From: Maribacter halichondriae
GTDB lineage: Bacteria; Bacteroidota; Bacteroidia; Flavobacteriales; Flavobacteriaceae
Direction: 5' to 3'
NCBI RefSeq assembly: GCF_027474825.1
Contig: NZ_CP107030.1
Span: forward strand, 558,001 to 622,000
DNA: 64,000 nt
Shown here: positions 1 through 64,000 of the stretch, piece after piece
How the letters are laid out: the number at the start of each line of letters is the position of its first letter
Position numbering within the stretch: the stretch's first letter is position 1
The notes under the pieces: generated by a model
Told to the model about the DNA's origin: nothing
What the model saw: only the letters and a program-made list of their open reading frames with translations
Database searches by the model: none
Program-made: the position numbers and the translations under genes

Positions 1-1122
1 GAAGGTTTGACCGATTTTTTGCTGGTTCAATTCCCAAGAAATCTGGGACTGTATTTCCATAATCTCGTTGGCACGTTCTTGCTTGATTTCTTCAGGAACG
101 TCATCCTCTAAATTATAAGCGTGGGTATTCTCTTCATGACTGTACGTAAAGCAGCCCAAACGCTCAAAACGCATTTCCTCGACCCATTTTTTAAGTGTCT
201 GAAAATCCTCTTCGGTTTCGCCCGGATATCCCACGATCAAGGTCGTACGAATGGTCATTTCAGGAACCGCAGCTCTAAAGTCTTGTAGTAGTTTTGTGGT
301 CTTTGCCTGCGTAGTTCCACGACGCATACTTTTTAAGATGGCATCTGAAATGTGCTGTAAGGGAATATCCAAATAATTACAAATCTTGGCCTCACGTTTC
401 ATAACATCAAGCACATCTAAAGGAAAACCCGTTGGGAAAGCATAATGCAAGCGAATCCATTCAATACCTTCAACTTTTACCAAAGCTTCAAGAAGTTCGG
501 CTAGGTTTCGTTTTTTATAGAGGTCTAATCCATAATAGGTAAGGTCTTGTGCAATTAAAATCAATTCTTTGACGCCCTTCGCAGCCAATTTTTCGGACTC
601 CGTAACTAGGTCTTCAATTTTTTTACTCCGGTGCTTACCCCGCATAATAGGGATTGCACAGAATGAACAGGGACGGTCACAACCTTCGGCAATCTTTAAA
701 TAGGCATAATTCTTTGGTGTAGTCGTTAATCGCTCTCCGATTAATTCATGTTTATAATCCGCACCAAGTGCCTTTAATAAATTTGGTAGTTCACTGGTAC
801 CGAAATACTCATCGACATTCGGAATTTCTTTCTGTAGATCAGGCTTGTAACGTTCGCTCAAACATCCTGTGACGAAGACTTTGTCCACTTCGCCGGCTTC
901 CTTTTTCTGTACATATTCCAGAATGGTATTGACACTTTCTTCCTTTGCATTCGCAATAAATCCACAGGTATTGATGACCACGACATTGCCTTCCTCTTCG
1001 TGAACGACATCTTTATCGTTGGCACGCAACTGCCCCATAAGTACTTCGGAATCGTACACGTTTTTGGAGCAACCAAGAGTTACTACGTTGATCCTGTTCT
1101 TTTTAAGTGTTTTTGTACGCAT
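1..1122 (-). CDS. rimO: Ribosomal protein S12 methylthiotransferase RimO (3' end outside window)
   Basis: The first 374 codons of a radical-SAM methylthiotransferase that adds a methylthio group to an Asp of ribosomal protein S12. The N-terminal UPF0004 domain shows its three cluster cysteines at about residues 18 (LGCSKN), 53 (NTCGFI) and 87 (GCLSER). The radical-SAM motif is at 148-155 (GCDRPCSFCAIP). The reading frame is open to base 1, so the end of the radical-SAM region and the TRAM domain are missing here; full-length family members are usually about 430-440 residues. The start is the ATG at 1122; no in-frame stop interrupts it. RimO rather than MiaB is preferred from the sequence around the cluster motif. 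In many Bacteroidota rimO follows ftsY directly; here lgt, DUF2911, amidase and hydrolase genes lie between them. Confidence 0.95.
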   Translation of the reverse strand, partial: MRTKTLKKNRINVVTLGCSKNVYDSEVLMGQLRANDKDVVHEEEGNVVVINTCGFIANAKEESVNTILEYVQKKEAGEVDKVFVTGCLSERYKPDLQKEIPNVDEYFGTSELPNLLKALGADYKHELIGERLTTTPKNYAYLKIAEGCDRPCSFCAIPIMRGKHRSKKIEDLVTESEKLAAKGVKELILIAQDLTYYGLDLYKKRNLAELLEALVKVEGIEWIRLHYAFPTGFPLDVLDVMKREAKICNYLDIPLQHISDAILKSMRRGTTQAKTTKLLQDFRAAVPEMTIRTTLIVGYPGETEEDFQTLKKWVEEMRFERLGCFTYSHEENTHAYNLEDDVPEEIKQERANEIMEIQSQISWELNQQKIGQTF

Positions 1123-1245
1123 AGCATTTTTCTGGGAGGCAAAAATACAACAAGCCTTTCTAATGACTCTATTTAAACAAGATTTCTTCTTTTTTTACGT
1201 TAAACTTTACATCCTTTTTAGAGTCCAATATCAAAACTCATCCTT

Positions 1246-2352
1246 ATGAAAAAGCCATGGATATTCATCGCCCTAATCGTATTCGGATTTTTCTTCAGCT
1301 GTTCTTCGGATGACGCTATCGATACTATTCCGCAGGAAGAACAAGAACAGGAAGAAAACGAGACCGGACTTTATTTTCCACCTTTATCCGGCTCAACTTG
1401 GGAAACCAGCTCCATTACCGAGTTAGGTTGGAATACCGATGCAGAACAAGAACTTTATGATTTTTTAGAAGATAAAGGCACCAAGGCCTTTCTAATTTTA
1501 AAGGATGGAATAATCGCCGTGGAATGGTACGCCGAAGACCATAATCAAGATGCTCCTTGGTACTGGGCATCGGCGGGAAAAACCTTGACCAGTTTCACTA
1601 CGGGCATCGCTCAGGCAGAAGGTTATTTATCCCTTTCGGATAAGACTTCAGATTATTTAGGCACCGGTTGGACGTCCACACCCTTAGAAAAAGAAAATCT
1701 CATTACCGTTTGGCATCAACTAACAATGACCTCGGGCATGGACGATACCGAAGGAGATTGTAAAACCCCAGCATGTCTGACCTACGTTGCCGATGCCGGA
1801 ACACGTTGGTCGTATCATAATGCGCCTTACACGCTACTGCAAGATGTGGTCTCGAATGCGACCCAAGTGGATTTTGAAGCCTATTTTAACGAAAAACTTA
1901 AAACAAAAATCGGTATGACCGGGCAATGGCTTTCCACCAATGGCGACAATAATGTCTACTGGAGTACCGCACGCAGCATGGCTCGTTTCGGACTTTTAGC
2001 CCTAAATGAAGGTGTATGGGATGAAGAAGCTATTCTCGGCGATGCCGATTTTATCAACGGCATGAAAACCACTTCTCAAGAATTGAACCAATCGTACGGT
2101 TACCTATGGTGGCTTAACGGAAAGGAAAGTGCTATGTTACCTAATACTCAAATTGTGTTCGAAACCGAATTAATGCCCGCAGCACCCGACGACCTATTTG
2201 CAGGACTTGGCAAAAACGACCAAAAACTGTATGTCGTGCCCAGTCAAAATCTGGTTGTAGTTCGTATGGGGGAAGATACCGGTGAAGCCGCAGCAGGCCC
2301 TTCAGGATTCGACAACCAACTTTGGGAACAACTAAATGCTATAATCGACTAA
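1246..2352 (+). CDS. Serine hydrolase lipoprotein, class C beta-lactamase-like fold
   Basis: A 368-residue lipoprotein: hydrophobic n-terminal segment followed by the lipobox-type cysteine at residue 19 (FFSCSSDD), then an acidic spacer. The beta-lactamase-related domain has the SxxK nucleophile motif SAGK at 109-112 and a YHN motif at 190-192, which stands in for the usual YxN. A C-terminal LGKNDQKLYVVP segment probably covers the third active-site strand. Family members are penicillin-binding-protein-like esterases or peptidases; the substrate cannot be told. It converges with the amidase gene on the other strand and their stop codons overlap by four bases. An acidic patch of Gln/Glu after the lipid anchor resembles surface-export tethers of Bacteroidota, so outer-membrane location is likely but inferred. 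Confidence 0.85.
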   Translation: MKKPWIFIALIVFGFFFSCSSDDAIDTIPQEEQEQEENETGLYFPPLSGSTWETSSITELGWNTDAEQELYDFLEDKGTKAFLILKDGIIAVEWYAEDHNQDAPWYWASAGKTLTSFTTGIAQAEGYLSLSDKTSDYLGTGWTSTPLEKENLITVWHQLTMTSGMDDTEGDCKTPACLTYVADAGTRWSYHNAPYTLLQDVVSNATQVDFEAYFNEKLKTKIGMTGQWLSTNGDNNVYWSTARSMARFGLLALNEGVWDEEAILGDADFINGMKTTSQELNQSYGYLWWLNGKESAMLPNTQIVFETELMPAAPDDLFAGLGKNDQKLYVVPSQNLVVVRMGEDTGEAAAGPSGFDNQLWEQLNAIID

Positions 2353-4010
2353 TCATAATCTTTCGGCATCACTCTAGCTTTTGTAGCCTTCTCAAAAGCA
2401 GCACCCATTCTGAGCAGCTCGGCCTCTGAAAACTGTTTTCCGACAAAGGTCAAACTTATGGGCTCTCCCGATTCTTTATATCCCATTGGTACAGTTAGTA
2501 CCGGATATTTAGCAACCGCGGCATAACCAGCATGATAGTTATTTATGGATAGTACTGCATCTAGATTATGGTCATCCATAACTGTATTAAAGAAAGCTCG
2601 TCCGTTTTTTTCTAGGGTGGATTTGATTTTTTCCAATCCTTCCGCAGAAGTGCTATCTGCCAGTATTCCATCAAACCGCACTTGGCCGTACGGAATCCTA
2701 AGCAAGGAATCTTCAAGATTAAAGGCAACTGCATCGGCTACCGATGAAATTTTAACAGCATTCTTATCTTTTACTTGCGTTCTTATGTATTCAGGAAGGT
2801 CATTACGCATATCAATATTTAAAATGCTGAGAAAACCATCCATTTTAACTTCGGGAGGCGTAAATTCGATAATTTCCGCTCCCAAGCTTCTCATTTTTTC
2901 AATATTCGCTTTGTAGACGGAGTCACTTTCTAGTAACGATTTCATCGCTCCCAAACGCAGATTTTCAAATGGAGTAGGATGCAACCCTGCAGAAATAATT
3001 CCAGGAAAATGTTCTTCAATAGATTTTGAATCCAAGGTATCCTTCCCAGTCATGGCGTCTAATAGAATGGCATTGTCAACAACGTTTCGAGTCATTGGTC
3101 CTGGTGTATCCAAAGTACTTGAAATAGGAACGATTCCGGTTCTGCTCAAAAGACCGATAGTTGGTTTTAAACCCACTACCGAGTTTTGACCGCTTGGCGA
3201 AAGAATCGAACCTGAAGTTTCCGTTCCCACGGCAGCTACCGCATAATTGGCTGCCATGGAAGTACCGCTACCCGCACTTGAGCCACCGGTATCAAAAACA
3301 CGACGTCCATAGGGATTTAAGGTCTGTCCCCCAACCGCACTTTGACCATTGGGACAATCGCACAAAAAATTCGCCCATTCGCTTAAGTTCACTTTACCAA
3401 GAATCAAGGCTCCGTTTTCTTTTAACTTTTTTACAATAAAAGCATCCTCAACTTCATTGCTTATCAAGGCAATAGCTCCGGCGGTAGTTTTCATACCTGA
3501 AGTATTGATGTTATCTTTTAATAAAATGGGCATTCCGTAAATGGGGTGGCGTACTTCAGGGGCAGTTCCTTTGGCGACCATTTCATCTAATTTCTGAGCT
3601 TGATCTACTACATTTTCGTTCAAAGCGATGATGGTATTTAGGGTAGTAGTGTTGTTCAGTTCATATTTGTAAATGCGATATAGGTAGAACAATACCAAGT
3701 TTTCGTAATTAAGTTTGCCTTCTTCAAGATGTTTGCGAAGGGTCAGCATGTTTTGTTCTAGAATCAAAGGTTTCAACGATTTATACTGCTCCTCGGGCAT
3801 TTTTGAAACCTCCGTATACAAGGGCCTGAAAACATCATTTTTGTCCAATACCGGGGACTGGATACGCTTGTAGCGCATACGTTCTTTTTCGTGGTCTGCA
3901 TTGACCGCCACTTCGGCGGAATCATTGTACGGTTCCCAAAGAACGATTTCGGCTTTGTCGGTTTGATTTTTTTCTTGACAGGAACATATAAACACAGTTA
4001 CCAGTACCAA
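2349..4010 (-). CDS. Amidase signature family lipoprotein (start probably frameshifted)
   Basis: A 553-residue open frame of the amidase signature family, which hydrolyses amide bonds with a Ser-cisSer-Lys triad. The catalytic Lys lies in LLKDNIN, the Gly/Ser-rich signature is GGSSAGSG, and the nucleophile segment is GTETSGSI. The open frame can only start at TTG (4010), giving a signal without a basic n-region. Reading from the ATG at 4030, which overlaps the TGA of the upstream DUF2911 gene as ATGA, gives MKMKRFF and then shifts out of frame in a run of seven T. One extra T would join it to the open frame as a normal lipoprotein signal ending in ICSC. The true gene is therefore probably 2349-4030. 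It is translationally coupled to the DUF2911 gene. Substrate unknown. Confidence 0.88.
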   Translation of the reverse strand: MVLVTVFICSCQEKNQTDKAEIVLWEPYNDSAEVAVNADHEKERMRYKRIQSPVLDKNDVFRPLYTEVSKMPEEQYKSLKPLILEQNMLTLRKHLEEGKLNYENLVLFYLYRIYKYELNNTTTLNTIIALNENVVDQAQKLDEMVAKGTAPEVRHPIYGMPILLKDNINTSGMKTTAGAIALISNEVEDAFIVKKLKENGALILGKVNLSEWANFLCDCPNGQSAVGGQTLNPYGRRVFDTGGSSAGSGTSMAANYAVAAVGTETSGSILSPSGQNSVVGLKPTIGLLSRTGIVPISSTLDTPGPMTRNVVDNAILLDAMTGKDTLDSKSIEEHFPGIISAGLHPTPFENLRLGAMKSLLESDSVYKANIEKMRSLGAEIIEFTPPEVKMDGFLSILNIDMRNDLPEYIRTQVKDKNAVKISSVADAVAFNLEDSLLRIPYGQVRFDGILADSTSAEGLEKIKSTLEKNGRAFFNTVMDDHNLDAVLSINNYHAGYAAVAKYPVLTVPMGYKESGEPISLTFVGKQFSEAELLRMGAAFEKATKARVMPKDYD

Positions 4011-4026
4011 AAAAATCTTTTCATCT

Positions 4027-4878
4027 TCATTTTAGTTTGGTTTTCCACAGGATTATATTTTTTTGGTTCATGCGTACAAATTCGTCTTTTTCTTCTTTCT
4101 CAGCAAGTGCTAAGGATTTTTCGGCAGATTGTATGGCGGACTCATAATCTCCCAAAGTGGCTTCCACCTGCGATTTGACGCGATGAAAATAATAGGTGTC
4201 ACCACCAAGTTCTATAGCTTTGTCAAGATAGCCCAAAGCAATTTCATAGTCATTGCCTTGCTCTTGTAAATAGCGTGCGGCTTCGTAATAGGTCTGTGCC
4301 GTCGGATTTTCCTCTAGTTGAAGTTCGATTTCCCGTCGCATTTTGCTATCGGTATCGACTTGAATGGGAATACTGATTTTCGTGTTCACCCATTGCCAAA
4401 CCATGTTTATGGAGTTATGGGTTATCGAATTAAAGAAAATCAAAAAATTTTCTTGAAAGTCTTCAGAAGTTTCGGGTTTGACCTTAATTCGAAAAGCATC
4501 TTCTTCGGGATTGTATGCAGCACGCCCATCGCCCCAATGCGAAGTGTTTTTATGAAAAACGATTTCCCATTCCTCTTCTTCAGGAAAGGCATATAAGGCA
4601 TAAGTGCCTTTGGGCAATACATTGCCTAAAATTTTCAATTCGTCAGTACAGCTAAATTTTGTGGATTCGTTAGCCCCGACCCTCCAAATTCGGCCATAGG
4701 GAACAAGTTCGCCAAAAACAGTTCGGCCACGGGTTGCCGGTCGGGAATATTCAATCATAATTCTTGAAAGTCCGACTTCTTGCTCCACTTTCGCAAACGA
4801 ACTTGCTTTGGGGTGGGTTATTTGGGAGAAGGCAAATACTCCAAGAAATAAAAAAAGAAAGGTGATTTGTTTTTTCAT
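4027..4878 (-). CDS. DUF2911 domain protein with C-terminal TPR
   Basis: A 283-residue secreted protein. It has a signal peptide (MKKQITFLFLFLGVFAFSQ), a DUF2911 domain over about residues 25-165 with the typical stretches YSRPATRGR and YGRIWRVGANE, and tetratricopeptide-like helices in the last 100 residues (TYYEAARYL, IALGYLDKAIEL). DUF2911 proteins are common in Bacteroidota and have no established function. The stop codon overlaps the ATG (4030) of the downstream amidase gene by four bases, so the two are probably translated as a coupled pair. Confidence 0.88.
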   Translation of the reverse strand: MKKQITFLFLFLGVFAFSQITHPKASSFAKVEQEVGLSRIMIEYSRPATRGRTVFGELVPYGRIWRVGANESTKFSCTDELKILGNVLPKGTYALYAFPEEEEWEIVFHKNTSHWGDGRAAYNPEEDAFRIKVKPETSEDFQENFLIFFNSITHNSINMVWQWVNTKISIPIQVDTDSKMRREIELQLEENPTAQTYYEAARYLQEQGNDYEIALGYLDKAIELGGDTYYFHRVKSQVEATLGDYESAIQSAEKSLALAEKEEKDEFVRMNQKNIILWKTKLK

Positions 4879-4967
4879 AGGATGCCGACCAAATTACGTG
4901 GAAGGAAAAAAAATAAATATTAATTAGCTTTAGGGGACTGGACTAGGACTTTTCATAGGACATGTTG

Positions 4968-5789
4968 TTAGGTACTGGACTTTCCCCGCCAGTAAATTAT
5001 TATTAAGCCCAAAATTATGAAAGGAATGCTTAAAATCTGACCCATATTCAAAGCCATCGAATCTTCAAATCCGACTTGGTTTTCTTTGAAGAATTCGACG
5101 ACGAATCGTGCAGTAAAAAGTAAAATCAACAGTGTTCCGATTAAAATTCCGTTTTTGTTTTCTACTTTTTTCAATCTATAAATCAATACCAAAACCCCAA
5201 AAATCAGAAAATAGGAAAGAGCCTCATAAATTTGTGTAGGATGTCTTGGAATTAGGTCGTCTCTCTCGAAGACAAATCCCCAATTTCCGTTAGTAGGTTT
5301 TCCATAAATCTCGGAATTCATTAAGTTTCCAATGCGTATGAATGTTGCAGTAACAGCCCCTCCGATTGCAACTCTGTCAAGCACCCATAAAAAATTGGTG
5401 TTGGTTTTTCTTGAGTAAAGAACTATTCCAATTATTGCTCCAAATACTCCACCGTGGCTTGCAAGTCCTTGAAATCCTATAAATTCGAACGATTCCCCGA
5501 CTTTTTTAATAGGTAGGATTATTTCAAGTGGATTGTGAAGGTAATATTGAGGTTCATAGAAAAAACAATGTCCAAGTCTCATGCCTAAAAATGCTCCGAT
5601 TAGAATGTACATAGCCAACTGGTCAAGATGTTCCACGGGGATTTTTTCTTTTTGATAAATCTTCTTTACTATAAAGTAGCCTAAACCAATTCCCAAGACC
5701 CAAAAAAGGCTGTAGTATCTTATTGGAAACGTGTCCAGAATCGTGAAAATTTCTGGGTCAACGTTCCAATATATAATTCCGTCTTTCAT
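4968..5789 (-). CDS. lgt: Prolipoprotein diacylglyceryl transferase
   Basis: 273 residues, a polytopic inner-membrane enzyme that transfers diacylglycerol from phosphatidylglycerol to the lipobox cysteine of prolipoproteins. Recognised by the conserved HGGVFGA segment, the signature RIGNLMNSEIYG, and RHPTQIYEAL near the end, with about seven membrane segments. It acts on the lipoproteins coded elsewhere in this window (serine hydrolase, amidase, TPR lipoprotein, DUF4369 protein). The gene appears somewhat more AT-rich than ftsY and the DUF2911 gene beside it. About 115 bases without a recognisable gene separate it from ftsY. Confidence 0.95.
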   Translation of the reverse strand: MKDGIIYWNVDPEIFTILDTFPIRYYSLFWVLGIGLGYFIVKKIYQKEKIPVEHLDQLAMYILIGAFLGMRLGHCFFYEPQYYLHNPLEIILPIKKVGESFEFIGFQGLASHGGVFGAIIGIVLYSRKTNTNFLWVLDRVAIGGAVTATFIRIGNLMNSEIYGKPTNGNWGFVFERDDLIPRHPTQIYEALSYFLIFGVLVLIYRLKKVENKNGILIGTLLILLFTARFVVEFFKENQVGFEDSMALNMGQILSIPFIILGLIIIYWRGKSST

Positions 5790-5904
5790 TTCTATTTGGT
5801 TGAGCTTGCTATAGTACTGAGCTTGTGGGTAACTTGTTTATATACGCATGTTCTATACTCTTATCCCACTGTTGAGGTCGGCTATGTGCAGGTTTTCTTT
5901 TTAA

Positions 5905-6861
<957 letters not shown>

Positions 6862-6883
6862 TTGTTCTACTAGGTTAGGTAAC

Positions 6884-6891
6884 CAAAGATA
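6884..6891 (-). promoter_or_regulatory. Putative -7 box of ftsY
   Basis: On the minus strand this reads TATCTTTG, a perfect match to the Bacteroidota -7 consensus TAnnTTTG, 22 bases upstream of the ftsY ATG. No clear TTTG element is visible at the right distance upstream, only a T-rich stretch. Confidence 0.5.
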
Positions 6892-6951
6892 AGGAATGGT
6901 GGGTAAAACCTTTTAATAGATAACGCTTTTCTGTTCGACCAACCTCGCGTA

Positions 6952-6984
6952 TGAACACCCCCCTTAGCCCCCCTCAAGGGGGGA
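6952..6984. repeat. GC-rich intergenic palindrome
   Basis: A C-run and G-run pair (CCCCCCTCAAGGGGGG) preceded by a second C-run, sitting between the ftsY promoter and the terminator of the ribosomal-protein block. It stands out sharply from the AT-rich surroundings. It could fold as a hairpin and looks like a dispersed intergenic palindromic element; other copies cannot be checked from this window. Confidence 0.5.
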
Positions 6985-7000
6985 ATAATTTCGAATGAAA

Positions 7001-7028
7001 AAAGCTCCTTTCAGTAGAAAGGAGCTTT
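7001..7028 (-). terminator. Rho-independent terminator of rpmB-rpmG-DUF4295
   Basis: A perfect 12-bp stem (7001-7012 with 7017-7028) with a 4-base loop. Read on the minus strand the stem runs into a T-tract. It lies 22 bases after the DUF4295 stop codon. Confidence 0.85.
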
Positions 7029-7050
7029 AATATTTTTGAAAAGAGTAAAA

Positions 7051-7203
7051 TTACTTCTTTGCCATCCATTCGTTCACCATTTCTGGTGGCATGACCGATT
7101 CTACAAAGACATAAGCACCTGATTTAGGAGACTTTACCATCTTAATGGCCTTTGTCAATCGTTTTGAACTTGTCTGTAAACTTGCTACCGTCTTCTTTGC
7201 CAT
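7051..7203 (-). CDS. DUF4295 family small protein
   Basis: A 50-residue basic protein starting MAKKTVASLQTSSKR and ending NEWMAKK. This matches the DUF4295 family, which in Bacteroidota is found right after rpmG and is thought to be ribosome-associated, though its role is not settled. It has many Lys and Ser residues and no membrane segment. It is the last gene of the rpmB-rpmG block: six bases separate it from rpmG, and a strong terminator follows. Confidence 0.85.
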   Translation of the reverse strand: MAKKTVASLQTSSKRLTKAIKMVKSPKSGAYVFVESVMPPEMVNEWMAKK

Positions 7204-7209
7204 GATATA

Positions 7210-7392
7210 TTATTTTATCTCTTTATGGACTGTCATTCGTTTCAAGATCGGATTGAATTTTTTTATCTCCATCCGTTCTGGGGTGTTCTTTTTGTTCTTG
7301 GTCGTAATATACCGAGAAGTTCCGGGCTTGCCAGAGTCTTTGTGCTCCGTGCACTCCAATATTACCTGAATTCTATTGCCTTTCTTTGCCAT
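7210..7392 (-). CDS. rpmG: 50S ribosomal protein L33
   Basis: 60 residues, the usual length for the family. It begins [18 protein letters not shown] and contains [20 protein letters not shown], diagnostic for bacterial L33. Only one Cys is present (ECTEHK), so this is the zinc-free (C-minus) form. It lies in one transcription unit with rpmB upstream and DUF4295 downstream. Confidence 0.97.
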
Positions 7393-7410
7393 CGTTACTT
7401 AATTTTCAGA

Positions 7411-7650
7411 CTATTTGTTCAATAATCCTTGTGCCTTTGCCTCTTTTAAGACTGCGGAAATACCTCTTTTGTTGATGATCTTCAACGCCTTTGCGGAAAC
7501 TTTCAAGGTTACCCAACGGTCTTCCTCAGGAATATAGAAACGTTTCTTGGAAAGATTAACGTTAAATCTTCTTTTCGTCTTGTTGATGGAAAACGAAACG
7601 TTGTTTCCGAACATCGCCCTTTTTCCCGTAATCTCACAAACTTTTGACAT
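7411..7650 (-). CDS. rpmB: 50S ribosomal protein L28
   Basis: 79 residues. The N-terminal CEITGKRAMFGNNVSFS and the Trp-containing strand DRWVTLKVSAKALK identify L28 of the large ribosomal subunit. It is the first gene of the rpmB-rpmG-DUF4295 unit, which is driven by a near-ideal promoter at 7674-7705 and ended by the hairpin at 7001-7028. Confidence 0.97.
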   Translation of the reverse strand: MSKVCEITGKRAMFGNNVSFSINKTKRRFNVNLSKKRFYIPEEDRWVTLKVSAKALKIINKRGISAVLKEAKAQGLLNK

Positions 7651-7673
7651 AGCGCCGATTTTTTAACAGGATG

Positions 7674-7705
7674 CAAATTTATATCATTTTTACGGGACGG
7701 ACAAA
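7674..7705 (-). promoter_or_regulatory. Promoter of rpmB (TTTG-N20-TAAATTTG)
   Basis: On the minus strand a TTTG (-33 element, 7702-7705) is followed after exactly 20 bases by TAAATTTG (-7 element, 7674-7681). This matches the primary Bacteroidota sigma-factor consensus in both boxes and in spacing. The start codon of rpmB lies 23 bases downstream. Confidence 0.8.
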
Positions 7706-7713
7706 ATTCTTAT

Positions 7714-8963
7714 CTAGAATTTTAAAATTTCTTTTTGCAGTAGCTCAAAGGCCTTATTTACTGACTTTTGCACGATTCTGGTTCTATTGTTTCCCATGTT
7801 GAATTTTTCAGCAAAAACACCGTTCGGAGAAGCTATGGCTATGAACACCGTACCGATTTCAGCATCGGAATCTCCTTTTGAAGGTCCTGAGTTTCCCGTT
7901 GTGGCGACGGCGAAATCTGTTTTGAGCAGTTGTCTCACATTTTCGGCCATTTCTTTGGCGACCTGAGCACTCACTACGGAATGCTTGGCAACTATCTCTT
8001 TGGAAACCTTCAATATCTCTATTTTCGTTTCGGTAGCATAACTGACAACACTCCCCTTAAAATAGGCCGATGCGCCTGGAAGGGCGGTAATCCGCTCGGC
8101 AATCTTTCCTCCCGTAAAACTCTCTGCAGTTGCCAAGGTCATCTTTTTCGAAACGAATAATTGGGCGACTACTTCTTCTATAGTCTGGTCATCTTCGATC
8201 CCATAGATCAAATCGCCTATCAGTGGATATAATTTTTGGGACTCGGCCTCCATCTCCTTTTCCAATACTTCCTTATCGAAACCCTTTGCACTCATTCGCA
8301 AACGTACTTTTCCCAAATTCGGCAAATAGGCCAATTTGATAAAGGGGGAAGGTTATCTTCCCAATCTTCGATTCGTGCCGCAATGGCACTCTCACCTAAG
8401 CCATAGGTCACCAAAGTCTTGTGAATGATAAAGGGCCGTTCAAAACGCTCTATGATTTTGGGAATCACGCTATCGGTCAAAAGATGTTTCATTTCAAAGG
8501 GAACACCGGGCAAGGAAACAAAAACGGTTCCGTCTTCTTCGATCCACATACCCGGTGCGGTACCGTTGGGGTTATGAAGTACCGTTGCCTTTGAAGGCAC
8601 CATCGCTTGTTTACGGTTAATATCGGAGATCGGGGTACCCGAAATATGTTTTCTAAAGAGCTCCTCGACATGATGGAGCACATTTTTATCCTCCACGAGA
8701 ACATCCCCAAAAAATTCACAAAAGGTATGTTTGGTAACATCGTCTTTGGTTGGCCCTAGACCGCCGGTAACAATGACAACCTGTACCCTAGATTTAGCAT
8801 CTTTTAAGGCCTGCAAAATATGCTCGCGGTCATCTTGTACCGAAGTAATCTGATATACCGAAATACCTATTTTATTGAATTCTTTACCAATAAAAGCAGA
8901 ATTGGTATCGACAATCTGACCTATAAGGATTTCATCGCCAATGGTGATGATTTCTGCAAGCAT
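7714..8963 (-). pseudogene. cinA: CinA-family nicotinamide-nucleotide amidohydrolase, split by one frameshift
   Basis: Two adjacent frames form one CinA. The N-terminal part from the ATG at 8963 is the MoeA/MocF-like domain ([33 protein letters not shown]). The C-terminal part down to 7714 is the amidase domain (TAESFTGGKIAERITALPG, TTGNSGPS) that hydrolyses nicotinamide mononucleotide. The first frame leaves family similarity after EDNLPP and the second picks it up at FIKLAYLPN. One extra base in the C5/T3 tract at 8341-8348 would restore a single frame of about 416 residues, the usual length. This is probably a sequence error, but if real the gene is broken. The ATG overlaps the stop codon of the Hpt gene upstream. 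Confidence 0.85.
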
Positions 8964-9301
8964 TATGCGGGAAAGTCTTTTTTTAGCTCAGAAACTACTT
9001 GCTGGATATCTGTCTTGAGTACGGGAAAAACCTTTTCTATTTCTGACATATTGGCCGCATTCTTTCCTAAAGTCTCTATTTGCAGGGCGGCTTCCCGGGT
9101 CTGTTCCATACCCAATAAATCTACATTGGGCTTGATTTTATGGGCCAATTGATAGACTTTTTCATGATTGCCTTCCGCAAGGGCGATTTCTAAGTCGGAT
9201 AGGTCTTGTGGCACCTCTTCCAAAAAAACCGAAATGACCGAATTGATGAAATCTTCATCGCCCTCCGCCATCTCATTGATTTTATCAAGATTATAGATCA
9301 T
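8963..9301 (-). CDS. Hpt (histidine phosphotransfer) domain protein
   Basis: A 112-residue, all-helical, acidic single-domain protein. The phospho-accepting His is in [14 protein letters not shown], which matches the active-site helix of Hpt domains. Such proteins pass phosphate between hybrid histidine kinases and response regulators. No kinase or regulator gene is nearby, so the partners are unknown. It is tightly packed: its start codon overlaps the stop codon of the FAH-family gene (TAATG) and its stop codon overlaps the cinA start. Confidence 0.85.
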
Positions 9302-9912
9302 TACTTTACCTTTAAAGAGAAGAGCTCTTGCCCTTCCAAAACGCCCGCAAGATAGTCATTTGTTGCTACTCTACCAACACCGGCCGGAGTGCCGGTAAAA
9401 ATAATATCACCTTTTTTTAACATAAAAAATCGAGATACATAAGATATCAATTCATCTATCTTCCAGAGCATTAACCCTGTATTTCCTTTTTGCACTTCTT
9501 CTCCATTCTTAAACAACGAAAATTTCAAATTGTTTACATCTGGAAAATCGGACTTCGGAAGCCATTTTCCAATGACGGCGGCCCCATCGAAACCTTTGGC
9601 CTTTTCCCACGGGAGTCCTTTTTCCTTTAGTTGTGATTGCAAGTCTCTGGCAGTGAAGTCGATACCCAGCCCGACTTCATCGTAATACGTATGTGCAAAA
9701 CGTTCATCAATATGTTTGCCGACCTTTTTGATTTTTACCAATACCTCGACTTCGTGATGCACGTCATTCGTAAAATCGGGAATATAAAAATCTTGATCTT
9801 TTGGCAAAATTGCGGAATCGGGTTTTATAAAAACTACGGGGTCCGTTGGTCTTTCGTTGGCCAGTTCTTTGATATGATCCGTATAATTACGGCCGATACA
9901 GATGAGTTTCAT
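9301..9912 (-). CDS. Fumarylacetoacetate hydrolase family protein
   Basis: 203 residues from the ATG at 9912 (MKLICIGRNYTDH). An upstream in-frame ATG at 9939 would add nine residues without family similarity. FAH-fold features are visible: the metal-binding HHEVEVLVKI, DFTARDLQSQLK, KGFDGAAVIG and the end motif GDIIFTGTPAGVG. Members hydrolyse or decarboxylate beta-diketo acids; 5-oxopent-3-ene-1,2,5-tricarboxylate decarboxylase or oxaloacetate decarboxylase-type activity is possible, but the substrate cannot be assigned. First gene of a packed run with hpt and cinA. Confidence 0.88.
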   Translation of the reverse strand: MKLICIGRNYTDHIKELANERPTDPVVFIKPDSAILPKDQDFYIPDFTNDVHHEVEVLVKIKKVGKHIDERFAHTYYDEVGLGIDFTARDLQSQLKEKGLPWEKAKGFDGAAVIGKWLPKSDFPDVNNLKFSLFKNGEEVQKGNTGLMLWKIDELISYVSRFFMLKKGDIIFTGTPAGVGRVATNDYLAGVLEGQELFSLKVK

Positions 9913-9944
9913 TGTATTGATGTTTGGTGCTCGATGCACGGTGT

Positions 9945-10105
9945 TTGGATTGTCTGAATTAGGATTTTTAGGATTATTTGATTTTAGGATTATTTGGATA
10001 TGGAAATTGTAAGAAACTTTTTCTTTCGTTGTCGATTGAAGTACTCAAATAACTAATTACCTTTTATGTTCACTCCAACTGCTTACTGCTTACTGCTTAC
10101 CGCCA
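9945..10105. repeat. Intergenic region with short tandem repeats
   Basis: A non-coding stretch with two kinds of direct repeat. At about 9960-10000 a TTTTAGGATTATTTG unit occurs twice. At 10078-10098 there are three exact copies of the heptamer ACTGCTT, just 3' of the exonuclease stop codon. On the coding (minus) strand this reads AGCAGTA. Confidence 0.65.
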
Positions 10106-10106
10106 A

Positions 10107-10883
10107 CTAACTCAACTTATTATTCAGTCTACTAAGTTTAATCTGCGTCAATACTTTTTTTGTGTACAATGGAAAGTCGGCATTTAAAATCCATCCGAAA
10201 TAACCGGGTTCATTGTCGAGAACATCCAACACCTTTTTTCCCTTGTGCTTTCCGAAAGCAAAAATTTCCTCTCCATCGTCATCGTATCCTAGAAAGCCTG
10301 CAAAATCGGCAAATTGGCGATGGGTCGAAAACTCCGCTAATTTCTTGATATTGTTTTCAAGATCGGGATATCTATCAAGCTGCGACAGTAAAACTTCATA
10401 GGTAGCCAGGGTATCGGCTTCTGCGCTATGGGCGTCTTCCAAATCTTTATCACAATAAAACTTGTAGGCGGCACCCAACGTGCGTTTTTCCATTTTGTGG
10501 AATATGGTCTGCACATCGACCGACACGGTATTCTTCATATCGAAATCGATATCGGCACGTAACATTTCCTCCGCCAACAGCGGAATATCAAAACGGTCTG
10601 AATTAAAACCTCCTAGATCACTATCCTTGATCATACCGTAAATCTCTTTTGAAAGCTCTTTAAAAGTAGGTTCGTTAGCTACTTTTTCATTGGAAATGCC
10701 GTGAATAGCGATTGAATCAGCAGGAATCTCCATCTCAGGATTCACGAGCCAAGTCTTGCTCTCCTTATTACCATTAGGATGAATTTTCAAAATGGATATT
10801 TCCACAATTCTGTCTTTGGCCACATTGGTGCCCGTGGTCTCGAGATCAAAGAAACAAATAGGTCGGGTAAGTTTTAGTTCCAT
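10107..10883 (-). CDS. DEDDh 3'-5' exonuclease with C-terminal DUF3820-like domain
   Basis: 258 residues. The N-terminal part is a DnaQ-like exonuclease: Exo I motif CFFDLETTGT, Exo II around GGFNSDRFDIPLL, and Exo III HSAEADTLATYEV. The last 60 residues (FGKHKGKKVLDVLDNEPGYF) resemble the DUF3820 module often fused to such exonucleases. It may act in DNA proofreading or repair, or as a stand-alone RNA/DNA exonuclease; it has no clamp-binding or polymerase domain. It is followed by heptamer repeats and the FAH-hpt-cinA run. Confidence 0.88.
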   Translation of the reverse strand: MELKLTRPICFFDLETTGTNVAKDRIVEISILKIHPNGNKESKTWLVNPEMEIPADSIAIHGISNEKVANEPTFKELSKEIYGMIKDSDLGGFNSDRFDIPLLAEEMLRADIDFDMKNTVSVDVQTIFHKMEKRTLGAAYKFYCDKDLEDAHSAEADTLATYEVLLSQLDRYPDLENNIKKLAEFSTHRQFADFAGFLGYDDDGEEIFAFGKHKGKKVLDVLDNEPGYFGWILNADFPLYTKKVLTQIKLSRLNNKLS

Positions 10884-10962
10884 GGGGTAGGTTTAAGCGT
10901 ACAAAGATAGCCTTTCGCAGAAGGAAAGAAAATGAAAGGAAAATTTTTATTGACAGAAATTC

Positions 10963-11685
10963 CTATTTTAACACCTTGTAGCTGGTATGATACAGAAGGG
11001 CATGAATATTGAAATCCGAATTTCCAGCACTATTCTTGAGACGCTTCACAAACTCCTTGTACAACATTGGACTATCATGTTCTTGTTTTAGAAAATCAAA
11101 AACTTCCTTCAAGGACAAGAGAATATGTGCCAGATCGGAAGGATTGATCACGATGCGAGTTTCTTCCCTGCGCTTACCGACCAAGCGAATACCTTCTGTC
11201 ATTAATCCCGAAAAATCGGCTTCGTGGTCATAATCGTTTTCCGCACCGCTGACAAAATTAAGATTCGTTAGAATTTCTTGAACTTGAAGGTCAAAATCGT
11301 AGACAATAATAGTAGCTTCCTTTTTACCGACCCGGATCAGTTCATTCAGCAAGGTCTGTGATTTGGCATAATGCAAGGATCCAGCAAGTGTAATGACATC
11401 AAAAACGGAATCTTTGGATTCAATACCATCGTTGACATAATCCATGTAGGTAACTTTCGGACATCTAATAGCTTTTTGCCGCATAGCACTACTTGGCTCG
11501 ATGCCGATAACCGTATTGCAAAAATGACTGAGGGCAATTGATGAATGGCCCGTACCTGAGCCGACATCGAGTCCGAGGTCGTATTTTTTAGCCTTTTCCA
11601 AACACTTTTCCAAAATCGGAATATGAAGAGGAGGTCTGTATTTAAGATAATGATGGGCAGTTACGTCATTATATTCATCAATCAT
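10963..11685 (-). CDS. Class I SAM-dependent methyltransferase
   Basis: 240 residues. The SAM-binding motif I is LGLDVGSGTGHSS and a motif II-like VIGIEPSSAMRQKA follows, with the VITLAGSLHY strand after that. It resembles the UbiE/Methyltransf_11 group. The start codon at 11685 overlaps the end of the upstream ParB-fold gene by eight bases, so the two are probably co-translated. The substrate cannot be inferred. Confidence 0.85.
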   Translation of the reverse strand: MIDEYNDVTAHHYLKYRPPLHIPILEKCLEKAKKYDLGLDVGSGTGHSSIALSHFCNTVIGIEPSSAMRQKAIRCPKVTYMDYVNDGIESKDSVFDVITLAGSLHYAKSQTLLNELIRVGKKEATIIVYDFDLQVQEILTNLNFVSGAENDYDHEADFSGLMTEGIRLVGKRREETRIVINPSDLAHILLSLKEVFDFLKQEHDSPMLYKEFVKRLKNSAGNSDFNIHALLYHTSYKVLK

Positions 11686-12058
11686 AACTCAAATCATTCG
11701 GGTCAGGATTTATTAAATCAGGTTTGGGAGTAACTTTAAATCGCGCAGCTTTCAAGTTAGAAAATCCGTTAAGATAGGCCTTACAGACCCGATGCATACC
11801 ATCCATGACCGAACCATCGGCCGCCAAAATAATGGGGTAGTCTAAGTCACACTCAAGTACCAATTGCATATGGTCCGTAATCCACTTGCAAGTAGGCACA
11901 TCGGTATCGTCCTGATACCAATAATTCTCGAACAACGCGCCTATTCCTGAAATTGGAATTTCAAGAACAGGAAGGTGCTTTGACCGCTGCGCCAATTTGT
12001 GAACGTCCCAGACAAGCCATCCGTCAGTAGACTTTTTATGATGATATTGTTTTCTCAT
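11678..12058 (-). CDS. ParB/sulfiredoxin-fold-like small protein
   Basis: 126 residues from the ATG at 12058, which has a GAGGGAA Shine-Dalgarno-like stretch in front; a GTG at 12076 would add six residues. The segment ILAADGSVMDGMHRVCKAYLNG matches the core of ParB N-terminal-like domains, where the Asp-Gly-x-His-Arg motif binds a nucleotide in CTPase relatives. There is no helix-turn-helix or dimerisation domain, so this is not a plasmid partition ParB. It overlaps the methyltransferase gene by eight bases. Function unknown. Confidence 0.7.
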   Translation of the reverse strand: MRKQYHHKKSTDGWLVWDVHKLAQRSKHLPVLEIPISGIGALFENYWYQDDTDVPTCKWITDHMQLVLECDLDYPIILAADGSVMDGMHRVCKAYLNGFSNLKAARFKVTPKPDLINPDPNDLSYD

Positions 12059-12158
12059 TTCCCTCGAATCGAACACGCTATGGTGAAGCTTTAAAAGTAG
12101 TAAATAATAGAATTGAACGGAGGTATTGGTTTCCGTCGGCGTTTTTTATCTTCGTAGG

Positions 12159-12986
12159 ATGAGACCTTTAGTCAAATACTTTTTGCCCATATTTTTTCTA
12201 TGTTGTCAGGGGAAGCCTGAGAATCAACCACATCATATCTATACCTCTATCGCCTCTGATTCAGCATTATATTATTACAATCTGGGCTGGAAGCAAATCA
12301 TGGATGATGGAAATTATGGTCCCGCTGAAGTATCCTATCGCAAGGTTTTGAAACACGATCCCGATTTTCTCATCGGAAAAAGTGTATTGGGCCGTTTAAC
12401 CCTTGATCTTGAAGAACGCCTTAAAATTTTTAAGGAAGTTGAAGAAGGAAAAGATAAAGTCACTGGAGACGAACGACTCGTTCTTGATGTGTACCACGCC
12501 TTGGTCGAATTTACCAATGCAAGGGAACAAAAATCATCGAATGCCGCATCGTTACGTGAAAGGGTTTTTAAACTAGCCGAAAACAATTTGAGGGCCATTG
12601 TGCACAAATATCCCAAAGAGGTATACATGAAAGCGGAATATATCGAATTTCTTCACGCCGTTCACGGACCCGAAATCGCTTTGGATTCTTTGATCATACT
12701 GACTTCACCCGCTCAAAAAGAGAATCCGTTTTTATTGGGATATTCGGCCAGTATGAACGCGGAGGTCGGAAATTTTGAATTGGCATTACAACAAGCGAAG
12801 CGACTACAGGAGGTTATTGGTGATAGCGCGATACCGAAATCGTATGCTGTTTTAGCGGATGTTTATTTTCAAATGGACAGTCTAGAACTGGCAAAAATCA
12901 ATGCGGATAGAGCGAACATGTTGGACCCAAGAAACTTGGATGCCTCAAGGCTTAAATCGAAGATAGATGCGCTTCTCAAGGAATAA
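12159..12986 (+). CDS. TPR-repeat lipoprotein, function unknown
   Basis: 275 residues from the ATG at 12159 (MRPLVKYFLPIFFLCCQGK); a longer frame from 12126 lacks a plausible signal. The lipobox cysteine pair lies at residues 15-16. The mature part holds several tetratricopeptide-like helical pairs (YYNLGWKQIMDDGNYGPA, SYAVLADVYFQMDSLELA), so a scaffold or peptide-binding role is likely. A TATCTTCG box ends four bases before the ATG, suggesting a leaderless or very short-leader mRNA. Confidence 0.8.
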   Translation: MRPLVKYFLPIFFLCCQGKPENQPHHIYTSIASDSALYYYNLGWKQIMDDGNYGPAEVSYRKVLKHDPDFLIGKSVLGRLTLDLEERLKIFKEVEEGKDKVTGDERLVLDVYHALVEFTNAREQKSSNAASLRERVFKLAENNLRAIVHKYPKEVYMKAEYIEFLHAVHGPEIALDSLIILTSPAQKENPFLLGYSASMNAEVGNFELALQQAKRLQEVIGDSAIPKSYAVLADVYFQMDSLELAKINADRANMLDPRNLDASRLKSKIDALLKE

Positions 12987-13060
12987 AAAGAACAAAAGCC
13001 GTGTATTGATGATATTGTTAAATGCCGAACCAAAGGTATAGCTCAGACCCACGCAAAAAC

Positions 13061-14245
13061 TTATTCGAAATCTGTTGCTATCTGCTTTTGTTGTAGTAAT
13101 ACATCTTCGATGGAAGCATCGCCTGCGGGAAGATTGATTTGATCCCGAATAATTTCGAAATCCCCGGAAAAACGGACCGCAAGTCCTTTAAATAAACGAA
13201 GTGACAGACTGCTAAACAATTGAATTCGGTTCTTTTTGAAATCGTTCAAGAAGGTAGAGCCTCGCAATCGCGAGTAAAAATTGCCCCAAGGTTGGCGATA
13301 ACGCACCTGTACATCGAGGGAATGGTTAAAAATACCTTCTTGCAACTGGCCAAAAATGGTCGGGTCGATATAATCATTATGAAAATATCCGATTTTATAA
13401 GCGAACACGATTTCCCTTCGCAGTACCTCATTATACGAGAAAATATTGTATTCGATGGCGGGTGAAAAATAATACCGAAAATCAAGATTCGTAAAAGTAT
13501 CGTGTCTGGCACCGGCGAAAATACCCGTTGACCAATGATCGGAAAGACTCCTGACAATACTACCGTCTCCTGAATACCGAAAACGTTCACTGGTAAAGGT
13601 ATCCTCGTTTTGAACAAATTCGCTATTGGCCTGATTCAATTGAAGGTCGGTACGTATTCGCCATTTTTCTGTGACCCGGTCGCTTTCAAAGCCCACTTCG
13701 TAGGCAAACTCTTTTCGGCTTGATTCCCTGTCAAGTTCCATTTCACCGTATACTTCAAATATCCAATTGTTCCAGGGATCTTTGAAATCGATATCCTGAA
13801 TATCACCCATACCTTTGTCATCAATCGTATATGTAATATTTTCTGCCATATCGGACTCCAACTCGTATCTCAAAAGTCCGGACCTCACTTTCTTCAAAAG
13901 TCCTTTTCGAACTTCATCTTGGGTCATATTGGCATTGGTATCGTATGAAAGTTTTTGAACAATGTCATCATAATCTCCGGTTCCCTCGAATTCCAGTTTA
14001 TACGTTCGACCACTACTACCGTTGGCAATATCGTATATAAAGAGTTTTACGTTGGCTTGGGCTTGGTCACGCACATGACTCACGTAATTTTTTTCTTGAC
14101 GCAAGTAACTCTTTTCACAATTGCAGTCCGTAAATAATTTAATAGGGTCTTTGTTTTCTTCATCATGTTGGGAGGAAACTAATCTGGGAAACAGTAAAAG
14201 GAAAAAAATAAAAGGATACGCTGCGAGTTGAAAGAAGAACTTCAT
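13061..14245 (-). CDS. Secreted outer-membrane-type protein, function unknown
   Basis: 394 residues with a signal peptide (MKFFFQLAAYPFIFFLLLF...SSQ). A short Cys-containing segment (LFTDCNCEKSYLRQE) precedes a region with alternating aromatic and charged residues typical of beta-strands (FRYSGDGSIVRSLSDHW, YFSPAIEYNIFSYNEV). An outer-membrane beta-barrel is likely over the C-terminal 230 residues. The product is not recognised; it looks like a conserved hypothetical of Flavobacteriaceae. Confidence 0.75.
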   Translation of the reverse strand: MKFFFQLAAYPFIFFLLLFPRLVSSQHDEENKDPIKLFTDCNCEKSYLRQEKNYVSHVRDQAQANVKLFIYDIANGSSGRTYKLEFEGTGDYDDIVQKLSYDTNANMTQDEVRKGLLKKVRSGLLRYELESDMAENITYTIDDKGMGDIQDIDFKDPWNNWIFEVYGEMELDRESSRKEFAYEVGFESDRVTEKWRIRTDLQLNQANSEFVQNEDTFTSERFRYSGDGSIVRSLSDHWSTGIFAGARHDTFTNLDFRYYFSPAIEYNIFSYNEVLRREIVFAYKIGYFHNDYIDPTIFGQLQEGIFNHSLDVQVRYRQPWGNFYSRLRGSTFLNDFKKNRIQLFSSLSLRLFKGLAVRFSGDFEIIRDQINLPAGDASIEDVLLQQKQIATDFE

Positions 14246-14408
14246 GTATGGTGATTCGTAATCTTGGTTTGGAAGCGTAAAGATAAGATTTGCAAAAAAG
14301 GCTCGATGTTAGCGTAATGTTAATAGCGAATCTGATGATAGGTTACAGAAAATTTACCAATTTGCAAAAAATGGGCGACTAATTGAGAAAGATTGGAAGG
14401 TTCTAAAT

Positions 14409-15752
14409 TTAGATTTCACGGTTCACGTCCCAAGCTTCAAGATAATCCGCTACGGACTTCGCGAACATACTGCCCAAAGCACCGTTAACGACACGATGAT
14501 CATAGCTGTGGGAAATATACATCTTACTTCGAATTCCTATAAAATCACCTTCGGAAGTTTCGATAACCGATGGAATCTTGCGTATAGCGCCCAATGCCAA
14601 AATACCTACTTGGGGCTGGTTGATGATGGGCGTACCAAAAACACTACCAAAAGTACCTACGTTGGTCACGGTATAGGTACCATCTTGTACTTCGTCGGGC
14701 TTTAGTTGATTGTTCCGCGCCCGATTCGCCAAATCATTTACGACTTGGGCCATCCCGACAAGATTCAATCGATCGGCGTTTTTGATTACGGGTACAATTA
14801 GATTTCCATCAGGTAGGGCGGCCGCCATGCCAATATTGATGTTCTTCTTTTTAATGACCTTGTCACCATCGACCGAAATATTCATCATTGGATAGTTTTT
14901 CAGGGCCTTGGCTACGGCCTCCATGAAAATCGGGGTAAAGGTCAATTTTTCACCTTCACGCTTTTCAAAAGCGTCTTTCATTTTATTTCGCCAATTGACC
15001 ACATTGGTCACATCGACTTCGATAAAACTTTGAACATGAGCCGAGGTCGATACACTATCGACCATGTGTTTGGCGATCAACTTGCCCATTCGGGTCATTT
15101 CGATGACCTCATCGGCCCCAGAAGTAGTTATTGGAGCTTGGGCAATTGTACTCGCCGGTTCTATAACAGGTTCACTTACAATAGGAGGTTGTTTCTCTTG
15201 GCCGGTATTTCGCGCTGCTCCAGCTGAAGATTTCCTATTGGCAACATACTCTAAAATATCGTTTTTGGTCACCCTACCCTCTTTGCCAGTTCCTTTGATG
15301 GTATCGAGTTCGGCAATGGAGATATTTTCTTCTTTGGCTATATTTTTAACCAATGGGGAGTAAAATCGGTCAGAACTTGATGAGTCCAGAACCGGTGTAC
15401 TTACGGTCTCTTTGGCAATAGCAATAGTTTCTTCGACGGCTTCTACAGTTTCCTTTGAAACTTCCGGATCTACTACTTCTTTTTTCTCTACTTCGGTGTC
15501 AACGGCAACGCCATTCAATTCGATCACCGCCACCGTTTGGCCTACCTTAATAATATCGTCTACGTCAAAAAGCTTTTCGACCAGCACCCCTTCCACCTCG
15601 CTCGGTACTTCAGAATCTACCTTGTCGGTGGCTATCTCGAAAACCGCCTCATCCAACTCAATGGTGTCGCCAACTTCCTTTAACCAAGAGGTCAAGGTAG
15701 CCTCTGCAACGCTCTCCCCCATTCTCGGCAATTTTAATTCAAACTTTGACAT
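14409..15752 (-). CDS. 2-oxo acid dehydrogenase dihydrolipoamide acyltransferase (E2)
   Basis: 447 residues with three domains. The lipoyl domain (1-75) carries the lipoylated Lys in ATDKVDSE. The peripheral subunit-binding domain (about 130-170) reads FYSPLVKNIAKEENIS. The catalytic domain ends with the active-site SHSYDHRVVNGALG. The domain layout and the absence of a second lipoyl domain fit the branched-chain 2-oxoacid dehydrogenase E2 or a generic E2; no E1 or E3 gene is in the window. A TATTTTTG box (15790-15797, minus strand) may provide its own promoter downstream of recR. Confidence 0.9.
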   Translation of the reverse strand: MSKFELKLPRMGESVAEATLTSWLKEVGDTIELDEAVFEIATDKVDSEVPSEVEGVLVEKLFDVDDIIKVGQTVAVIELNGVAVDTEVEKKEVVDPEVSKETVEAVEETIAIAKETVSTPVLDSSSSDRFYSPLVKNIAKEENISIAELDTIKGTGKEGRVTKNDILEYVANRKSSAGAARNTGQEKQPPIVSEPVIEPASTIAQAPITTSGADEVIEMTRMGKLIAKHMVDSVSTSAHVQSFIEVDVTNVVNWRNKMKDAFEKREGEKLTFTPIFMEAVAKALKNYPMMNISVDGDKVIKKKNINIGMAAALPDGNLIVPVIKNADRLNLVGMAQVVNDLANRARNNQLKPDEVQDGTYTVTNVGTFGSVFGTPIINQPQVGILALGAIRKIPSVIETSEGDFIGIRSKMYISHSYDHRVVNGALGSMFAKSVADYLEAWDVNREI

Positions 15753-15834
15753 ATTGATATTTTGTAGCTACTTTTCTCCTTATTTTTTGCAAAAATAATA
15801 AAAAAACATCCTTAAAATTAAATTTAACGCAACG

Positions 15835-16455
15835 TTAATTCATCTTCAAAGAACCTTCAAAAGGAATGCGATTCAAAATGCTTCTACCTAACGTAACCTC
15901 ATCGGCATACTCCAATTCGTCACCCACAGCAATACCACGCGCAATGGTCGAAGTGCTTATATCTAGACCTTCCAATTGTTTGTAAATATAGAAATTGGTG
16001 GTGTCGCCCTCCATTGTGGAACTTAACGCAAAAATCAACTCTTTTATTACGCCCTTTTTGGCTTTAGTTATCAAAGATGAGATCGTAAGGTCTTGAGGTC
16101 CAATACCCTCCATTGGGGATATTTTTCCTCCGAGAACATGATATAATCCACGGTACTGCCCTGTGTTCTCTATGGCCATGACATCTCGAATATCTTCGAC
16201 CACACAGACCAAGGTTTCGTCCCGTTTTGGACTGGCACAAATTTCGCACAGTTCAACATCGGAAATGTTATGGCAGTTTTTACAAAACATCACCGAATTG
16301 CGGAGATTTTGCAAGGCATTCGACAAATGGGCCGTACGTTCATTGGGTTGTTTTAGTAAATGCAGAACGAGACGCAACGCGGTACGTTTTCCGATTCCCG
16401 GTAGCTGCGACATTTCGTAGACCGCATTTTCCAATAATTTCGAAGAAAAATCCAT
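15835..16455 (-). CDS. recR: Recombination mediator protein RecR
   Basis: 206 residues, close to the family norm. An N-terminal HhH element ([16 protein letters not shown]), the four-cysteine zinc finger ([17 protein letters not shown]) and a Toprim domain ([14 protein letters not shown]) are all present. It acts with RecO and RecF to load RecA at gaps. A TAAATTTG box ends five bases before the start codon. It is divergent from the symporter gene, with 68 bases between the two starts. Confidence 0.96.
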
Positions 16456-16460
16456 AGGGA

Positions 16461-16468
16461 CAAATTTA
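16461..16468 (-). promoter_or_regulatory. Putative -7 box of recR, very close to the start codon
   Basis: TAAATTTG on the minus strand, a full match to TAnnTTTG, with only five bases before the recR ATG. If used, the transcript would begin at or next to the start codon. Confidence 0.45.
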
Positions 16469-16523
16469 CGATTTTAGATTTACGATTCTAGATTTTGTAC
16501 TTTGCATTTCAAATAGCCTTACA

Positions 16524-17981
16524 ATGACTCCGACCAACATTCTGCTGCTTATCGGCGGGTATTTTCTACTGCTCATATTGATTTCCTATTTTACAGGAAA
16601 GAACGACTCTAACGAAGATTTTTTTAAAGCGGGAAAATCCTCGCCTTGGTATTTGGTCGCCTTTGGTATGGTCGGCGCATCACTTTCTGGGGTTACTTTT
16701 ATTTCGGTACCCGGCTGGGTGGAAGCCTCTCAGTTTAGCTATATGCAGGTCGTATTCGGCTATTTTCTGGGGTATATGGTTACGGCCTATGTATTACTTC
16801 CTATCTATTACAAACAAAATGTGACCTCCATATACGAATATTTGGACGACCGTTTCGGCTTTGTGAGTTATAAGGTCGGTGCCATTTCTTTTTTCGTATC
16901 GAGGGTACTCGGGGCCGCTTTTCGCCTCTTTTTGGTCGCCATTGTGCTGCAACAATTCGTATTCGATGCATGGAACGTACCTTTTGAGGTTACCGTAACA
17001 CTTTCCATTCTTTTGATATGGATATATACTTTTAAAGGAGGAATAAAAACCATCGTCTGGACCGACACCCTACAGACCTTGTTCATGCTGCTATCCGTAG
17101 TACTCTCCATCCATTTTATACTGGAACAACTGGATTGGAGTTTTTCCGATTTCTTGAGTTCAGCAGAATTCGGCAACTACAGCAAGACCATTTTTGTCGA
17201 TGATTTTATGGATAGCAAGCATCTTATCAAATCATTTTTAGGTGGTATGTTCGTCACCATTTGCATGACGGGCCTGGATCAAGATATGATGCAAAAAAAC
17301 CTGACATGCAAAACCTTAAAAGATGCACAAAAGAATATGGTCAGCTTTAGTGTGGTGCTGGTCATCGTGACGTTCGTATTCATGTTGTTGGGGGCACTCT
17401 TGTTCATTTACTCGAACAAAAATCAAATTGAACTCCCCTTAATGGACGGAAATCCAAAGTCAGACCTTCTCTTTCCTGAGATTGCCTTAAATAGTGGACT
17501 TGGTATTACCGTGGCCATTACGTTCATGTTAGGGCTTATTGCCGCGGCTTACAGTAGTGCTGATAGCGCATTGACCTCATTGACTACCTCTTTCTGCGTC
17601 GATTTTTTGGGCATCGCGAAAAAACCGGAAACCAGCCGTAAAAGAATAAGAAAGGCTACTCATGTAGGTATGAGTGTCTTGCTGATTATCGTTGTCATCG
17701 CCTTCAAACATATTTTGGATACCAATGTAATAGATGGCCTTCTAAAAGTTGCGGGTTATACGTATGGGCCTTTGTTAGGTCTTTTTTCTTTCGGTATTTT
17801 CACAAAATATCAAGTTAAGGACAAATATGTCTGGATCGTAGCATTGACCTCGGTAGTGATTTGTTACGTCTTTGGTAAAATTCCACCGGCCAATCTTGGA
17901 GGTTATGTTTTGGGCTATGAGTTATTACCCTTGAACGGACTATTGACCTTCATCGGATTATGGTTGATCCGAAGAAAATAA
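16524..17981 (+). CDS. Sodium:solute symporter (SSS family)
   Basis: 485 residues with about 13 hydrophobic segments. The SSS signature region is present around [21 protein letters not shown], and [18 protein letters not shown] marks the sodium-site part of TM1-2. It transports a small solute with Na+; the substrate could be a sugar, amino acid or carboxylate. It stands alone, divergent from recR, so genomic context gives no clue. Confidence 0.9.
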
Positions 17982-18090
17982 TATGCCCCTAATGAATCAA
18001 TCGATAAACGGATTGAAATCTTCGACGTTCGTTTTCAAGGAAAATGTTAAAGTTTTAGCCCAAAAATATCGCAAACGATTTCGCTCGAAT

Positions 18091-18450
18091 TTAATATTGG
18101 TTTGTAGACAATAAAACCAAAGTACAAGCTACCGCTACGGCAATGCCCTTATCTTCTAGTATTTTGTAGAATTCCGTATTTTCAGTTCCCGGATTAAAGA
18201 TGACTCTTTTGGGGTTGATTTTAAGAATTTCACCGTAATAATCAGGCTGACGTGCCGGACCGATGTACAAAGTTATCGTATGAATATTTTGAAAATCGTC
18301 GAAATTGGACTTTATTTGCACTCCCCTGATTTTACCTTCTTTAAGACCGAATGCTTCAGTTTTAATGTTATGGTCCACGAGGCGATTCACTGCCAAATTA
18401 CTATAACGATAAGGTTTTAAGGAAGCTCCGAAAACGAGGGTTTTTTGCAT
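18091..18450 (-). CDS. CoA-binding domain protein
   Basis: 119 residues, a single Rossmann-like CoA-binding domain of the YccU/succinyl-CoA-ligase alpha type: TLVFGASLKPYRYSNLA at the N-terminus, LYIGPARQPDY, and RVIFNPGTENTEFY with the following EDKGIAVAVACTLVLL. Proteins of this size are widespread and their physiological role is not defined. Confidence 0.82.
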   Translation of the reverse strand: MQKTLVFGASLKPYRYSNLAVNRLVDHNIKTEAFGLKEGKIRGVQIKSNFDDFQNIHTITLYIGPARQPDYYGEILKINPKRVIFNPGTENTEFYKILEDKGIAVAVACTLVLLSTNQY

Positions 18451-18553
18451 ATGTTAAAGTTGCATTTAAAGTGTAACTTTTTTAAGATAAAGCCGTCTTT
18501 ACACAACACGGTGTTTATTAAGTTAGAAACAAAATTATCGTTGATAACGCTAT

Positions 18554-18582
18554 ATGTTTATAGTTAATGGTTAGTGTTTAGT
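18554..18582. repeat. Degenerate heptamer repeat
   Basis: Three to four consecutive 7-base units (GTTAATG, GTTAGTG, TTTAGTA on the plus strand) lie between the fabH terminator and the CoA-binding gene. Confidence 0.5.
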
Positions 18583-18600
18583 ATAGCCTATCAGCGAAAG

Positions 18601-18626
18601 AAACCCCGGCAGCAATGTCGGGGTTT
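18601..18626 (-). terminator. Terminator of fabH
   Basis: A 10-bp stem (18601-18610 with 18617-18626, one G-T pair) with a 6-base loop, located just after the fabH stop codon. Confidence 0.75.
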
Positions 18627-18633
18627 TGTGTTT

Positions 18634-19644
18634 TTACCACCTGATGATTACGCTGCCCCAAGTGAAGCCACTACCAAAGGCGGCCAGCACTACCAAATCT
18701 CCTGATTTTATTTTACCTTCTTCCCAAGCCTCGGTCAATGCAATAGGGATAGAAGCGGCGGTAGTATTGCCATATTTCATAATATTGTTGAAGACTTGAT
18801 CGTTTCCTAGACCGAATTTCTTTTGAATGAACTGTGATATTCTTAAATTGGCTTGATGCGGAACGAGCATGTCGATATCCGTTGGTTTAAGATTGTTTTT
18901 GTTCAAGCCCTCCATAATGACTTCGCTAAACCGTACGACCGCATTCTTAAAAACGAATTGCCCGTTCATCACTGGGTAGTACGATTCGTCTTCCGGATTG
19001 TTATCGGAAACAATATCGTTTACCCAACGCCCTCCCATTCCGGGTGCCAAAAGTGCCAGTTCTTCAGCATGTTGACCTTCAGAATGTAGATGGGTCGAAA
19101 GAATTCCTTTTGCAGGATCTTCTTCGCGGCTCAATATCGCCGCACCAGCACCATCACCAAATATTACAGATACCCCACGACCTCTCGTGGTCATATCCAA
19201 TCCCTTGGAATGGATTTCAGAACCGATAACCAATACATTCTTGTACATCCCGCTTTTTATGTACTGATCGGCGATGGAAACTGCATAGACAAACCCTGAG
19301 CACTGGTTGCGCACATCAAGGGCGCCTACGGTTTTAATACCCAGATCGCGTTGTACCAAAACACCAGGGCCAGGAAAATAATAATCAGGACTCAAGGTCG
19401 CAAAAACGATAAAATCGATATCATTCTTATCGATACCCGCTCTCTCTATGGCAATTTTTGCGGCTTTTACGCCCATACTCGTAGTCGTCTCTTCGCCATT
19501 CTTGGCGACGTGCCTACGCTCCTTTATTCCTGTACGTTCTTGGATCCATGCGTCATTGGTATCCATCAATTTTGATAAATCGTCATTGGTGACTACGTTA
19601 TCGGGAACGAAAAATCCCAAACCGGTAATTTTCGAGTTGTACAT
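18634..19644 (-). CDS. 3-oxoacyl-ACP synthase III (KASIII) family
   Basis: 336 residues, thiolase fold. The acylated Cys lies in NQCSGFVYA, the His in VPHQANLRIS, and the Asn in MKYGNTTAASIP; together these form the Cys-His-Asn triad. It starts fatty-acid elongation from acetyl-CoA, or makes related beta-ketoacyl products. The sequence differs from the core fabH copy normally found beside plsX and rpmF in bacteria. Bacteroidota often carry two KASIII genes, so this may be the second copy. It is followed by a good terminator. Confidence 0.88.
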   Translation of the reverse strand: MYNSKITGLGFFVPDNVVTNDDLSKLMDTNDAWIQERTGIKERRHVAKNGEETTTSMGVKAAKIAIERAGIDKNDIDFIVFATLSPDYYFPGPGVLVQRDLGIKTVGALDVRNQCSGFVYAVSIADQYIKSGMYKNVLVIGSEIHSKGLDMTTRGRGVSVIFGDGAGAAILSREEDPAKGILSTHLHSEGQHAEELALLAPGMGGRWVNDIVSDNNPEDESYYPVMNGQFVFKNAVVRFSEVIMEGLNKNNLKPTDIDMLVPHQANLRISQFIQKKFGLGNDQVFNNIMKYGNTTAASIPIALTEAWEEGKIKSGDLVVLAAFGSGFTWGSVIIRW

Positions 19645-19910
19645 TTTAATTTGTTTTACGATTCTAAAGTAGTGAGCTTTTCCATCCCATTCAAGAAATT
19701 TGAAATCGATGATGCGAACATTAAAGTTACAAATAAACGGCGAATTAAATTAGTGTTGATACAGGGCACCAATTTATGTGAGCCTGATTTGCAAAGTGTT
19801 GAGATACTGATTAAATAGCAATGGAAATGAGCCCCTTGCATAATTTTTATGTAAATTGAAAAACTTTGAAAATGCTTTTTTTCCAACAAGAACACACTAA
19901 ATATATTACA

Positions 19911-22364
19911 ATGAAAAAACTACTTTCTATAGCTGTCATCCTCTTTGTTTTCTTAGGATATTCACAAGAAAATCTGACCTATCAAAAACCTCCGAAGGCC
20001 ATTTTAGATTTGGTGGACGCCCCGTTGGCACCTACGGTATTGATCAACGACAGCGGTGATCATATGGTCATGCTCTACCGGAATTATTACAAATCGATCG
20101 CAGAACTTTCGGAAACCGAACTTCGATTGGCGGGGCTGCGCATAAACCCAAAGACCAATATTGGAAGTCGCACGAACTACTACAATAATATCAAGATAAA
20201 ATCTCCAAAAGCAAAGGAAGGCACTCAGGTTACGGGGATGCCAGAAAATCCGAGATTGGCCAATTTTAAATGGTCGCCCGACCAATCAAAAATCGCAATG
20301 ACACAAACCATCGAAAACGGCGTTGAGATTTGGGTACTAGACCTCAACAAAGCTTCGGTAAGCAAAATTACCGACGAGGGCGTAAATGCCAATATGGGCG
20401 ATGTAGTCAATTGGTTCAAAGATGGCCAAAGTCTTCTCGTGAAAATGCTGCCAAAGGATAGAAAATCATTGATAAATGCTTCGGAATCTATACCTGCGGG
20501 ACCTACAATCTCTTCGAACGATGGTAAAAAGGCGCAAAACAGAACGTATCAAGATCTATTAAAAAACCCGAACGACGAATTTAATTTTGAACAATTGGCC
20601 CGCTCGGAACTTCATAAAGTAAATCTTGACGGGACTAAATCCTTATGGATGACGGCGGATATGTACTCCTCGATAAGTTTTTCCCCAGATGGCCAATATG
20701 CCATGGTAGTTTCGGTCAATGGACCATTTTCTTATCTCGTACCCTACTATAGATTCCCATCGAAAACCACCATCTATTCAAAAGATGGTACGTTGGTTTC
20801 AGAACTATTGGAAGTACCTTTAATAGAAGACCTGCCCAAAGGTTTTATGGCCGTTCGTATGGGAATGCGAGATGTGAGCTGGCGCAATGATAAACCCTCA
20901 AGCCTTGTATATGCACAAGCGTTGGACGGTGGCGATCCAGAGAACGAAGTTGAATTCAGGGATGAAGTTTTTGAAATCGAGGCTCCGTTCAAGAGCAGCG
21001 GTAAAAGTCTATTGAAACTTGTCAATAGATATAATGACATCGAATGGGCAACTGAAAATACTGCCGTTGCCTATGATTATTGGTGGAATACCAGAAATAC
21101 GAAGACCTACCTTTTTAATCCTTCCGATAATACGGTAAAACCTGAATTGATTTCCGATAGAAACTATCAGGATGTATATAGTGACCCCGGAGATTTTGCC
21201 ACAGAACTTAATCAATATGGGCAGTCGATAATCGCATTGGACGGTAGTGGCAGTGCCTATTTGCTGGGTGACGGTTTTACCGAAGCCGGACAATTTCCCT
21301 TTGTGGACAAATTAAATCTCAAAACTCAGAAAAAAACAAGATTATACACTTCAAAACTTGAAGGAAAAAAGGAAAGTCTCATGGAGTATGACCCCAAGAA
21401 AGATGAGCTTTTAGTACGGATCGAATCGCCCACGGAATATCCTAACTATTATTACAAAAGCTTGAAAAAACGAAAAGGGCCCGAACAACTTACCAACTTC
21501 GAGAATCCTTTCAAGAGTATACAAGATGTTCATAAAGAAGTGATTACCTATAAAAGGGAAGATGGCCTAGAGCTTACTGGTACGCTTTACCTACCCGTTG
21601 GATACGACAAAGATAGTAAGGATAAAAAGCCCATGATCTTATGGGCATACCCTCGCGAATTCAAGGATAAGAACAGTGCATCGCAGAACACCCAAAACCC
21701 TAATGAATTCACATATCCTTTTTGGGGTTCCCCGATTTATTGGGTAACCCAAGGGTATGTTGTTTTGGACGATGCCGCTTTTCCTATTATCGGTGAGAAA
21801 GATGAACAGCCCAACAATACATTTAGAACTCAATTGGTAGCCAATGCCAAAGCAGCCATTGATGCCGTTGATGAAATGGGTTACATCGACCGAAAAAAGG
21901 TAGCCGTAGGCGGTCATAGTTATGGAGCCTTCATGGTGGCCAATCTGTTATCGCATTCGAATCTTTTCGCGGCGGGTATCGCCAGAAGCGGGGCCTACAA
22001 TAGAACCTTGACTCCATTCGGATTCCAAAGTGAAGAACGCAATTATTGGGAGGCACCTGAAGTGTATTACACCATGTCGCCATTCATGCACGCCGATAAA
22101 ATGAAAACGCCTTTGCTGCTGGTTCATGGTGAGGCGGATAACAATTCGGGCACCTACCCGATGCAAAGTGAACGTTATTTCAATGCATTAAAAGGCTTGG
22201 GAGCAACCGTTAGATTGGTCATGTTACCGAAAGAAAGTCACGGTTACCGGGCAAAAGAAAGTATTCTGCACCTGCTGTGGGAGCAAGATCAGTGGTTGGA
22301 TAAATATGTGAAACAAGAAGGATTGCCCGTAAGTATGGAAAAAGATAATATCGAAAAGGATTAA
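19911..22364 (+). CDS. Secreted S9 family peptidase (prolyl oligopeptidase type)
   Basis: 817 residues from the ATG at 19911, where a clean signal peptide begins (MKKLLSIAVILFVFLGYSQ); the open frame continues upstream to 19866 without one. The N-terminal two thirds form a beta-propeller-like region with WSPDQSKIA and SFSPDGQYA repeats. The C-terminal alpha/beta-hydrolase has the nucleophile GHSYGAF (Ser about 670), an Asp in GEADNNSG and a His in ESHGYRAKE. It resembles secreted glutamyl or dipeptidyl peptidases of Bacteroidota used for protein degradation in the periplasm. Its stop codon overlaps the convergent AarF gene by a few bases. Confidence 0.9.
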   Translation: MKKLLSIAVILFVFLGYSQENLTYQKPPKAILDLVDAPLAPTVLINDSGDHMVMLYRNYYKSIAELSETELRLAGLRINPKTNIGSRTNYYNNIKIKSPKAKEGTQVTGMPENPRLANFKWSPDQSKIAMTQTIENGVEIWVLDLNKASVSKITDEGVNANMGDVVNWFKDGQSLLVKMLPKDRKSLINASESIPAGPTISSNDGKKAQNRTYQDLLKNPNDEFNFEQLARSELHKVNLDGTKSLWMTADMYSSISFSPDGQYAMVVSVNGPFSYLVPYYRFPSKTTIYSKDGTLVSELLEVPLIEDLPKGFMAVRMGMRDVSWRNDKPSSLVYAQALDGGDPENEVEFRDEVFEIEAPFKSSGKSLLKLVNRYNDIEWATENTAVAYDYWWNTRNTKTYLFNPSDNTVKPELISDRNYQDVYSDPGDFATELNQYGQSIIALDGSGSAYLLGDGFTEAGQFPFVDKLNLKTQKKTRLYTSKLEGKKESLMEYDPKKDELLVRIESPTEYPNYYYKSLKKRKGPEQLTNFENPFKSIQDVHKEVITYKREDGLELTGTLYLPVGYDKDSKDKKPMILWAYPREFKDKNSASQNTQNPNEFTYPFWGSPIYWVTQGYVVLDDAAFPIIGEKDEQPNNTFRTQLVANAKAAIDAVDEMGYIDRKKVAVGGHSYGAFMVANLLSHSNLFAAGIARSGAYNRTLTPFGFQSEERNYWEAPEVYYTMSPFMHADKMKTPLLLVHGEADNNSGTYPMQSERYFNALKGLGATVRLVMLPKESHGYRAKESILHLLWEQDQWLDKYVKQEGLPVSMEKDNIEKD

Positions 22365-23671
22365 TTGAGATATTTCACGTAATTGTTGACCACTACGTTG
22401 GACTTCAAATCATGAAGAAGGTTGAATAAACCAAAAAACGTACGGTTCATGTATAAAAAGTGCTTTGAACCCCGGTTGCCGTTCATTTTTCGAATTTCAG
22501 GGTCATTTGCATATTTGTCACTTAATTCCGCGATTCGGGACCAAAACGTACCGTCGCCGAAATCGAATGTTTCAGTATGGAAGGGAGAAGTGAAAAGCGA
22601 CAACATTTCTTTAAACAGGTTCTTGAAAAAGATTTGATCTGAGACTGAATCCGTTGGGAGAAGTATTTCCAAATCAACCAACTTGGAAGTAAAAATGGCA
22701 TCGTCCTCCAAGTTTTCCTTTTTTGCCAACTCGAAGTAGGGCAGGTAAAATTCATCGGGGACTTCCTTAATACATCCGAAATCGATAGCAATAAGCTTTC
22801 CATCTTCACTAATCAGAAAATTTCCAGGATGTGGGTCGGCGTGCACCTTACGAAGACCATGTATTTGGTACATGTAGAAATCCCAAAGTGTTTGGCCCAA
22901 ACGATTGCCGAGTTCTGTGGAAAAATCGGTCTTGGCGAAATCGCTCAAGTGCTTCCCTTCCATCCAGTCCATCGTAATGATGCGTTCACTTGACCATTCC
23001 TCATAGTATCTCGGAAACAGTAAGTTATCAATATGGGCGCAACCTTGGGTTATTTCATTGCTTTGTGTTACCTCTAGAAAATAGTCGGTTTCCTCGATGA
23101 GCTTGTTCTCGACCTCCTTAAAGTATTTATCGGAATCTTTCCCCTTGATATTGAACATGCGAAGGGCAATGGGTTTGACCAAGGCCAAATCACTACTGAT
23201 GCTTTCCGCCACCCCAGGGTACTGTACTTTCACCGCCAATGTCTTGCTGTCTTTCGTTGCACGATGCACCTGTCCTATACTTGCGGCGTTTACCGAATCT
23301 CGTTCAAAAGTGTCAAAAATCTCTTCCGGATATTTGCCTAAATATTTCTTGAAGGTCTTACGAACCAACGGACCTGATAAGGGAGGGACCGAAAACTGTG
23401 ATAAAGAAAATTTTTCAACATAGGCCCTTGGTAAAAGGTTTTTTTCCATGCTCAGCATTTGAGCAACCTTAAGGGCACTTCCCTTTAAAGTCTTTAATCC
23501 GTCATAAATATCCTCGGCGTTATCTTCGTCAAGACCCTCTCTACCCAATTCAGGATTTACAAGGCGCTTGCCATAGTATTTTACATAATTACCACCGATT
23601 TTAACGCCAGTTTTCACGAGCTTGCCAGCGCGTTCGATTTTTCCGGTCGGGATTCGGTCAAGGGTTTTCAT
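22361..23671 (-). CDS. AarF/UbiB/ABC1 atypical kinase family protein
   Basis: 436 residues. The family's Ala-rich nucleotide loop is seen as AASIGQVHRA, the catalytic-loop equivalent as KVHADPHPGNF, and the metal-binding motif as LIAIDFGCIKEVP. An N-terminal KxGQ-like segment appears as LKVAQMLSME, in which the usual Gly is replaced by Val. UbiB-type proteins support quinone synthesis or lipid transport; no quinone genes are nearby. It is 54 bases downstream of a TetR-like gene, and the two probably form one unit. Confidence 0.85.
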   Translation of the reverse strand: MKTLDRIPTGKIERAGKLVKTGVKIGGNYVKYYGKRLVNPELGREGLDEDNAEDIYDGLKTLKGSALKVAQMLSMEKNLLPRAYVEKFSLSQFSVPPLSGPLVRKTFKKYLGKYPEEIFDTFERDSVNAASIGQVHRATKDSKTLAVKVQYPGVAESISSDLALVKPIALRMFNIKGKDSDKYFKEVENKLIEETDYFLEVTQSNEITQGCAHIDNLLFPRYYEEWSSERIITMDWMEGKHLSDFAKTDFSTELGNRLGQTLWDFYMYQIHGLRKVHADPHPGNFLISEDGKLIAIDFGCIKEVPDEFYLPYFELAKKENLEDDAIFTSKLVDLEILLPTDSVSDQIFFKNLFKEMLSLFTSPFHTETFDFGDGTFWSRIAELSDKYANDPEIRKMNGNRGSKHFLYMNRTFFGLFNLLHDLKSNVVVNNYVKYLN

Positions 23672-23725
23672 TTTTTTCTTTTAAGTTCAAGTCGGCCCGC
23701 CGGAGGAGGGTTCAAAGTGTTGTTT

Positions 23726-24379
23726 TTACGCAAAGGTTTCTTTGTACAGAAATTTTCCGAAATCAACTATTCTTTCCAAAGGGGTATTGTCAAAAACATC
23801 AAAAATAGTGTTGATGGATTTTTCAATGGCCATATCCGTTTTTTCAAAACCTGGGGATGAGTCATCGATCCAAAATTTCAGGATAAAGAGAAATTGAATC
23901 CAAGCCCCCTCGGAAAATAGGGTCCCGTTGTATTTGGTCAAACCCTTTGATTTATATGCATTTGCATCGTCGATAAGGTCTCTGGCAAACGACTTTATTA
24001 GTTTCCTAAGACCCTTTAATTGCTCCATGTTTTTTAGCACACCATGACCACGATCTAGTGTGAACAACACGTAACTTCTGTTTAAAGTCAACAACTCGAA
24101 AAAAGTATAGAAGAAGGTGAGCATCTTCTCTTTGTTGGGCAATGTTTCGTAGTCCTTGTTTTTTTCTATCAGAGCAAGGGTATGCTCATAAAAGGAATTC
24201 CAAATACTTTTTCGTACACTCTCCATAGAACCAAAGAGTTCGTAGAATGCTTTCTCTTCGAAATTGTGTTCCTTACAAAATTTGTAGACCGACTTCGGAA
24301 CGCGTTCTTGTTCCAAGACATAGTCCATATATTTCTCGATAACTTCTTTTGCCGTAGTCTTTTTCGTTTTAGCCGCCAT
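23726..24379 (-). CDS. TetR/AcrR-like transcriptional regulator
   Basis: 217 residues. The first 60 residues (VIEKYMDYVLEQ, VYKFCKEHNFEEKAFYELFG) look like a TetR-type helix-turn-helix, in which the recognition helix fits EKAFYELFGSMES. The rest is an all-helical ligand domain. It lies upstream of the AarF gene and probably controls that pair, perhaps also itself. A leader with a terminator hairpin (24447-24570) precedes it. Confidence 0.75.
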   Translation of the reverse strand: MAAKTKKTTAKEVIEKYMDYVLEQERVPKSVYKFCKEHNFEEKAFYELFGSMESVRKSIWNSFYEHTLALIEKNKDYETLPNKEKMLTFFYTFFELLTLNRSYVLFTLDRGHGVLKNMEQLKGLRKLIKSFARDLIDDANAYKSKGLTKYNGTLFSEGAWIQFLFILKFWIDDSSPGFEKTDMAIEKSINTIFDVFDNTPLERIVDFGKFLYKETFA

Positions 24380-24446
24380 AATTAAAAGTTTTTGTAAGCC
24401 ACCCAGATTGGGTATTTCAAAAAGAAATGTTGTTTAAATTGATTTT

Positions 24447-24477
24447 AGAAAAAACGTGCTTCTGGGGGAAGCACGTT
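24447..24477 (-). terminator. Hairpin terminator upstream of the TetR-like gene
   Basis: A perfect 10-bp stem (24453-24462 with 24468-24477) with a 5-base loop, followed on the minus strand by six T. It lies 68 bases before the TetR start codon and inside its leader, so it may act as an attenuator or end a separate short RNA. Confidence 0.7.
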
Positions 24478-24570
24478 CTCAAACAACCTAACCAATAAAT
24501 AATCAAACGTGATTATGGGTTAAATTTCTTTTTCATAGCAATTCTAGTCCCACAATCATATACAAATATA
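24447..24570 (-). ncRNA. Candidate small RNA or attenuated leader, minus strand
   Basis: A TATATTTG box (24563-24570, minus strand) predicts a start near 24556. The RNA would be about 110 bases long and end at the hairpin at 24447-24477. It contains an eight-codon open frame (24536-24513, MKKKFNP then stop). This could be a leader peptide of the TetR-AarF unit or simply chance. No known RNA family was recognised. Confidence 0.4.
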
Positions 24571-24625
24571 ATTAATGTTTAACTATTTAATGAAAAAATT
24601 AAACAAAAATATTTGTTAAATCTTT

Positions 24626-24690
24626 TGACACTACAAATCAACCTTAAGTGTCAGTTTGTCACGAAGTTCGAGTGTGGTACTTTTTTTGAC
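24626..24690 (+). promoter_or_regulatory. Putative htpG promoter and upstream inverted repeat
   Basis: TGACACT (24626-24632) and AGTGTCA (24647-24653) form a perfect 7-bp inverted repeat with a 14-base spacer, just ahead of a possible TTTG (24655-24658) - 19 bases - TACTTTTT promoter. The remaining ~120 bases up to htpG hold no other feature that I recognise. The arrangement suggests a heat-shock operator, but this is inference. Confidence 0.45.
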
Positions 24691-24807
24691 TATATCATCG
24701 ATGAAAACAAAGAACCCAAGAGGAACAGATTTCCGATTTTTTTGAAAACAATAGGAACAGTAATCAGATTCCCTCCTTCGAGGAAATGAAAATAAAATAC
24801 TTTATTT

Positions 24808-26697
24808 ATGGCAACAGGTAAAATCAATGTATCAGTAGAGAACATTTTTCCGCTGATTAAGAAATTTTTATACAGTGACCACGAAATATTTCTTCGTGAA
24901 TTGATATCAAATGCAACCGATGCAACCTTGAAATTGAAGCATTTGACCTCCATAGGAGAGGCCAAGGGTGTAGTATACGGTAATCCGCTAATCGAGGTGA
25001 AAGTCGATAAAAAAGGTAAGAAAATCCATGTCATCGACCAAGGTATCGGTATGACCGAGGAGGAGGTGAAGAAATATATCAACGAACTCGCTTTTTCAGG
25101 TGCCGAAGAGTTTCTGAACAAATATGAAGACGGTGCCAAAGAAACTGGAATCATAGGGCACTTCGGGCTTGGGTTTTATTCTTCTTTCATGGTAGCCGAC
25201 AAGGTCGAGATCATTACAAAAAGTTACAAAGATGAACCTGCCGTGCATTGGGAGTGTGATGGTTCTCCGAAATTCAGTATCAAAAAGTCAAAAAAGGAAG
25301 ATCGTGGCACCGAGATTATTCTTCACATCGCCGATGACTCGAAAGAGTTTTTAGATGATGCAAGAATAACGGGGCTACTCAAAAAGTACAACAAGTTCAT
25401 GCCGATACCGATAAAATTCGGAATGCGGACGGAAACCCTTCCAAAACCTGAAGATGCCAAAGAAGAAGATCCGGCCCCAACTCATGAAGTCGATAATATT
25501 ATTAATAATCCGGATCCGGCATGGACCAAACAGCCCAAAGACCTAAAGGATGAAGATTACAAATCTTTTTATCGGGAATTGTACCCCATGCAATTCGAAG
25601 AGCCGCTTTTCAACATTCATTTGAACGTTGACTATCCGTTCAACTTAACGGGAATATTGTATTTCCCTAAAATGACCAATGACCTCAACCTTCAAAAAGA
25701 TAGAATACAACTCTATCAAAATCAGGTGTTCGTTACCGATAATGTAGAAGGAATCGTCCCAGAATTTTTAACGATGCTTCGAGGGGTCATCGATTCACCC
25801 GATATTCCTTTGAACGTTTCGCGATCGTATTTACAAGCGGACGGAGCGGTCAAAAAGATATCCTCATATATTACTAGAAAAGTGGCCGATAAACTGAACT
25901 CGCTTTTCAAAAACAACCGTGAGGACTTTGAGGCCAAATGGAACGATATTAAAATCGTCATCGAATATGGAATGCTCTCGGAGGAAAAGTTCTTTGAAAA
26001 GGCAGACAAATTTGCACTCTACCCTACCGTAGATGGCAACTACTTCACTTTTGAGGAATTACAGGAAAAAATCAAGGATACCCAGACCGATAAAGATGAC
26101 AAGTTGGTTGTACTTTATGCGTCCGATAAAGAGGCGCAACATAGCTATATAGAAGCCGCAAAGGCCAAGGGTTATGAAGTTTTGTTGATGGATTCACCGA
26201 TTATCGGACACTTAATGCAAAAACTGGAAACCTCGAAAGAGAAAATTTCCTTTGCACGTGTTGATGCCGACCATTTTGATAATCTTATTAAAAAAGAGGA
26301 TACCCAGATTTCAAAATTATCGGACGAAGAGAAAGATCGCCTCAAAGCGAATTTAGAAGAAGTCATAGAAAACAAAAGCTATACCATACAATTAGAACCT
26401 ATGGACAGCAATGCATCGCCCTTTATTATTACCGAACCTGAATTCATGCGCCGTATGAAAGAAATGCAGCAGACCGGTGGCGGTGGTATGTTCGGTATGG
26501 GCAATATGCCAGAGATGTACAACCTCATCGTAAACACGAATCACGAATTAGTGGGTGAGATATTGAATACCAAGACCGCAAAGAAACGAGAACGTTTAAT
26601 CAATCAATCCATCGATTTGGCGAGACTTTCAAAAGGCCTGTTAAAAGGTCAGGAATTGACCGAGTTTATCAAACGAAGCTACGAGATGGTGAAATAA
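24808..26697 (+). CDS. htpG: Molecular chaperone HtpG (Hsp90)
   Basis: 629 residues, a complete bacterial Hsp90. The GHKL ATPase domain carries LISNATDATLKL, DQGIGMTEEEV and GHFGLGFYSSFMV; the middle domain has the catalytic-loop region SRSYLQADGAVK; the C-terminal dimerisation domain ends in LIVNTNHELVGEI. It remodels client proteins in an ATP-dependent cycle, usually with DnaK. There is a Gly/Met-rich stretch (GGGGMFGMGNMPEM) about 90 residues from the end. It is followed by heptamer repeats and then a terminator. Confidence 0.97.
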   Translation: MATGKINVSVENIFPLIKKFLYSDHEIFLRELISNATDATLKLKHLTSIGEAKGVVYGNPLIEVKVDKKGKKIHVIDQGIGMTEEEVKKYINELAFSGAEEFLNKYEDGAKETGIIGHFGLGFYSSFMVADKVEIITKSYKDEPAVHWECDGSPKFSIKKSKKEDRGTEIILHIADDSKEFLDDARITGLLKKYNKFMPIPIKFGMRTETLPKPEDAKEEDPAPTHEVDNIINNPDPAWTKQPKDLKDEDYKSFYRELYPMQFEEPLFNIHLNVDYPFNLTGILYFPKMTNDLNLQKDRIQLYQNQVFVTDNVEGIVPEFLTMLRGVIDSPDIPLNVSRSYLQADGAVKKISSYITRKVADKLNSLFKNNREDFEAKWNDIKIVIEYGMLSEEKFFEKADKFALYPTVDGNYFTFEELQEKIKDTQTDKDDKLVVLYASDKEAQHSYIEAAKAKGYEVLLMDSPIIGHLMQKLETSKEKISFARVDADHFDNLIKKEDTQISKLSDEEKDRLKANLEEVIENKSYTIQLEPMDSNASPFIITEPEFMRRMKEMQQTGGGGMFGMGNMPEMYNLIVNTNHELVGEILNTKTAKKRERLINQSIDLARLSKGLLKGQELTEFIKRSYEMVK

Positions 26698-26699
26698 TT

Positions 26700-26801
26700 G
26701 GCAGTGCGCAGTTTGCAGTTGGCAGTGAAATGATGCTGGATGCTGGATGCTGGATGCTGGATGCTGGATGCTGGATGCTGGATGCTGGATGCTGGATGCT
26801 G
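26700..26801. repeat. Heptanucleotide tandem repeat array 3' of htpG
   Basis: Four degenerate NGCAGTN heptamers (26700-26727) follow almost directly on the htpG stop codon. They are followed by nine perfect copies plus a partial tenth of ATGCTGG (26733-26801). The array is non-coding and lies between the stop codon and the terminator, so it is transcribed. Perfect copies of this kind are prone to length change. Confidence 0.92.
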
Positions 26802-26808
26802 AAAAAAA

Positions 26809-26845
26809 GAAAGCCGCTTCATTGAAGCGGCTTTCGTATGTTTTC
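26809..26845 (+). terminator. Terminator after htpG
   Basis: An 11-bp perfect stem (26809-26819 with 26825-26835), a 5-base loop and a short T-rich tail. On the opposite strand a run of seven T follows, so it may work in both directions. Confidence 0.75.
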
Positions 26846-26893
26846 CACAAAAAATACTGGTTTTCAGGTATGGTACGATTTAAATACCGACAC

Positions 26894-26975
26894 TATATTT
26901 GAATCACTCTTGTTTAGGCAAGAAACCATTAACTATAGCTATAGTGACCGCCCCAGAATCTGGGGTGGTTTTTTT
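26894..26975 (+). ncRNA. Candidate small RNA or attenuated leader, plus strand
   Basis: A TATATTTG box (26894-26901) would start an RNA of about 70 bases. It holds a small stem-loop (TCTTG at 26908 with CAAGA at 26919), a 14-base perfect palindrome ACTATAGCTATAGT (26932-26945) and a terminator hairpin with a T7 tail (26946-26975). It ends 38 bases before the next gene, so it may be that gene's attenuator instead. No known RNA family was recognised. Confidence 0.4.
26946..26975 (+). terminator. Terminator hairpin with T7 tract
   Basis: A 9-bp stem (ACCGCCCCA with TGGGGTGGT, one wobble pair) and a short loop, followed by seven T. It lies upstream of the membrane-protein gene at 27013. Confidence 0.75.
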
Positions 26976-27012
26976 ATTAAAAGTTGTTATCTTTCTTAAA
27001 ATAACTACCAAA

Positions 27013-28431
27013 ATGAAAAATGACTACCAGAGCGCCGATTTTAAGAAATTGCTCGATAAACTTCAACAAGATAGCTGGCAATTGGAACTTATCATTTCTG
27101 GATTTGCGATTTACGGATTGTTTGTGGGCTTCGAACCCATAGAGGTAGAAAGTCTAAAAGCCGTCAAAAATAACGAAGCGCTGGGTTCATTCTTTATAAG
27201 CAACACCTTAAATAGTATGTCAATCTTAATAATGTTACTATTGACTCACGTCGTCCTTAGAGGGCTTTGGATTGGGGCCATCGGCCTTCGGTATGTTTCG
27301 GGCGAAATTGAATATAAGAAATTGAACTATTCAGAAAAGTTCACTTCTTTTCTTGAAAAGAAAGTAGGTTCTTTTGATCAGTATATCTCAAGATTAGAAA
27401 ATATTTGTAGTTCGTTGTTCGCACTTGCGTTTTTAATGATTTTCTTTTTTATTTCCTCTTTTATGGTAGTCGGTGTTTTTACATTGGTGACACATTATTT
27501 AGAAGGCTTAGAGTCAATTTCCAAAGGGGTGCATACACTTGCATCATGGACTTTTAATATTGTATATTTTTTTTGTGTTTTACTTGTTCTGATTGACTTT
27601 CTGGGTGCGGGACTATTAAAAAGGAACAAATTGATTTCCAAGATTTACTTCCCTATTTATCGGGTTTTCAGTTATATTACCCTTTCTTTTCTATATAGAC
27701 CTTTGGTCTATAACTTTTTAGATCAAAAAAAAGCGCGTTGGCTAGGCATACTCATTGTTCCTTTATACCTCTTATTCTCAATTTTCGCATCAGCATATGG
27801 TAGGTCAAACTCAAATTACCTCGTAGTTGACCAGAATACCTCCGGAATTTATACCAACAAAGAAAACTACGAAGACCAGCTGATCGAAGAAACTGAACTG
27901 GTGCGATTTGTATCTATTCCATCGAAAGTTATAGAAAAACCCTATTTACCAATATTCATAGGATTTAATGCTTGGATGGAAGATGCCGTTTTCGAAAATG
28001 ATTCTACCCTTTTACCCAAGAACGACGAAAGAGGCTATGGCTTTCGGCTAGATAGGTTAATTGCCGCAATGGGAAGGTCATCAATCAACATTACATCAGC
28101 AGAATCATTGGGTTTTCAAAAAAGATATCTAGAAAATTTTGGTAAAATTTTTCAATTCCATATTGATTCCATGGTTTACAAAAGTGAATTTGGAATGACG
28201 GCTAACAAAAAAGACAGATTCGGTTTTGAGACTTATTTGGATATTGAAAACCTTCCTAAGGGAAAGCATCTCTTACGGTTCATCGGACCGGATAGACAAC
28301 CCAATGGCGAATTTGTAACTGATACACTCATTACAATACCCTTCTGGTATTTTCCAGAAAACAGTTCAGGGAACACAAAAAGTGAAATCCCCAGTTCAGA
28401 AGGCGTAGTGGAACAAAAGCCTTCTTTATAA
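27013..28431 (+). CDS. Polytopic membrane protein, function unknown
   Basis: 472 residues from the ATG at 27013 (MKNDYQSADFKKLLDKLQQ); the open frame runs upstream to 26899 but that part overlaps the terminator and has no start-site support. About six hydrophobic segments are visible in the first 280 residues (for instance LIISGFAIYGLFVGF, FLMIFFFISSFMVVGVF, WLGILIVPLYLLFSIF). A soluble C-terminal part of about 180 residues follows. The product is not recognised. It seems to be a single-gene unit. Confidence 0.75.
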   Translation: MKNDYQSADFKKLLDKLQQDSWQLELIISGFAIYGLFVGFEPIEVESLKAVKNNEALGSFFISNTLNSMSILIMLLLTHVVLRGLWIGAIGLRYVSGEIEYKKLNYSEKFTSFLEKKVGSFDQYISRLENICSSLFALAFLMIFFFISSFMVVGVFTLVTHYLEGLESISKGVHTLASWTFNIVYFFCVLLVLIDFLGAGLLKRNKLISKIYFPIYRVFSYITLSFLYRPLVYNFLDQKKARWLGILIVPLYLLFSIFASAYGRSNSNYLVVDQNTSGIYTNKENYEDQLIEETELVRFVSIPSKVIEKPYLPIFIGFNAWMEDAVFENDSTLLPKNDERGYGFRLDRLIAAMGRSSINITSAESLGFQKRYLENFGKIFQFHIDSMVYKSEFGMTANKKDRFGFETYLDIENLPKGKHLLRFIGPDRQPNGEFVTDTLITIPFWYFPENSSGNTKSEIPSSEGVVEQKPSL

Positions 28432-28434
28432 GTC

Positions 28435-28489
28435 CGTCTGAGCGCAGTCGAAGACCCCAGCGCGTTCCTAGGCATTTCGTCTGCGCTCA
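28435..28489. repeat. REP-like intergenic inverted repeat
   Basis: TGAGCGCAG near 28439 and CTGCGCTCA at 28481-28489 are perfect inverted repeats flanking about 33 bases. The arm includes GAGCGCAGTCGAAG, a type of sequence often met in intergenic repeats of Bacteroidota. It sits between two convergent genes and may also act as a terminator. Confidence 0.6.
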
Positions 28490-28504
28490 ATGTGACATGT
28501 AGAA

Positions 28505-29371
28505 TTACAAACTCTTCAAATAATCAATACTACCCTTCAACGTCCCAGGGTTCGACTCCATTTCTACATAGACCACTTGTAACCCTCCGGTATCGGCGGC
28601 GGCAAAGAAGTCTTTCCAATCAGATATACCTGAGCCCAAGGCGATTTCCTTTGGATTCTCCATAGCATCATAATCCTGCATGTGGGTGGATATAAAACGA
28701 CCGGGAAATTTTTTAAAGTAATCCGACCCTTTGTATCCCAGCACGATAACCTGGGTCTGGAACTGCATTTTTACCAAGTTTGGATCCAGTTCCTCTAAAA
28801 TGATATCGTATTCTAGTTTGTCATCAAATTTCGTTTTGAATTCTATGTCATGATTGTGGAAGGCAGCCACCATGCCGGCCTTTTTGACTTTTTCTCCAAT
28901 AGTGTTCAACTTCGCACACTTTTCCTTTAGTTCATCTAGAGTTTCGGAATGTAGCCCTCCTGAAGCTACAAAATGTTCAAGTCCCATTTGATTGGCCCAA
29001 TCGATGCGTTCTTCGAGGTTCTCGTTCATTTCGTTCCAAGTAAGATGGCTACTATTACATTTCATGCCACAATCTTCGATGATTTTTTTAAGTTCCGTTC
29101 CAGAATATTTTACGAGTGGCTCAAAAGGTCCTTTGTATCCTGAAGGGGAGCACATTTCAACATATTCATAGCCCATTCCGGCCATTTTCTTGAGTGTGCC
29201 GGTGATATCTTTTCCGATTTCTTCACGAAGAACATATGATTGAAAGCCGATGGGCTGGGTTACCATTCCTGCCGCTAAAGTATTCGCAAATAATGCGTTT
29301 CCATAGGGCGAAAGCAGTCCGAAGGAAGTTGCCCCAAGGGCACTTTTGGTCAAAAATTGTCTTCTTTTCAT
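28505..29371 (-). CDS. Sugar phosphate isomerase/epimerase (TIM barrel), exported
   Basis: 288 residues with a twin-arginine-like signal (MKRRQFLTKSALGATSFG). The AP_endonuc_2/TIM-barrel fold is indicated by CSPSGYKGPFEPL, CGMKCNSSHLTWNEM, FHNHDIEFK and THMQDYD, which supply metal-binding His and Glu/Asp residues. Family members isomerise inosose, hexulose or keto-sugars. It clusters with an oxidoreductase, an inositol oxygenase and a symporter, so a role in sugar or inositol use is likely but not proven. Confidence 0.85.
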   Translation of the reverse strand: MKRRQFLTKSALGATSFGLLSPYGNALFANTLAAGMVTQPIGFQSYVLREEIGKDITGTLKKMAGMGYEYVEMCSPSGYKGPFEPLVKYSGTELKKIIEDCGMKCNSSHLTWNEMNENLEERIDWANQMGLEHFVASGGLHSETLDELKEKCAKLNTIGEKVKKAGMVAAFHNHDIEFKTKFDDKLEYDIILEELDPNLVKMQFQTQVIVLGYKGSDYFKKFPGRFISTHMQDYDAMENPKEIALGSGISDWKDFFAAADTGGLQVVYVEMESNPGTLKGSIDYLKSL

Positions 29372-29439
29372 CTTCTCATGTATTTATTCCTAATCAATGT
29401 ATGAAATTTTTGCTTATTCCAATCATTTGGAATTTTGAA

Positions 29440-30357
29440 TTAATTATTTGCACGAATGAATTCAATCATTGATGCCCTGTAGGTGCTTGAATTGTCAAAC
29501 GAAATATTCCTCCAAAGTTCCGCATGATTCAAATCAGGGACATAAACTACGTTGTAGTCCTTAAAATCGCTTTCCATTAACCGTTTTTCAAAAAGCCTTG
29601 TATACCTATCAAGTGCATTATCTGAAATCAATAACATCGGAATACCTAAATTTTCAAGATAATTCGTTGGCGAGGCGTTTATAAAATCTTCTTTTGAATC
29701 TCCAAAAACCGCTTCTACATGGAGTTCGGCCAGTTCCTGTCTATCGCCAGTTTCAAAGACCTCATGGTAGTTTACGACATCGTAAGTTCCGGATATGGGA
29801 ATCATCCCTTTGATAACATCTTTTGAAAGGCCCTCATTTTTAAGGTACGATTCGTCTAAACCGATCAATGCTGCAAGATGTGCACCCGAAGAAAAACCGC
29901 CAATAAAAATCTTCTCTTTATCATATCCATTTTCCGATGCGTGCTCGTAAAGCCATTTGACCGCAGCGGCCAAATCTTTGATATGCTCAGGATGCTTCAC
30001 TCCCTTATCCAAAATCGAATCCCGCCATTTGGCAGCACTTAATCTGTGACCTATACTTGCAACCGCGATTCCCTCCTCGGCAAATTTTCTTGCCAGGTCC
30101 ATTTCCACATTTCTATCGACATAGGACCATGCTCCACCACCAATCCAAACCAATAAAGGATAATCCGTGTCTGTCTTAGGAAGGACCAAGTTTAGTCGTT
30201 GAATCGTATCGATGGATTTTCCTTCGAGATAGTCAATGTTTTTTAGCTCGATAAACTCAAATTTGTTTTTGGTCTGACCAAAACAGCAACTAGCGACCAC
30301 ACAAAAAATCGAAATATAGAAAGTAAGTCTTTGCAGATTACATCGAAACATTATCAT
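29440..30357 (-). CDS. Secreted alpha/beta hydrolase (esterase/lipase type)
   Basis: 305 residues with a hydrophobic signal ending in CCFGQ, possibly lipid-anchored. The alpha/beta-hydrolase core shows the oxyanion-hole stretch WIGGGAW, the nucleophile elbow GGFSSGAHLAAL, and the acid and base near DNALDRY and DLNHAELW. It resembles the BD-FAE group that removes acyl groups from sugars. A TATATTTG box with an overlapping 14-base palindrome lies directly upstream (30364-30382). It is divergent from the oxidoreductase gene. Confidence 0.85.
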   Translation of the reverse strand: MIMFRCNLQRLTFYISIFCVVASCCFGQTKNKFEFIELKNIDYLEGKSIDTIQRLNLVLPKTDTDYPLLVWIGGGAWSYVDRNVEMDLARKFAEEGIAVASIGHRLSAAKWRDSILDKGVKHPEHIKDLAAAVKWLYEHASENGYDKEKIFIGGFSSGAHLAALIGLDESYLKNEGLSKDVIKGMIPISGTYDVVNYHEVFETGDRQELAELHVEAVFGDSKEDFINASPTNYLENLGIPMLLISDNALDRYTRLFEKRLMESDFKDYNVVYVPDLNHAELWRNISFDNSSTYRASMIEFIRANN

Positions 30358-30363
30358 ATGAAG

Positions 30364-30382
30364 TTGTTTGCAAACAAATATA
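30364..30382 (-). promoter_or_regulatory. Promoter -7 box with overlapping palindromic operator
   Basis: TATATTTG on the minus strand (30375-30382) overlaps by three bases the perfect palindrome TTGTTTGCAAACAA (30364-30377). A repressor bound there would block the hydrolase promoter. It lies in the 148-base divergent region between the hydrolase and the Gfo/Idh/MocA gene. Confidence 0.5.
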
Positions 30383-30505
30383 TGGTTTTCGATACATTGA
30401 TTTCACATAGCGTTGACAATGAATACGTTAAAAGCATGCTAAAAGATTAACGTTCTTTAAAAACTTCCTTTAAATTGAATCTTATCAACTTTTTAATCCA
30501 AAATC

Positions 30506-31633
30506 ATGAAAAATAATTCAAGACGCTCTTTTATAAGGAATTTGGGTTTGGGAGTTGGTTCTGCCGCACTGTTACCTTCATTTACATCTCTCGAACAAGC
30601 CGATAGTGAAAATAGAAAACTCTATCAAGGAAAAAAGTTGAATATTGCACTTTGTGGTCTCGGTCGCTATGCGAACATTTTAGCGCAGAGTTTTGTGGAT
30701 TCAGAGTATTGTCATCTTTCGGGAATTATTACCGGCACTCCAGCAAAGGCCGTAGATTGGAAAGGACGCTATTCAATTCCTGATGAGAACGTCTATAATT
30801 ATGAAAATTTTGATAGCATAAAAGATAATCCAAATATTGATTTGGTCTATGTGGTGTTACCCAATGGAATGCACAAGGATTATACCATTCGGGCGGCCAA
30901 AGCCGGCAAGCACGTTATCGTAGAAAAACCCATGGCATTTACCGAAAAAGACTGTCAAGAAATGATAAACGCTTGCAACGCAGCTAGAGTTCAACTTGCT
31001 GTGGGTTATCGGTTACATTACGAACCAAATCATATGGAAATCATGCGATTTGGGCAGGAAAAAGTATTCGGACAGGTACGTTTAATCGAAGTCTCACTTG
31101 GATACAATATAAGCGGAATAGGCCCAAACGATTGGCATTTAAAAAAGGCCCTGTCAGGTGGTGGCCCTTTGATGAACCTCGGAGTGTATTGTGTTCAGGC
31201 CAGTCGATATACTTTGGGAGAAGAACCGATTTCGGTAACGGCTCAATTTGGCCCTATTACCAGACCTAATATTTACAAAGAAGTTGAAGAATCGATTACT
31301 TGGCAATTGAACTTTCCTAGCGGTGCTGTAGCAACTTCCACGAGTTCCAATAATAGCAGCGTGGATCGATTTTTCGCTTCCGCGGAAAGGGGTTTTTTCG
31401 AATTAAGCCCAGCGGTTAGCTATGGTCCGTTCAAGGGAAGATCAAGTGAGGGTGCGTTCGACTTCCCGGTCATCAATCAACAAGCTGCACAAATGGATGG
31501 CATCGCAAAGGAAATTCTTGAAGGCCGCAATCTTCCTGAACATATTTCAGGCGTTGAGGGCCGTAAGGATATGAAGGTTATAGAAGCTATTTACAAGGCA
31601 GCCGAAAGTGGTAATGAAGTTATTTTGTCTTAA
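30506..31633 (+). CDS. Gfo/Idh/MocA family oxidoreductase, exported
   Basis: 375 residues with a twin-arginine-type signal (SRRSFIRNLGLGVGSAALLP). The NAD(P)-binding fold begins LNIALCGLGRYAN, the catalytic Lys lies in IVEKPMAF, and GGGPLMNLGVYCV follows in the C-terminal domain. Members oxidise or epimerise sugars, inositols and amino sugars. A twin-arginine signal is usual for Bacteroidota members that use a tightly bound cofactor outside the cytoplasm. It converges with the inositol oxygenase gene. Confidence 0.9.
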   Translation: MKNNSRRSFIRNLGLGVGSAALLPSFTSLEQADSENRKLYQGKKLNIALCGLGRYANILAQSFVDSEYCHLSGIITGTPAKAVDWKGRYSIPDENVYNYENFDSIKDNPNIDLVYVVLPNGMHKDYTIRAAKAGKHVIVEKPMAFTEKDCQEMINACNAARVQLAVGYRLHYEPNHMEIMRFGQEKVFGQVRLIEVSLGYNISGIGPNDWHLKKALSGGGPLMNLGVYCVQASRYTLGEEPISVTAQFGPITRPNIYKEVEESITWQLNFPSGAVATSTSSNNSSVDRFFASAERGFFELSPAVSYGPFKGRSSEGAFDFPVINQQAAQMDGIAKEILEGRNLPEHISGVEGRKDMKVIEAIYKAAESGNEVILS

Positions 31634-31642
31634 GCGAAGAAG

Positions 31643-32452
31643 CTACCAAAAAATCGGTCCTTTTCCCAAATACTTTTCCGCGATTGGCTGGTAGTAACCG
31701 CGAACATCCTCCAAATCATAAATCTTTTGACTTTTCGTGTAAAGGTCATATTTGTTGAAGTCTTTAATAAGCTCTAAATATTCTTGATCTTTTTCATTCA
31801 ACAATTCGGAATAGGCGCCTCCCGAATGCCAGGGATAAAAAGAATGGTAGCGAATCATGACCATCGCCTCTTCGGGTAGTTTATTTTCTTCATGGTTGCT
31901 CAACACTTGATATAAATATTCATCGTGGCCCCAAGCCAATTCAACATTATCGATTCCACAGCCCTTTTCATAGATACCTATTGAAGTTTTATAGCGCTCA
32001 TCTTGCATATCAGGATTCGTTTCATTGAACTCCGGATAGACACATGAATCGGGCAAGGCGCAACCGACCACAAAAACATCGCCAACCATACCCCACTGTT
32101 CGGCCTGACTGGTACCGTCTTCATCACTACCCCATAGAAACATGATTTTACCCAAGTCGTGAATGAGCCCGGTTAATTGCATCCAGTCGGGGCGGCCTTC
32201 GGCTCGTAAGGCCTCTGCGCTTTGTATCAAATGCTGCACATTCGGAAGATCTAAATCTGGATCGCTGACATCGATAAGACGATTCAGATGCCCCATAGCT
32301 TCCCAAAGGTCCATTGGCTTATCAAAAGTCAGGTATTTTTTGTGCATACGCTTCACGTAATCATAGGTTTGATTCTTGCGCATTTTACGATAATGCTCTT
32401 TGACGGCTACCGAGACATCGGGAGCTTCGTAGTTTCTAAATGTTTTTTCCAT
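31643..32452 (-). CDS. Inositol oxygenase (MIOX) family protein
   Basis: 269 residues. The family cleaves myo-inositol with O2 at a di-iron site to give D-glucuronate. All six expected metal ligands can be placed: His74 (NVQHLIQSAEAL), His98 and Asp99 (GLIHDLGK), His176 (AWGHDEYLY), His203 (RYHSFYPWH) and Asp231 (LIKDFNKYD). The protein is cytoplasmic with no signal peptide. A symporter gene ends 67 bases upstream and probably imports the substrate. MIOX is best known from eukaryotes but occurs in some Bacteroidota. Enzyme activity is inferred, not shown. Confidence 0.92.
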   Translation of the reverse strand: MEKTFRNYEAPDVSVAVKEHYRKMRKNQTYDYVKRMHKKYLTFDKPMDLWEAMGHLNRLIDVSDPDLDLPNVQHLIQSAEALRAEGRPDWMQLTGLIHDLGKIMFLWGSDEDGTSQAEQWGMVGDVFVVGCALPDSCVYPEFNETNPDMQDERYKTSIGIYEKGCGIDNVELAWGHDEYLYQVLSNHEENKLPEEAMVMIRYHSFYPWHSGGAYSELLNEKDQEYLELIKDFNKYDLYTKSQKIYDLEDVRGYYQPIAEKYLGKGPIFW

Positions 32453-32494
32453 AATTAAAGTTCAAGTACAAGCGTAAGTTCAAATTCAATGTCC

Positions 32495-32520
32495 AACCTC
32501 TAACTCCTAACTCCTAAACT
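32495..32520. repeat. Short heptamer repeat 3' of the symporter gene
   Basis: Two exact CTAACTC units and a variant (32500-32520) run up to and into the symporter stop codon. On the coding strand they read GAGTTAG. Confidence 0.5.
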
Positions 32521-34117
32521 ACACATTTCCTAATACAAGGTACAAAATAACTGTAAATACGATCAAAAAGAGGCTGAAGGGTTTTGCATATTTCCAAGGT
32601 TTTAGGTCAAGAACCCCGGCATCTTTCATTTCAAATTTCTCCTCCTTTGGCAATAAGAACGAGGCCAAATGCATGATCAGTATGTTCAGTACAAATTCCA
32701 ATCCCCATATATGTACAAAATGAAGGTTGACTTCGAAAACAAAATTCATAATAACGTAAAAGAAAAGACCGAATACCAATCCGACTTTTGCGCCTGAGGA
32801 TGTCACTTTTGGAAAAAGGAAACCTGCAATGATTACACTGGCTATTGGGATAAAAAAGATACCGTTCAACTCCTGTAACAGTTGGTACAAGCCTTCAGGT
32901 GCGTTCGCTACAAAAGGCGCGATCGAAATGGCGAATATTGCCAAGATGGCAGAAGTCCACTTTCCCATTTCCACCAATTTAGTTTCGCTGGCATCTTTTT
33001 GAATGTACCTTTTGAAAATTCCTAAACTGAAGACGGTGGCCGCACTGTTAAGGGCACTATTAAAAGTACTCAAAATGGCACCCATCATCACCGCCACAAA
33101 AAAACCGGTCAACCAGAGGGGCAGCACTTTTTTGACCAATAAGGGATATACCGTATCTGGGTTGTCATACAAACTTTCCCCAAAATAGTAGAATCCGATG
33201 AGGCCGGGGAGCACAATGATCAAAGGGACAAGAATTTTCAACAGCCCCGTGAAAAGTAACCCTTTTTGGGCCTCCTTAAGGTTTACGGCTCCGAGTACCC
33301 GTTGTATGATAGACTGGTGCATCGTCCAAAAATAAATTTGGTTGACCATCAGGCCCGTAAACAAAACTTCAAAAGGCAGAATTGCAGTGCGCGCACCTTC
33401 CCCTACTCCCGATTCCTTGCTGACCACATTAAATTTTTCGGGACTGTTGTCAAAGACCATCCCCATGCCCTGAAAAAGATTGCCATCGCCAATGCTCAAT
33501 AACGCCAAAATGGGGACCAGCAACCCGGCCACTAGAAGACCGAATCCGTTTATGGTATCGGTATAAGCTACCATTTTCAGCCCTCCGAAGATGGCGTAAA
33601 CGGCGCCGATACAACCTACAACCAAAATCGTGATCCAAATACCTTCTTTTTGACTTACGTTCAAAAGTTCTGAAATTTCAAAAATCGCCTCGATATTGAG
33701 TGCTCCGGTATACAAAACGATGGGCAACAAAGTTGCCACAAACGAAATAATCAAAAGCAAAGCCACCAAGGTTCGGGTAAGTCCGTCAAATCTCTTTTCA
33801 AGGAATTCGGGAATAGTAGTAAGGCCCATTTTAAGATACCGAGGCGCAAAATATAGGGCACCCAAGACCAAAGCGAGGGCCGAGGTAACTTCCCAAGCTA
33901 CGATTATCGCTCCGTTACGATAGGCCGAGCCGTTCATGCCCACCAAATGTTCGGTTGAAATATTGGTCAACAATAACGATCCCGCGATTACGATTCCCGT
34001 GAGCGATCTTCCTCCTAGAAAATAACCGTCACGAGAATTTAATTTATCTCGACGGAGTTTATAAGTGGCATAAAATGCGACAAATCCTGTGAATAATAGA
34101 AATGTAAAAAGAGCCAT
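32519..34117 (-). CDS. Sodium:solute symporter (SSS), candidate inositol/sugar importer
   Basis: 532 residues with about 14 membrane segments. SSS hallmarks include LLLTNISTEHLVGMNG in TM1 and GAILSTFNSALNSAATVFSL near the family signature. It belongs to the SGLT-like branch that carries sugars or inositols with Na+. The inositol oxygenase gene directly downstream on the same strand makes myo-inositol a good guess for the substrate. Confidence 0.9.
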   Translation of the reverse strand: MALFTFLLFTGFVAFYATYKLRRDKLNSRDGYFLGGRSLTGIVIAGSLLLTNISTEHLVGMNGSAYRNGAIIVAWEVTSALALVLGALYFAPRYLKMGLTTIPEFLEKRFDGLTRTLVALLLIISFVATLLPIVLYTGALNIEAIFEISELLNVSQKEGIWITILVVGCIGAVYAIFGGLKMVAYTDTINGFGLLVAGLLVPILALLSIGDGNLFQGMGMVFDNSPEKFNVVSKESGVGEGARTAILPFEVLFTGLMVNQIYFWTMHQSIIQRVLGAVNLKEAQKGLLFTGLLKILVPLIIVLPGLIGFYYFGESLYDNPDTVYPLLVKKVLPLWLTGFFVAVMMGAILSTFNSALNSAATVFSLGIFKRYIQKDASETKLVEMGKWTSAILAIFAISIAPFVANAPEGLYQLLQELNGIFFIPIASVIIAGFLFPKVTSSGAKVGLVFGLFFYVIMNFVFEVNLHFVHIWGLEFVLNILIMHLASFLLPKEEKFEMKDAGVLDLKPWKYAKPFSLFLIVFTVILYLVLGNV

Positions 34118-34243
34118 GCCTAAAAGTAACGATATTTTTGAAAGTTAGGTCAACATCTTATTTTGTTGATTTGGGTATGGAAAAACAATAAAAATACCAA
34201 GAAACCAGTATTTTATATATTTAGACAACCTTGTAAATTTACA

Positions 34244-35095
34244 ATGGAACATAAAATACGATCGGAAATGGGATATCTAAAAATTTCGATTTTGCTATTA
34301 GTCGGAGCACTATTACCCGTGAACGGGCAGGAAAATAAAGCGGATCAGTTGTATCTCACCAACGGGGAATTATTGGAAGTCACCATTAAAAAGGTAGAAC
34401 CCAATACGATTACCTATAGCTTTTTTGGCGAAGATCTCGAGAATATTGCCGAAAAGGCCAATGTGGCAAAAATTTTATTCAAAAATGGCAGGGAACAACT
34501 ATTCTCAGATTCACAGGCTTCTGCCGCAAGCCCCAGACCTGTGGATTTTGAATACCCACCCATGAAAGCAAATGAAGGTGCTGTTTTGCCTTTTGAGTTT
34601 GTGGTTGACGGCTCGCAAAGTCCTGAAAACGGTATCGAGGCCCAAGAGTTTTATTATGATAACCTAATGCGAAAACCGGAACGCAATACGATCAGCTATC
34701 AAGATGCAGAAACTACCCGTAATCGCTTGCGCGCCGCCGGTGTTAAGGAGGCCGTGGACATGAGGGACTATGATATGAAAGAAATAGCAAAAATCGTTGG
34801 GGCAGGTATTTTGGTAACAGGTAAAATTACCGTTGACTATAGAACCACAACTTCGACGACCACCGGCTCGACGACCACAAAGGTCGATACCAAAAAGAAA
34901 AAGGTCAAATCGTATTCGAGCGACTACAGCACGTCTTCCGATGAATTCGACACCAAAGTAGATTTTAAGATTTATGATATGAACGGCAATAAAGTCGTTG
35001 ACCAAACACGAAGGCCATTTATGGCGAGCACCCGTGAGAATTATGTTACCGCGCTCAATTATTTTATGAAAAGAACACCGTACTATCAAAAGTGA
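34244..35095 (+). CDS. Secreted protein of unknown function with Ser/Thr-rich linker
   Basis: 283 residues from the ATG at 34244; the ATG at 34268 (MGYLKISILLLV) is also possible and gives a tidier signal peptide ending in NGQ. The first 75 residues after the signal (LYLTNGELLEVTIKKVEPNTI) look like a small beta-rich module. A middle region reads PFEFVVDG. The C-terminal domain has IAKIVGAGILVTGKITVDY followed by a TTTSTTTGSTTTK-like linker and a strand-rich end. The product is not recognised. Confidence 0.75.
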   Translation: MEHKIRSEMGYLKISILLLVGALLPVNGQENKADQLYLTNGELLEVTIKKVEPNTITYSFFGEDLENIAEKANVAKILFKNGREQLFSDSQASAASPRPVDFEYPPMKANEGAVLPFEFVVDGSQSPENGIEAQEFYYDNLMRKPERNTISYQDAETTRNRLRAAGVKEAVDMRDYDMKEIAKIVGAGILVTGKITVDYRTTTSTTTGSTTTKVDTKKKKVKSYSSDYSTSSDEFDTKVDFKIYDMNGNKVVDQTRRPFMASTRENYVTALNYFMKRTPYYQK

Positions 35096-35204
35096 AAGGC
35101 CTCAAATCTTTTAAATGGTAGGCATTTAGAAAGTGCCATTTAGATGAGCACCGATATTTTGCCCTTCCAAAATACCTTAGAAACTAAAGTTTGTTTATTA
35201 AATC

Positions 35205-35615
35205 TTAGGAGGCATATCTTTTATCGAAATGCTGCTTCAATAGTAATATTTGTATTCCCACAAAAAAAGCAAAGGTGACAACTCCATAAAAAACCACTTT
35301 CGAAATTTCAAAGCTGGGCAAAGTGAAAGTTTTTAATTTGTGAAAAGGAATAATATCAAAGTACGAACCAAAAGAGGTCCCGGTTTCTATATTACCAAAC
35401 AAGAGATACGAAAAAATACCAACGGTTAGCAGAGCGGTCAACACCCATCCTTTTTTAGAAATCAATGGTTTATAACCGACTTGTTTTGCTCTTGTCACTG
35501 CCTCGACATCGACCATCACCCGTGTCGTAAAATCAAAAGAAGGCACTTCTTGCGATACATCGCAGAACAACTTTCTCGTAAAATCATCTAACTTCTTATC
35601 GGTTTCCTTGTCCAT
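35205..35615 (-). CDS. Small membrane protein, probable anti-sigma partner
   Basis: 136 residues with a cytoplasmic N-terminal part of about 70 residues and two membrane segments (WVLTALLTVGIFSYLLFG and VVFYGVVTFAFFVGIQI). The start overlaps the end of the sigma-factor gene by 20 bases. Position, size and topology fit an anti-sigma factor or its simple relative, but no zinc-binding anti-sigma motif is visible. Function is inferred from context only. Confidence 0.65.
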   Translation of the reverse strand: MDKETDKKLDDFTRKLFCDVSQEVPSFDFTTRVMVDVEAVTRAKQVGYKPLISKKGWVLTALLTVGIFSYLLFGNIETGTSFGSYFDIIPFHKLKTFTLPSFEISKVVFYGVVTFAFFVGIQILLLKQHFDKRYAS

Positions 35616-36186
35616 AATTTTGTAATTGTATGGGTTCTAGATGCGTCCTTAAAATAACCGCTAAACGTTTTCTGGCCCTGAACAATCTAACCTTTAACGT
35701 CTTTTTATCGAGGCTAACTATTTTCGAAATTTCTGCTAACGAAAGCTCCTCATAATAGAACAACCTTATCAACGTACCATCTTCGGTGGGTAGTTTTCCA
35801 AGACATTCCTTTATAGATTTTTCCCGATCCGAGCGGTCCATAATGTCTAAGGCCGTTTCCATGGTCCGTATCTGATTCTCGTTGATTTCATCAATGACCA
35901 CGGTCGTTTGCTTTCTATTGTTACTTTTAATTTGGTCTAGACACGTATTATAGGTGATTCGATATACCCAAGTCGAAAATTTAGAATCGCCCTTAAATTT
36001 TTCCAAGGCTTTAAAAATTTTCAAAAAAACGTCTTGGGAAACTTCTTCGGCTTCCTCTCGATTTTTAAGCAATTGCAAAGCCAACGAAAAGACCATATTC
36101 TTATACCGATTTACCAAAATGGCAAAAGCCTTGGTATCGCCATTCAGAACATTTCTAATCTCAAGTTGGTCGTTGTCGGCTGACAT
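35596..36186 (-). CDS. RNA polymerase ECF-type sigma factor
   Basis: 196 residues from the ATG at 36186, which has AAAGAGG four bases in front; the frame is open to 36309 with other possible starts (ATG at 36261). Region 2 is seen in NRYKNMVFSLALQLLKNREEAEEVSQDVFLK and WVYRITYNTCLD, region 4 in IRLFYYEELSLAEISKIVSLDKKTLKVRLFRARKRL. It should direct transcription of a small regulon, held back by the membrane protein encoded after it. It is divergent from a DUF6249 gene. Confidence 0.88.
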   Translation of the reverse strand: MSADNDQLEIRNVLNGDTKAFAILVNRYKNMVFSLALQLLKNREEAEEVSQDVFLKIFKALEKFKGDSKFSTWVYRITYNTCLDQIKSNNRKQTTVVIDEINENQIRTMETALDIMDRSDREKSIKECLGKLPTEDGTLIRLFYYEELSLAEISKIVSLDKKTLKVRLFRARKRLAVILRTHLEPIQLQNYGQGNR

Positions 36187-36325
36187 GTACCTCTTTGACG
36201 ACCGAAAATGTTCATCGGTTACAAGAAATTCCCTTAAATATTTTGAAAAAGTTGTAACCATGATTTGATTTACATCGTCATACACAAAGTACTTAATAAA
36301 ATTAACCAATTAAAAAACAAACGTC

Positions 36326-36673
36326 ATGGTAGCAATAGTATTTATCAGTGCATTTATCGTAATATTCGGAATCGTGTATCTTTTCTTTTCAACCCGGAAC
36401 AAAGAACGCATGGCCCTTATCGAAAAAGGAGCCGAGGCAAGTATTTTTGTTAAAGGAAAGCGAGAACATGCCGCACCCGTCTGGAAGATTCTTATTTTAA
36501 ATCTTGCACTTCTGCTGATGGGAATCGGCGCTGGCATAGTAACCGGAGGTATCTTAAGGTCTAGCCTTAATGTGGACTGGGATACCGCTATGCCCGGATC
36601 TATATTCCTTTTGGCCGGTACAGGGTTATTGGTAGGTTTCTTTATCACCAAAAAAATGGACCAGGAAGCCTAA
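36326..36673 (+). CDS. DUF6249 family small membrane protein
   Basis: 115 residues with three hydrophobic segments (VAIVFISAFIVIFGIVYLFF, LILNLALLLMGIGAGIV, GSIFLLAGTGLLVGFFI). The sequence ERMALIEKGAEAS fits the DUF6249 family. In Bacteroidota such genes often sit beside ECF sigma and anti-sigma genes, as here. Function is unknown. A hairpin terminator follows. Confidence 0.75.
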   Translation: MVAIVFISAFIVIFGIVYLFFSTRNKERMALIEKGAEASIFVKGKREHAAPVWKILILNLALLLMGIGAGIVTGGILRSSLNVDWDTAMPGSIFLLAGTGLLVGFFITKKMDQEA

Positions 36674-36698
36674 TCAACTTTTTGTTTCATGAATTAAA

Positions 36699-36732
36699 GA
36701 AAAACCATTCGTTAATTGGCGGATGGTTTTTC
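36699..36732 (+). terminator. Terminator of the DUF6249 gene
   Basis: A 13-bp stem (36699-36711 with 36720-36732, one wobble pair) with an 8-base loop and T-rich 3' arm. The next gene's TATTTTTG box starts directly after it. Confidence 0.75.
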
Positions 36733-36740
36733 TATTTTTG
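36733..36740 (+). promoter_or_regulatory. Putative -7 box of the MOSC gene, leaderless arrangement
   Basis: TATTTTTG, a full TAnnTTTG match, ends only four bases before the ATG at 36745, so transcription would start at or about the start codon. Confidence 0.45.
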
Positions 36741-36744
36741 AAGT

Positions 36745-37380
36745 ATGAAGATAGTATCCACCAATATTGGAAAACCCACCACCTTCATGTGGAACGGAAA
36801 GGAAGAGCAAACAGGAATCTTCAAATACCCTGTTGACGAACCCTTGTTTTTGACCGCTGTCGATGTGGCCAATGACACTATTATTAACAGAATCAATCAT
36901 GGTGGTATCAATAAGGCCTGTTATCTTTTTTCGAAAGAACAATACCCGTATTGGAAAAAATTATACCCTCAATTGGATTGGAACTGGGGCATGTTCGGCG
37001 AAAATCTGACCGTCGAAGGCATGGACGAATCACAAATGCGCGTTGGCAATATTTATAAAGTGGGAAGTGCCATGGTACAGGTTTCGCAACCCCGTGAACC
37101 CTGTTATAAACTTGGGGTTCGGTTCGGCAATCAAAAAATATTAAAACAATATATTCAACATAGTTTTCCTGGCACGTATGTTAAGATTTTAGAGGAAGGC
37201 ACCGTTCAAACGAGAGATGAATTCCATTTGGTACAACAATCGGAAAATACCCTGACCGTCAACCAGTTTTTCGATTTGATGTTCACCAAGGAAAAAGATT
37301 CCGAAATACTACAATTGTTCATGACCAACGATTCCGTTCCAGAGTATAAGAAGGAACGAATGCAAAAATATCTTTTATAG
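36745..37380 (+). CDS. MOSC domain protein (YiiM-like)
   Basis: 211 residues. MOSC features: NHGGINKACYLFSKEQYPYW, WGMFGENLTVEG, and the conserved Cys in QPREPCYKLGVRFG. MOSC domains bind molybdenum cofactor and transfer or carry sulfur; YiiM-type proteins reduce N-hydroxylated compounds. The C-terminal 60 residues resemble the 3-alpha domain that follows such MOSC domains. It is followed after two bases by a DoxX-type gene. Confidence 0.88.
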   Translation: MKIVSTNIGKPTTFMWNGKEEQTGIFKYPVDEPLFLTAVDVANDTIINRINHGGINKACYLFSKEQYPYWKKLYPQLDWNWGMFGENLTVEGMDESQMRVGNIYKVGSAMVQVSQPREPCYKLGVRFGNQKILKQYIQHSFPGTYVKILEEGTVQTRDEFHLVQQSENTLTVNQFFDLMFTKEKDSEILQLFMTNDSVPEYKKERMQKYLL

Positions 37381-37382
37381 AT

Positions 37383-37742
37383 ATGACGATGCCATGGCAC
37401 CTTTATTTGATGGCGGCAATGTACATTTTTGCAGGCACTATGCACTTTATCAAGCCCAAAGCATACTTACGGATCATACCAAGGTATTTGCCTAAACACA
37501 AGCTGTTAGTGGCACTAAGCGGATTGGCAGAGATCATATTAGGTATCGGACTCTGCTTTTCTGTAACGAAAGATTTATCCATTTATGGAATTATAGCTAT
37601 GCTCGCCGTTTTCTTGTTGGTGCATTTTTATATGCTCAAAGGTGAAAGAGAATCGGCAGGAATCCCGCAATGGATATTGACACTTCGTATTCCTTTACAA
37701 TTCGGTTTGATATATTGGGCCTATTGGTATTTACAGTTTTGA
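37383..37742 (+). CDS. DoxX-type membrane protein
   Basis: 119 residues with four membrane segments. YIFAGTMHFIKP and PKHKLLVALSGLAEIILGIGL match the DoxX/MauE-like family, often a membrane part of small redox systems. It is almost contiguous with the MOSC gene, so a joint redox role is possible but unproven. Confidence 0.8.
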   Translation: MTMPWHLYLMAAMYIFAGTMHFIKPKAYLRIIPRYLPKHKLLVALSGLAEIILGIGLCFSVTKDLSIYGIIAMLAVFLLVHFYMLKGERESAGIPQWILTLRIPLQFGLIYWAYWYLQF

Positions 37743-37743
37743 C

Positions 37744-37781
37744 AAAAAAAGTCCCCAAGAGCTATGAACCTCTTGGGGACT
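37744..37781 (-). terminator. Terminator between convergent genes
   Basis: A 10-bp perfect stem (37751-37760 with 37771-37780), loop of 10, with a T-run on the minus-strand side. It best serves the secreted protein gene at 37805. Confidence 0.75.
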
Positions 37782-37804
37782 AAAATTAACTCAACTTCAA
37801 CTAA

Positions 37805-38383
37805 CTATTTTACGACAACCGACTCATAAAACGTGTTGTCATTATTTCGTACCGAAATTACGTAGTCATTTGCAAAAGCCTTCTCGAAACTGAACGCTTT
37901 CTCAATAATCATTTCATCCTTTATCGTCTCCTTGAAAATGATTTCATTGTTATTGTCGGTTACTTCTAGGGTAACATCTTTTTTATCAAGGTTCAGAAAA
38001 TTCAAAAAGACCTTATTATCTTCCCTTCTAAAGAAAGGCTTCGTAACCTCCTTCTTTTCTACAACTTTTAAATCGGCTTTTTCGATTTTCACATCATAAG
38101 CGATTTCCTTTGAATTACTTTTAGCCTTTAGCGTATAACTACCTTCCTCTAAGGTATTCAAATCGAATTTTTTCGAATAGGTTACTCCAGATATAACTTC
38201 AGAATAGATAACGTTACCAGCGTCATCTACAATACTGATGGACTGTACTTCTGAATCGGACTCCCAAGAGAAGGTCAGACTTTTATCTGTACTGTTGGTA
38301 ACTAGTTTCGGGTCGGCAGCGATGCTCTTTGCTGTTACGAACATAATGGCCAACATTGCGACTGATCTTATTACTTTTTTCAT
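37805..38383 (-). CDS. Secreted beta-sandwich protein, function unknown
   Basis: 192 residues with a signal peptide (MKKVIRSVAMLAIMFVTAKSIA). The mature part looks like two Ig-like or fibronectin-like beta domains (TFSWESDSEVQSISIVDD, VFLNFLNLDKKDVTLEV). It resembles small secreted DUF3244-type proteins but a family could not be fixed. A long leader of about 180 bases containing a 47-codon open frame lies upstream. Confidence 0.7.
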   Translation of the reverse strand: MKKVIRSVAMLAIMFVTAKSIAADPKLVTNSTDKSLTFSWESDSEVQSISIVDDAGNVIYSEVISGVTYSKKFDLNTLEEGSYTLKAKSNSKEIAYDVKIEKADLKVVEKKEVTKPFFRREDNKVFLNFLNLDKKDVTLEVTDNNNEIIFKETIKDEMIIEKAFSFEKAFANDYVISVRNNDNTFYESVVVK

Positions 38384-38401
38384 GTTTTTTTTATTTAAAA
38401 T

Positions 38402-38545
38402 TTATATTGAATAATTAGTTTTTCGACTATCTGAAACTCCGATAGGACGCCCAACGGACCCTTTTACTTTTCTTAAAGTTTGAAAAAAGGAATTTTTCCT
38501 AACCTCCGTCGGCATTTTGCTCATTGTTGCATTCATAGAATTCAT
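38402..38545 (-). CDS. Possible 47-residue small protein in the leader
   Basis: An open frame from the ATG at 38545 to TAA at 38402. It codes for a Ser/Thr/Lys-rich peptide starting MNSMNATMSKMPTEVRKNS and containing VKGSVGRPIG. It ends 18 bases before the secreted-protein start. A TAAGTTTG box lies 30-37 bases upstream (38575-38582, minus strand). It is basic, without a signal peptide or membrane segment. It could be a real small gene or chance. Confidence 0.4.
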   Translation of the reverse strand: MNSMNATMSKMPTEVRKNSFFQTLRKVKGSVGRPIGVSDSRKTNYSI

Positions 38546-38724
38546 CTTTTAGGATTCATAAATAATTTATGGTACAAACTTACCACCGATACGCAGCCTA
38601 CACTACTACAGATTTTTCCTATTTATGTGTTATTTTACCCAATAGGTAGGTTAATTAATTGTTAAATGGTAATATTGAACATATTTTAGGTAATTTTGCA
38701 AAGGATTACTGTTTTGATCACAAC

Positions 38725-38732
38725 TAACTTTG
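38725..38732 (+). promoter_or_regulatory. Putative -7 box of the AraC-type regulator gene
   Basis: TAACTTTG, a full TAnnTTTG match, 19 bases before the start codon. A TTTTG near 38694 is about six bases too far upstream to be an ideal -33 element. The rest of the 368-base divergent region (38384-38751) holds the small open frame and the opposite promoter, and nothing else recognisable. Confidence 0.5.
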
Positions 38733-38751
38733 TATATAAAGACCTACAGTT

Positions 38752-39624
38752 ATGCAAAAACAAAAACCCGCATTTGAAGCTATAGAGCCCAATTTTGGGC
38801 ATTCGTTTACCTATCAAAAGTTTTCTGAAAATAAAAACGACAAGAATGCCAATTGGCATTACCACCCTGAGATAGAATTGGTGTATGTAAACGGTGGATC
38901 TGGCAAACGCCAAATCGGAAGTCATGTCTCCTATTACTCCGAAGGCGACCTGATTTTAATCGGGAGTAACCTGCCGCACTGTGGCTTTACCGATAAGCTG
39001 ACAGGAAACGATAGCGAGACCGTGGTACAGATGAAAGCCGATTTCTTGGGAAACGATTTTTTCAATATCCCGGAAATGAAAAAAATACAAGCGTTGTTCG
39101 AAATGGCACAAGGGGGAATCGCTTTCCATGGAAAGACCAAAATGAAAATCGGCGAAAAAATGGAAATATTGGAATATCAGTCCGATTTTCAAAGGCTATT
39201 ATCCATCTTGAACATCTTGAACGAATTGGCAAAATCGGATGAACTTCAGATACTCAATGCCGAAGGCTTTTCCATGGAAGCGGAAGTGAAGGACAATGAC
39301 AGGATCAATCTGGTCTTCAATCATGTAAAGAACAATTTCAAGGAAGAGATAACACTGGACGAAATCGCAGATTTGACAAGTATGACCGTACCCTCGTTCT
39401 GCAGGTACTTCAAAAAAATAACCAACAAAACGTTCGTTCAATTTGTCAATGAATATCGTTTGGTACATGCCTCTAAATTATTAGCCGAAAAACCGATGAG
39501 TATTACCGAAGTATGCTTTGAAAGCGGATTCAATAATTTTTCGCATTTCAACAAACAGTTCAAGGCCTTTACGGGTCAAAATCCATCGGAGTACCGAAAT
39601 CAGCTAAAGACGGTCTTGGTGTAA
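38752..39624 (+). CDS. AraC-family transcriptional regulator with cupin sensor
   Basis: 290 residues. The N-terminal half is a cupin-like ligand domain (NWHYHPEIELVYVNGGSGKR, YSEGDLILIGSNLPHC). The C-terminal 100 residues carry two helix-turn-helix motifs (ITLDEIADLTSMTVPSFCRY and MSITEVCFESGFNNFSHFNK) with the closing family motif FTGQNPSEYR. It probably responds to a sugar. Its stop codon overlaps the start of the AlkB-like gene. Confidence 0.92.
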   Translation: MQKQKPAFEAIEPNFGHSFTYQKFSENKNDKNANWHYHPEIELVYVNGGSGKRQIGSHVSYYSEGDLILIGSNLPHCGFTDKLTGNDSETVVQMKADFLGNDFFNIPEMKKIQALFEMAQGGIAFHGKTKMKIGEKMEILEYQSDFQRLLSILNILNELAKSDELQILNAEGFSMEAEVKDNDRINLVFNHVKNNFKEEITLDEIADLTSMTVPSFCRYFKKITNKTFVQFVNEYRLVHASKLLAEKPMSITEVCFESGFNNFSHFNKQFKAFTGQNPSEYRNQLKTVLV

Positions 39625-40223
39625 TGGAGCGAACAAATTCCCAAAGATTGGATTTGAACCTTCCTGATAGTAATATTCTATATTTCAGGGATTTCTTTAC
39701 TACGGAACGCGCAAACGAATATTTAGAAGTTTTGCGAAATACCGTTCCATGGCAGCAAGACGATATCAAGGTTTTTGGGAAAGTGCATCCGCAACCTAGA
39801 CTTACCGCCTTGTTCGGAAATAATGAGAAGCCCTACTCGTATTCCAATATTACCATGCAGCCACGGGCGTTCAGCAACGAACTTTTCGAAATAAAAAAGG
39901 AAATAGAAAAAATTGTGAAGGTAAATTTTACCACCTGCCTATTGAACTTATATCGCACGGGAAAAGACAGCAATGGATGGCACGCAGACAATGAAAAGGA
40001 ATTGGGGAAAAATCCCATAATCGCCTCAGTCAGTTTGGGCCAAGAACGGTTCTTTCACCTAAAGCACAGAACCTGGCCCGATGTAAAACATAAGATGTTG
40101 TTGGAACACGGAAGCTTATTATTGATGCAGGGCGAAACACAACACCATTGGTTGCATCAGTTACCAAAAACGGCCAGGCCGATCGGGGAGCGTATCAATT
40201 TGACGTTTAGGGTTATTCTGTAG
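39624..40223 (+). CDS. AlkB-like 2-oxoglutarate/Fe(II) dioxygenase
   Basis: 199 residues. The double-stranded beta-helix ligands are visible: the HxD of NGWHADNEKE, the His in TQHHWLHQLPK and the Arg in RINLTFR that binds 2-oxoglutarate. NLYRTGKDSNG precedes the HxD as in AlkB homologues. It repairs alkylated bases by oxidative demethylation. Its ATG overlaps the stop codon of the AraC gene by one base (TAATG), an arrangement reminiscent of Ada-AlkB regulation, but the regulator here lacks the Ada cysteine domain. Confidence 0.92.
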   Translation: MERTNSQRLDLNLPDSNILYFRDFFTTERANEYLEVLRNTVPWQQDDIKVFGKVHPQPRLTALFGNNEKPYSYSNITMQPRAFSNELFEIKKEIEKIVKVNFTTCLLNLYRTGKDSNGWHADNEKELGKNPIIASVSLGQERFFHLKHRTWPDVKHKMLLEHGSLLLMQGETQHHWLHQLPKTARPIGERINLTFRVIL

Positions 40224-40236
40224 ACTAACCACAAAT

Positions 40237-40270
40237 AAAAAATCGACCTCCAAACAAAAGTCGATTTTTT
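40237..40270 (+). terminator. Terminator of the AraC-AlkB unit
   Basis: An 11-bp A/T-flanked stem with ATCGAC/GTCGAT at the core (40237-40247 with 40260-40270) and a T6 tail. Confidence 0.8.
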
Positions 40271-40442
40271 AGTACCCATCAGAAAATTGGAAGCTATCTT
40301 TAATAAAAGTGGGCCGTTTTATTAATATCCCTGCGGCCAATTTCTTCTTTAAGATAACTTCAAAACGTGTGCCAAGGTATTTCTATTCGTTCAAAATCTT
40401 ATTTTTTGGGTCAAAGACCTTTTTATTAGCAGGAATCCCGAC

Positions 40443-40450
40443 TAACTTTG
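40443..40450 (+). promoter_or_regulatory. Putative -7 box of the TIGR03643 gene
   Basis: TAACTTTG ends seven bases before the ATG at 40458, another short-leader or leaderless layout. The rest of the 230-base gap behind the AlkB-like gene shows only the terminator. Confidence 0.45.
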
Positions 40451-40457
40451 TGGCAAT

Positions 40458-40742
40458 ATGGAAGAGAATTTTACCGAACGTCAACTGGACCGCATCATAG
40501 AAATGGCTTGGGAAGACCGTACGCCCTTTGACGCCATTACCTACCAATTTGGTATCTCGGAAAAAGAAGTGATTGAAATCATGCGGCGCGAAATGAAGCC
40601 CAAAAGTTTTAAAATGTGGCGCAAAAGGGTTCAGGGCAGAAGTACGAAACATGCCAAACTGCGAAGCGGGGAAGTCGACCGGTTCAAATGTTCACGGCAA
40701 AAACATATTTCGAACAATAAGGTTTCGAAAAGATATTCCTAA
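40458..40742 (+). CDS. TIGR03643 family protein
   Basis: 94 residues, basic and helical. The sequence LDRIIEMAWEDRTPFDAI, then EKEVIEIMRREMKPKSFKMWRKRV, is characteristic of the TIGR03643 family. Members are small conserved proteins of unknown function, in some genomes near photolyase-type genes. The stop codon overlaps the convergent nuclease gene by four bases. Confidence 0.85.
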   Translation: MEENFTERQLDRIIEMAWEDRTPFDAITYQFGISEKEVIEIMRREMKPKSFKMWRKRVQGRSTKHAKLRSGEVDRFKCSRQKHISNNKVSKRYS

Positions 40743-41509
40743 AACAGCTCGTTCAACACCTTCGCCAACCGTAACCCTCCTTTTTCTAGTTGCAGCTCCA
40801 CCGTGCCCCACCAGACATACCCATAACGATAATATAGTTTTTCGCCAATCTCCACCGATTTATAAACTTCATCCGCAAGTAAATGTGACTCCTCCACCCA
40901 ATCCAATAATCCCCCTTCTTGTAATGCTTTTTTCTGTTTCTTCGAATATTGGGGAAGCGAGGCTGTAAGCTCTGTATAACTCATGCCATAATCATTGATC
41001 ATATTAGCGTCCCAAAGTTTGTGCAGGTTGCTTCCGTTATTGAACCATTGCAATTGAATATCGTTTCCGCCTTTATCTTCCAGACGGCCAACGTGCATGG
41101 GTTGATGAAGGTCGCCCACCAAATGGATAAGCATTTTTAGGTAGAACGCTTTGTCTTCAGGTGAACTGTTCCGGTCTTTCACGATACGCATACATTCTTG
41201 AATCCCCTTGACCAGGTCGCCATATTTAAAAGGTTCGATTTCGTTATATGTTTTCCCTTGGGGAATGTTCACGTAATGCCAAGAACTGAATTTTCTAAAA
41301 GTGGAATCGGCCTTGATCTCATCGGCAAAATTGGAAACCGAGGCAAGACTTTGTCCGTTAAGTATTTTTTTAATGGCCCTTCGGGCCTTTCCGTTCAAGT
41401 GTTCTTGGGCGACTTCACCAATGACGCGATGTCCGGTCTTCGACCAAACGGGGGTGTTTGCGAAACTCATTTGACAAACTAAAAGAAGAAGAACTATTTT
41501 TTTCATCAT
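40739..41509 (-). CDS. S1/P1-type zinc nuclease, secreted
   Basis: 256 residues from the ATG at 41509 (MMKKIVLLLLVCQMSFANTP); the frame continues upstream without a signal. P1 nuclease features: an N-terminal Trp of the mature protein (VWSKTGHRVIGEVA), SSWHYVNIP, LIHLVGDLHQPMHVG, GGNDIQLQ, and LHKLWDANMI, which supply the three-zinc site ligands. It degrades single-stranded DNA and RNA outside the cytoplasm, probably to scavenge phosphate or nucleosides. Confidence 0.92.
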   Translation of the reverse strand: MMKKIVLLLLVCQMSFANTPVWSKTGHRVIGEVAQEHLNGKARRAIKKILNGQSLASVSNFADEIKADSTFRKFSSWHYVNIPQGKTYNEIEPFKYGDLVKGIQECMRIVKDRNSSPEDKAFYLKMLIHLVGDLHQPMHVGRLEDKGGNDIQLQWFNNGSNLHKLWDANMINDYGMSYTELTASLPQYSKKQKKALQEGGLLDWVEESHLLADEVYKSVEIGEKLYYRYGYVWWGTVELQLEKGGLRLAKVLNELF

Positions 41510-41544
41510 AAAATAATTTCTGACTATAAATTTTGCTTTGCATA

Positions 41545-41640
41545 TTGCATTCTCTGTGAAACCCTGCCTGCGGCAGGCAGGTCTCTTTTCTCTGTGAAAC
41601 TCTGTGAAATAACCTACACGAGTTCTTCTACAGAGCTTCA
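41545..41640. repeat. Intergenic repeat region
   Basis: A palindrome CCTGCCTGC/GGCAGGCAGG (about 41563-41581) is followed by CTCTGTGAAA motifs in direct copies and a matching TTCACAGAG near 41630 in inverted orientation. It lies between the nuclease and PBP1A genes and looks like a dispersed REP-like sequence. Confidence 0.6.
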
Positions 41641-41775
41641 CAGAGTCCACACGGAGGCATTAACTACATAGTACCATTATCCGCATAAAAGTAAGGTATC
41701 GAATTCAAATCTATTGTTAAGAAGCTACCGCATTTGAATTATTAATTTGATATTGCGCTGCAAAACGAAGCCGGT

Positions 41776-44040
41776 TTGATACTAAAGAATATAAAATCCC
41801 CAATCCTCAGATATGTGGTCATTTTTGTGCTGGCCGGTTTCGTGCTATTGTTTCTTTTTGTACTAAGTGTCAGGTTCGGGGCTTGGGGCAAGATTCCCGA
41901 TAAAACCGAACTCTCCGATTTTAAATACCAACGTGCTTCAGAGGTATACACAGCAGATAGCGTGCTAATCGGAAAATATTATCTGTTCGATAGGCAGCCC
42001 ATTGCATTTGATAACATTCCGAAACAGCTTGTTGAAGCCCTTGTGGCCATTGAAGACGAGCGATTTTATGAGCATTCGGGTATTGATTATCCGAGTCTTT
42101 TTCGTGTCGCTTTGAAGACAATTTTGATGCAAGACCAATCATCGGGCGGCGGTAGCACGTTGACGCAACAATTGGCCAAAAATCTCTATCCAAGAAGGGA
42201 GCGAAATAAAACGAATATTGCTGTTGATAAGCTGAAAGAGATGTTCATTGCATCCCGATTGGAAGCTATTTATTCAAAAGAAGAAATTCTTACGCACTAT
42301 CTGAATACCGTTTCCTTTGGCGACAACACATTCGGAATCGAAAGTGCCTCCCTGAAATTTTTTAATATAAGAGCGGAAGAACTAACGTTGGAACAAGCGG
42401 CTACCTTGGTCGGAATGTTAAAGGCGACGTATGGGTATAATCCCAGAGTATTCCCTCAAAAAAGTCTTGACAGAAGAAATTTAGTATTGCAATCGATGGT
42501 CAAGAATGATTTTCTTTCCGAAAAAATGAAGGATAGTCTCCAAAACCTTCCCCTAAAACTTAACTATCGAGATTACGATTACAACGAGGGGCTCGCTCCT
42601 TATTTTCGGGAGGAAGTCCGCAAAAAAATGCTAAAATGGACAGCGGAGCAAAAAGAAGCAGGCAATGATTACAACATCTATACTTCCGGACTTAAAATTT
42701 ACACCACGCTACATTCAAAAATGCAACGGTTTGCCGAAGAAGCCATGGTCGCTCACATGGAAAAATTACAGTCGCAGTTCGAAAAAAGCCATGGAAAAAG
42801 TGCCCCTTGGATAAAGGATAAGAAACTCATTGCCAAATTGGTAAAACGTACACCTGCCTATAAAAAATTAAAGGCCAACGGCTTGGACGAATCAAAAATA
42901 ATGGATTCACTAGCCATCAAAAGAAAAATGATTTTGGCGGATTGGAAAGGCGAAAAAACCGTCGAAGCAAGCGTCATCGATAGTGTACAACACTATATGA
43001 AATTTTTGAACACCGGTTCATTGGCCATTGATCCCAAAACAGGTGCGGTAAAAACTTGGATCGGCGGGGTCAACTTCAAATATTTCAAATTCGATCATGT
43101 TGCACAGAGCAAAAGACAAGTTGGGTCAACATTCAAGCCTATCGTGTATACGGCGGCGCTGGAAGTGGGTATCCCTCCCTGTACCTATTTCTCGGCCCAA
43201 GAGGTGGAATATGAAAATTTAAAGGGATGGTCGCCGAGTAATTCGGGGGACAAAGATGAAGACTACCTCAACTATTCTATGGAAATGGCGCTGAGCAATT
43301 CGGTAAACACCGTTGCGGTCAAAGTTTTAGAAAAAACAGGAATCGAAAACGTACTGGTTCAAGCCAAAAATATGGGCGTTTTCTCCGAACTGCCAAAACA
43401 GCCTTCGCTCGCCTTGGGTACCGGGGAAATTTATGCCAACGAACTGGCAGGGGTCTATGCGAGTTATGTCAATAATGGAAAAGCGGTTTTGCCCTATTTA
43501 ATTGAAACCATCACGAATCAAAAAGATTCGATTTTGGCCAGTTTTGAGCCAAAAAGAGCACAAAAAAGCGCTTTTGCTAAGGAAACAGGCCAAATTATGC
43601 TCGAAATGTTGAAATCTACGATTAATCAAGGTACTGCCTCACGTTTAAGAACAACCTATAAACTAAACAATGATATTGCTGGTAAAACGGGTACTACACA
43701 GAACAACAAAGATGCTTGGTTCGTAGCCTTGACCCCGAAGCTAGTTCATGTCACCTGGGTGGGACTCGATAATCACGAAATCGGATTTCGAAGTACAAAT
43801 TTGGGCCAAGGTGCCAATGCCGCTCTCCCTCTATTTGCGCTTTGGATGCAAAAAATGAACCGTGACCCTGAGTTTAACGCAATTACAAAAGCAAGATTTC
43901 CGCGACCCGACGTCAATGTCTTACGAAGTCTAGATTGCGAACCTATTAAGCGTGACGGTTTCTTCAAACGGCTTTTTAAAAATCCGAACAAAAAGAGGAC
44001 CAAAAAGTTTAGGTCAAAGAATTCGGGTAGTCCAAGATAA
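41776..44040 (+). CDS. Penicillin-binding protein 1A, bifunctional
   Basis: 754 residues. One N-terminal membrane segment (YVVIFVLAGFVLLFLFVL), then a GT51 glycosyltransferase domain (AIEDERFYEHSGIDY, GGSTLTQQLAKNL), then a transpeptidase domain with SxxK in VGSTFKP, SxN in SNSVNT and KTG in AGKTGTT. It polymerises and cross-links peptidoglycan. The only available start is TTG at 41776 (or a non-standard ATT upstream), with no ATG, so the true start could be hidden by a missing base as in neighbouring genes. Confidence 0.92.
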   Translation: MILKNIKSPILRYVVIFVLAGFVLLFLFVLSVRFGAWGKIPDKTELSDFKYQRASEVYTADSVLIGKYYLFDRQPIAFDNIPKQLVEALVAIEDERFYEHSGIDYPSLFRVALKTILMQDQSSGGGSTLTQQLAKNLYPRRERNKTNIAVDKLKEMFIASRLEAIYSKEEILTHYLNTVSFGDNTFGIESASLKFFNIRAEELTLEQAATLVGMLKATYGYNPRVFPQKSLDRRNLVLQSMVKNDFLSEKMKDSLQNLPLKLNYRDYDYNEGLAPYFREEVRKKMLKWTAEQKEAGNDYNIYTSGLKIYTTLHSKMQRFAEEAMVAHMEKLQSQFEKSHGKSAPWIKDKKLIAKLVKRTPAYKKLKANGLDESKIMDSLAIKRKMILADWKGEKTVEASVIDSVQHYMKFLNTGSLAIDPKTGAVKTWIGGVNFKYFKFDHVAQSKRQVGSTFKPIVYTAALEVGIPPCTYFSAQEVEYENLKGWSPSNSGDKDEDYLNYSMEMALSNSVNTVAVKVLEKTGIENVLVQAKNMGVFSELPKQPSLALGTGEIYANELAGVYASYVNNGKAVLPYLIETITNQKDSILASFEPKRAQKSAFAKETGQIMLEMLKSTINQGTASRLRTTYKLNNDIAGKTGTTQNNKDAWFVALTPKLVHVTWVGLDNHEIGFRSTNLGQGANAALPLFALWMQKMNRDPEFNAITKARFPRPDVNVLRSLDCEPIKRDGFFKRLFKNPNKKRTKKFRSKNSGSPR

Positions 44041-44128
44041 AATTTAAAAATTTCAAAAAAATTTGGCTTTGTATCATTTATTTTGATATATTTATGATAT
44101 CATTTTAATATCATTAAAACAAACCATC

Positions 44129-44985
44129 ATGAAAAACGAAAAAGATTTGAACCCAACGAACGGCTACTTGATGCTCTTAGTAATTTTTATTTTGCTCATT
44201 GTGGGTGTTTTGGCACTTCGCGGGCTTGTTGTTTTTGCCGTTATCGCCCTTTTTGCAGCTATTTTGATGATTCCGGGCTTTGTATTGGTCAATCCGAATA
44301 GTTCTAGGGTATTATTGCTTTTTGAAAGTATATGGGTACCATTAAGAAAAACGGCCTTTTTTGGGTCAACCCGTTTTATTCCAAAAGAAAGATTTCGTTA
44401 CGGGCAAGTAATTTTGATAGTGAAAGACTCAAGGTAAATGACAAATTGGGGAATCCTGTCATGATAAGCACCATATTGGTCTGGCGGGTGACCGACACTT
44501 ACAAGGCCGCTTTTGATGTGGATGACTATCAGAACTTTGTTCGTGTACAGACCGATGCGGCGGTACGTAAGTTGGCTAGCATGTATCCCTACGATAATTT
44601 TGCTGATGAAGGCCTTGTAGAGGATATTACGTTACGTTCAAGCGTCAATGAGGTCAGCGTGGCCCTGGAAAAAGAATTACAAGAACGTTTATCGATGGCA
44701 GGTATTGAAGTACTTGAGGCACGAATCGGTTATTTGGCATATGCCCAAGAAATTGCGAATGCCATGTTGAAAAGACAACAGGCTACCGCCATCGTAGCCG
44801 CTCGACATAAAATTGTAGAAGGTGCCGTAAGCATGGTCGAAATGGCTTTGGAAGAACTTAGCAAAAAAGGTGTGGTCGATTTGGATGAGGAACGAAAAGC
44901 CGCTATGGTCAGCAATTTGATGGTCGTCTTGTGCTCAGACAAAGATGCTTCACCTATTGTTAACGCAGGAACCCTAAATCACTAA
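44129..44985 (+). pseudogene. SPFH (stomatin/prohibitin/flotillin) domain protein, one frameshift
   Basis: The first frame (44129 onward) has two membrane segments and the start of the SPFH domain (FVLVNPNSSRVLLLF). It then leaves the family sequence at 44321-44326. The second frame takes over with GTIKKNGLFWVNPFYSKR and ends at 44985. One extra G in TTTGAAAG would make LFGKYMGT and a single protein of about 286 residues. Such proteins form oligomeric membrane scaffolds. It is followed by a PH-like membrane gene, a DUF4177 gene and an Arc-type regulator gene. The frameshift is probably a sequence error. Confidence 0.85.
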
Positions 44986-44987
44986 TT

Positions 44988-45498
44988 ATGCGTGTTTTTA
45001 GCGAAATTCAGCGATTTAATCAATGGTGGATGCAACTCATAAATATCGGGTTGTTGGGTTTTCTTCTGTTTTCTTTTTATAATTGGTATATCGCCAAAGA
45101 ACCCACAGGAAATGTTACGCCAACGGATACCGTTGGTCAAATTGTTGTTATAGTTTCCATTATTCCTGCTTTACTTTTGTTATATAGTATTAAGTTGAAG
45201 ACTTCCAACGATGAAATAGGCATTCATTATCAATTCACCCCTTTCCATTTTTCAAGAAAAACCATCCGTTGGAACGAAATTGAAAAGTGCTACGTTCGCA
45301 CCTACAATCCTATAAAGGAATATGGCGGATGGGGATATCGCACCTCGTTTGGCAAGAAAAAAGGCAGTGCGTTCAATGTCAAAGGAAATATATTGGCATT
45401 CAATTGGAGCTCAAAACAGGTAAAAAGCTATTGATAGGCACTCAAAAAGAAAAAAAGCGAAGGAAACACTTAATCGCTATTTAAATCCAGAGCAATGA
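44988..45498 (+). pseudogene. Small two-TM membrane protein with PH-like end, two frameshifts
   Basis: Two membrane segments (NIGLLGFLLFSFYNWYI and IVVIVSIIPALLLLYSIKL) precede a PH-like beta region (IRWNEIEKCYVRTYNPI, KGSAFNVKG). The continuation GIQLELKTGKKLLIGTQK is in the next frame (one base missing near 45386-45388), and a second missing A in the run 45450-45456 is needed to reach AKETLNRYLNPEQ and the TGA at 45496-45498. That stop overlaps the next ATG as ATGA, supporting the restored frame (about 170 residues). Function unknown. Confidence 0.75.
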
Positions 45499-45668
45499 AG
45501 GAGTATAAAATTTTAAAGCAAAAAAGTAATTTATTGAAAAACACCGATGCCCAATTTGAAAATGAACTGAATACCCTCGCCAGAGAGGGCTGGCATGTTA
45601 TAAGCGCAACATGCCTCTCACACACAGAGCAATTAAAAGTCGTTCTCGAACGCAACAAAAACAGATAG
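45495..45668 (+). CDS. DUF4177-like small protein
   Basis: 57 residues, beginning MKEYKILKQKSNLLKN with LAREGWHVISATCL in the middle, as in DUF4177. Short proteins with this fold appear next to SPFH genes in Bacteroidota. The ATG overlaps the reconstructed stop of the preceding gene by four bases. Function unknown. Confidence 0.75.
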   Translation: MKEYKILKQKSNLLKNTDAQFENELNTLAREGWHVISATCLSHTEQLKVVLERNKNR

Positions 45669-45731
45669 TATCAAAGAGAAACAAAAGACAGGAATGACAC
45701 CTTTGATTCACTGTATTTTAAAATCCGAATC

Positions 45732-45902
45732 ATGAGCAAAAAGAAAGCCTTCGCCCTGCGATTGAATGAAGAAATGCTCAAGGCTATTGAAAAATGGGCT
45801 AGTGATGAATTTCGCAGCACCAATGGCCAAATTGAATGGATGCTCATGAAAAGTCTAAAAGAGGCTAAGCGAGAGCCAAAAAGAAGTAAAAAGATCGAGT
45901 AA
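45732..45902 (+). CDS. Arc-type ribbon-helix-helix DNA-binding protein
   Basis: 56 residues. KAFALRLNEEMLKAIEKWA is the ribbon and first helix, and DEFRSTNGQIEWMLMKSLK the second, typical of Arc/MetJ repressors that bind DNA as dimers. It has a basic tail and no toxin partner next to it. It closes the SPFH cluster and may control it. Confidence 0.8.
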   Translation: MSKKKAFALRLNEEMLKAIEKWASDEFRSTNGQIEWMLMKSLKEAKREPKRSKKIE

Positions 45903-45987
45903 AAAATCAAAATTATAAGTTAATAGCTGTTTTAATCAACGTTTTGATTTTATTGACCACAATCTATTCGACCAACCGGTAAAACAA

Positions 45988-46570
45988 ATGAATTGAAAGT
46001 CAAGCTAATAGATTTTGGGGTTCTCGCTTTACGTTGGTATCTAATCGTATATATGCTAAGTTATGGTTTTAGCAAACTGACTCTTAGCCAATTTGGAGTT
46101 CATGACGACTCGATTTTGGAACAACCGATTAAAGATATCGACAGTTTTTACGTTGCTTGGCATTTGTTCGGCAGAAGTACTTTCTTCAATATAGCTACTG
46201 GTCTGCTAGAAATTTTAGGAGGCTTATTACTAATCTTTAACAGAACCGTATTATTAGGCGCCCTCATAGTATTGTCCGTATTGGCACAAATACTCATTAT
46301 CTACATTTCATTTACGACCCTTCCCATCTTCTTGGCCCTTCGCTCCCGTTAAGAATTCTAGGGATGATTGTGGCCGACTTGCTAATTCTCTACTATTACA
46401 AAGATCAAATTCTCGTTATTTGGAAAAAGCTAACCACTCAAGTCATACCAAAATTCAAATATAAATGGTGGATATATTTGCTTTTACCAATCATTGGAAT
46501 CTTAATGGACTTCGTTTTTGGAGGTCTAACTTTTCCGATAAAAATACTATTGGAATGGATTAAGAACTAA
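45988..46570 (+). pseudogene. DoxX-like membrane protein, two frameshifts
   Basis: One frame (45993-46352) holds three membrane segments (LRWYLIVYMLSYGFSKL, GLLEILGGLLLIF and VLSVLAQILIIYISF). The next (46364-46570) continues with IVADLLILYYYK. Adding one G at 46332-46337 joins them through GPSLPLRILGMIVAD. The frame opens only with TTG at 45993. Adding one A after ATGAA at 45988-45992 would give MKLKVKLIDFG from a proper ATG. The intact protein would be about 194 residues. Family assignment is tentative (DoxX/SURF4-like). Function unknown. Confidence 0.65.
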
Positions 46571-46630
46571 AAGCCATTTATTTTGCTCAGAGGTGATATA
46601 GCCCTTAAATAACTATTTATCGAATTCTGA

Positions 46631-46711
46631 CCGAGCTACAGCTCGGATAATACAAATGAAAATAGGCTTATGAAAAGTCTTAAGAAAGCCCAACGCAAAC
46701 CCAAGAAATAG
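46631..46711 (+). pseudogene. Remnant of a second Arc-type gene
   Basis: The last codons before the stop at 46709 read LMKSLKKAQRKPKK, closely similar to LMKSLKEAKREPKR at the end of the intact Arc-type gene 800 bases upstream. The preceding residues TNENR correspond to TNGQIEW with a deletion. No start codon or N-terminal ribbon remains. The fragment overlaps a small hairpin (CCGAGCT/AGCTCGG, 46631-46646). The rest of the 219-base gap shows nothing. Confidence 0.45.
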
Positions 46712-46803
46712 AGCGGTTGGACCAAAAAGTTTAGGATAGTTTTAACGATATATTCCCTTAAATTTGATGTTCCAGCTAATTCTTGACCAATGCCTAAATT
46801 TTT

Positions 46804-48987
46804 TTGTGGTTCCCTACTCTTACTTTTTCTTTTTTATCCTTTTCGCAAACAGAGAACAAATCGTTTAACGTCAAGCTGATTTCAGAAACTGTTCAATTAG
46901 ACGGCGCCCTTGACGAACCTTTTTGGGAAAACGCCGATGGCCCGCACGATTTTCAACAGTATTTTCCCTCCGATAGTATTCTTGCCAAGAACCAGACCGA
47001 TATTAAAATGGTGTATGACAACACCACTCTTTATATAGGCGTTACGGTCAAATCAATAGGTGACGATTGGGTTATTCCTTCGCTTAGAAGGGACTTTAGA
47101 GCCAGTGGTAATGATAATGTAAACCTAGTATTCGACACATTCAATGACGGCACGAATGCCTTCATGTTCGGCATTAATCCGTATGGGGTTCAGCGCGAAG
47201 TACTCATTTCTGGTGGTGGTTTAGATTTACGGGGATTCAATACCGCTTGGGATGTGAAATGGAAGGGGGAATCAAAGCGATATAAAGGATATTATACCGC
47301 TGAACTTGCCATACCGTTGACCTCATTCAAGTTTAAAGAAGGCGAGACCAAATGGCGGTTTCAATGTTACCGATTCGACATGCAAAGTAATGAGCGAAGT
47401 GTTTGGTTCAATGTGCCACAAAATCAACTGGTAATTAGTCTGGCATTCATGGGAGATATGTATTTCGAAAAACCTTTGGGAAAATCGAGAACACCAATTG
47501 CTCTGATTCCTTACATCAACGCAATTTCTGAAAAAGATTTTGAAACTGACATCGGCGATAACCGATTAAAAGTAGGTGGTGACGCGAAAGTATCAATAGG
47601 CAATGGAATGAATTTGGATGTGACCCTTAATCCTGATTTTTCCAATGTCGAGGTCGATGATATCATTACCAATTTGACCCGTTTTGAAATTGGGCTTCCC
47701 GAGCGAAGACAATTTTTTACTGATAATAGCGACCTGTTCGGAAGTTTTGGTGGAAGCCGAGATGCCAACCCATTCTTCTCCAGACGTATTGGTATTGCAA
47801 GAGACACGGCCGACAATTCCATAGAAAATCGAATTATTGGAGGCGTACGCCTAAGTGGAAAACTAAACGAAGATTGGAGGCTTGGTTTTCTAAATATACA
47901 AACAGACGAAGACATTGAAAATGAAATCGCTTCGAACAACAATATGATGTTCGCCCTACAAAAAAAGGTCTTCTCGCGCTCCAATATTAGCATGTTCCTT
48001 ATTAATAAACAGTCTTTTAAAGACTATGATTTTATTGAAAGGGAAGACGAATATAACCGCGTAGTAGGAATGGACTACAATCTGGCCAGTAAAGACAATA
48101 GCTGGTTCGGCAAGTTCTACCTGCATAAGTCTTTTCAACCTGATGACAAGAAAGGAAATTTCTCTTCAGGTGCTTTTCTAGGACGTAATTCTAGGTATTT
48201 CAACTTTTTTCATGACATGGCCTATATCGATGAAGAATTTCAATCCGATCTGGGTTTCGTACCAAGAACCGATATTTTCAAAACGGCCACCTCGGCCGAA
48301 GTAGTCTTTTGGCCGAAAAGTAATATTATCAACAACTACAGCTTTGAACTATTTCCGATTCTAACATGGCGGCCAGGACTTGATTTCAAGCAAACAGACC
48401 ATGATATTATGCTCAATTGGAATGTGAACCTACAAGATCAATCCATGGGCGGTATAGGCTTTACCAATTCCTTTATTTTTCTTACCGACCCGTTCGACCC
48501 CACCAATACAGACGGTGCCGTAGAACTTCCTGGAAATCAAGGGTATCATTTTAATAGTATTACCGCAGCTTACGAATCGAATCGAGCCAATGTTTTTGCC
48601 TTTGAGGCCGAAACCTCGGTAGGCCGTTTTTTTAATGGCAATCGTTTTTCATTTATGGGAGAGTTCAATTTACGCTTACAACCCAAAGCATTGATCAGCC
48701 TTGCATTGAACTACGATCAACTACGGCAACCTGCGCCTTACGCGAGTGCCGACTTATGGTTGGTCAGCCCTAGGTTCGAGTTTACCTTTAGCAAATCACT
48801 TTTTTGGACGACCATTTTACAGTACAGTAATCAACGTGACAACTTAGGTATCAACTCACGATTGCAATGGCGATTTGCCCCGTTATCCGATTTGTTCATC
48901 GTATACAATGACAATTACTTTGTAAATACCTTTGTACCGAGATATCGCTCCATAAACTTGAAATTCACCTACTGGCTGAATATTTGA
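46804..48987 (+). CDS. DUF5916/CBM9-type outer-membrane protein, first of tandem pair (signal peptide frameshifted)
   Basis: 727 residues in the open frame. A carbohydrate-binding family-9-like domain (SETVQLDGALDEPFWENA, MVYDNTTLYIGVTV) is followed by a DUF5916 beta-barrel-like region ending in SINLKFTYWLNI, which looks like an outer-membrane strand. The frame can only start with TTG at 46804. The ATG at 46790 gives MPKFFCGSLLLLFLF, and one more T in the six-T run at 46830-46835 joins it to the signal end LSFSQ. The true start is probably 46790. It is homologous to the next gene over its whole length. Function unknown. Confidence 0.85.
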   Translation: MWFPTLTFSFLSFSQTENKSFNVKLISETVQLDGALDEPFWENADGPHDFQQYFPSDSILAKNQTDIKMVYDNTTLYIGVTVKSIGDDWVIPSLRRDFRASGNDNVNLVFDTFNDGTNAFMFGINPYGVQREVLISGGGLDLRGFNTAWDVKWKGESKRYKGYYTAELAIPLTSFKFKEGETKWRFQCYRFDMQSNERSVWFNVPQNQLVISLAFMGDMYFEKPLGKSRTPIALIPYINAISEKDFETDIGDNRLKVGGDAKVSIGNGMNLDVTLNPDFSNVEVDDIITNLTRFEIGLPERRQFFTDNSDLFGSFGGSRDANPFFSRRIGIARDTADNSIENRIIGGVRLSGKLNEDWRLGFLNIQTDEDIENEIASNNNMMFALQKKVFSRSNISMFLINKQSFKDYDFIEREDEYNRVVGMDYNLASKDNSWFGKFYLHKSFQPDDKKGNFSSGAFLGRNSRYFNFFHDMAYIDEEFQSDLGFVPRTDIFKTATSAEVVFWPKSNIINNYSFELFPILTWRPGLDFKQTDHDIMLNWNVNLQDQSMGGIGFTNSFIFLTDPFDPTNTDGAVELPGNQGYHFNSITAAYESNRANVFAFEAETSVGRFFNGNRFSFMGEFNLRLQPKALISLALNYDQLRQPAPYASADLWLVSPRFEFTFSKSLFWTTILQYSNQRDNLGINSRLQWRFAPLSDLFIVYNDNYFVNTFVPRYRSINLKFTYWLNI

Positions 48988-49085
48988 TCGGGGGTTCGAC
49001 TAAACCCTTCCATTACATTAAGATTTAAAAATTTAGGTGTTTTCATTGGTGAATCACTTAAATTTACTTTTTAGACTCGCGACCA

Positions 49086-51286
49086 ATGACAAAATTATTT
49101 TGGGGTATTGTATGCATATTAGCTACCTCAGCTTTATTTGGTCAAACCCAACCACGATCGTTTACCGTAAAGTTCATTTCAGAGCCCATTGTTGCGGATG
49201 GAATTTTAGACGAACCCATTTGGCAAACCGCCGAAAGTGCCAACGACTACTGGCAGTATTTTCCAACAGATTCTGTCCGGGCCGGACAGCAGTCCGAAGT
49301 CAAGATATTATATGACGACAAAAACATTTATATTGGTGTAAAGGCGAATTCCGTCGGGCAAAATTATGCATTGACATCCTTAAAAGGGATTTTAGGGGAG
49401 CGGGCAACGACAGTTTCTCGGTCATGTTCGATACCTATAGCGATGGACAAAATGCTTTTCTATTTGGCATCAACCCCTATGGTGTGCGTCGAGAGGGATT
49501 AGTTTCCGGTGGCGGGAACGATCGTATGCGAGACTACAGTTTGTCATGGGACGTGAAATGGAAAGGCGACGCCAAAATGTACGAAGATCATTTTACAGCC
49601 GAGATGGTCATTCCGTTAACATCATTAAAGTTTAAGGAGGGCGCTACCAAATGGCGATTCAACAGTTATCGCATCGATACACAATCGAATGAGCGCAGCT
49701 CATGGGCTAGAATTCCTCAAAACCAACTTATTTTCAGTACCGCTTTCATGGGCGATATGGTCTTTGAAAAGCCCTTGGGGAAATCGCGGACGCCTTTGGC
49801 GATCATCCCCTACATCAATGCGCTGTCCCAAAAGGATTTTGAAATAGACGAAGGCCTGAACAATTTAAAGGTCGGTGGTGATGCCAAGGTTTCTATCGGC
49901 AACAATTTGAATTTGGATGTAACCATAAATCCCGATTTTTCGCAGGTAGAGGTCGATGATCAAGTGACCAACCTTACTCGATTTGAGGTTTCGCTTCCTG
50001 AAAAAAGGCAATTTTTCATTGATAACAGTGATCTCTTTACAAGTTTTGGTGATCAGCGAGATGCCAACCCGTTCTTCTCAAGGCGCATTGGTATTGCAGT
50101 CGATACGGCCGATAATTCCATCGAAAATAAAATTATTGGTGGTATCCGGCTTAGCGGTAAACTGACAAAAAATCTTAGGGTCGGTCTTTTGAATCTACAG
50201 ACCGCAAAAGATGAGGCCAACGAGATTCCGTCGAACAACAATACCATGTTGGCCTTTCAACAAAGGGTCTTTTCAAGGTCTAACTTTGGTATGTTCTTTA
50301 TCAACACACAATCCTTTGAAAAAAATGATTTTTTGGATAGGGAGGAAGAATACAATCGCGTATTCGGATTTGATTATAACCTAGCCTCCAAAGATAACAT
50401 ATGGACAGGAAAGGCATACCTCCATAAATCATTTCAGCCAGACGATAGTGAGGGAAACATTTCGACCGGGGGAACACTAAGGTATCAAACAAGAAAATTC
50501 AACCTTTTTCTAAAAGGTGTCTCGATTGACGAAGATTTTTCTTCCGATCTGGGATTTATTCGGCGAACCGATATTTTCAAGGGGTTCGTTAGTGCTGAAC
50601 GGGTTTTTTGGCCCAAGCAAGGCATATTGCAAAATCACAGCTTCCGATTCTCACCGGTCTTTATTTGGAGCCCCAGTTTGGATTTTAAAAATACCGACTA
50701 TGATTTCAGAACCAGTTGGGAGGCACAATTCAAGGACCAGTCACAATTTAATCTTGGCATGACCAATAGCTACACCTTTCTATTTGACCCATTTGATCCG
50801 ACCAATACAGACGGGGCCGTAGAATTGCCCGGTGACCAAGGGTATCATTATAATAGTGTTGAATTTGAATATACCTCCGATTTGAGAAAACGTTTTTCAT
50901 ACAATTTGGGATCCGAGATCGGCCGATTTTACAATGGAAATCGTTTTTCTGTAGAAAGTATGATGACCTTACGGTTTCAACCCAAGGTATTTCTTTCGTT
51001 GATATTGAACTATGACCAGATAAGTTTGCCCGACCCCTACCCGAGTGCCAATATTTGGTTGATAAGCCCAAAAATCGATATTACGTTCAGCAAATCGGTC
51101 TTTTGGTCCACCTTGATCCAGTACAGCAACCAACGTGACAACCTCGGTTTCAATTCGCGCTTGCAATGGCGATTTGCACCCCTGTCCGATCTGTTTATCG
51201 TGTACAACGATAATTACTTCGTGAACAGCTTCGCGCCCCGGTTTCGTTCAATAAATCTCAAATTTACCTACTGGTTGAATCTCTGA
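49086..51286 (+). pseudogene. DUF5916/CBM9-type outer-membrane protein, second of tandem pair, one frameshift
   Basis: The first frame from the ATG at 49086 has a signal peptide (MTKLFWGIVCILATSALFGQ) and the CBM9-like domain (SEPIVADGILDEPIW). It leaves the family sequence after ALTSLKG. The second frame resumes at MFDTYSDGQNAFLFGINPYG and runs to 51286. Restoring a fifth A at 49382-49385 gives LKRDFRGAGND, matching LRRDFRASGND of the paralogue. The intact protein would be about 734 residues, ending SINLKFTYWLNL. The duplication with 98 bases between suggests a tandem copy. Confidence 0.87.
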
Positions 51287-51327
51287 TCCCTAGATATATT
51301 CAAAAATACACGCTCCCTGAATTTGAT

Positions 51328-51335
51328 TATATTTG
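51328..51335 (+). promoter_or_regulatory. Putative -7 box of the DUF819 gene
   Basis: TATATTTG, a full TAnnTTTG match, 21 bases before the chosen start codon at 51357. Confidence 0.55.
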
Positions 51336-51356
51336 AACAGCAACAACCTTACTTTA

Positions 51357-52634
51357 ATGACAGAGTCCACTATTCCCCAACCATTGATTGCCGATGATAC
51401 GATAGTTTTTGGATTGTTGGCTTTGTGCCTCGGTTTCGTATTTTACACTTCCTCGATAAATACCGGCTTTTGGAAAAAATTCTACGGCATTGTTCCTACG
51501 GTATTGATGTGCTATCTCTTACCAGGAATCTTGACCAGCATCGGACTGATCTCCGATGAGACCTCGAATCTATATTTTATGGCCAGTCGGTACTTGCTGC
51601 CTGCGGCACTGGTTCTTATGACCCTAAGTATAGACCTAAAAGCGATTGCCAATCTAGGCTCCAAAGCTTTGATTATGTTTTTTACGGGAACTGCAGGAAT
51701 CATTATCGGCGGGCCTTTGGCCATTTTGATAGTCTCTATCTTTTCTCCGGAAACGGTCGGAGGTGCCGGACCAGATGCCGTATGGAGAGGACTTTCTACC
51801 ATTGCAGGAAGTTGGATCGGTGGTGGGGCCAATCAAGCTGCCATGTTCGAAATTTTTGAATACAATCCGGATAAGTTCGGGGGCATGGTGCTTGTCGATA
51901 TTGTCATCGCAAATCTATGGCTGGCCATTTTGCTTTTGGGAGTGGGAAAAACCAAACAAATCGATAAGTGGCTAAAAGCCGATACTTCCGCCATAGAAAC
52001 CTTAAAAAAGAAAGTTACGGAACACACGGCCAGAATTACTCGGGTAGCTACGTTGCACGATTACATTGTTATGTTAGCATTGGCATTTACCTCAGTCGGG
52101 GCAGCACATTTATTCGGAAATTATTTTTCTGAATATTTAACAAACACCTTTGAGGTCATTCGCGACAAGACCAAAATATTATCTTCCTTGGGGTCAAGTT
52201 TTTTATGGATGGTCGTATTCGCAACAGCTGCCGGCATAGCCTTGTCATTTACCAAGGCCAAAAATTATGAGGGAGCGGGAGCCAGTAAAATCGGGGGGAT
52301 GTTCATTTATATTTTGGTAGCTACTATCGGTATGCAAATGGATCTAAGCAAAGTGTTGGATAATCCGGGGCTCATCGCGGTAGGTCTTATCTGGATTTCG
52401 TTTCACGCAGGCCTTTTAATCCTAGTTGCCAAATTGATAAAGGCACCCTATTTCTTTCTCGCCGTGGGAAGCCAGGCCAATGTTGGTGGAGCCGCATCGG
52501 CACCTGTCGTGGCTGCGGAATTCCATCCTTCCCTAACCTCCGTGGGAATATTACTGGCCGTTTTCGGCTATGTAGTTGGAACTGCCGGAGCTTATCTTTG
52601 CGCCATTTTGATGGAAATAGCCTCGAAGGTTTAA
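51357..52634 (+). CDS. DUF819 family membrane protein
   Basis: 425 residues from the ATG at 51357 (MTESTIPQPLIADDT); an upstream ATG-less extension exists but lies on the promoter. About twelve membrane segments are visible. Typical stretches are ASRYLLPAALVLMTLSIDL, AGSWIGGGANQAAMFEIF and VGSQANVGGAASAPVVAAEF. The symmetric Gly/Asn-rich motifs suggest a transporter with an inverted repeat. DUF819 proteins have no firm substrate. Confidence 0.9.
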   Translation: MTESTIPQPLIADDTIVFGLLALCLGFVFYTSSINTGFWKKFYGIVPTVLMCYLLPGILTSIGLISDETSNLYFMASRYLLPAALVLMTLSIDLKAIANLGSKALIMFFTGTAGIIIGGPLAILIVSIFSPETVGGAGPDAVWRGLSTIAGSWIGGGANQAAMFEIFEYNPDKFGGMVLVDIVIANLWLAILLLGVGKTKQIDKWLKADTSAIETLKKKVTEHTARITRVATLHDYIVMLALAFTSVGAAHLFGNYFSEYLTNTFEVIRDKTKILSSLGSSFLWMVVFATAAGIALSFTKAKNYEGAGASKIGGMFIYILVATIGMQMDLSKVLDNPGLIAVGLIWISFHAGLLILVAKLIKAPYFFLAVGSQANVGGAASAPVVAAEFHPSLTSVGILLAVFGYVVGTAGAYLCAILMEIASKV

Positions 52635-52678
52635 TAATCGGTAAACTTTATTGATATTTGCGGCACAAATAATTTTCA

Positions 52679-53383
52679 ATGAAAAAGTTTGCGCTTCTTA
52701 CTGTTTTATTATCCTTATTTATTTCCTGCGGTGATAGTCATACCGAAAAAACCATGACCGTTATGGGAAAGGTAAAGGGGTTGAAGAAAGGTACACTCTA
52801 TCTACAAAAACTTCCCGACTCAACCCTGATCACTATTGATTCCTTAGAAATCAACGGAGATGGTAGTTTTCAATTCAATACTGAAATCGAGAGTCCTGAA
52901 ATATTTTATCTGTACTTGAACAAAAAGGATAATAACGATATAAACGATCGAATTACCTTCTTCGGAGAACCAGATACAATTACCATCAATACAGCCTGGA
53001 ACACCTTTGATACCAATGCCAAGGTCATGGGATCAAAAACCCATGAAAAATTCGAGGAATATCAAAAAGTGATGACCCGGTTCAATACCAAAAATTTGGA
53101 ATTGATGAATAAAGCCTTTAATTCTGAAACCGCTTTGGACTCGACGGAAATAGATTCGATACAACGCCTGAGCGATAGAAATATGCAAAAAGGCTATGCC
53201 TTTGCCGTCAACTTTGCGTTGAATAATAAAGACTCATACATAGCCCCGTATATAGCACTTTATGAAATATCAGATGCAAATAAAATATATTTGGACTCTA
53301 TTTATAGTTCGCTCAGCCCAGAAGTAGCTGGTTCCAAATACGGCAAGGCCCTAAAAAATCATTTGACCAAATTGACGGAATAG
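52679..53383 (+). CDS. DUF4369 domain lipoprotein
   Basis: 234 residues with a lipoprotein signal (MKKFALLTVLLSLFISCGD; Cys17). The DUF4369 domain is seen in MGKVKGLKKGTLYLQKLPDSTLITIDSL, as found at the N-terminus of TlpA-like thiol-disulfide oxidoreductases in Bacteroidota. The thioredoxin domain itself is absent here; a helical end of about 100 residues follows. It is ended by a strong hairpin terminator. Confidence 0.85.
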   Translation: MKKFALLTVLLSLFISCGDSHTEKTMTVMGKVKGLKKGTLYLQKLPDSTLITIDSLEINGDGSFQFNTEIESPEIFYLYLNKKDNNDINDRITFFGEPDTITINTAWNTFDTNAKVMGSKTHEKFEEYQKVMTRFNTKNLELMNKAFNSETALDSTEIDSIQRLSDRNMQKGYAFAVNFALNNKDSYIAPYIALYEISDANKIYLDSIYSSLSPEVAGSKYGKALKNHLTKLTE

Positions 53384-53418
53384 CCAAGACCAACAAATTA
53401 GCACCAAGAAATACTGTA

Positions 53419-53452
53419 TAGAAAAAGCCCGTGATCACGGGCTTTTTCTATA
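53419..53452 (+). terminator. Bidirectional terminator between convergent genes
   Basis: AGAAAAAGCCCGTG and its exact inverse around a GATC centre form an uninterrupted palindrome (53421-53450) with T5 on each side, serving the DUF4369 gene and the gene at 53471. Confidence 0.88.
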
Positions 53453-53470
53453 TGATATTCGAATAAGGTT

Positions 53471-53740
53471 TTATCCCAATTTATTTAGGTCATTCACAAG
53501 ACCTGTCGCTTTTTTCTCCAATTCGGCACGCACTGCATTTAAATGCGCTTTCCTGTTTTCAACCTTTCGTTGGTTGACTTTCGCAATAAGGTCATCAAAA
53601 GTTGCAATAGCACCATCTATAATCTTAGCACCTTCTTTTGAGTCTTGCTTTCCATTGGCTGCCTCAACAATATATACCGCTTCAATGATATCGCCCAATA
53701 CGTAATTTATATCTTTTTTTAAATCCCGAATATTTGCCAT
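53471..53740 (-). CDS. Conserved small helical protein
   Basis: 89 residues, predicted to be almost all helix (INYVLGDIIEAVYIVEAAN, VNQRKVENRKAHLNAVRAEL), with alternating charges. No signal peptide or membrane segment. It is not a recognised histone-like or nucleoid protein, though the size and Lys/Glu content are reminiscent. A TACTTTTG box (53758-53765, minus strand) is 17 bases upstream. Function unknown. Confidence 0.7.
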   Translation of the reverse strand: MANIRDLKKDINYVLGDIIEAVYIVEAANGKQDSKEGAKIIDGAIATFDDLIAKVNQRKVENRKAHLNAVRAELEKKATGLVNDLNKLG

Positions 53741-53802
53741 TTTTAAAATGTTTTTTGCAAAAGTAAGTTTTTAAACCATTTCACCTACATCAATATGTAT
53801 TT

Positions 53803-53965
53803 TATACTCCTGCCACTTAGAAATCCGGGGATTTTGGGAATTTTATTTTTTTCTTTCTCAAGGCATAATTTTCAAGCATAGCCGTAGCTACGGTTTAAAA
53901 TTTTAACACGGGGAAAGGGAAAAAGAAAGACACAAAAACTTGGGTTTCTAAGTGGCAGAAGTATA
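53803..53965. repeat. 163-bp imperfect inverted repeat (long hairpin)
   Basis: The outer arms match at 20 of 21 positions (53803-53823 against 53945-53965); the one mismatch becomes a G-U pair in minus-strand RNA. The centre is the palindrome CCGTAGCTACGG (53882-53893), and the inner parts match in patches. It begins seven bases after the manA stop codon on the same transcript. It could be a small mobile palindrome or a 3'-UTR structure. No coding frame inside. Confidence 0.8.
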
Positions 53966-53971
53966 CTTCTA

Positions 53972-54943
53972 TTATATCGTAACCTCCAACAATTTAGCAT
54001 CATTTGTCTTTAAACTTAGTTTGGTCGAATTCGCTGAAATCAAAAGAGTTTCACCCTTTTCGATAAAAGCACTCCCGAAATCATTTTCCACCGTCACGGA
54101 TCCGCCTACACACATAAAAATGGTAAACGAATCCCTTTGAGTAATATCAAATTCAATATCCTTTGTCAGATTCAAATAATCGGTCTTGAAATACGGGCAA
54201 TCGACCATGGTATTCGTTGTGTCCGATCTGTTTTTATAACTAATCTTAAAGTCGTCCTTTTTCTTATAATCTATGGCATCCAGCGCCAGCTCAGTATGTA
54301 ATTCACGATAGTTGCCATGCTTATCCTTGCGGTTAAAATCGAATACCCGATAGGTAATATCAGAAGTCTGTTGAATTTCCGCTAACATGACACCGGCACC
54401 TATCGCATGAATTTTTCCGGTGTTTATAAAAAAAGTATCCCCTTCCTTTACTTTTTCGTAATTCAATAAATCCAAAAGGGTATTCTCTTTTAGACTGTTC
54501 GCGTACTCCTCTTTGGTGACATCCTTGTTAAAACCAACAATGAGATCGGCATCTTCATCGGCATCCATGATGTACCACATTTCGGTCTTTCCGAAAGAAT
54601 TGTGCCGTTCTTTGGCCAATGCGTCATTGGGATGTAATTGTATGGAAAGGTCTTGCTTTGCATCAATGAACTTGATAAGAATGGGGAACTCTTTACCAAA
54701 ACGCTCTACTACGCTCTTTCCCAAAAGTTCTTCGGCCCTTTTATCGATCAACATTTGAAGCGACGAACCGGATAGTTCGCCATTTGCAACAACGGATATA
54801 TCTCCCGCTACGGTAGAAAGTTCCCAGCTTTCTCCCGTGATATCAGACGTTATCGGCTTACCCAATACATCTTTCAGTTTGGTGCCGCCCCATAGGCGTT
54901 CTTTCAAAATAGGTCTGAATTTTAAAGGATAGAACTGGTTCAT
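53972..54943 (-). CDS. manA: Mannose-6-phosphate isomerase, class I
   Basis: 323 residues, the short form of the cupin-type enzyme interconverting mannose-6-phosphate and fructose-6-phosphate. Zinc ligands appear in SIQLHPNDALAKE and the following TEMWYIMD. The catalytic region is GKIHAIGAGVMLAEIQQTSDITYRVFDF. Its product feeds GDP-mannose for glycans. The gene is four bases from the peroxiredoxin gene and begins a 3'-UTR with a long hairpin. Confidence 0.95.
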   Translation of the reverse strand: MNQFYPLKFRPILKERLWGGTKLKDVLGKPITSDITGESWELSTVAGDISVVANGELSGSSLQMLIDKRAEELLGKSVVERFGKEFPILIKFIDAKQDLSIQLHPNDALAKERHNSFGKTEMWYIMDADEDADLIVGFNKDVTKEEYANSLKENTLLDLLNYEKVKEGDTFFINTGKIHAIGAGVMLAEIQQTSDITYRVFDFNRKDKHGNYRELHTELALDAIDYKKKDDFKISYKNRSDTTNTMVDCPYFKTDYLNLTKDIEFDITQRDSFTIFMCVGGSVTVENDFGSAFIEKGETLLISANSTKLSLKTNDAKLLEVTI

Positions 54944-54946
54944 AAA

Positions 54947-55396
54947 TTACTGTTTAAGGGCTTGCAAAGCTTTTTTAACATGTTGAGAGGTATTCATATT
55001 ATTAAAAACCATTATCAATTTGCCTTGTTTATCGAATACAAAGGTCTCCCTTCCAGGCAGCAAATTAAAAATTCGATTTTCAACACCGAACAATTTTCGG
55101 GTTTTTTTATTCGGATCGGATAATAATACAAATGGCAAATCATAGGTTGAGGTAAATTTACGGTGCATTTTTGCCGAATCTGAACTAATTCCGACGACCT
55201 CAGCCCCTAGATTGGTAAAATCCTCATAACTGTCGCGAAAGTTGCAGGCTTGTTTTGTGCAACCTGGGGTATAATCTTTAGGATAGAAATAAATGACCAC
55301 AGGTTTCTTACCATGAAAATCAGAACTCCGTAAAGTATTCCCAGTTTGGTTCTTCAACTCAAATTTAGGAAGCGGATCGCCAATTTTTAGTCCCAT
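54947..55396 (-). CDS. bcp: Thioredoxin-dependent peroxiredoxin (BCP type)
   Basis: 149 residues. The peroxidatic and resolving cysteines are in YTPGCTKQACNF, five residues apart, as in bacterioferritin comigratory protein. KPVVIYFYPKDYTPG and FNLLPGRETFVFDKQG complete the picture. It reduces hydroperoxides using thioredoxin. It is packed between queD (upstream, four bases) and manA (downstream, three bases). Confidence 0.94.
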   Translation of the reverse strand: MGLKIGDPLPKFELKNQTGNTLRSSDFHGKKPVVIYFYPKDYTPGCTKQACNFRDSYEDFTNLGAEVVGISSDSAKMHRKFTSTYDLPFVLLSDPNKKTRKLFGVENRIFNLLPGRETFVFDKQGKLIMVFNNMNTSQHVKKALQALKQ

Positions 55397-55400
55397 CGAT

Positions 55401-55808
55401 TTAGCCCGAGTAGGTTACAAAATTACGCGGGGTTTCGAACAAGACAACCTCAAGTTCTTTCGAGGCACTGATATGGGGTCGTAATTTGTTCCAGATAACG
55501 ACCGCAATATTTTCCGCTGTAGGGTTCAAGTCTTTGAATTCTGGCACCTCAATATTCAAATTTTTATGATCCAGAGCATCTTCGACCTTATCTTTAATCA
55601 AGTCTTTCAATACTTTCATATCCATAACAAAACCCGTTTTCGCATCGATTTCACCAGTAACGCTGACTACCAATTCATAATTATGCCCGTGAAAGTTGGG
55701 GTTGTTGCATTTACCAAAAACCGTATTGTTCTTCTCATCGCTCCAGTCAGCACAAAATAATCGATGAGCTGCGTTGAAATGGGCCTTTCTACTAACTTTT
55801 ACCTTCAT
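55401..55808 (-). CDS. queD: 6-carboxytetrahydropterin synthase (QueD/PTPS family)
   Basis: 135 residues. Zinc-binding His residues are in FNAAHRL and NFHGHNYEL, the catalytic Cys in GKCNNPNFHGH, and the glutamate in VVLFETPRNFV. It converts dihydroneopterin triphosphate to 6-carboxytetrahydropterin for queuosine synthesis. It is followed closely by the peroxiredoxin gene and preceded by idi. Confidence 0.92.
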   Translation of the reverse strand: MKVKVSRKAHFNAAHRLFCADWSDEKNNTVFGKCNNPNFHGHNYELVVSVTGEIDAKTGFVMDMKVLKDLIKDKVEDALDHKNLNIEVPEFKDLNPTAENIAVVIWNKLRPHISASKELEVVLFETPRNFVTYSG

Positions 55809-55819
55809 TGTGATACGCC

Positions 55820-56338
55820 TTATTGTGTGATATGATCGTAGAATTTATCGAAAATTAATTTGAACCATTCCGTGTAGCGTTTTGGATTCTTCTCGATATC
55901 GGACTTAATATCAACGGGCAGCATCCATTTCCAATCGGCGACCTCGTCACTATTAATTTCAGGAGCCTTATCATAGGTACCCACCATTACGTGATCCAGT
56001 TCATGTTCGGTTAGGCCGTTGTCAAAGGGGGCTTTATAGATAAACGAAAACAGTTCTTTTAAATCTGTCTCAAAGCCCATTTCTTCTTGCAGTCTTCTTC
56101 GACCGGCTTCAAGGTTACTTTCACCGATGCGCTGATGGCTACAACAGGTATTGGTCCACAACAATGGGGAGTGGTATTTGCTAGACGCTCTTTGTTGCAG
56201 CATGGTCTCTCCTAAATCGTTCATTATAAATACCGAAAACGCCCGATGAAGTACGGCTTTTTCATGAGCCTCCATTTTGGGCATGATACCCAGAACTTCA
56301 TCTTTTTCATTTACCAATATCACTTCTTCTTCCTTCAT
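55820..56338 (-). CDS. idi: Isopentenyl-diphosphate delta-isomerase, type 1
   Basis: 172 residues, a Nudix-fold enzyme. The active-site Cys is in WTNTCCSHQR and the catalytic Glu in LTEHELDHVMVG, with metal ligands supplied by HRAFSVFIMND and the Nudix helix RRRLQEEMGF. It interconverts IPP and DMAPP for isoprenoids. First gene of the idi-queD-bcp-manA unit, which then ends in the long hairpin. Confidence 0.94.
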   Translation of the reverse strand: MKEEEVILVNEKDEVLGIMPKMEAHEKAVLHRAFSVFIMNDLGETMLQQRASSKYHSPLLWTNTCCSHQRIGESNLEAGRRRLQEEMGFETDLKELFSFIYKAPFDNGLTEHELDHVMVGTYDKAPEINSDEVADWKWMLPVDIKSDIEKNPKRYTEWFKLIFDKFYDHITQ

Positions 56339-56438
56339 AGTGTAAAAATAAGGCCTTTGGTCAACTTTTGAGTCAAGGTATTATAAATAATCCCTATTGT
56401 ACATCATGAATAGTGTTAATGACAGAACCATAAATAAG

Positions 56439-56486
56439 AAACTCCGGTAGGATCTTCCATTTTTGAAAAATACAATACCGGAGTTT
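56439..56486 (-). terminator. Terminator of the giant surface-protein gene
   Basis: An 11-bp perfect stem (56439-56449 with 56476-56486) with a 26-base loop, just after the stop codon at 56503 and before idi. Confidence 0.7.
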
Positions 56487-56502
56487 TGCCATAGAGATAT
56501 TT

Positions 56503-59500
56503 TTAGTTCAAATAGAGATGCCCTGAAAGTTTTTTAGAAGACCCGTCGGTATCCGTATATTCAAAAAGATAAAAATACGTTCCTGTAGGCAGTTTATTTT
56601 CCTTACCTCCAACTGGCCTTACCTGCGAAGTACCATCAAAATAGTTACCCAATGTGTTATATGATTCGGTATAGTAAATTAGAATTCCCCAGCGGGTGTA
56701 AATTCGGAGTTTATTTTCCGGCCGTACCTCTAGACCGGTAATGGTCAGTATGTCATGTACACCATCGCCGTTCGGGGTGACCACGTTGAATACCTCTACC
56801 TCATCGATTTCAATCGGTAGGTCGCTATCTAAATAATCGGGTGTACCATCACCATCAAAATCATCGTTGGCGTAATTGCCATCTTGATCCATATCCTCAT
56901 CGATCGTATCTATTCCATCATCATCATCGTCCGTATCCCTATAATCGGACTCATCGTCTCCATCAGTATTCGGAAGGTCATTAATAGGATTGTCAATTTC
57001 ATCGTTCACGTCGATATCTATTTGTTCGGCACCTTCATAACCATCGTTCAAACCGTCATCGTCTTTATCCGAGCCGATAAATGTCACATCAGCAACGCCG
57101 TCATGATTAAAATCATGACCCTCAATGTTGTCAGGTACATTATCATTGTCACTATCGGAATCCAAATAATCAGGTAAATCGGTACCATCGGTATTCACGG
57201 GAATGATACCGATATTGCCATTGGCCTCATATGCATCATCAAGGCCGTTTGCGTTTCCATCGGTTCCACTTGGTGGAATATATCCAGAAGTTGCTTGTGC
57301 CTCAACATTGTCAGGAATACCGTCATCATCGCTGTCGATATCCAAATAATCGGGATAACTATCGCCATCCGAATCGGTTGGATTCGTAGAAGGATCATTA
57401 TCACCATCAGCATTCAAATCCTCAAAACTATCCAAGATACCATCATCATCGGCGTCTATATCCAAGGGGGTATCGTCAGTTGCATCCCTAAAATCAACAT
57501 CTCCCCCTGTGTTGGCATCATTGTCTATATCCGGAAGAATTACCGTACCTGATAACGGATTATCAATTGTTCCTCCAACATCAGTGTAATCGGGAGTGGC
57601 GTCTGTGGCATCGTCAAGGCCATCATTGTCAGTATCGTTTCCGGAAAGTGTAATCGCTGCTTCCGCAGTGTCATCGGCCCCTTCGTTATCTGAATCGATA
57701 TCCAAATAATCGGGATTATCGACTCCATCGGTATTCGTAGGAACCAAACCGGCGGTATAAGATGTGTCAACTCCATTGGCATCTATACTCCCTGAAGGGG
57801 CAACGTAACCTATTGTCGTTTGCGCTTCAACATTGTCAGGAATACCATCACCATCGGCATCTAAATCGAGAATATCATCAACCCCGTCGGCGTCGGAATC
57901 CAACATCACATAATTTACCGTCTCCCCGTCTGGGTCGTTCTGCACGGCATCAGGTACACCGTCTGTGCCGACTGTTCCATTTACGACTCCATTTGTATGA
58001 GGTTGACCATGACCGACCTCAACGGCATCGAAAATTCCATCATTATCACTATCCAAGTCAAAGGCGTCGATAACCCCGTCGTTGTCAGTATCCATACAAG
58101 ATGAAGGATTCGTGACGGTAACACTAACAAAATCGATATTTGCACCTGAATGGAAACTTGGCCCAGGGGCATCGGAAGTCAATCGCACCGTAGTTTGTTC
58201 TGTGGTCGCAACGAAAGTACTCTCATAGTAAAACCAGGTATTTGGACCGCGAACACCAGCTATGGGACCTTGAGCCAGAGTGGTTTGACTATCATTAAAA
58301 ATCGTGGCACTTGAACTATCGATGACATCTATTTGTAAATCAACCGTGGTGCCTGATAAGTGACCATAATCCTCCCCCCAATACAGTGAAAGGGTGTAGG
58401 TATTTCCGGGTACTGTATTGATTTCCTGACTGAATTCGTTCATTACGCCACCTGACCTTGTTGCATTTCCGATCAGATCCATGTACTGTCTACCATGAAA
58501 TGCCGGGGCCCAAGTACCTCCGTCAACCCAAGCATCCATATTTTGGGTGTAATCCCAAGCTGAAATTTGGTCTGTGTTCAAATCTGCTCCAATATAGGCC
58601 CCATTATCACCTGCATTGGCATACGTTGCGGTATTGGTAAAATCGTCTCTTTCAAAAGAAGCGTTCAGTATCAGATTGCCACAACCTTCATCGGTATCTA
58701 AAATACCATCATTGTCATCGTCCAAATCGACGATATCGGGCATTCCATCGTTATCATTATCGGGGCGATCGTCCGATGCATCCCTAAAATCGACATCGCC
58801 TCCAGTGGATGCATCATTATCTTCATCAGGTAGCATAATCGGGGCGTTTAGTGGATCGTCAATAATTCCACCTGGATCCGAATAGCCACTTAAATCATTG
58901 TCCGACCTATCATCTAAACCGTCATTATCAATGTCGGCACCGGCAATCCATTTTAAGGCTTCCTCCAAATCGGTTCGGGAATCATTATCGGAATCGGTAT
59001 CCATGTAATCAGGATTATCAGACCCGTCGGTATTAGTGGGGGTTATTCCTGCAGCATAGGCCAAATCAACTCCGTTTGCATCTACGGTGCCGTTAGGTGC
59101 TATATAACCAATCGTTGTTTGTGCTTCCACATTATCAGGAATTCCATCACCATCGGAGTCTAAATCGCCAAAGTCTGACATGCCGTCTGCATCATCTGAA
59201 CTTTCTGAAACGGTATAATTAACAATTCCGTTATCAGGGTCTGCCTGTACGGCATCGGGTACACCGTCAGCACCTACACTTCCATTTACTCTTCCGTTAG
59301 TTTGTGACTGCCCATGACCTGCTTCCACAGCGTCATAAATTCCATCGTTGTCGGTATCCAAATCTATCGGATTAGGATAGCCGTCCTTATCACTGTCCAA
59401 TACATAAATCTCAGGATTTATATAATTCGTAGTACAGCGAAAATCAAGATTATGTTCTCTTCCGGAGGCCGCTACGGCAGGTATGATAGTGGTAATACCA

Positions 59501-62500
59501 GCCCTGAAACGAATCTCGGATCGGTTTTCATAATTTATACCAAAATTGGCCTGTGGATTGGTATTGCCTGCTCCTGTGTACTCCGTCGTTCCACCCGTGG
59601 CTACGATCCAAGGAAACTCATAGGAAATCGATAAATCCGTTGGATTAGATACTATATAATTCGTCGGATTCTCTACATAGATTTCCTCACTATAGTCTAC
59701 ATTGCCATCAGTATCATTGATGTTTATAAAGAATTTCGGAACCGTTACCGGAGTCGTACCTCCAGAATTCACGAACTGCATACGATATTCAATATACCCT
59801 TCCTTACCTACATTCGAAATATCAAACGCCGTTCGCGGCCTAAAGGCCTGTGCTTCTGAAGTATTATTATCTATGTCTGCCACGGAAGCATTGAACGTCT
59901 CTACAATAGTCACCAAGGCATCGGTACCCGATGTTATATTCGAAAATCTGTAGACTGCCCCCTGCTGTAATGCGGTGCCGGACTCAAGCGACGATGGAGT
60001 ACTAAAATCGAGAATGGTCTCACCAGTACAATCTGGTTGCGTGTTTCCTACAATAACGTTTAGTTCTTCGGAATCCAAAAGGCCGTCGTTATCGTCATCA
60101 AGATCTATGGCATCAACAATGCCGTCAGTATCGGTATCCAATCGGTCATCCTGTGCGTCCCTGAAATCGACATCGCCACCTGAATTGGCATCTTTATCCG
60201 TGTCCAATAGAATTATCGCTCCTGAAAGTGGATCATCTATTGTACCACCAACATCGGAATAATCTGCTGTTGCGTCAGTGGAGTCATCTAGGCCGTCATT
60301 ATCAGCATCTGAATTTAACAAAGTAATCTGTGCTTCTAAAGTATCGTTTCCTCCCTCGTTATCGGAATCCAGATCCAAATAATCAGGGGCATCTGCACCA
60401 TCGGTATTTGTTGGGTTTATTCCTGAAGGATAAGCAGTATCGAAACCGTTGGCATTTACCGTACCGCTTGGGGCGATATAACCAATGGTTGTTTGTGCTT
60501 CCACATTGTCGGGAAGGCCATCTCCATCGGCGTCGAGATCCAAAAAGTCAAATAGCGTATCGGTGTCATCTGTACTTTCTGCTACGGTATAATTAACCAA
60601 TCTATCATTTGGATCAACCTGCACAACATCCGGTATACCGTCAGTGCCTACTGAACCGTTAACCCTACCATTGGTTTGAGGCTGTGCATGGCCAGCTTCA
60701 GCAGCGTCAAATATGCCATCATTATCAGCGTCTAGATCAAGATAGTTAAATACTCCATCTAAATCGGTATCTAAATTTTCGCAAGTGGAAAAGCGAATAG
60801 TGAAATCATCCCATACCGAAAAATCCGCTGCATTATCATCAATATGGCCATAAACATAGGTTCGAATGGTGTAGGTGGTATTCTCATCTAATTTGATAAA
60901 TTCATCTCTACTTTGAGTTAAACGATCTCCTGGTAACAAATCAGTATAACTACTATTCACATCAATATCAATGGAAAGAATATCATAAGAAGTAAAACCA
61001 TCACTAGAAATCAGGGTCGCGATTTGGTAAGAATCACCTACAGTAGGTTCGAACCAACCCGTGGCCAATTCTGTGATTACCGGTTGCATCAAGTTAGTGC
61101 CTGTAGTAAACGAGACTTCAACATAGTCATTCGCAGCAAAGGCCTCACTGAAATTATTAGCATTTATATTTCTTAATTCTACTTGTTGTGCTGGAGTACT
61201 TGCAGTAATTCCACTAAATGAGATATCAGTATTGGTAACAACCAACCAATCCGTTATGCTAGGGTTTTGCACAAAATCTAAACTTAAATTTCCTGGTGGT
61301 GTATTCAGGGTCCATGAAATATAATCGTCATCAATACACTCAGCACCTTCATCCGTATTCAAGATTCCATCATTATCAATATCATAATCCAAAAAGTCAA
61401 CAATACCATCACCGTCGGTATCAGGTCGATCTTCTATATCATCCCTAAAATCGACGTCACCGCCCGAGGAAGCGTCGCTATCCAAATCGGGAAGTATTAC
61501 GGGTGCGGTCAATGGGTAATCTATGGTACCTCCAACATCCGAATAATTCCCTGTCGCATCGGTTGCGTCGTCAAGACCGTCGTTATCGGTGTCATTACCT
61601 GAAAGTGTTATTGCGGCTTCAATCGTATCATTGGCCCCTTCGTTGTCCGAATCTGTATCCAAATAATCTGGGTTATCCGTGCTATCTGTATTTGTGGGTA
61701 CGATTCCCGAGGGATATGCTGGATCTACTCCAAAGGTATCCACCGATCCACTTGGCAAAAGATAGCCTATCGTGGTTTGCGCCTCCACCTGGTCAGGAAT
61801 GCCGTCACCGTCAGAATCCAAATCTAAAAAGTTATGGATGGTATCGGAATCATCGGCGCTCTCACCGACAGAATAGTTAACCATCCCATCATTTGGATTC
61901 GCCTGAACCAAATCGGGAATGCCATCGCTACCAACTGCACCGCTAACAATACCATTGGTATGTGCCTGTCCGTGGCCAGACTCTACCGCGTCCAACATCC
62001 CATCATTGTCACTGTCCAAATCAAAAATATTGATGACGCCATCGGCATCAGTATCCAAACTGCAAAATACGGGTTGGGTGAATCTTGTAGAAGAGTCTGT
62101 AGGGTATTCAAAACTAAGGACAATACGACTCACTTGCCCTTCAAAATAAAACAGAATGGATCCAATAGGGTCATCGGCAGGGTCATCACCGTCAGAGTCT
62201 ACGGCGTCTGCCACGAATAGATTTCCCGTTTGGGTTATTATAGAACCTACTTGCGTAACACCTTCTGTTGTAAGGTCGTAAAGCACATTATTTTCATCAT
62301 AGACATCAATGGTGCAACGTGTATTATTGTCGAAGTCTGTCATCTTAAAGCTGACCTTCGCTATCGGAATACTAAAGGTCGAAGTCAAACTACCTGACTG
62401 ACCAGCATCGCCACGCAGTCTTATGGATGGGCCATTCAGACCGGCATCATATCCAAAAATCTCAACGTTATCAGGATTATTCAATGTATAGGTCAAATCT

Positions 62501-63948
62501 GTACCGTCTATCGAATAGGTATCATCAACAACATTATTTCCTATTCCTATCGTACCAGAGATGTTAGAATCCCTGCACCCATCGATACTATCGGGAATCC
62601 CGTCGTTATCGTCATCAAAATCTACCCGATCTCCAATTCCATCCATATCATTGTCTGTGGCCAAACCTAATGTAAAGGAACCTCTATAACTAATTGTGTG
62701 GGCGTCAACGGAAATATAATAGGTATTACCGGCTATAAGGCCGGGTACTCTAAGGTTTACATCTTGGTTGGGAAAGGCGTAGATTGCACTGGTGACCTCA
62801 GTAACCCCGTCACCCTCCCAAAGCGCTATCAACGTTCTTGTCTGGCTTCCCTTGGCGCCCCCAATATCAACTGTTATGTTCACTTGATTGGTTGCTGGGG
62901 CAACAAAGTAGAACCATCGATTTGCACGCGGTCCACCAACACCCCAAGCACTACCTGGGTTTAAATCTGGTGAAGCACCCAAAGTATTGTAAGCCGCATC
63001 GGCGGAAGAAGTATTTATTAGACCGGTAACATCAACTGCCCCTTCATACATATCGTAATCAACCTGATCTTGAAGACAAAGCGTAAAAGAACCTTGTCCC
63101 GCATAGGAATCCACTGAAATATAATAGGTAGAACCGGGAGTCAAGCCCAAATAGTTCGCATCTACGTGAGATCCTGCAGAGTCGAACCTATCACTGGCAA
63201 GTTCTGTAACGCCATCGGCTTCCCAAAGTGCCAACTGCGTAAAGCGTTGTGTACCCAAAGGATCACCGGCACCCCCGCCCCTTCTAACAATGACTCGAAT
63301 CTCCCCCGAAAGAGGGGCATCGAATCGAAACCATCGATTATGTCTGGGGCCACCAGCAGACCATTCACTGGCGCTGTTTCGGTCCGCCGAAGCACCGTAC
63401 GAATTATATGCGGCATTCGCGGAACATCCGTTTATAAAACCTGTAATATCCAAGGCCCCTTCGTAAAAGTCATAATCCATTACATCCTCCAAACACAGAG
63501 CAAAAGTACCGGTGGTAGATGAACCATGACTATCTACTGAAATATAATACGTGCTTCCAGGCGTAAGACCAACATGACCTATATTGACATTGTCATATTG
63601 TGTATACCAATTTTCGCTTCGTATTTCAGTTAGTCCGTCAGCTTCCCAAAGTGCAATCTGTGCGTATCGAATTGCACTTGGGGAGGTACTTCTACGAAGT
63701 CTAATATTAATTTGTCCATTGGCAGGTGCCACAAAACTGAACCACACGTTATTATCTACCACCCCACCGTTCCATTCACTTCCTGCATTGCCATCACCTG
63801 TAGAGTTTACGGTCGTATAGGCGTCATCAGCCGAACAAGAATTGATTAAGGAGGAAATATCAATGGAATTAACGAAATCATCGTTCGCAGGTTGGGCAAA
63901 AGATAGTTGGGCACAACTTAGCAAAGCAATGAAAAGTAACATTTTCAT
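56503..63948 (-). CDS. Giant TSP3-repeat surface protein with type IX sorting domain
   Basis: About 2481 residues from the ATG at 63948 (MKMLLFIALLSCAQLSFAQ); the frame is open on past 63993. Order of parts: signal peptide; three similar beta-domains of about 140 residues, each with a GLTPGSTYYISVDSH-like strand; then Asp-rich thrombospondin type 3 units (DSDNDGIPD-like, calcium-binding) arranged in four large repeats; between them three unrelated inserts, one resembling DUF642 (GNLILNASFERDDF); and a C-terminal domain (FNVVTPNGDGVHDILTITGL ... GTYFYLFEYTD) of the gliding-motility type. It is expected to be exported by type IX secretion and attached to the cell surface. The function may be adhesion, but this is inference. 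Confidence 0.92.
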   Translation of the reverse strand: MKMLLFIALLSCAQLSFAQPANDDFVNSIDISSLINSCSADDAYTTVNSTGDGNAGSEWNGGVVDNNVWFSFVAPANGQINIRLRRSTSPSAIRYAQIALWEADGLTEIRSENWYTQYDNVNIGHVGLTPGSTYYISVDSHGSSTTGTFALCLEDVMDYDFYEGALDITGFINGCSANAAYNSYGASADRNSASEWSAGGPRHNRWFRFDAPLSGEIRVIVRRGGGAGDPLGTQRFTQLALWEADGVTELASDRFDSAGSHVDANYLGLTPGSTYYISVDSYAGQGSFTLCLQDQVDYDMYEGAVDVTGLINTSSADAAYNTLGASPDLNPGSAWGVGGPRANRWFYFVAPATNQVNITVDIGGAKGSQTRTLIALWEGDGVTEVTSAIYAFPNQDVNLRVPGLIAGNTYYISVDAHTISYRGSFTLGLATDNDMDGIGDRVDFDDDNDGIPDSIDGCRDSNISGTIGIGNNVVDDTYSIDGTDLTYTLNNPDNVEIFGYDAGLNGPSIRLRGDAGQSGSLTSTFSIPIAKVSFKMTDFDNNTRCTIDVYDENNVLYDLTTEGVTQVGSIITQTGNLFVADAVDSDGDDPADDPIGSILFYFEGQVSRIVLSFEYPTDSSTRFTQPVFCSLDTDADGVINIFDLDSDNDGMLDAVESGHGQAHTNGIVSGAVGSDGIPDLVQANPNDGMVNYSVGESADDSDTIHNFLDLDSDGDGIPDQVEAQTTIGYLLPSGSVDTFGVDPAYPSGIVPTNTDSTDNPDYLDTDSDNEGANDTIEAAITLSGNDTDNDGLDDATDATGNYSDVGGTIDYPLTAPVILPDLDSDASSGGDVDFRDDIEDRPDTDGDGIVDFLDYDIDNDGILNTDEGAECIDDDYISWTLNTPPGNLSLDFVQNPSITDWLVVTNTDISFSGITASTPAQQVELRNINANNFSEAFAANDYVEVSFTTGTNLMQPVITELATGWFEPTVGDSYQIATLISSDGFTSYDILSIDIDVNSSYTDLLPGDRLTQSRDEFIKLDENTTYTIRTYVYGHIDDNAADFSVWDDFTIRFSTCENLDTDLDGVFNYLDLDADNDGIFDAAEAGHAQPQTNGRVNGSVGTDGIPDVVQVDPNDRLVNYTVAESTDDTDTLFDFLDLDADGDGLPDNVEAQTTIGYIAPSGTVNANGFDTAYPSGINPTNTDGADAPDYLDLDSDNEGGNDTLEAQITLLNSDADNDGLDDSTDATADYSDVGGTIDDPLSGAIILLDTDKDANSGGDVDFRDAQDDRLDTDTDGIVDAIDLDDDNDGLLDSEELNVIVGNTQPDCTGETILDFSTPSSLESGTALQQGAVYRFSNITSGTDALVTIVETFNASVADIDNNTSEAQAFRPRTAFDISNVGKEGYIEYRMQFVNSGGTTPVTVPKFFININDTDGNVDYSEEIYVENPTNYIVSNPTDLSISYEFPWIVATGGTTEYTGAGNTNPQANFGINYENRSEIRFRAGITTIIPAVAASGREHNLDFRCTTNYINPEIYVLDSDKDGYPNPIDLDTDNDGIYDAVEAGHGQSQTNGRVNGSVGADGVPDAVQADPDNGIVNYTVSESSDDADGMSDFGDLDSDGDGIPDNVEAQTTIGYIAPNGTVDANGVDLAYAAGITPTNTDGSDNPDYMDTDSDNDSRTDLEEALKWIAGADIDNDGLDDRSDNDLSGYSDPGGIIDDPLNAPIMLPDEDNDASTGGDVDFRDASDDRPDNDNDGMPDIVDLDDDNDGILDTDEGCGNLILNASFERDDFTNTATYANAGDNGAYIGADLNTDQISAWDYTQNMDAWVDGGTWAPAFHGRQYMDLIGNATRSGGVMNEFSQEINTVPGNTYTLSLYWGEDYGHLSGTTVDLQIDVIDSSSATIFNDSQTTLAQGPIAGVRGPNTWFYYESTFVATTEQTTVRLTSDAPGPSFHSGANIDFVSVTVTNPSSCMDTDNDGVIDAFDLDSDNDGIFDAVEVGHGQPHTNGVVNGTVGTDGVPDAVQNDPDGETVNYVMLDSDADGVDDILDLDADGDGIPDNVEAQTTIGYVAPSGSIDANGVDTSYTAGLVPTNTDGVDNPDYLDIDSDNEGADDTAEAAITLSGNDTDNDGLDDATDATPDYTDVGGTIDNPLSGTVILPDIDNDANTGGDVDFRDATDDTPLDIDADDDGILDSFEDLNADGDNDPSTNPTDSDGDSYPDYLDIDSDDDGIPDNVEAQATSGYIPPSGTDGNANGLDDAYEANGNIGIIPVNTDGTDLPDYLDSDSDNDNVPDNIEGHDFNHDGVADVTFIGSDKDDDGLNDGYEGAEQIDIDVNDEIDNPINDLPNTDGDDESDYRDTDDDDDGIDTIDEDMDQDGNYANDDFDGDGTPDYLDSDLPIEIDEVEVFNVVTPNGDGVHDILTITGLEVRPENKLRIYTRWGILIYYTESYNTLGNYFDGTSQVRPVGGKENKLPTGTYFYLFEYTDTDGSSKKLSGHLYLN
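57470..62020 (-). repeat. Four long internal repeats of the giant gene
   Basis: Copies of about 590-610 bp lie at roughly 61430-62020, 60145-60745, 58765-59375 and 57470-58065. Each codes for about 200 residues, with shared landmarks AVExGHGQ, DGVPDxVQ, VEAQTTIGY and GGDVDFRD. They are separated by 0.69-0.77 kb of non-repeated sequence. The copies have diverged at many positions. Confidence 0.85.
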
Positions 63949-64000
63949 CGCTCCGGATAGAGGTTCGGTTTGGTTAGTTTTATTAGGGGGCATAGGCTTT

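Follow-up and report, generated by a model that had tools for sequence, protein, structure and literature searches.

A symporter gene paired with a myo-inositol oxygenase gene in Maribacter halichondriae and its relatives, with a predicted role in inositol catabolism

The window analysed here, a stretch of 64,000 nucleotides of Maribacter halichondriae (contig NZ_CP107030.1), carries two adjacent genes on the minus strand. The first encodes an SSS-family sodium:solute symporter of 532 aa (32519–34117; PF00474, PRK10484.1) and lies, in agreement with the original prediction that the two are neighbours, 66 nt upstream of a gene for a myo-inositol oxygenase (MIOX) of 269 aa (31643–32452; PF05153). 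Three more genes accompany them: a Gfo/Idh/MocA oxidoreductase (30506–31633, plus strand; PF01408, GFO_IDH_MocA), an alpha/beta hydrolase of the BD-FAE type (29440–30357, minus strand; PF20434) and a xylose-isomerase-like TIM barrel (28505–29371, minus strand; PF01261, AP_endonuc_2). The coordinates of all five open reading frames match those given earlier. Gfo and MIOX are transcribed towards each other, so the five genes are not one operon. Scans of the window for promoters (15 sites, 13.7 in shuffled sequences) and terminators (4 sites, 6.6 in shuffles) gave no excess, so that no operon claim is based on them, and no RNA family was found in the window at Rfam gathering scores.

By its sequence and predicted structure, the product of 31643–32452 is a true myo-inositol oxygenase, with catalysis as a prediction. 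It matches PF05153 with 328 bits (cut-off 25), covering positions 3–245 of the 249 in the profile, and aligns with mouse MIOX (2huo) at 47.6% identity over 254 residues (E 6.5e-73). The iron ligands H74, H98, D99, H176, H203 and D236 (window protein numbering) correspond to mouse H98, H123, D124, H194, H220 and D253 and are the same in every row of two alignments, one of 11 sequences and one of 22, which bears out the claim that all six metal ligands are kept. Altogether, the 14 ligand and substrate positions checked, a list that we take to describe the mouse active site, are identical in the two proteins (14/14). An AlphaFold model (mean pLDDT 86.8) was matched by Foldseek to 2huo with a TM score of 0.90, the next family, PhnZ/TmpB, reaching 0.32–0.38. 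MIOX is familiar as a kidney enzyme in humans, and mammalian and fungal forms are known; the window protein has the active site and the fold in common with these (mouse 2huo, human 2ibn), but differs from them in an insertion of eight residues ahead of the G-D substrate pair and in being encoded together with a symporter, in a genome that holds a bacterial uronate route.

This insertion is one mark of the branch to which the protein belongs. Clade B is separate in the MIOX tree with full support (100/100); relative to mouse MIOX and the aligned clade-A rows, the window protein has the 8 additional residues at positions 109–116, shortly before the substrate-contacting pair G124-D125 and within a poorly predicted stretch of the model (block 111–120, pLDDT 59), and it is without the N-terminal extension of the clade-A type. 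It is also the more distant from mouse MIOX when set beside the single clade-A protein searched (249 versus 308 bits). Might clade-B enzymes then have some other cyclitol or polyol as their main substrate, such as scyllo- or D-chiro-inositol, brought in by the symporter? The distinct branch, the greater distance from mouse and the position of the insertion would all be compatible with such a shift, but the complete identity of the checked ligand and substrate residues with those of the mouse enzyme speaks for myo-inositol, and we consider another main substrate unlikely.

The SLC5-like symporter scores 190 bits against PF00474 (SSF) and 702 bits against the NCBIfam model PRK10484.1, over its curated cut-off of 401, and its nearest solved sequences are those of Vibrio SGLT. 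Among eight positions that we assume to make up the vSGLT sugar site, four are kept (N64, E88, S91 and Q428) and three differ (Q69H, N260Q and Y263F); position 294 is K, where the mutant solved vSGLT chain has A. Because three sugar-site residues differ, the substrate is not fixed by the sequence. The protein is likely an inositol importer, a putative role in which transport would be sodium-coupled and the substrate is deduced from the MIOX partner only.

Since the ring is opened by an oxygenase, the MIOX reaction needs oxygen and its product is glucuronate. We think it very probable that the two genes constitute an inositol catabolic module which feeds a uronate route encoded in the same genome. 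The symporter would bring in myo-inositol, or a closely related cyclitol, together with sodium, and MIOX, by homology a di-iron oxygenase with a conserved active site, would cleave myo-inositol with O2 to D-glucuronate. This would then pass through UxaC, a fructuronate reductase (a candidate SDR), UxuA, a KdgK-like kinase and KDPG aldolase to yield pyruvate and glyceraldehyde-3-phosphate, a flux presumed from the genes present. In line with the original prediction that the window has no uronate pathway gene, the genome's matches to the models for UxaC, UxuA and KDPG aldolase all fall outside it. The search elsewhere in the genome that it proposed found UxaC (657 bits), UxuA (434 bits), a PfkB kinase and KDPG aldolase, spread over three other loci. 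The kinase, recognised only as a generic PfkB (KdgK-like), adjoins the aldolase, and DctP and DctM lie one gene away from UxaC. The only candidate for the fructuronate reductase (UxuB function) is a generic SDR upstream of UxaC, near 2.509 Mb; SDRs 53% identical to it are found near MIOX and UxuA in two relatives (L045 and L051). In L045 and L047 a gap of 9–11 nt separates UxuA from the MIOX gene that follows it, and L045 has UxaC, a UxuB-like SDR, UxaA and UxaB near MIOX as well. A path from inositol through glucuronate to KDPG is thus, at the level of predicted genes, well supported in this bacterium.

Co-occurrence across the family has to be read with care. UxaC is present in 44/44 MIOX-positive Flavobacteriaceae genomes versus 71 of the 255 negatives, and xylose isomerase (XylA) also tracks MIOX (43/44 versus 93/255), so the association of UxaC with MIOX partly reflects a saccharolytic lifestyle. 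Among XylA-positive genomes, UxaC occurs in 43/43 with MIOX and in 61/93 without, counts that ignore kinship. L-rhamnose isomerase, tried as a control, was useless because it occurs in 0/299 genomes. None of the 28 clade-B family loci has any of the uronate genes sought near MIOX, whereas in 15 of them htpG follows downstream at a distance of no more than 8 kb; both observations would suit an enzyme that serves anabolism or stress, supplying a capsule with glucuronate or using up inositol that acts as an osmolyte, instead of supplying carbon. Against such a role, the conserved partner of MIOX is an importer, a candidate catabolic route exists in the genome itself and uronate genes adjoin MIOX in some clade-A relatives, which makes it highly improbable.

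The Gfo oxidoreductase, the hydrolase and the TIM barrel are lineage-specific neighbours outside the conserved unit. Counting the window, the 28 clade-B family loci include 3 with Gfo close to MIOX, 2 with the hydrolase and 1 with the TIM barrel, the last being the window alone. L055 has Gfo and the hydrolase near MIOX, L073 has Gfo, and L124, outside this count, has Gfo-like ORFs and a TIM barrel. The hydrolase (96 bits against PF20434) has, by eye, a signal sequence, and the N-termini of Gfo and the TIM barrel (42 bits against PF01261) look Tat-like by eye, judged by what we take to be the Tat motif. Similar Tat-type genes were noticed by eye at two other loci of the M. halichondriae genome (L082 and L084). 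A five-gene pathway, in which the three exported proteins act on a glycoside or ester of inositol outside the cytoplasm, ahead of its uptake, could draw on these export-type N-termini and on the few relatives with the same neighbours. We nevertheless hold it to be very unlikely: most relatives keep the symporter and MIOX without the three genes, Gfo is convergent and lies far under the cut-off of the inositol 2-dehydrogenase (IolG) model TIGR04380 (85 bits, cut-off 355), the TIM barrel reaches 27 bits against the IolE model TIGR04379 (cut-off 290), and genes of this Tat type, as judged by eye, recur elsewhere in the genome. The outer processing of an inositol or sugar derivative that had been envisaged is therefore not supported, whereas uptake by the symporter and oxidation to glucuronate gain from the active site, the recurrent pairing, the uronate genes beside MIOX in relatives and the route in the genome.

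How stable is the pair? A symporter of at least 50% identity lies on the same strand within 200 nt of MIOX in 27 of the 28 clade-B and 13 of the 19 clade-A loci of the family. The symporter precedes MIOX in 27/28 of the former, the lone exception being decayed; clade A is mostly paired with the same symporter type in reversed order, and in two further clade-A loci (L050 and L053) the gene immediately before MIOX encodes an SSF protein of another kind. The pair is not universal, since 14 of 35 further clade-B loci have no SSS neighbour, ten of these being Spirosoma/Aquirufa-type Cytophagia (L147–L156). Other SSS types (30–33% identity) stand beside MIOX in L115 and in Chitinophagaceae loci, sugar-type ABC genes precede it in L181 and L186, and the clade-B MIOX of L070 has a symporter that groups among clade-A partners (97 SH-aLRT, quick tree). 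It seems that MIOX and a symporter were brought together on more than one occasion. In the MIOX tree and in the SSS tree alike, a Flavobacteriaceae branch contains L125 and L127, the copies from Lewinellaceae, a hint that the two genes move as a pair. The trees comprise the family set and 32 of the 106 loci L090–L195, the MIOX tree leaving out L080 because of its short length; the SSS tree is a quick version. Among 80 named GTDB loci, five in which the ORF caller gave no MIOX ORF (L164, L171, L174, L175 and L192) and ten duplicates of loci already in the set were dropped before counting. In the freely accessible literature searched, we found no description of the pair in Bacteroidota.

MIOX had been called rare in bacteria, which is too strong. 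Counted only at E below 1e-90, full-length MIOX occurs in 44 of 299 Flavobacteriaceae genomes (one of the 44 is broken), and at least 569 stretches of the GTDB collection were confirmed as relatives; MIOX is uncommon, not rare. Weak PF05153 matches in 77 further family genomes (18.6–29.4 bits, partial model, three above the cut-off) are not full-length and were dropped, and tblastn found no relative among 63 pattern matches in viral contigs. Classical iolD is above its cut-off in 16/299 family genomes, a count that leaves out a split iolD below the cut-off in one genome (G282), and either gene is present in 59/299. Mutual exclusion of the two is not shown (iolD in 1/44 versus 15/255, p 0.48). 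M. halichondriae itself has no iolD above the cut-off (best 247 bits, cut-off 715). Myo-inositol is a common plant compound and is also common as what is left of phytate; a search of this genome for beta-propeller phytases, as an inositol source, found none.

A glucuronate operon with a bacterial MIOX has been published before: according to the available part of a Francisella report (PMC3479022), the operon contains the inositol oxygenase F7308_1396, its authors proposed a path from inositol to glucuronate and the Entner-Doudoroff pathway, and they then found no bacterial homologue of the oxygenase outside Francisella. As in M. halichondriae, a bacterial MIOX is there combined with a sugar symporter and uronate genes (UxaC, UxuA, UxuB, KdgK and KdgA), but in a single cluster of nine ORFs whose symporter is xylose-type and driven by protons, as far as the same text describes it, whereas M. 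halichondriae has the SSS-MIOX pair and its uronate genes elsewhere. Another Flavobacteriaceae MIOX, FjMiox of Flavobacterium johnsoniae, is active in yeast, giving glucaric acid from inositol, as related, with a citation of Marques 2020, in the part available of a review (PMC12076931), which also names low MIOX activity and stability as problems in glucuronate and glucarate production; if the pair works as we infer, native bacterial MIOX-transporter pairs would be on offer for both.

The classical iol pathway likewise uses myo-inositol as a bacterial carbon source. A survey published in 2022 and covering 193,757 genomes took iol clusters as its criterion for inositol use and found them in 2% of the species of Flavobacteriaceae; in the portion of its text available, the word "oxygenase" appears once, for yeast (PMC9430895). 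The MIOX route differs from that pathway in opening the ring by an oxygenase, in a genome without iolD above the cut-off. The SSS-MIOX pair is coherent and fairly ordinary biology, and its distribution is what has been overlooked. We lean slightly towards the broader view that the pair is a mobile, self-contained module for inositol use and that MIOX, more than the iol pathway, is the commoner inositol route in Flavobacteriaceae, in which case surveys based only on iol genes undercount inositol use in Bacteroidota. If the pair works as we infer, inositol-capable genomes in the family would be nearly four times as many as the count from iolD only (59 versus 16 of 299), and inositol use would be tied to oxygen.

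The protein encoded at 31643-32452 on the minus strand (269 aa) is a myo-inositol oxygenase (MIOX), one of five ORFs of the original prediction that were all found at its coordinates. It matches PF05153 with 328 bits (cut-off 25) and mouse MIOX (2huo) with an E-value of 6.5e-73 and 47.6% identity over 254 aligned positions. All six metal ligands are kept, as originally claimed: the 14 active-site positions of mouse MIOX, namely the six iron ligands and eight others that we take to be active-site residues, are identical in the window protein (14/14), and the iron ligands are the same in every row of two alignments, with 11 and 22 sequences. The AlphaFold model (22 sequences as input; mean pLDDT 86.8) has a predicted fold that is that of MIOX, with a TM of 0.90 to 2huo and of only 0.32-0.38 to the next family, PhnZ/TmpB. 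Sequence, active-site and fold matches therefore identify the protein as MIOX and rule out another HD-domain oxygenase.

The sodium:solute symporter (SSS) gene (32519-34117, minus strand; NCBIfam PRK10484.1, 702 bits, cut-off 401) does adjoin MIOX, on the same strand and with 66 nt between its end and MIOX. Full-length MIOX (E < 1e-90) was present in 44 of 299 Flavobacteriaceae genomes, and the surroundings of the 45 remaining MIOX copies in the draw, plus one from a further congener, were compared over up to 20 kb each (less at four). By tree and identity, the loci split into clade B (28, window counted) and clade A (19), with a support of 100/100. In 27/28 clade-B family loci, an SSS gene directly precedes MIOX on the same strand, at most 200 nt away, the sole exception being L080, a decayed MIOX with two internal TGA and SSS fragments upstream. 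In clade A, SSS (at least 50% identity, same strand, within 200 nt) occurs in 13/19 loci, downstream of MIOX in 12 of those 13. Elsewhere in this clade, a different SSF protein lies immediately upstream of MIOX (L050, L053), SSS stands 1.2 kb away with a Gfo/Idh/MocA oxidoreductase (Gfo) gene in between (L039), or just one SSS of 30% identity lies 4.8 kb away (L046), and the neighbour test found no SSS within the fetched stretch of L051 and L054. One Flavobacteriaceae locus (L070) combines a clade-B MIOX with an SSS grouping with clade-A partners, and L115, of the same class, and Chitinophagaceae loci carry other SSS types with MIOX. This recurrent importer pairing is the strongest evidence for uptake-coupled MIOX use.

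A GTDB contig scan confirmed at least 569 stretches as relatives. Among the matches listed were 35 further clade-B loci, none already counted, of which 21 have an SSS neighbour and, counting against the pairing, 14 do not. The latter are L117 (contig end), ten Spirosoma/Aquirufa-type Cytophagia (L147-L156, some on short contigs), L157 (another SSF protein about 0.8 kb upstream), L158 and L159 (SSS 2.7 kb upstream). Acidobacteria, Verrucomicrobia and a Pirellula are represented among the 80 relatives retained; in a phylum draw, MIOX reached E 1e-30 in 29/395 genomes. In a Verrucomicrobia record (L181) and a Pirellula record (L186; Planctomycetes), Peripla_BP_4 and BPD_transp_2 genes, a sugar-type ABC importer, precede MIOX. 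In two Lewinellaceae (L125, L127) and L113, of the same class, SSS and MIOX both fall inside a Flavobacteriaceae branch (the SSS tree being a quick version), as would be expected had the two genes been transferred jointly from one family to another.

The closest solved sequences to the window SSS are those of Vibrio SGLT (vSGLT). At the eight positions that we take to be its sugar site, N64, E88, S91 and Q428 are kept, Q69, N260 and Y263 are replaced by H, Q and F, and position 294 is K, with A in the solved chain and, presumably, K in wild-type vSGLT. These residues are compatible with a sugar-like substrate, without pinpointing inositol. In the mechanism we propose, SSS would import inositol in a putatively sodium-coupled manner.

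The original prediction also proposed outer processing by neighbouring Gfo, hydrolase and epimerase proteins, the last a xylose-isomerase-like TIM barrel, which the comparison leaves unsupported: near MIOX, Gfo, hydrolase and TIM barrel occur in 3, 2 and 1 of the 28 clade-B family loci (window counted), the Gfo gene and MIOX are convergent in the window, and the window genes stay far under the cut-offs of IolG and IolE, the models specific for inositol. A TIM barrel also accompanies MIOX in L124, a locus not among the 28, together with a pair of Gfo-like ORFs that may be a single split gene. Downstream of MIOX, htpG is found within 8 kb in 15/28 clade-B loci; the Gfo, hydrolase and TIM-barrel genes therefore fill a space of variable content that separates this housekeeping gene from the conserved pair. 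At the position of the window's Gfo, both congeners have a short gene (product about 130 aa) in convergent orientation to MIOX (L002:2318-2716 and L075:10473-10877, both minus), followed in L002 by a Gfo gene. Further along the window, by eye, adjoining large proteins (46804-48987 and 49424-51286) have C-termini much alike, apparently a tandem duplication, and a 2496-aa protein (56503-63993, minus) carries numerous acidic DxDxDG-type repeats.

For UxaC, UxuA and KDPG aldolase, the original statement that the window holds no uronate gene is borne out, and the suggested search elsewhere recovered these three and a PfkB kinase in the same genome (a single contig of 4.53 Mb). They are spread over three loci: UxuA (mannonate dehydratase) at 0.280 Mb; UxaC (glucuronate isomerase) at 2.515 Mb, which has an SDR and the TRAP transporter genes DctP and DctM upstream; and a group around 3.10 Mb made up of KDPG aldolase, the PfkB kinase and a GntR regulator. 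For fructuronate reductase there is a candidate SDR only. The genome encodes a candidate pathway less one confirmed step. Classical iolD was not found there (best 247 bits, cut-off 715). Glucuronate formed by MIOX would enter this candidate route encoded elsewhere in the genome; we infer both flux and regulation. Uronate genes are close to MIOX in 6/19 clade-A loci (L042, L045, L047, L048, L051, L052) versus 0/28 clade-B loci; in two of these, L045 and L047, UxuA precedes MIOX by 9-11 nt, with UxaC, SDR, UxaA and UxaB likewise close by in L045.

UxaC is present in 44/44 MIOX-positive versus 71/255 MIOX-negative family genomes. A xylose isomerase control gave 43/44 versus 93/255, and much of the MIOX-UxaC link therefore reflects a saccharolytic lifestyle; among XylA-positive genomes, UxaC still occurs in 43/43 MIOX-positive versus 61/93 MIOX-negative ones (p 6e-7, kinship uncorrected). 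iolD exceeds its cut-off in 16/299 family genomes, one of them also with MIOX, a broken copy, and mutual exclusion of the two is not significant across the 299 (p 0.48). This sole drawn family genome with both routes is that of L080 (G008:C3:86117-86866), with iolD about 22 kb off on the same contig; possibly, one inositol route was replaced by the other. L-rhamnose isomerase (RhaA, PF06134) was found in 0/299 genomes of the family draw (G000) at E 1e-30, so that rhamnose users in this draw would need another isomerase.

How much of this is new? A MIOX supplying a bacterial glucuronate route was already proposed for Francisella in the part of PMC3479022 available to us, and F. johnsoniae MIOX is functional in yeast, as cited in the available part of PMC12076931. 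Novelty is therefore limited to the two-gene symporter-oxygenase arrangement, which is well conserved, and its commonness in a group considered to use inositol seldom. The accessible passages of a Lake Michigan metatranscriptome (PMC13101498) list inositol oxygenase as one of the gene families whose transcripts were more abundant nearshore; those on vitamin C (PMC9602106) and hexuronates (PMC6353982) hold nothing further on bacterial MIOX. A 2022 iol survey (PMC9430895), in its accessible passages, reports iol clusters in 2% of Flavobacteriaceae species and names an oxygenase once, for yeast.
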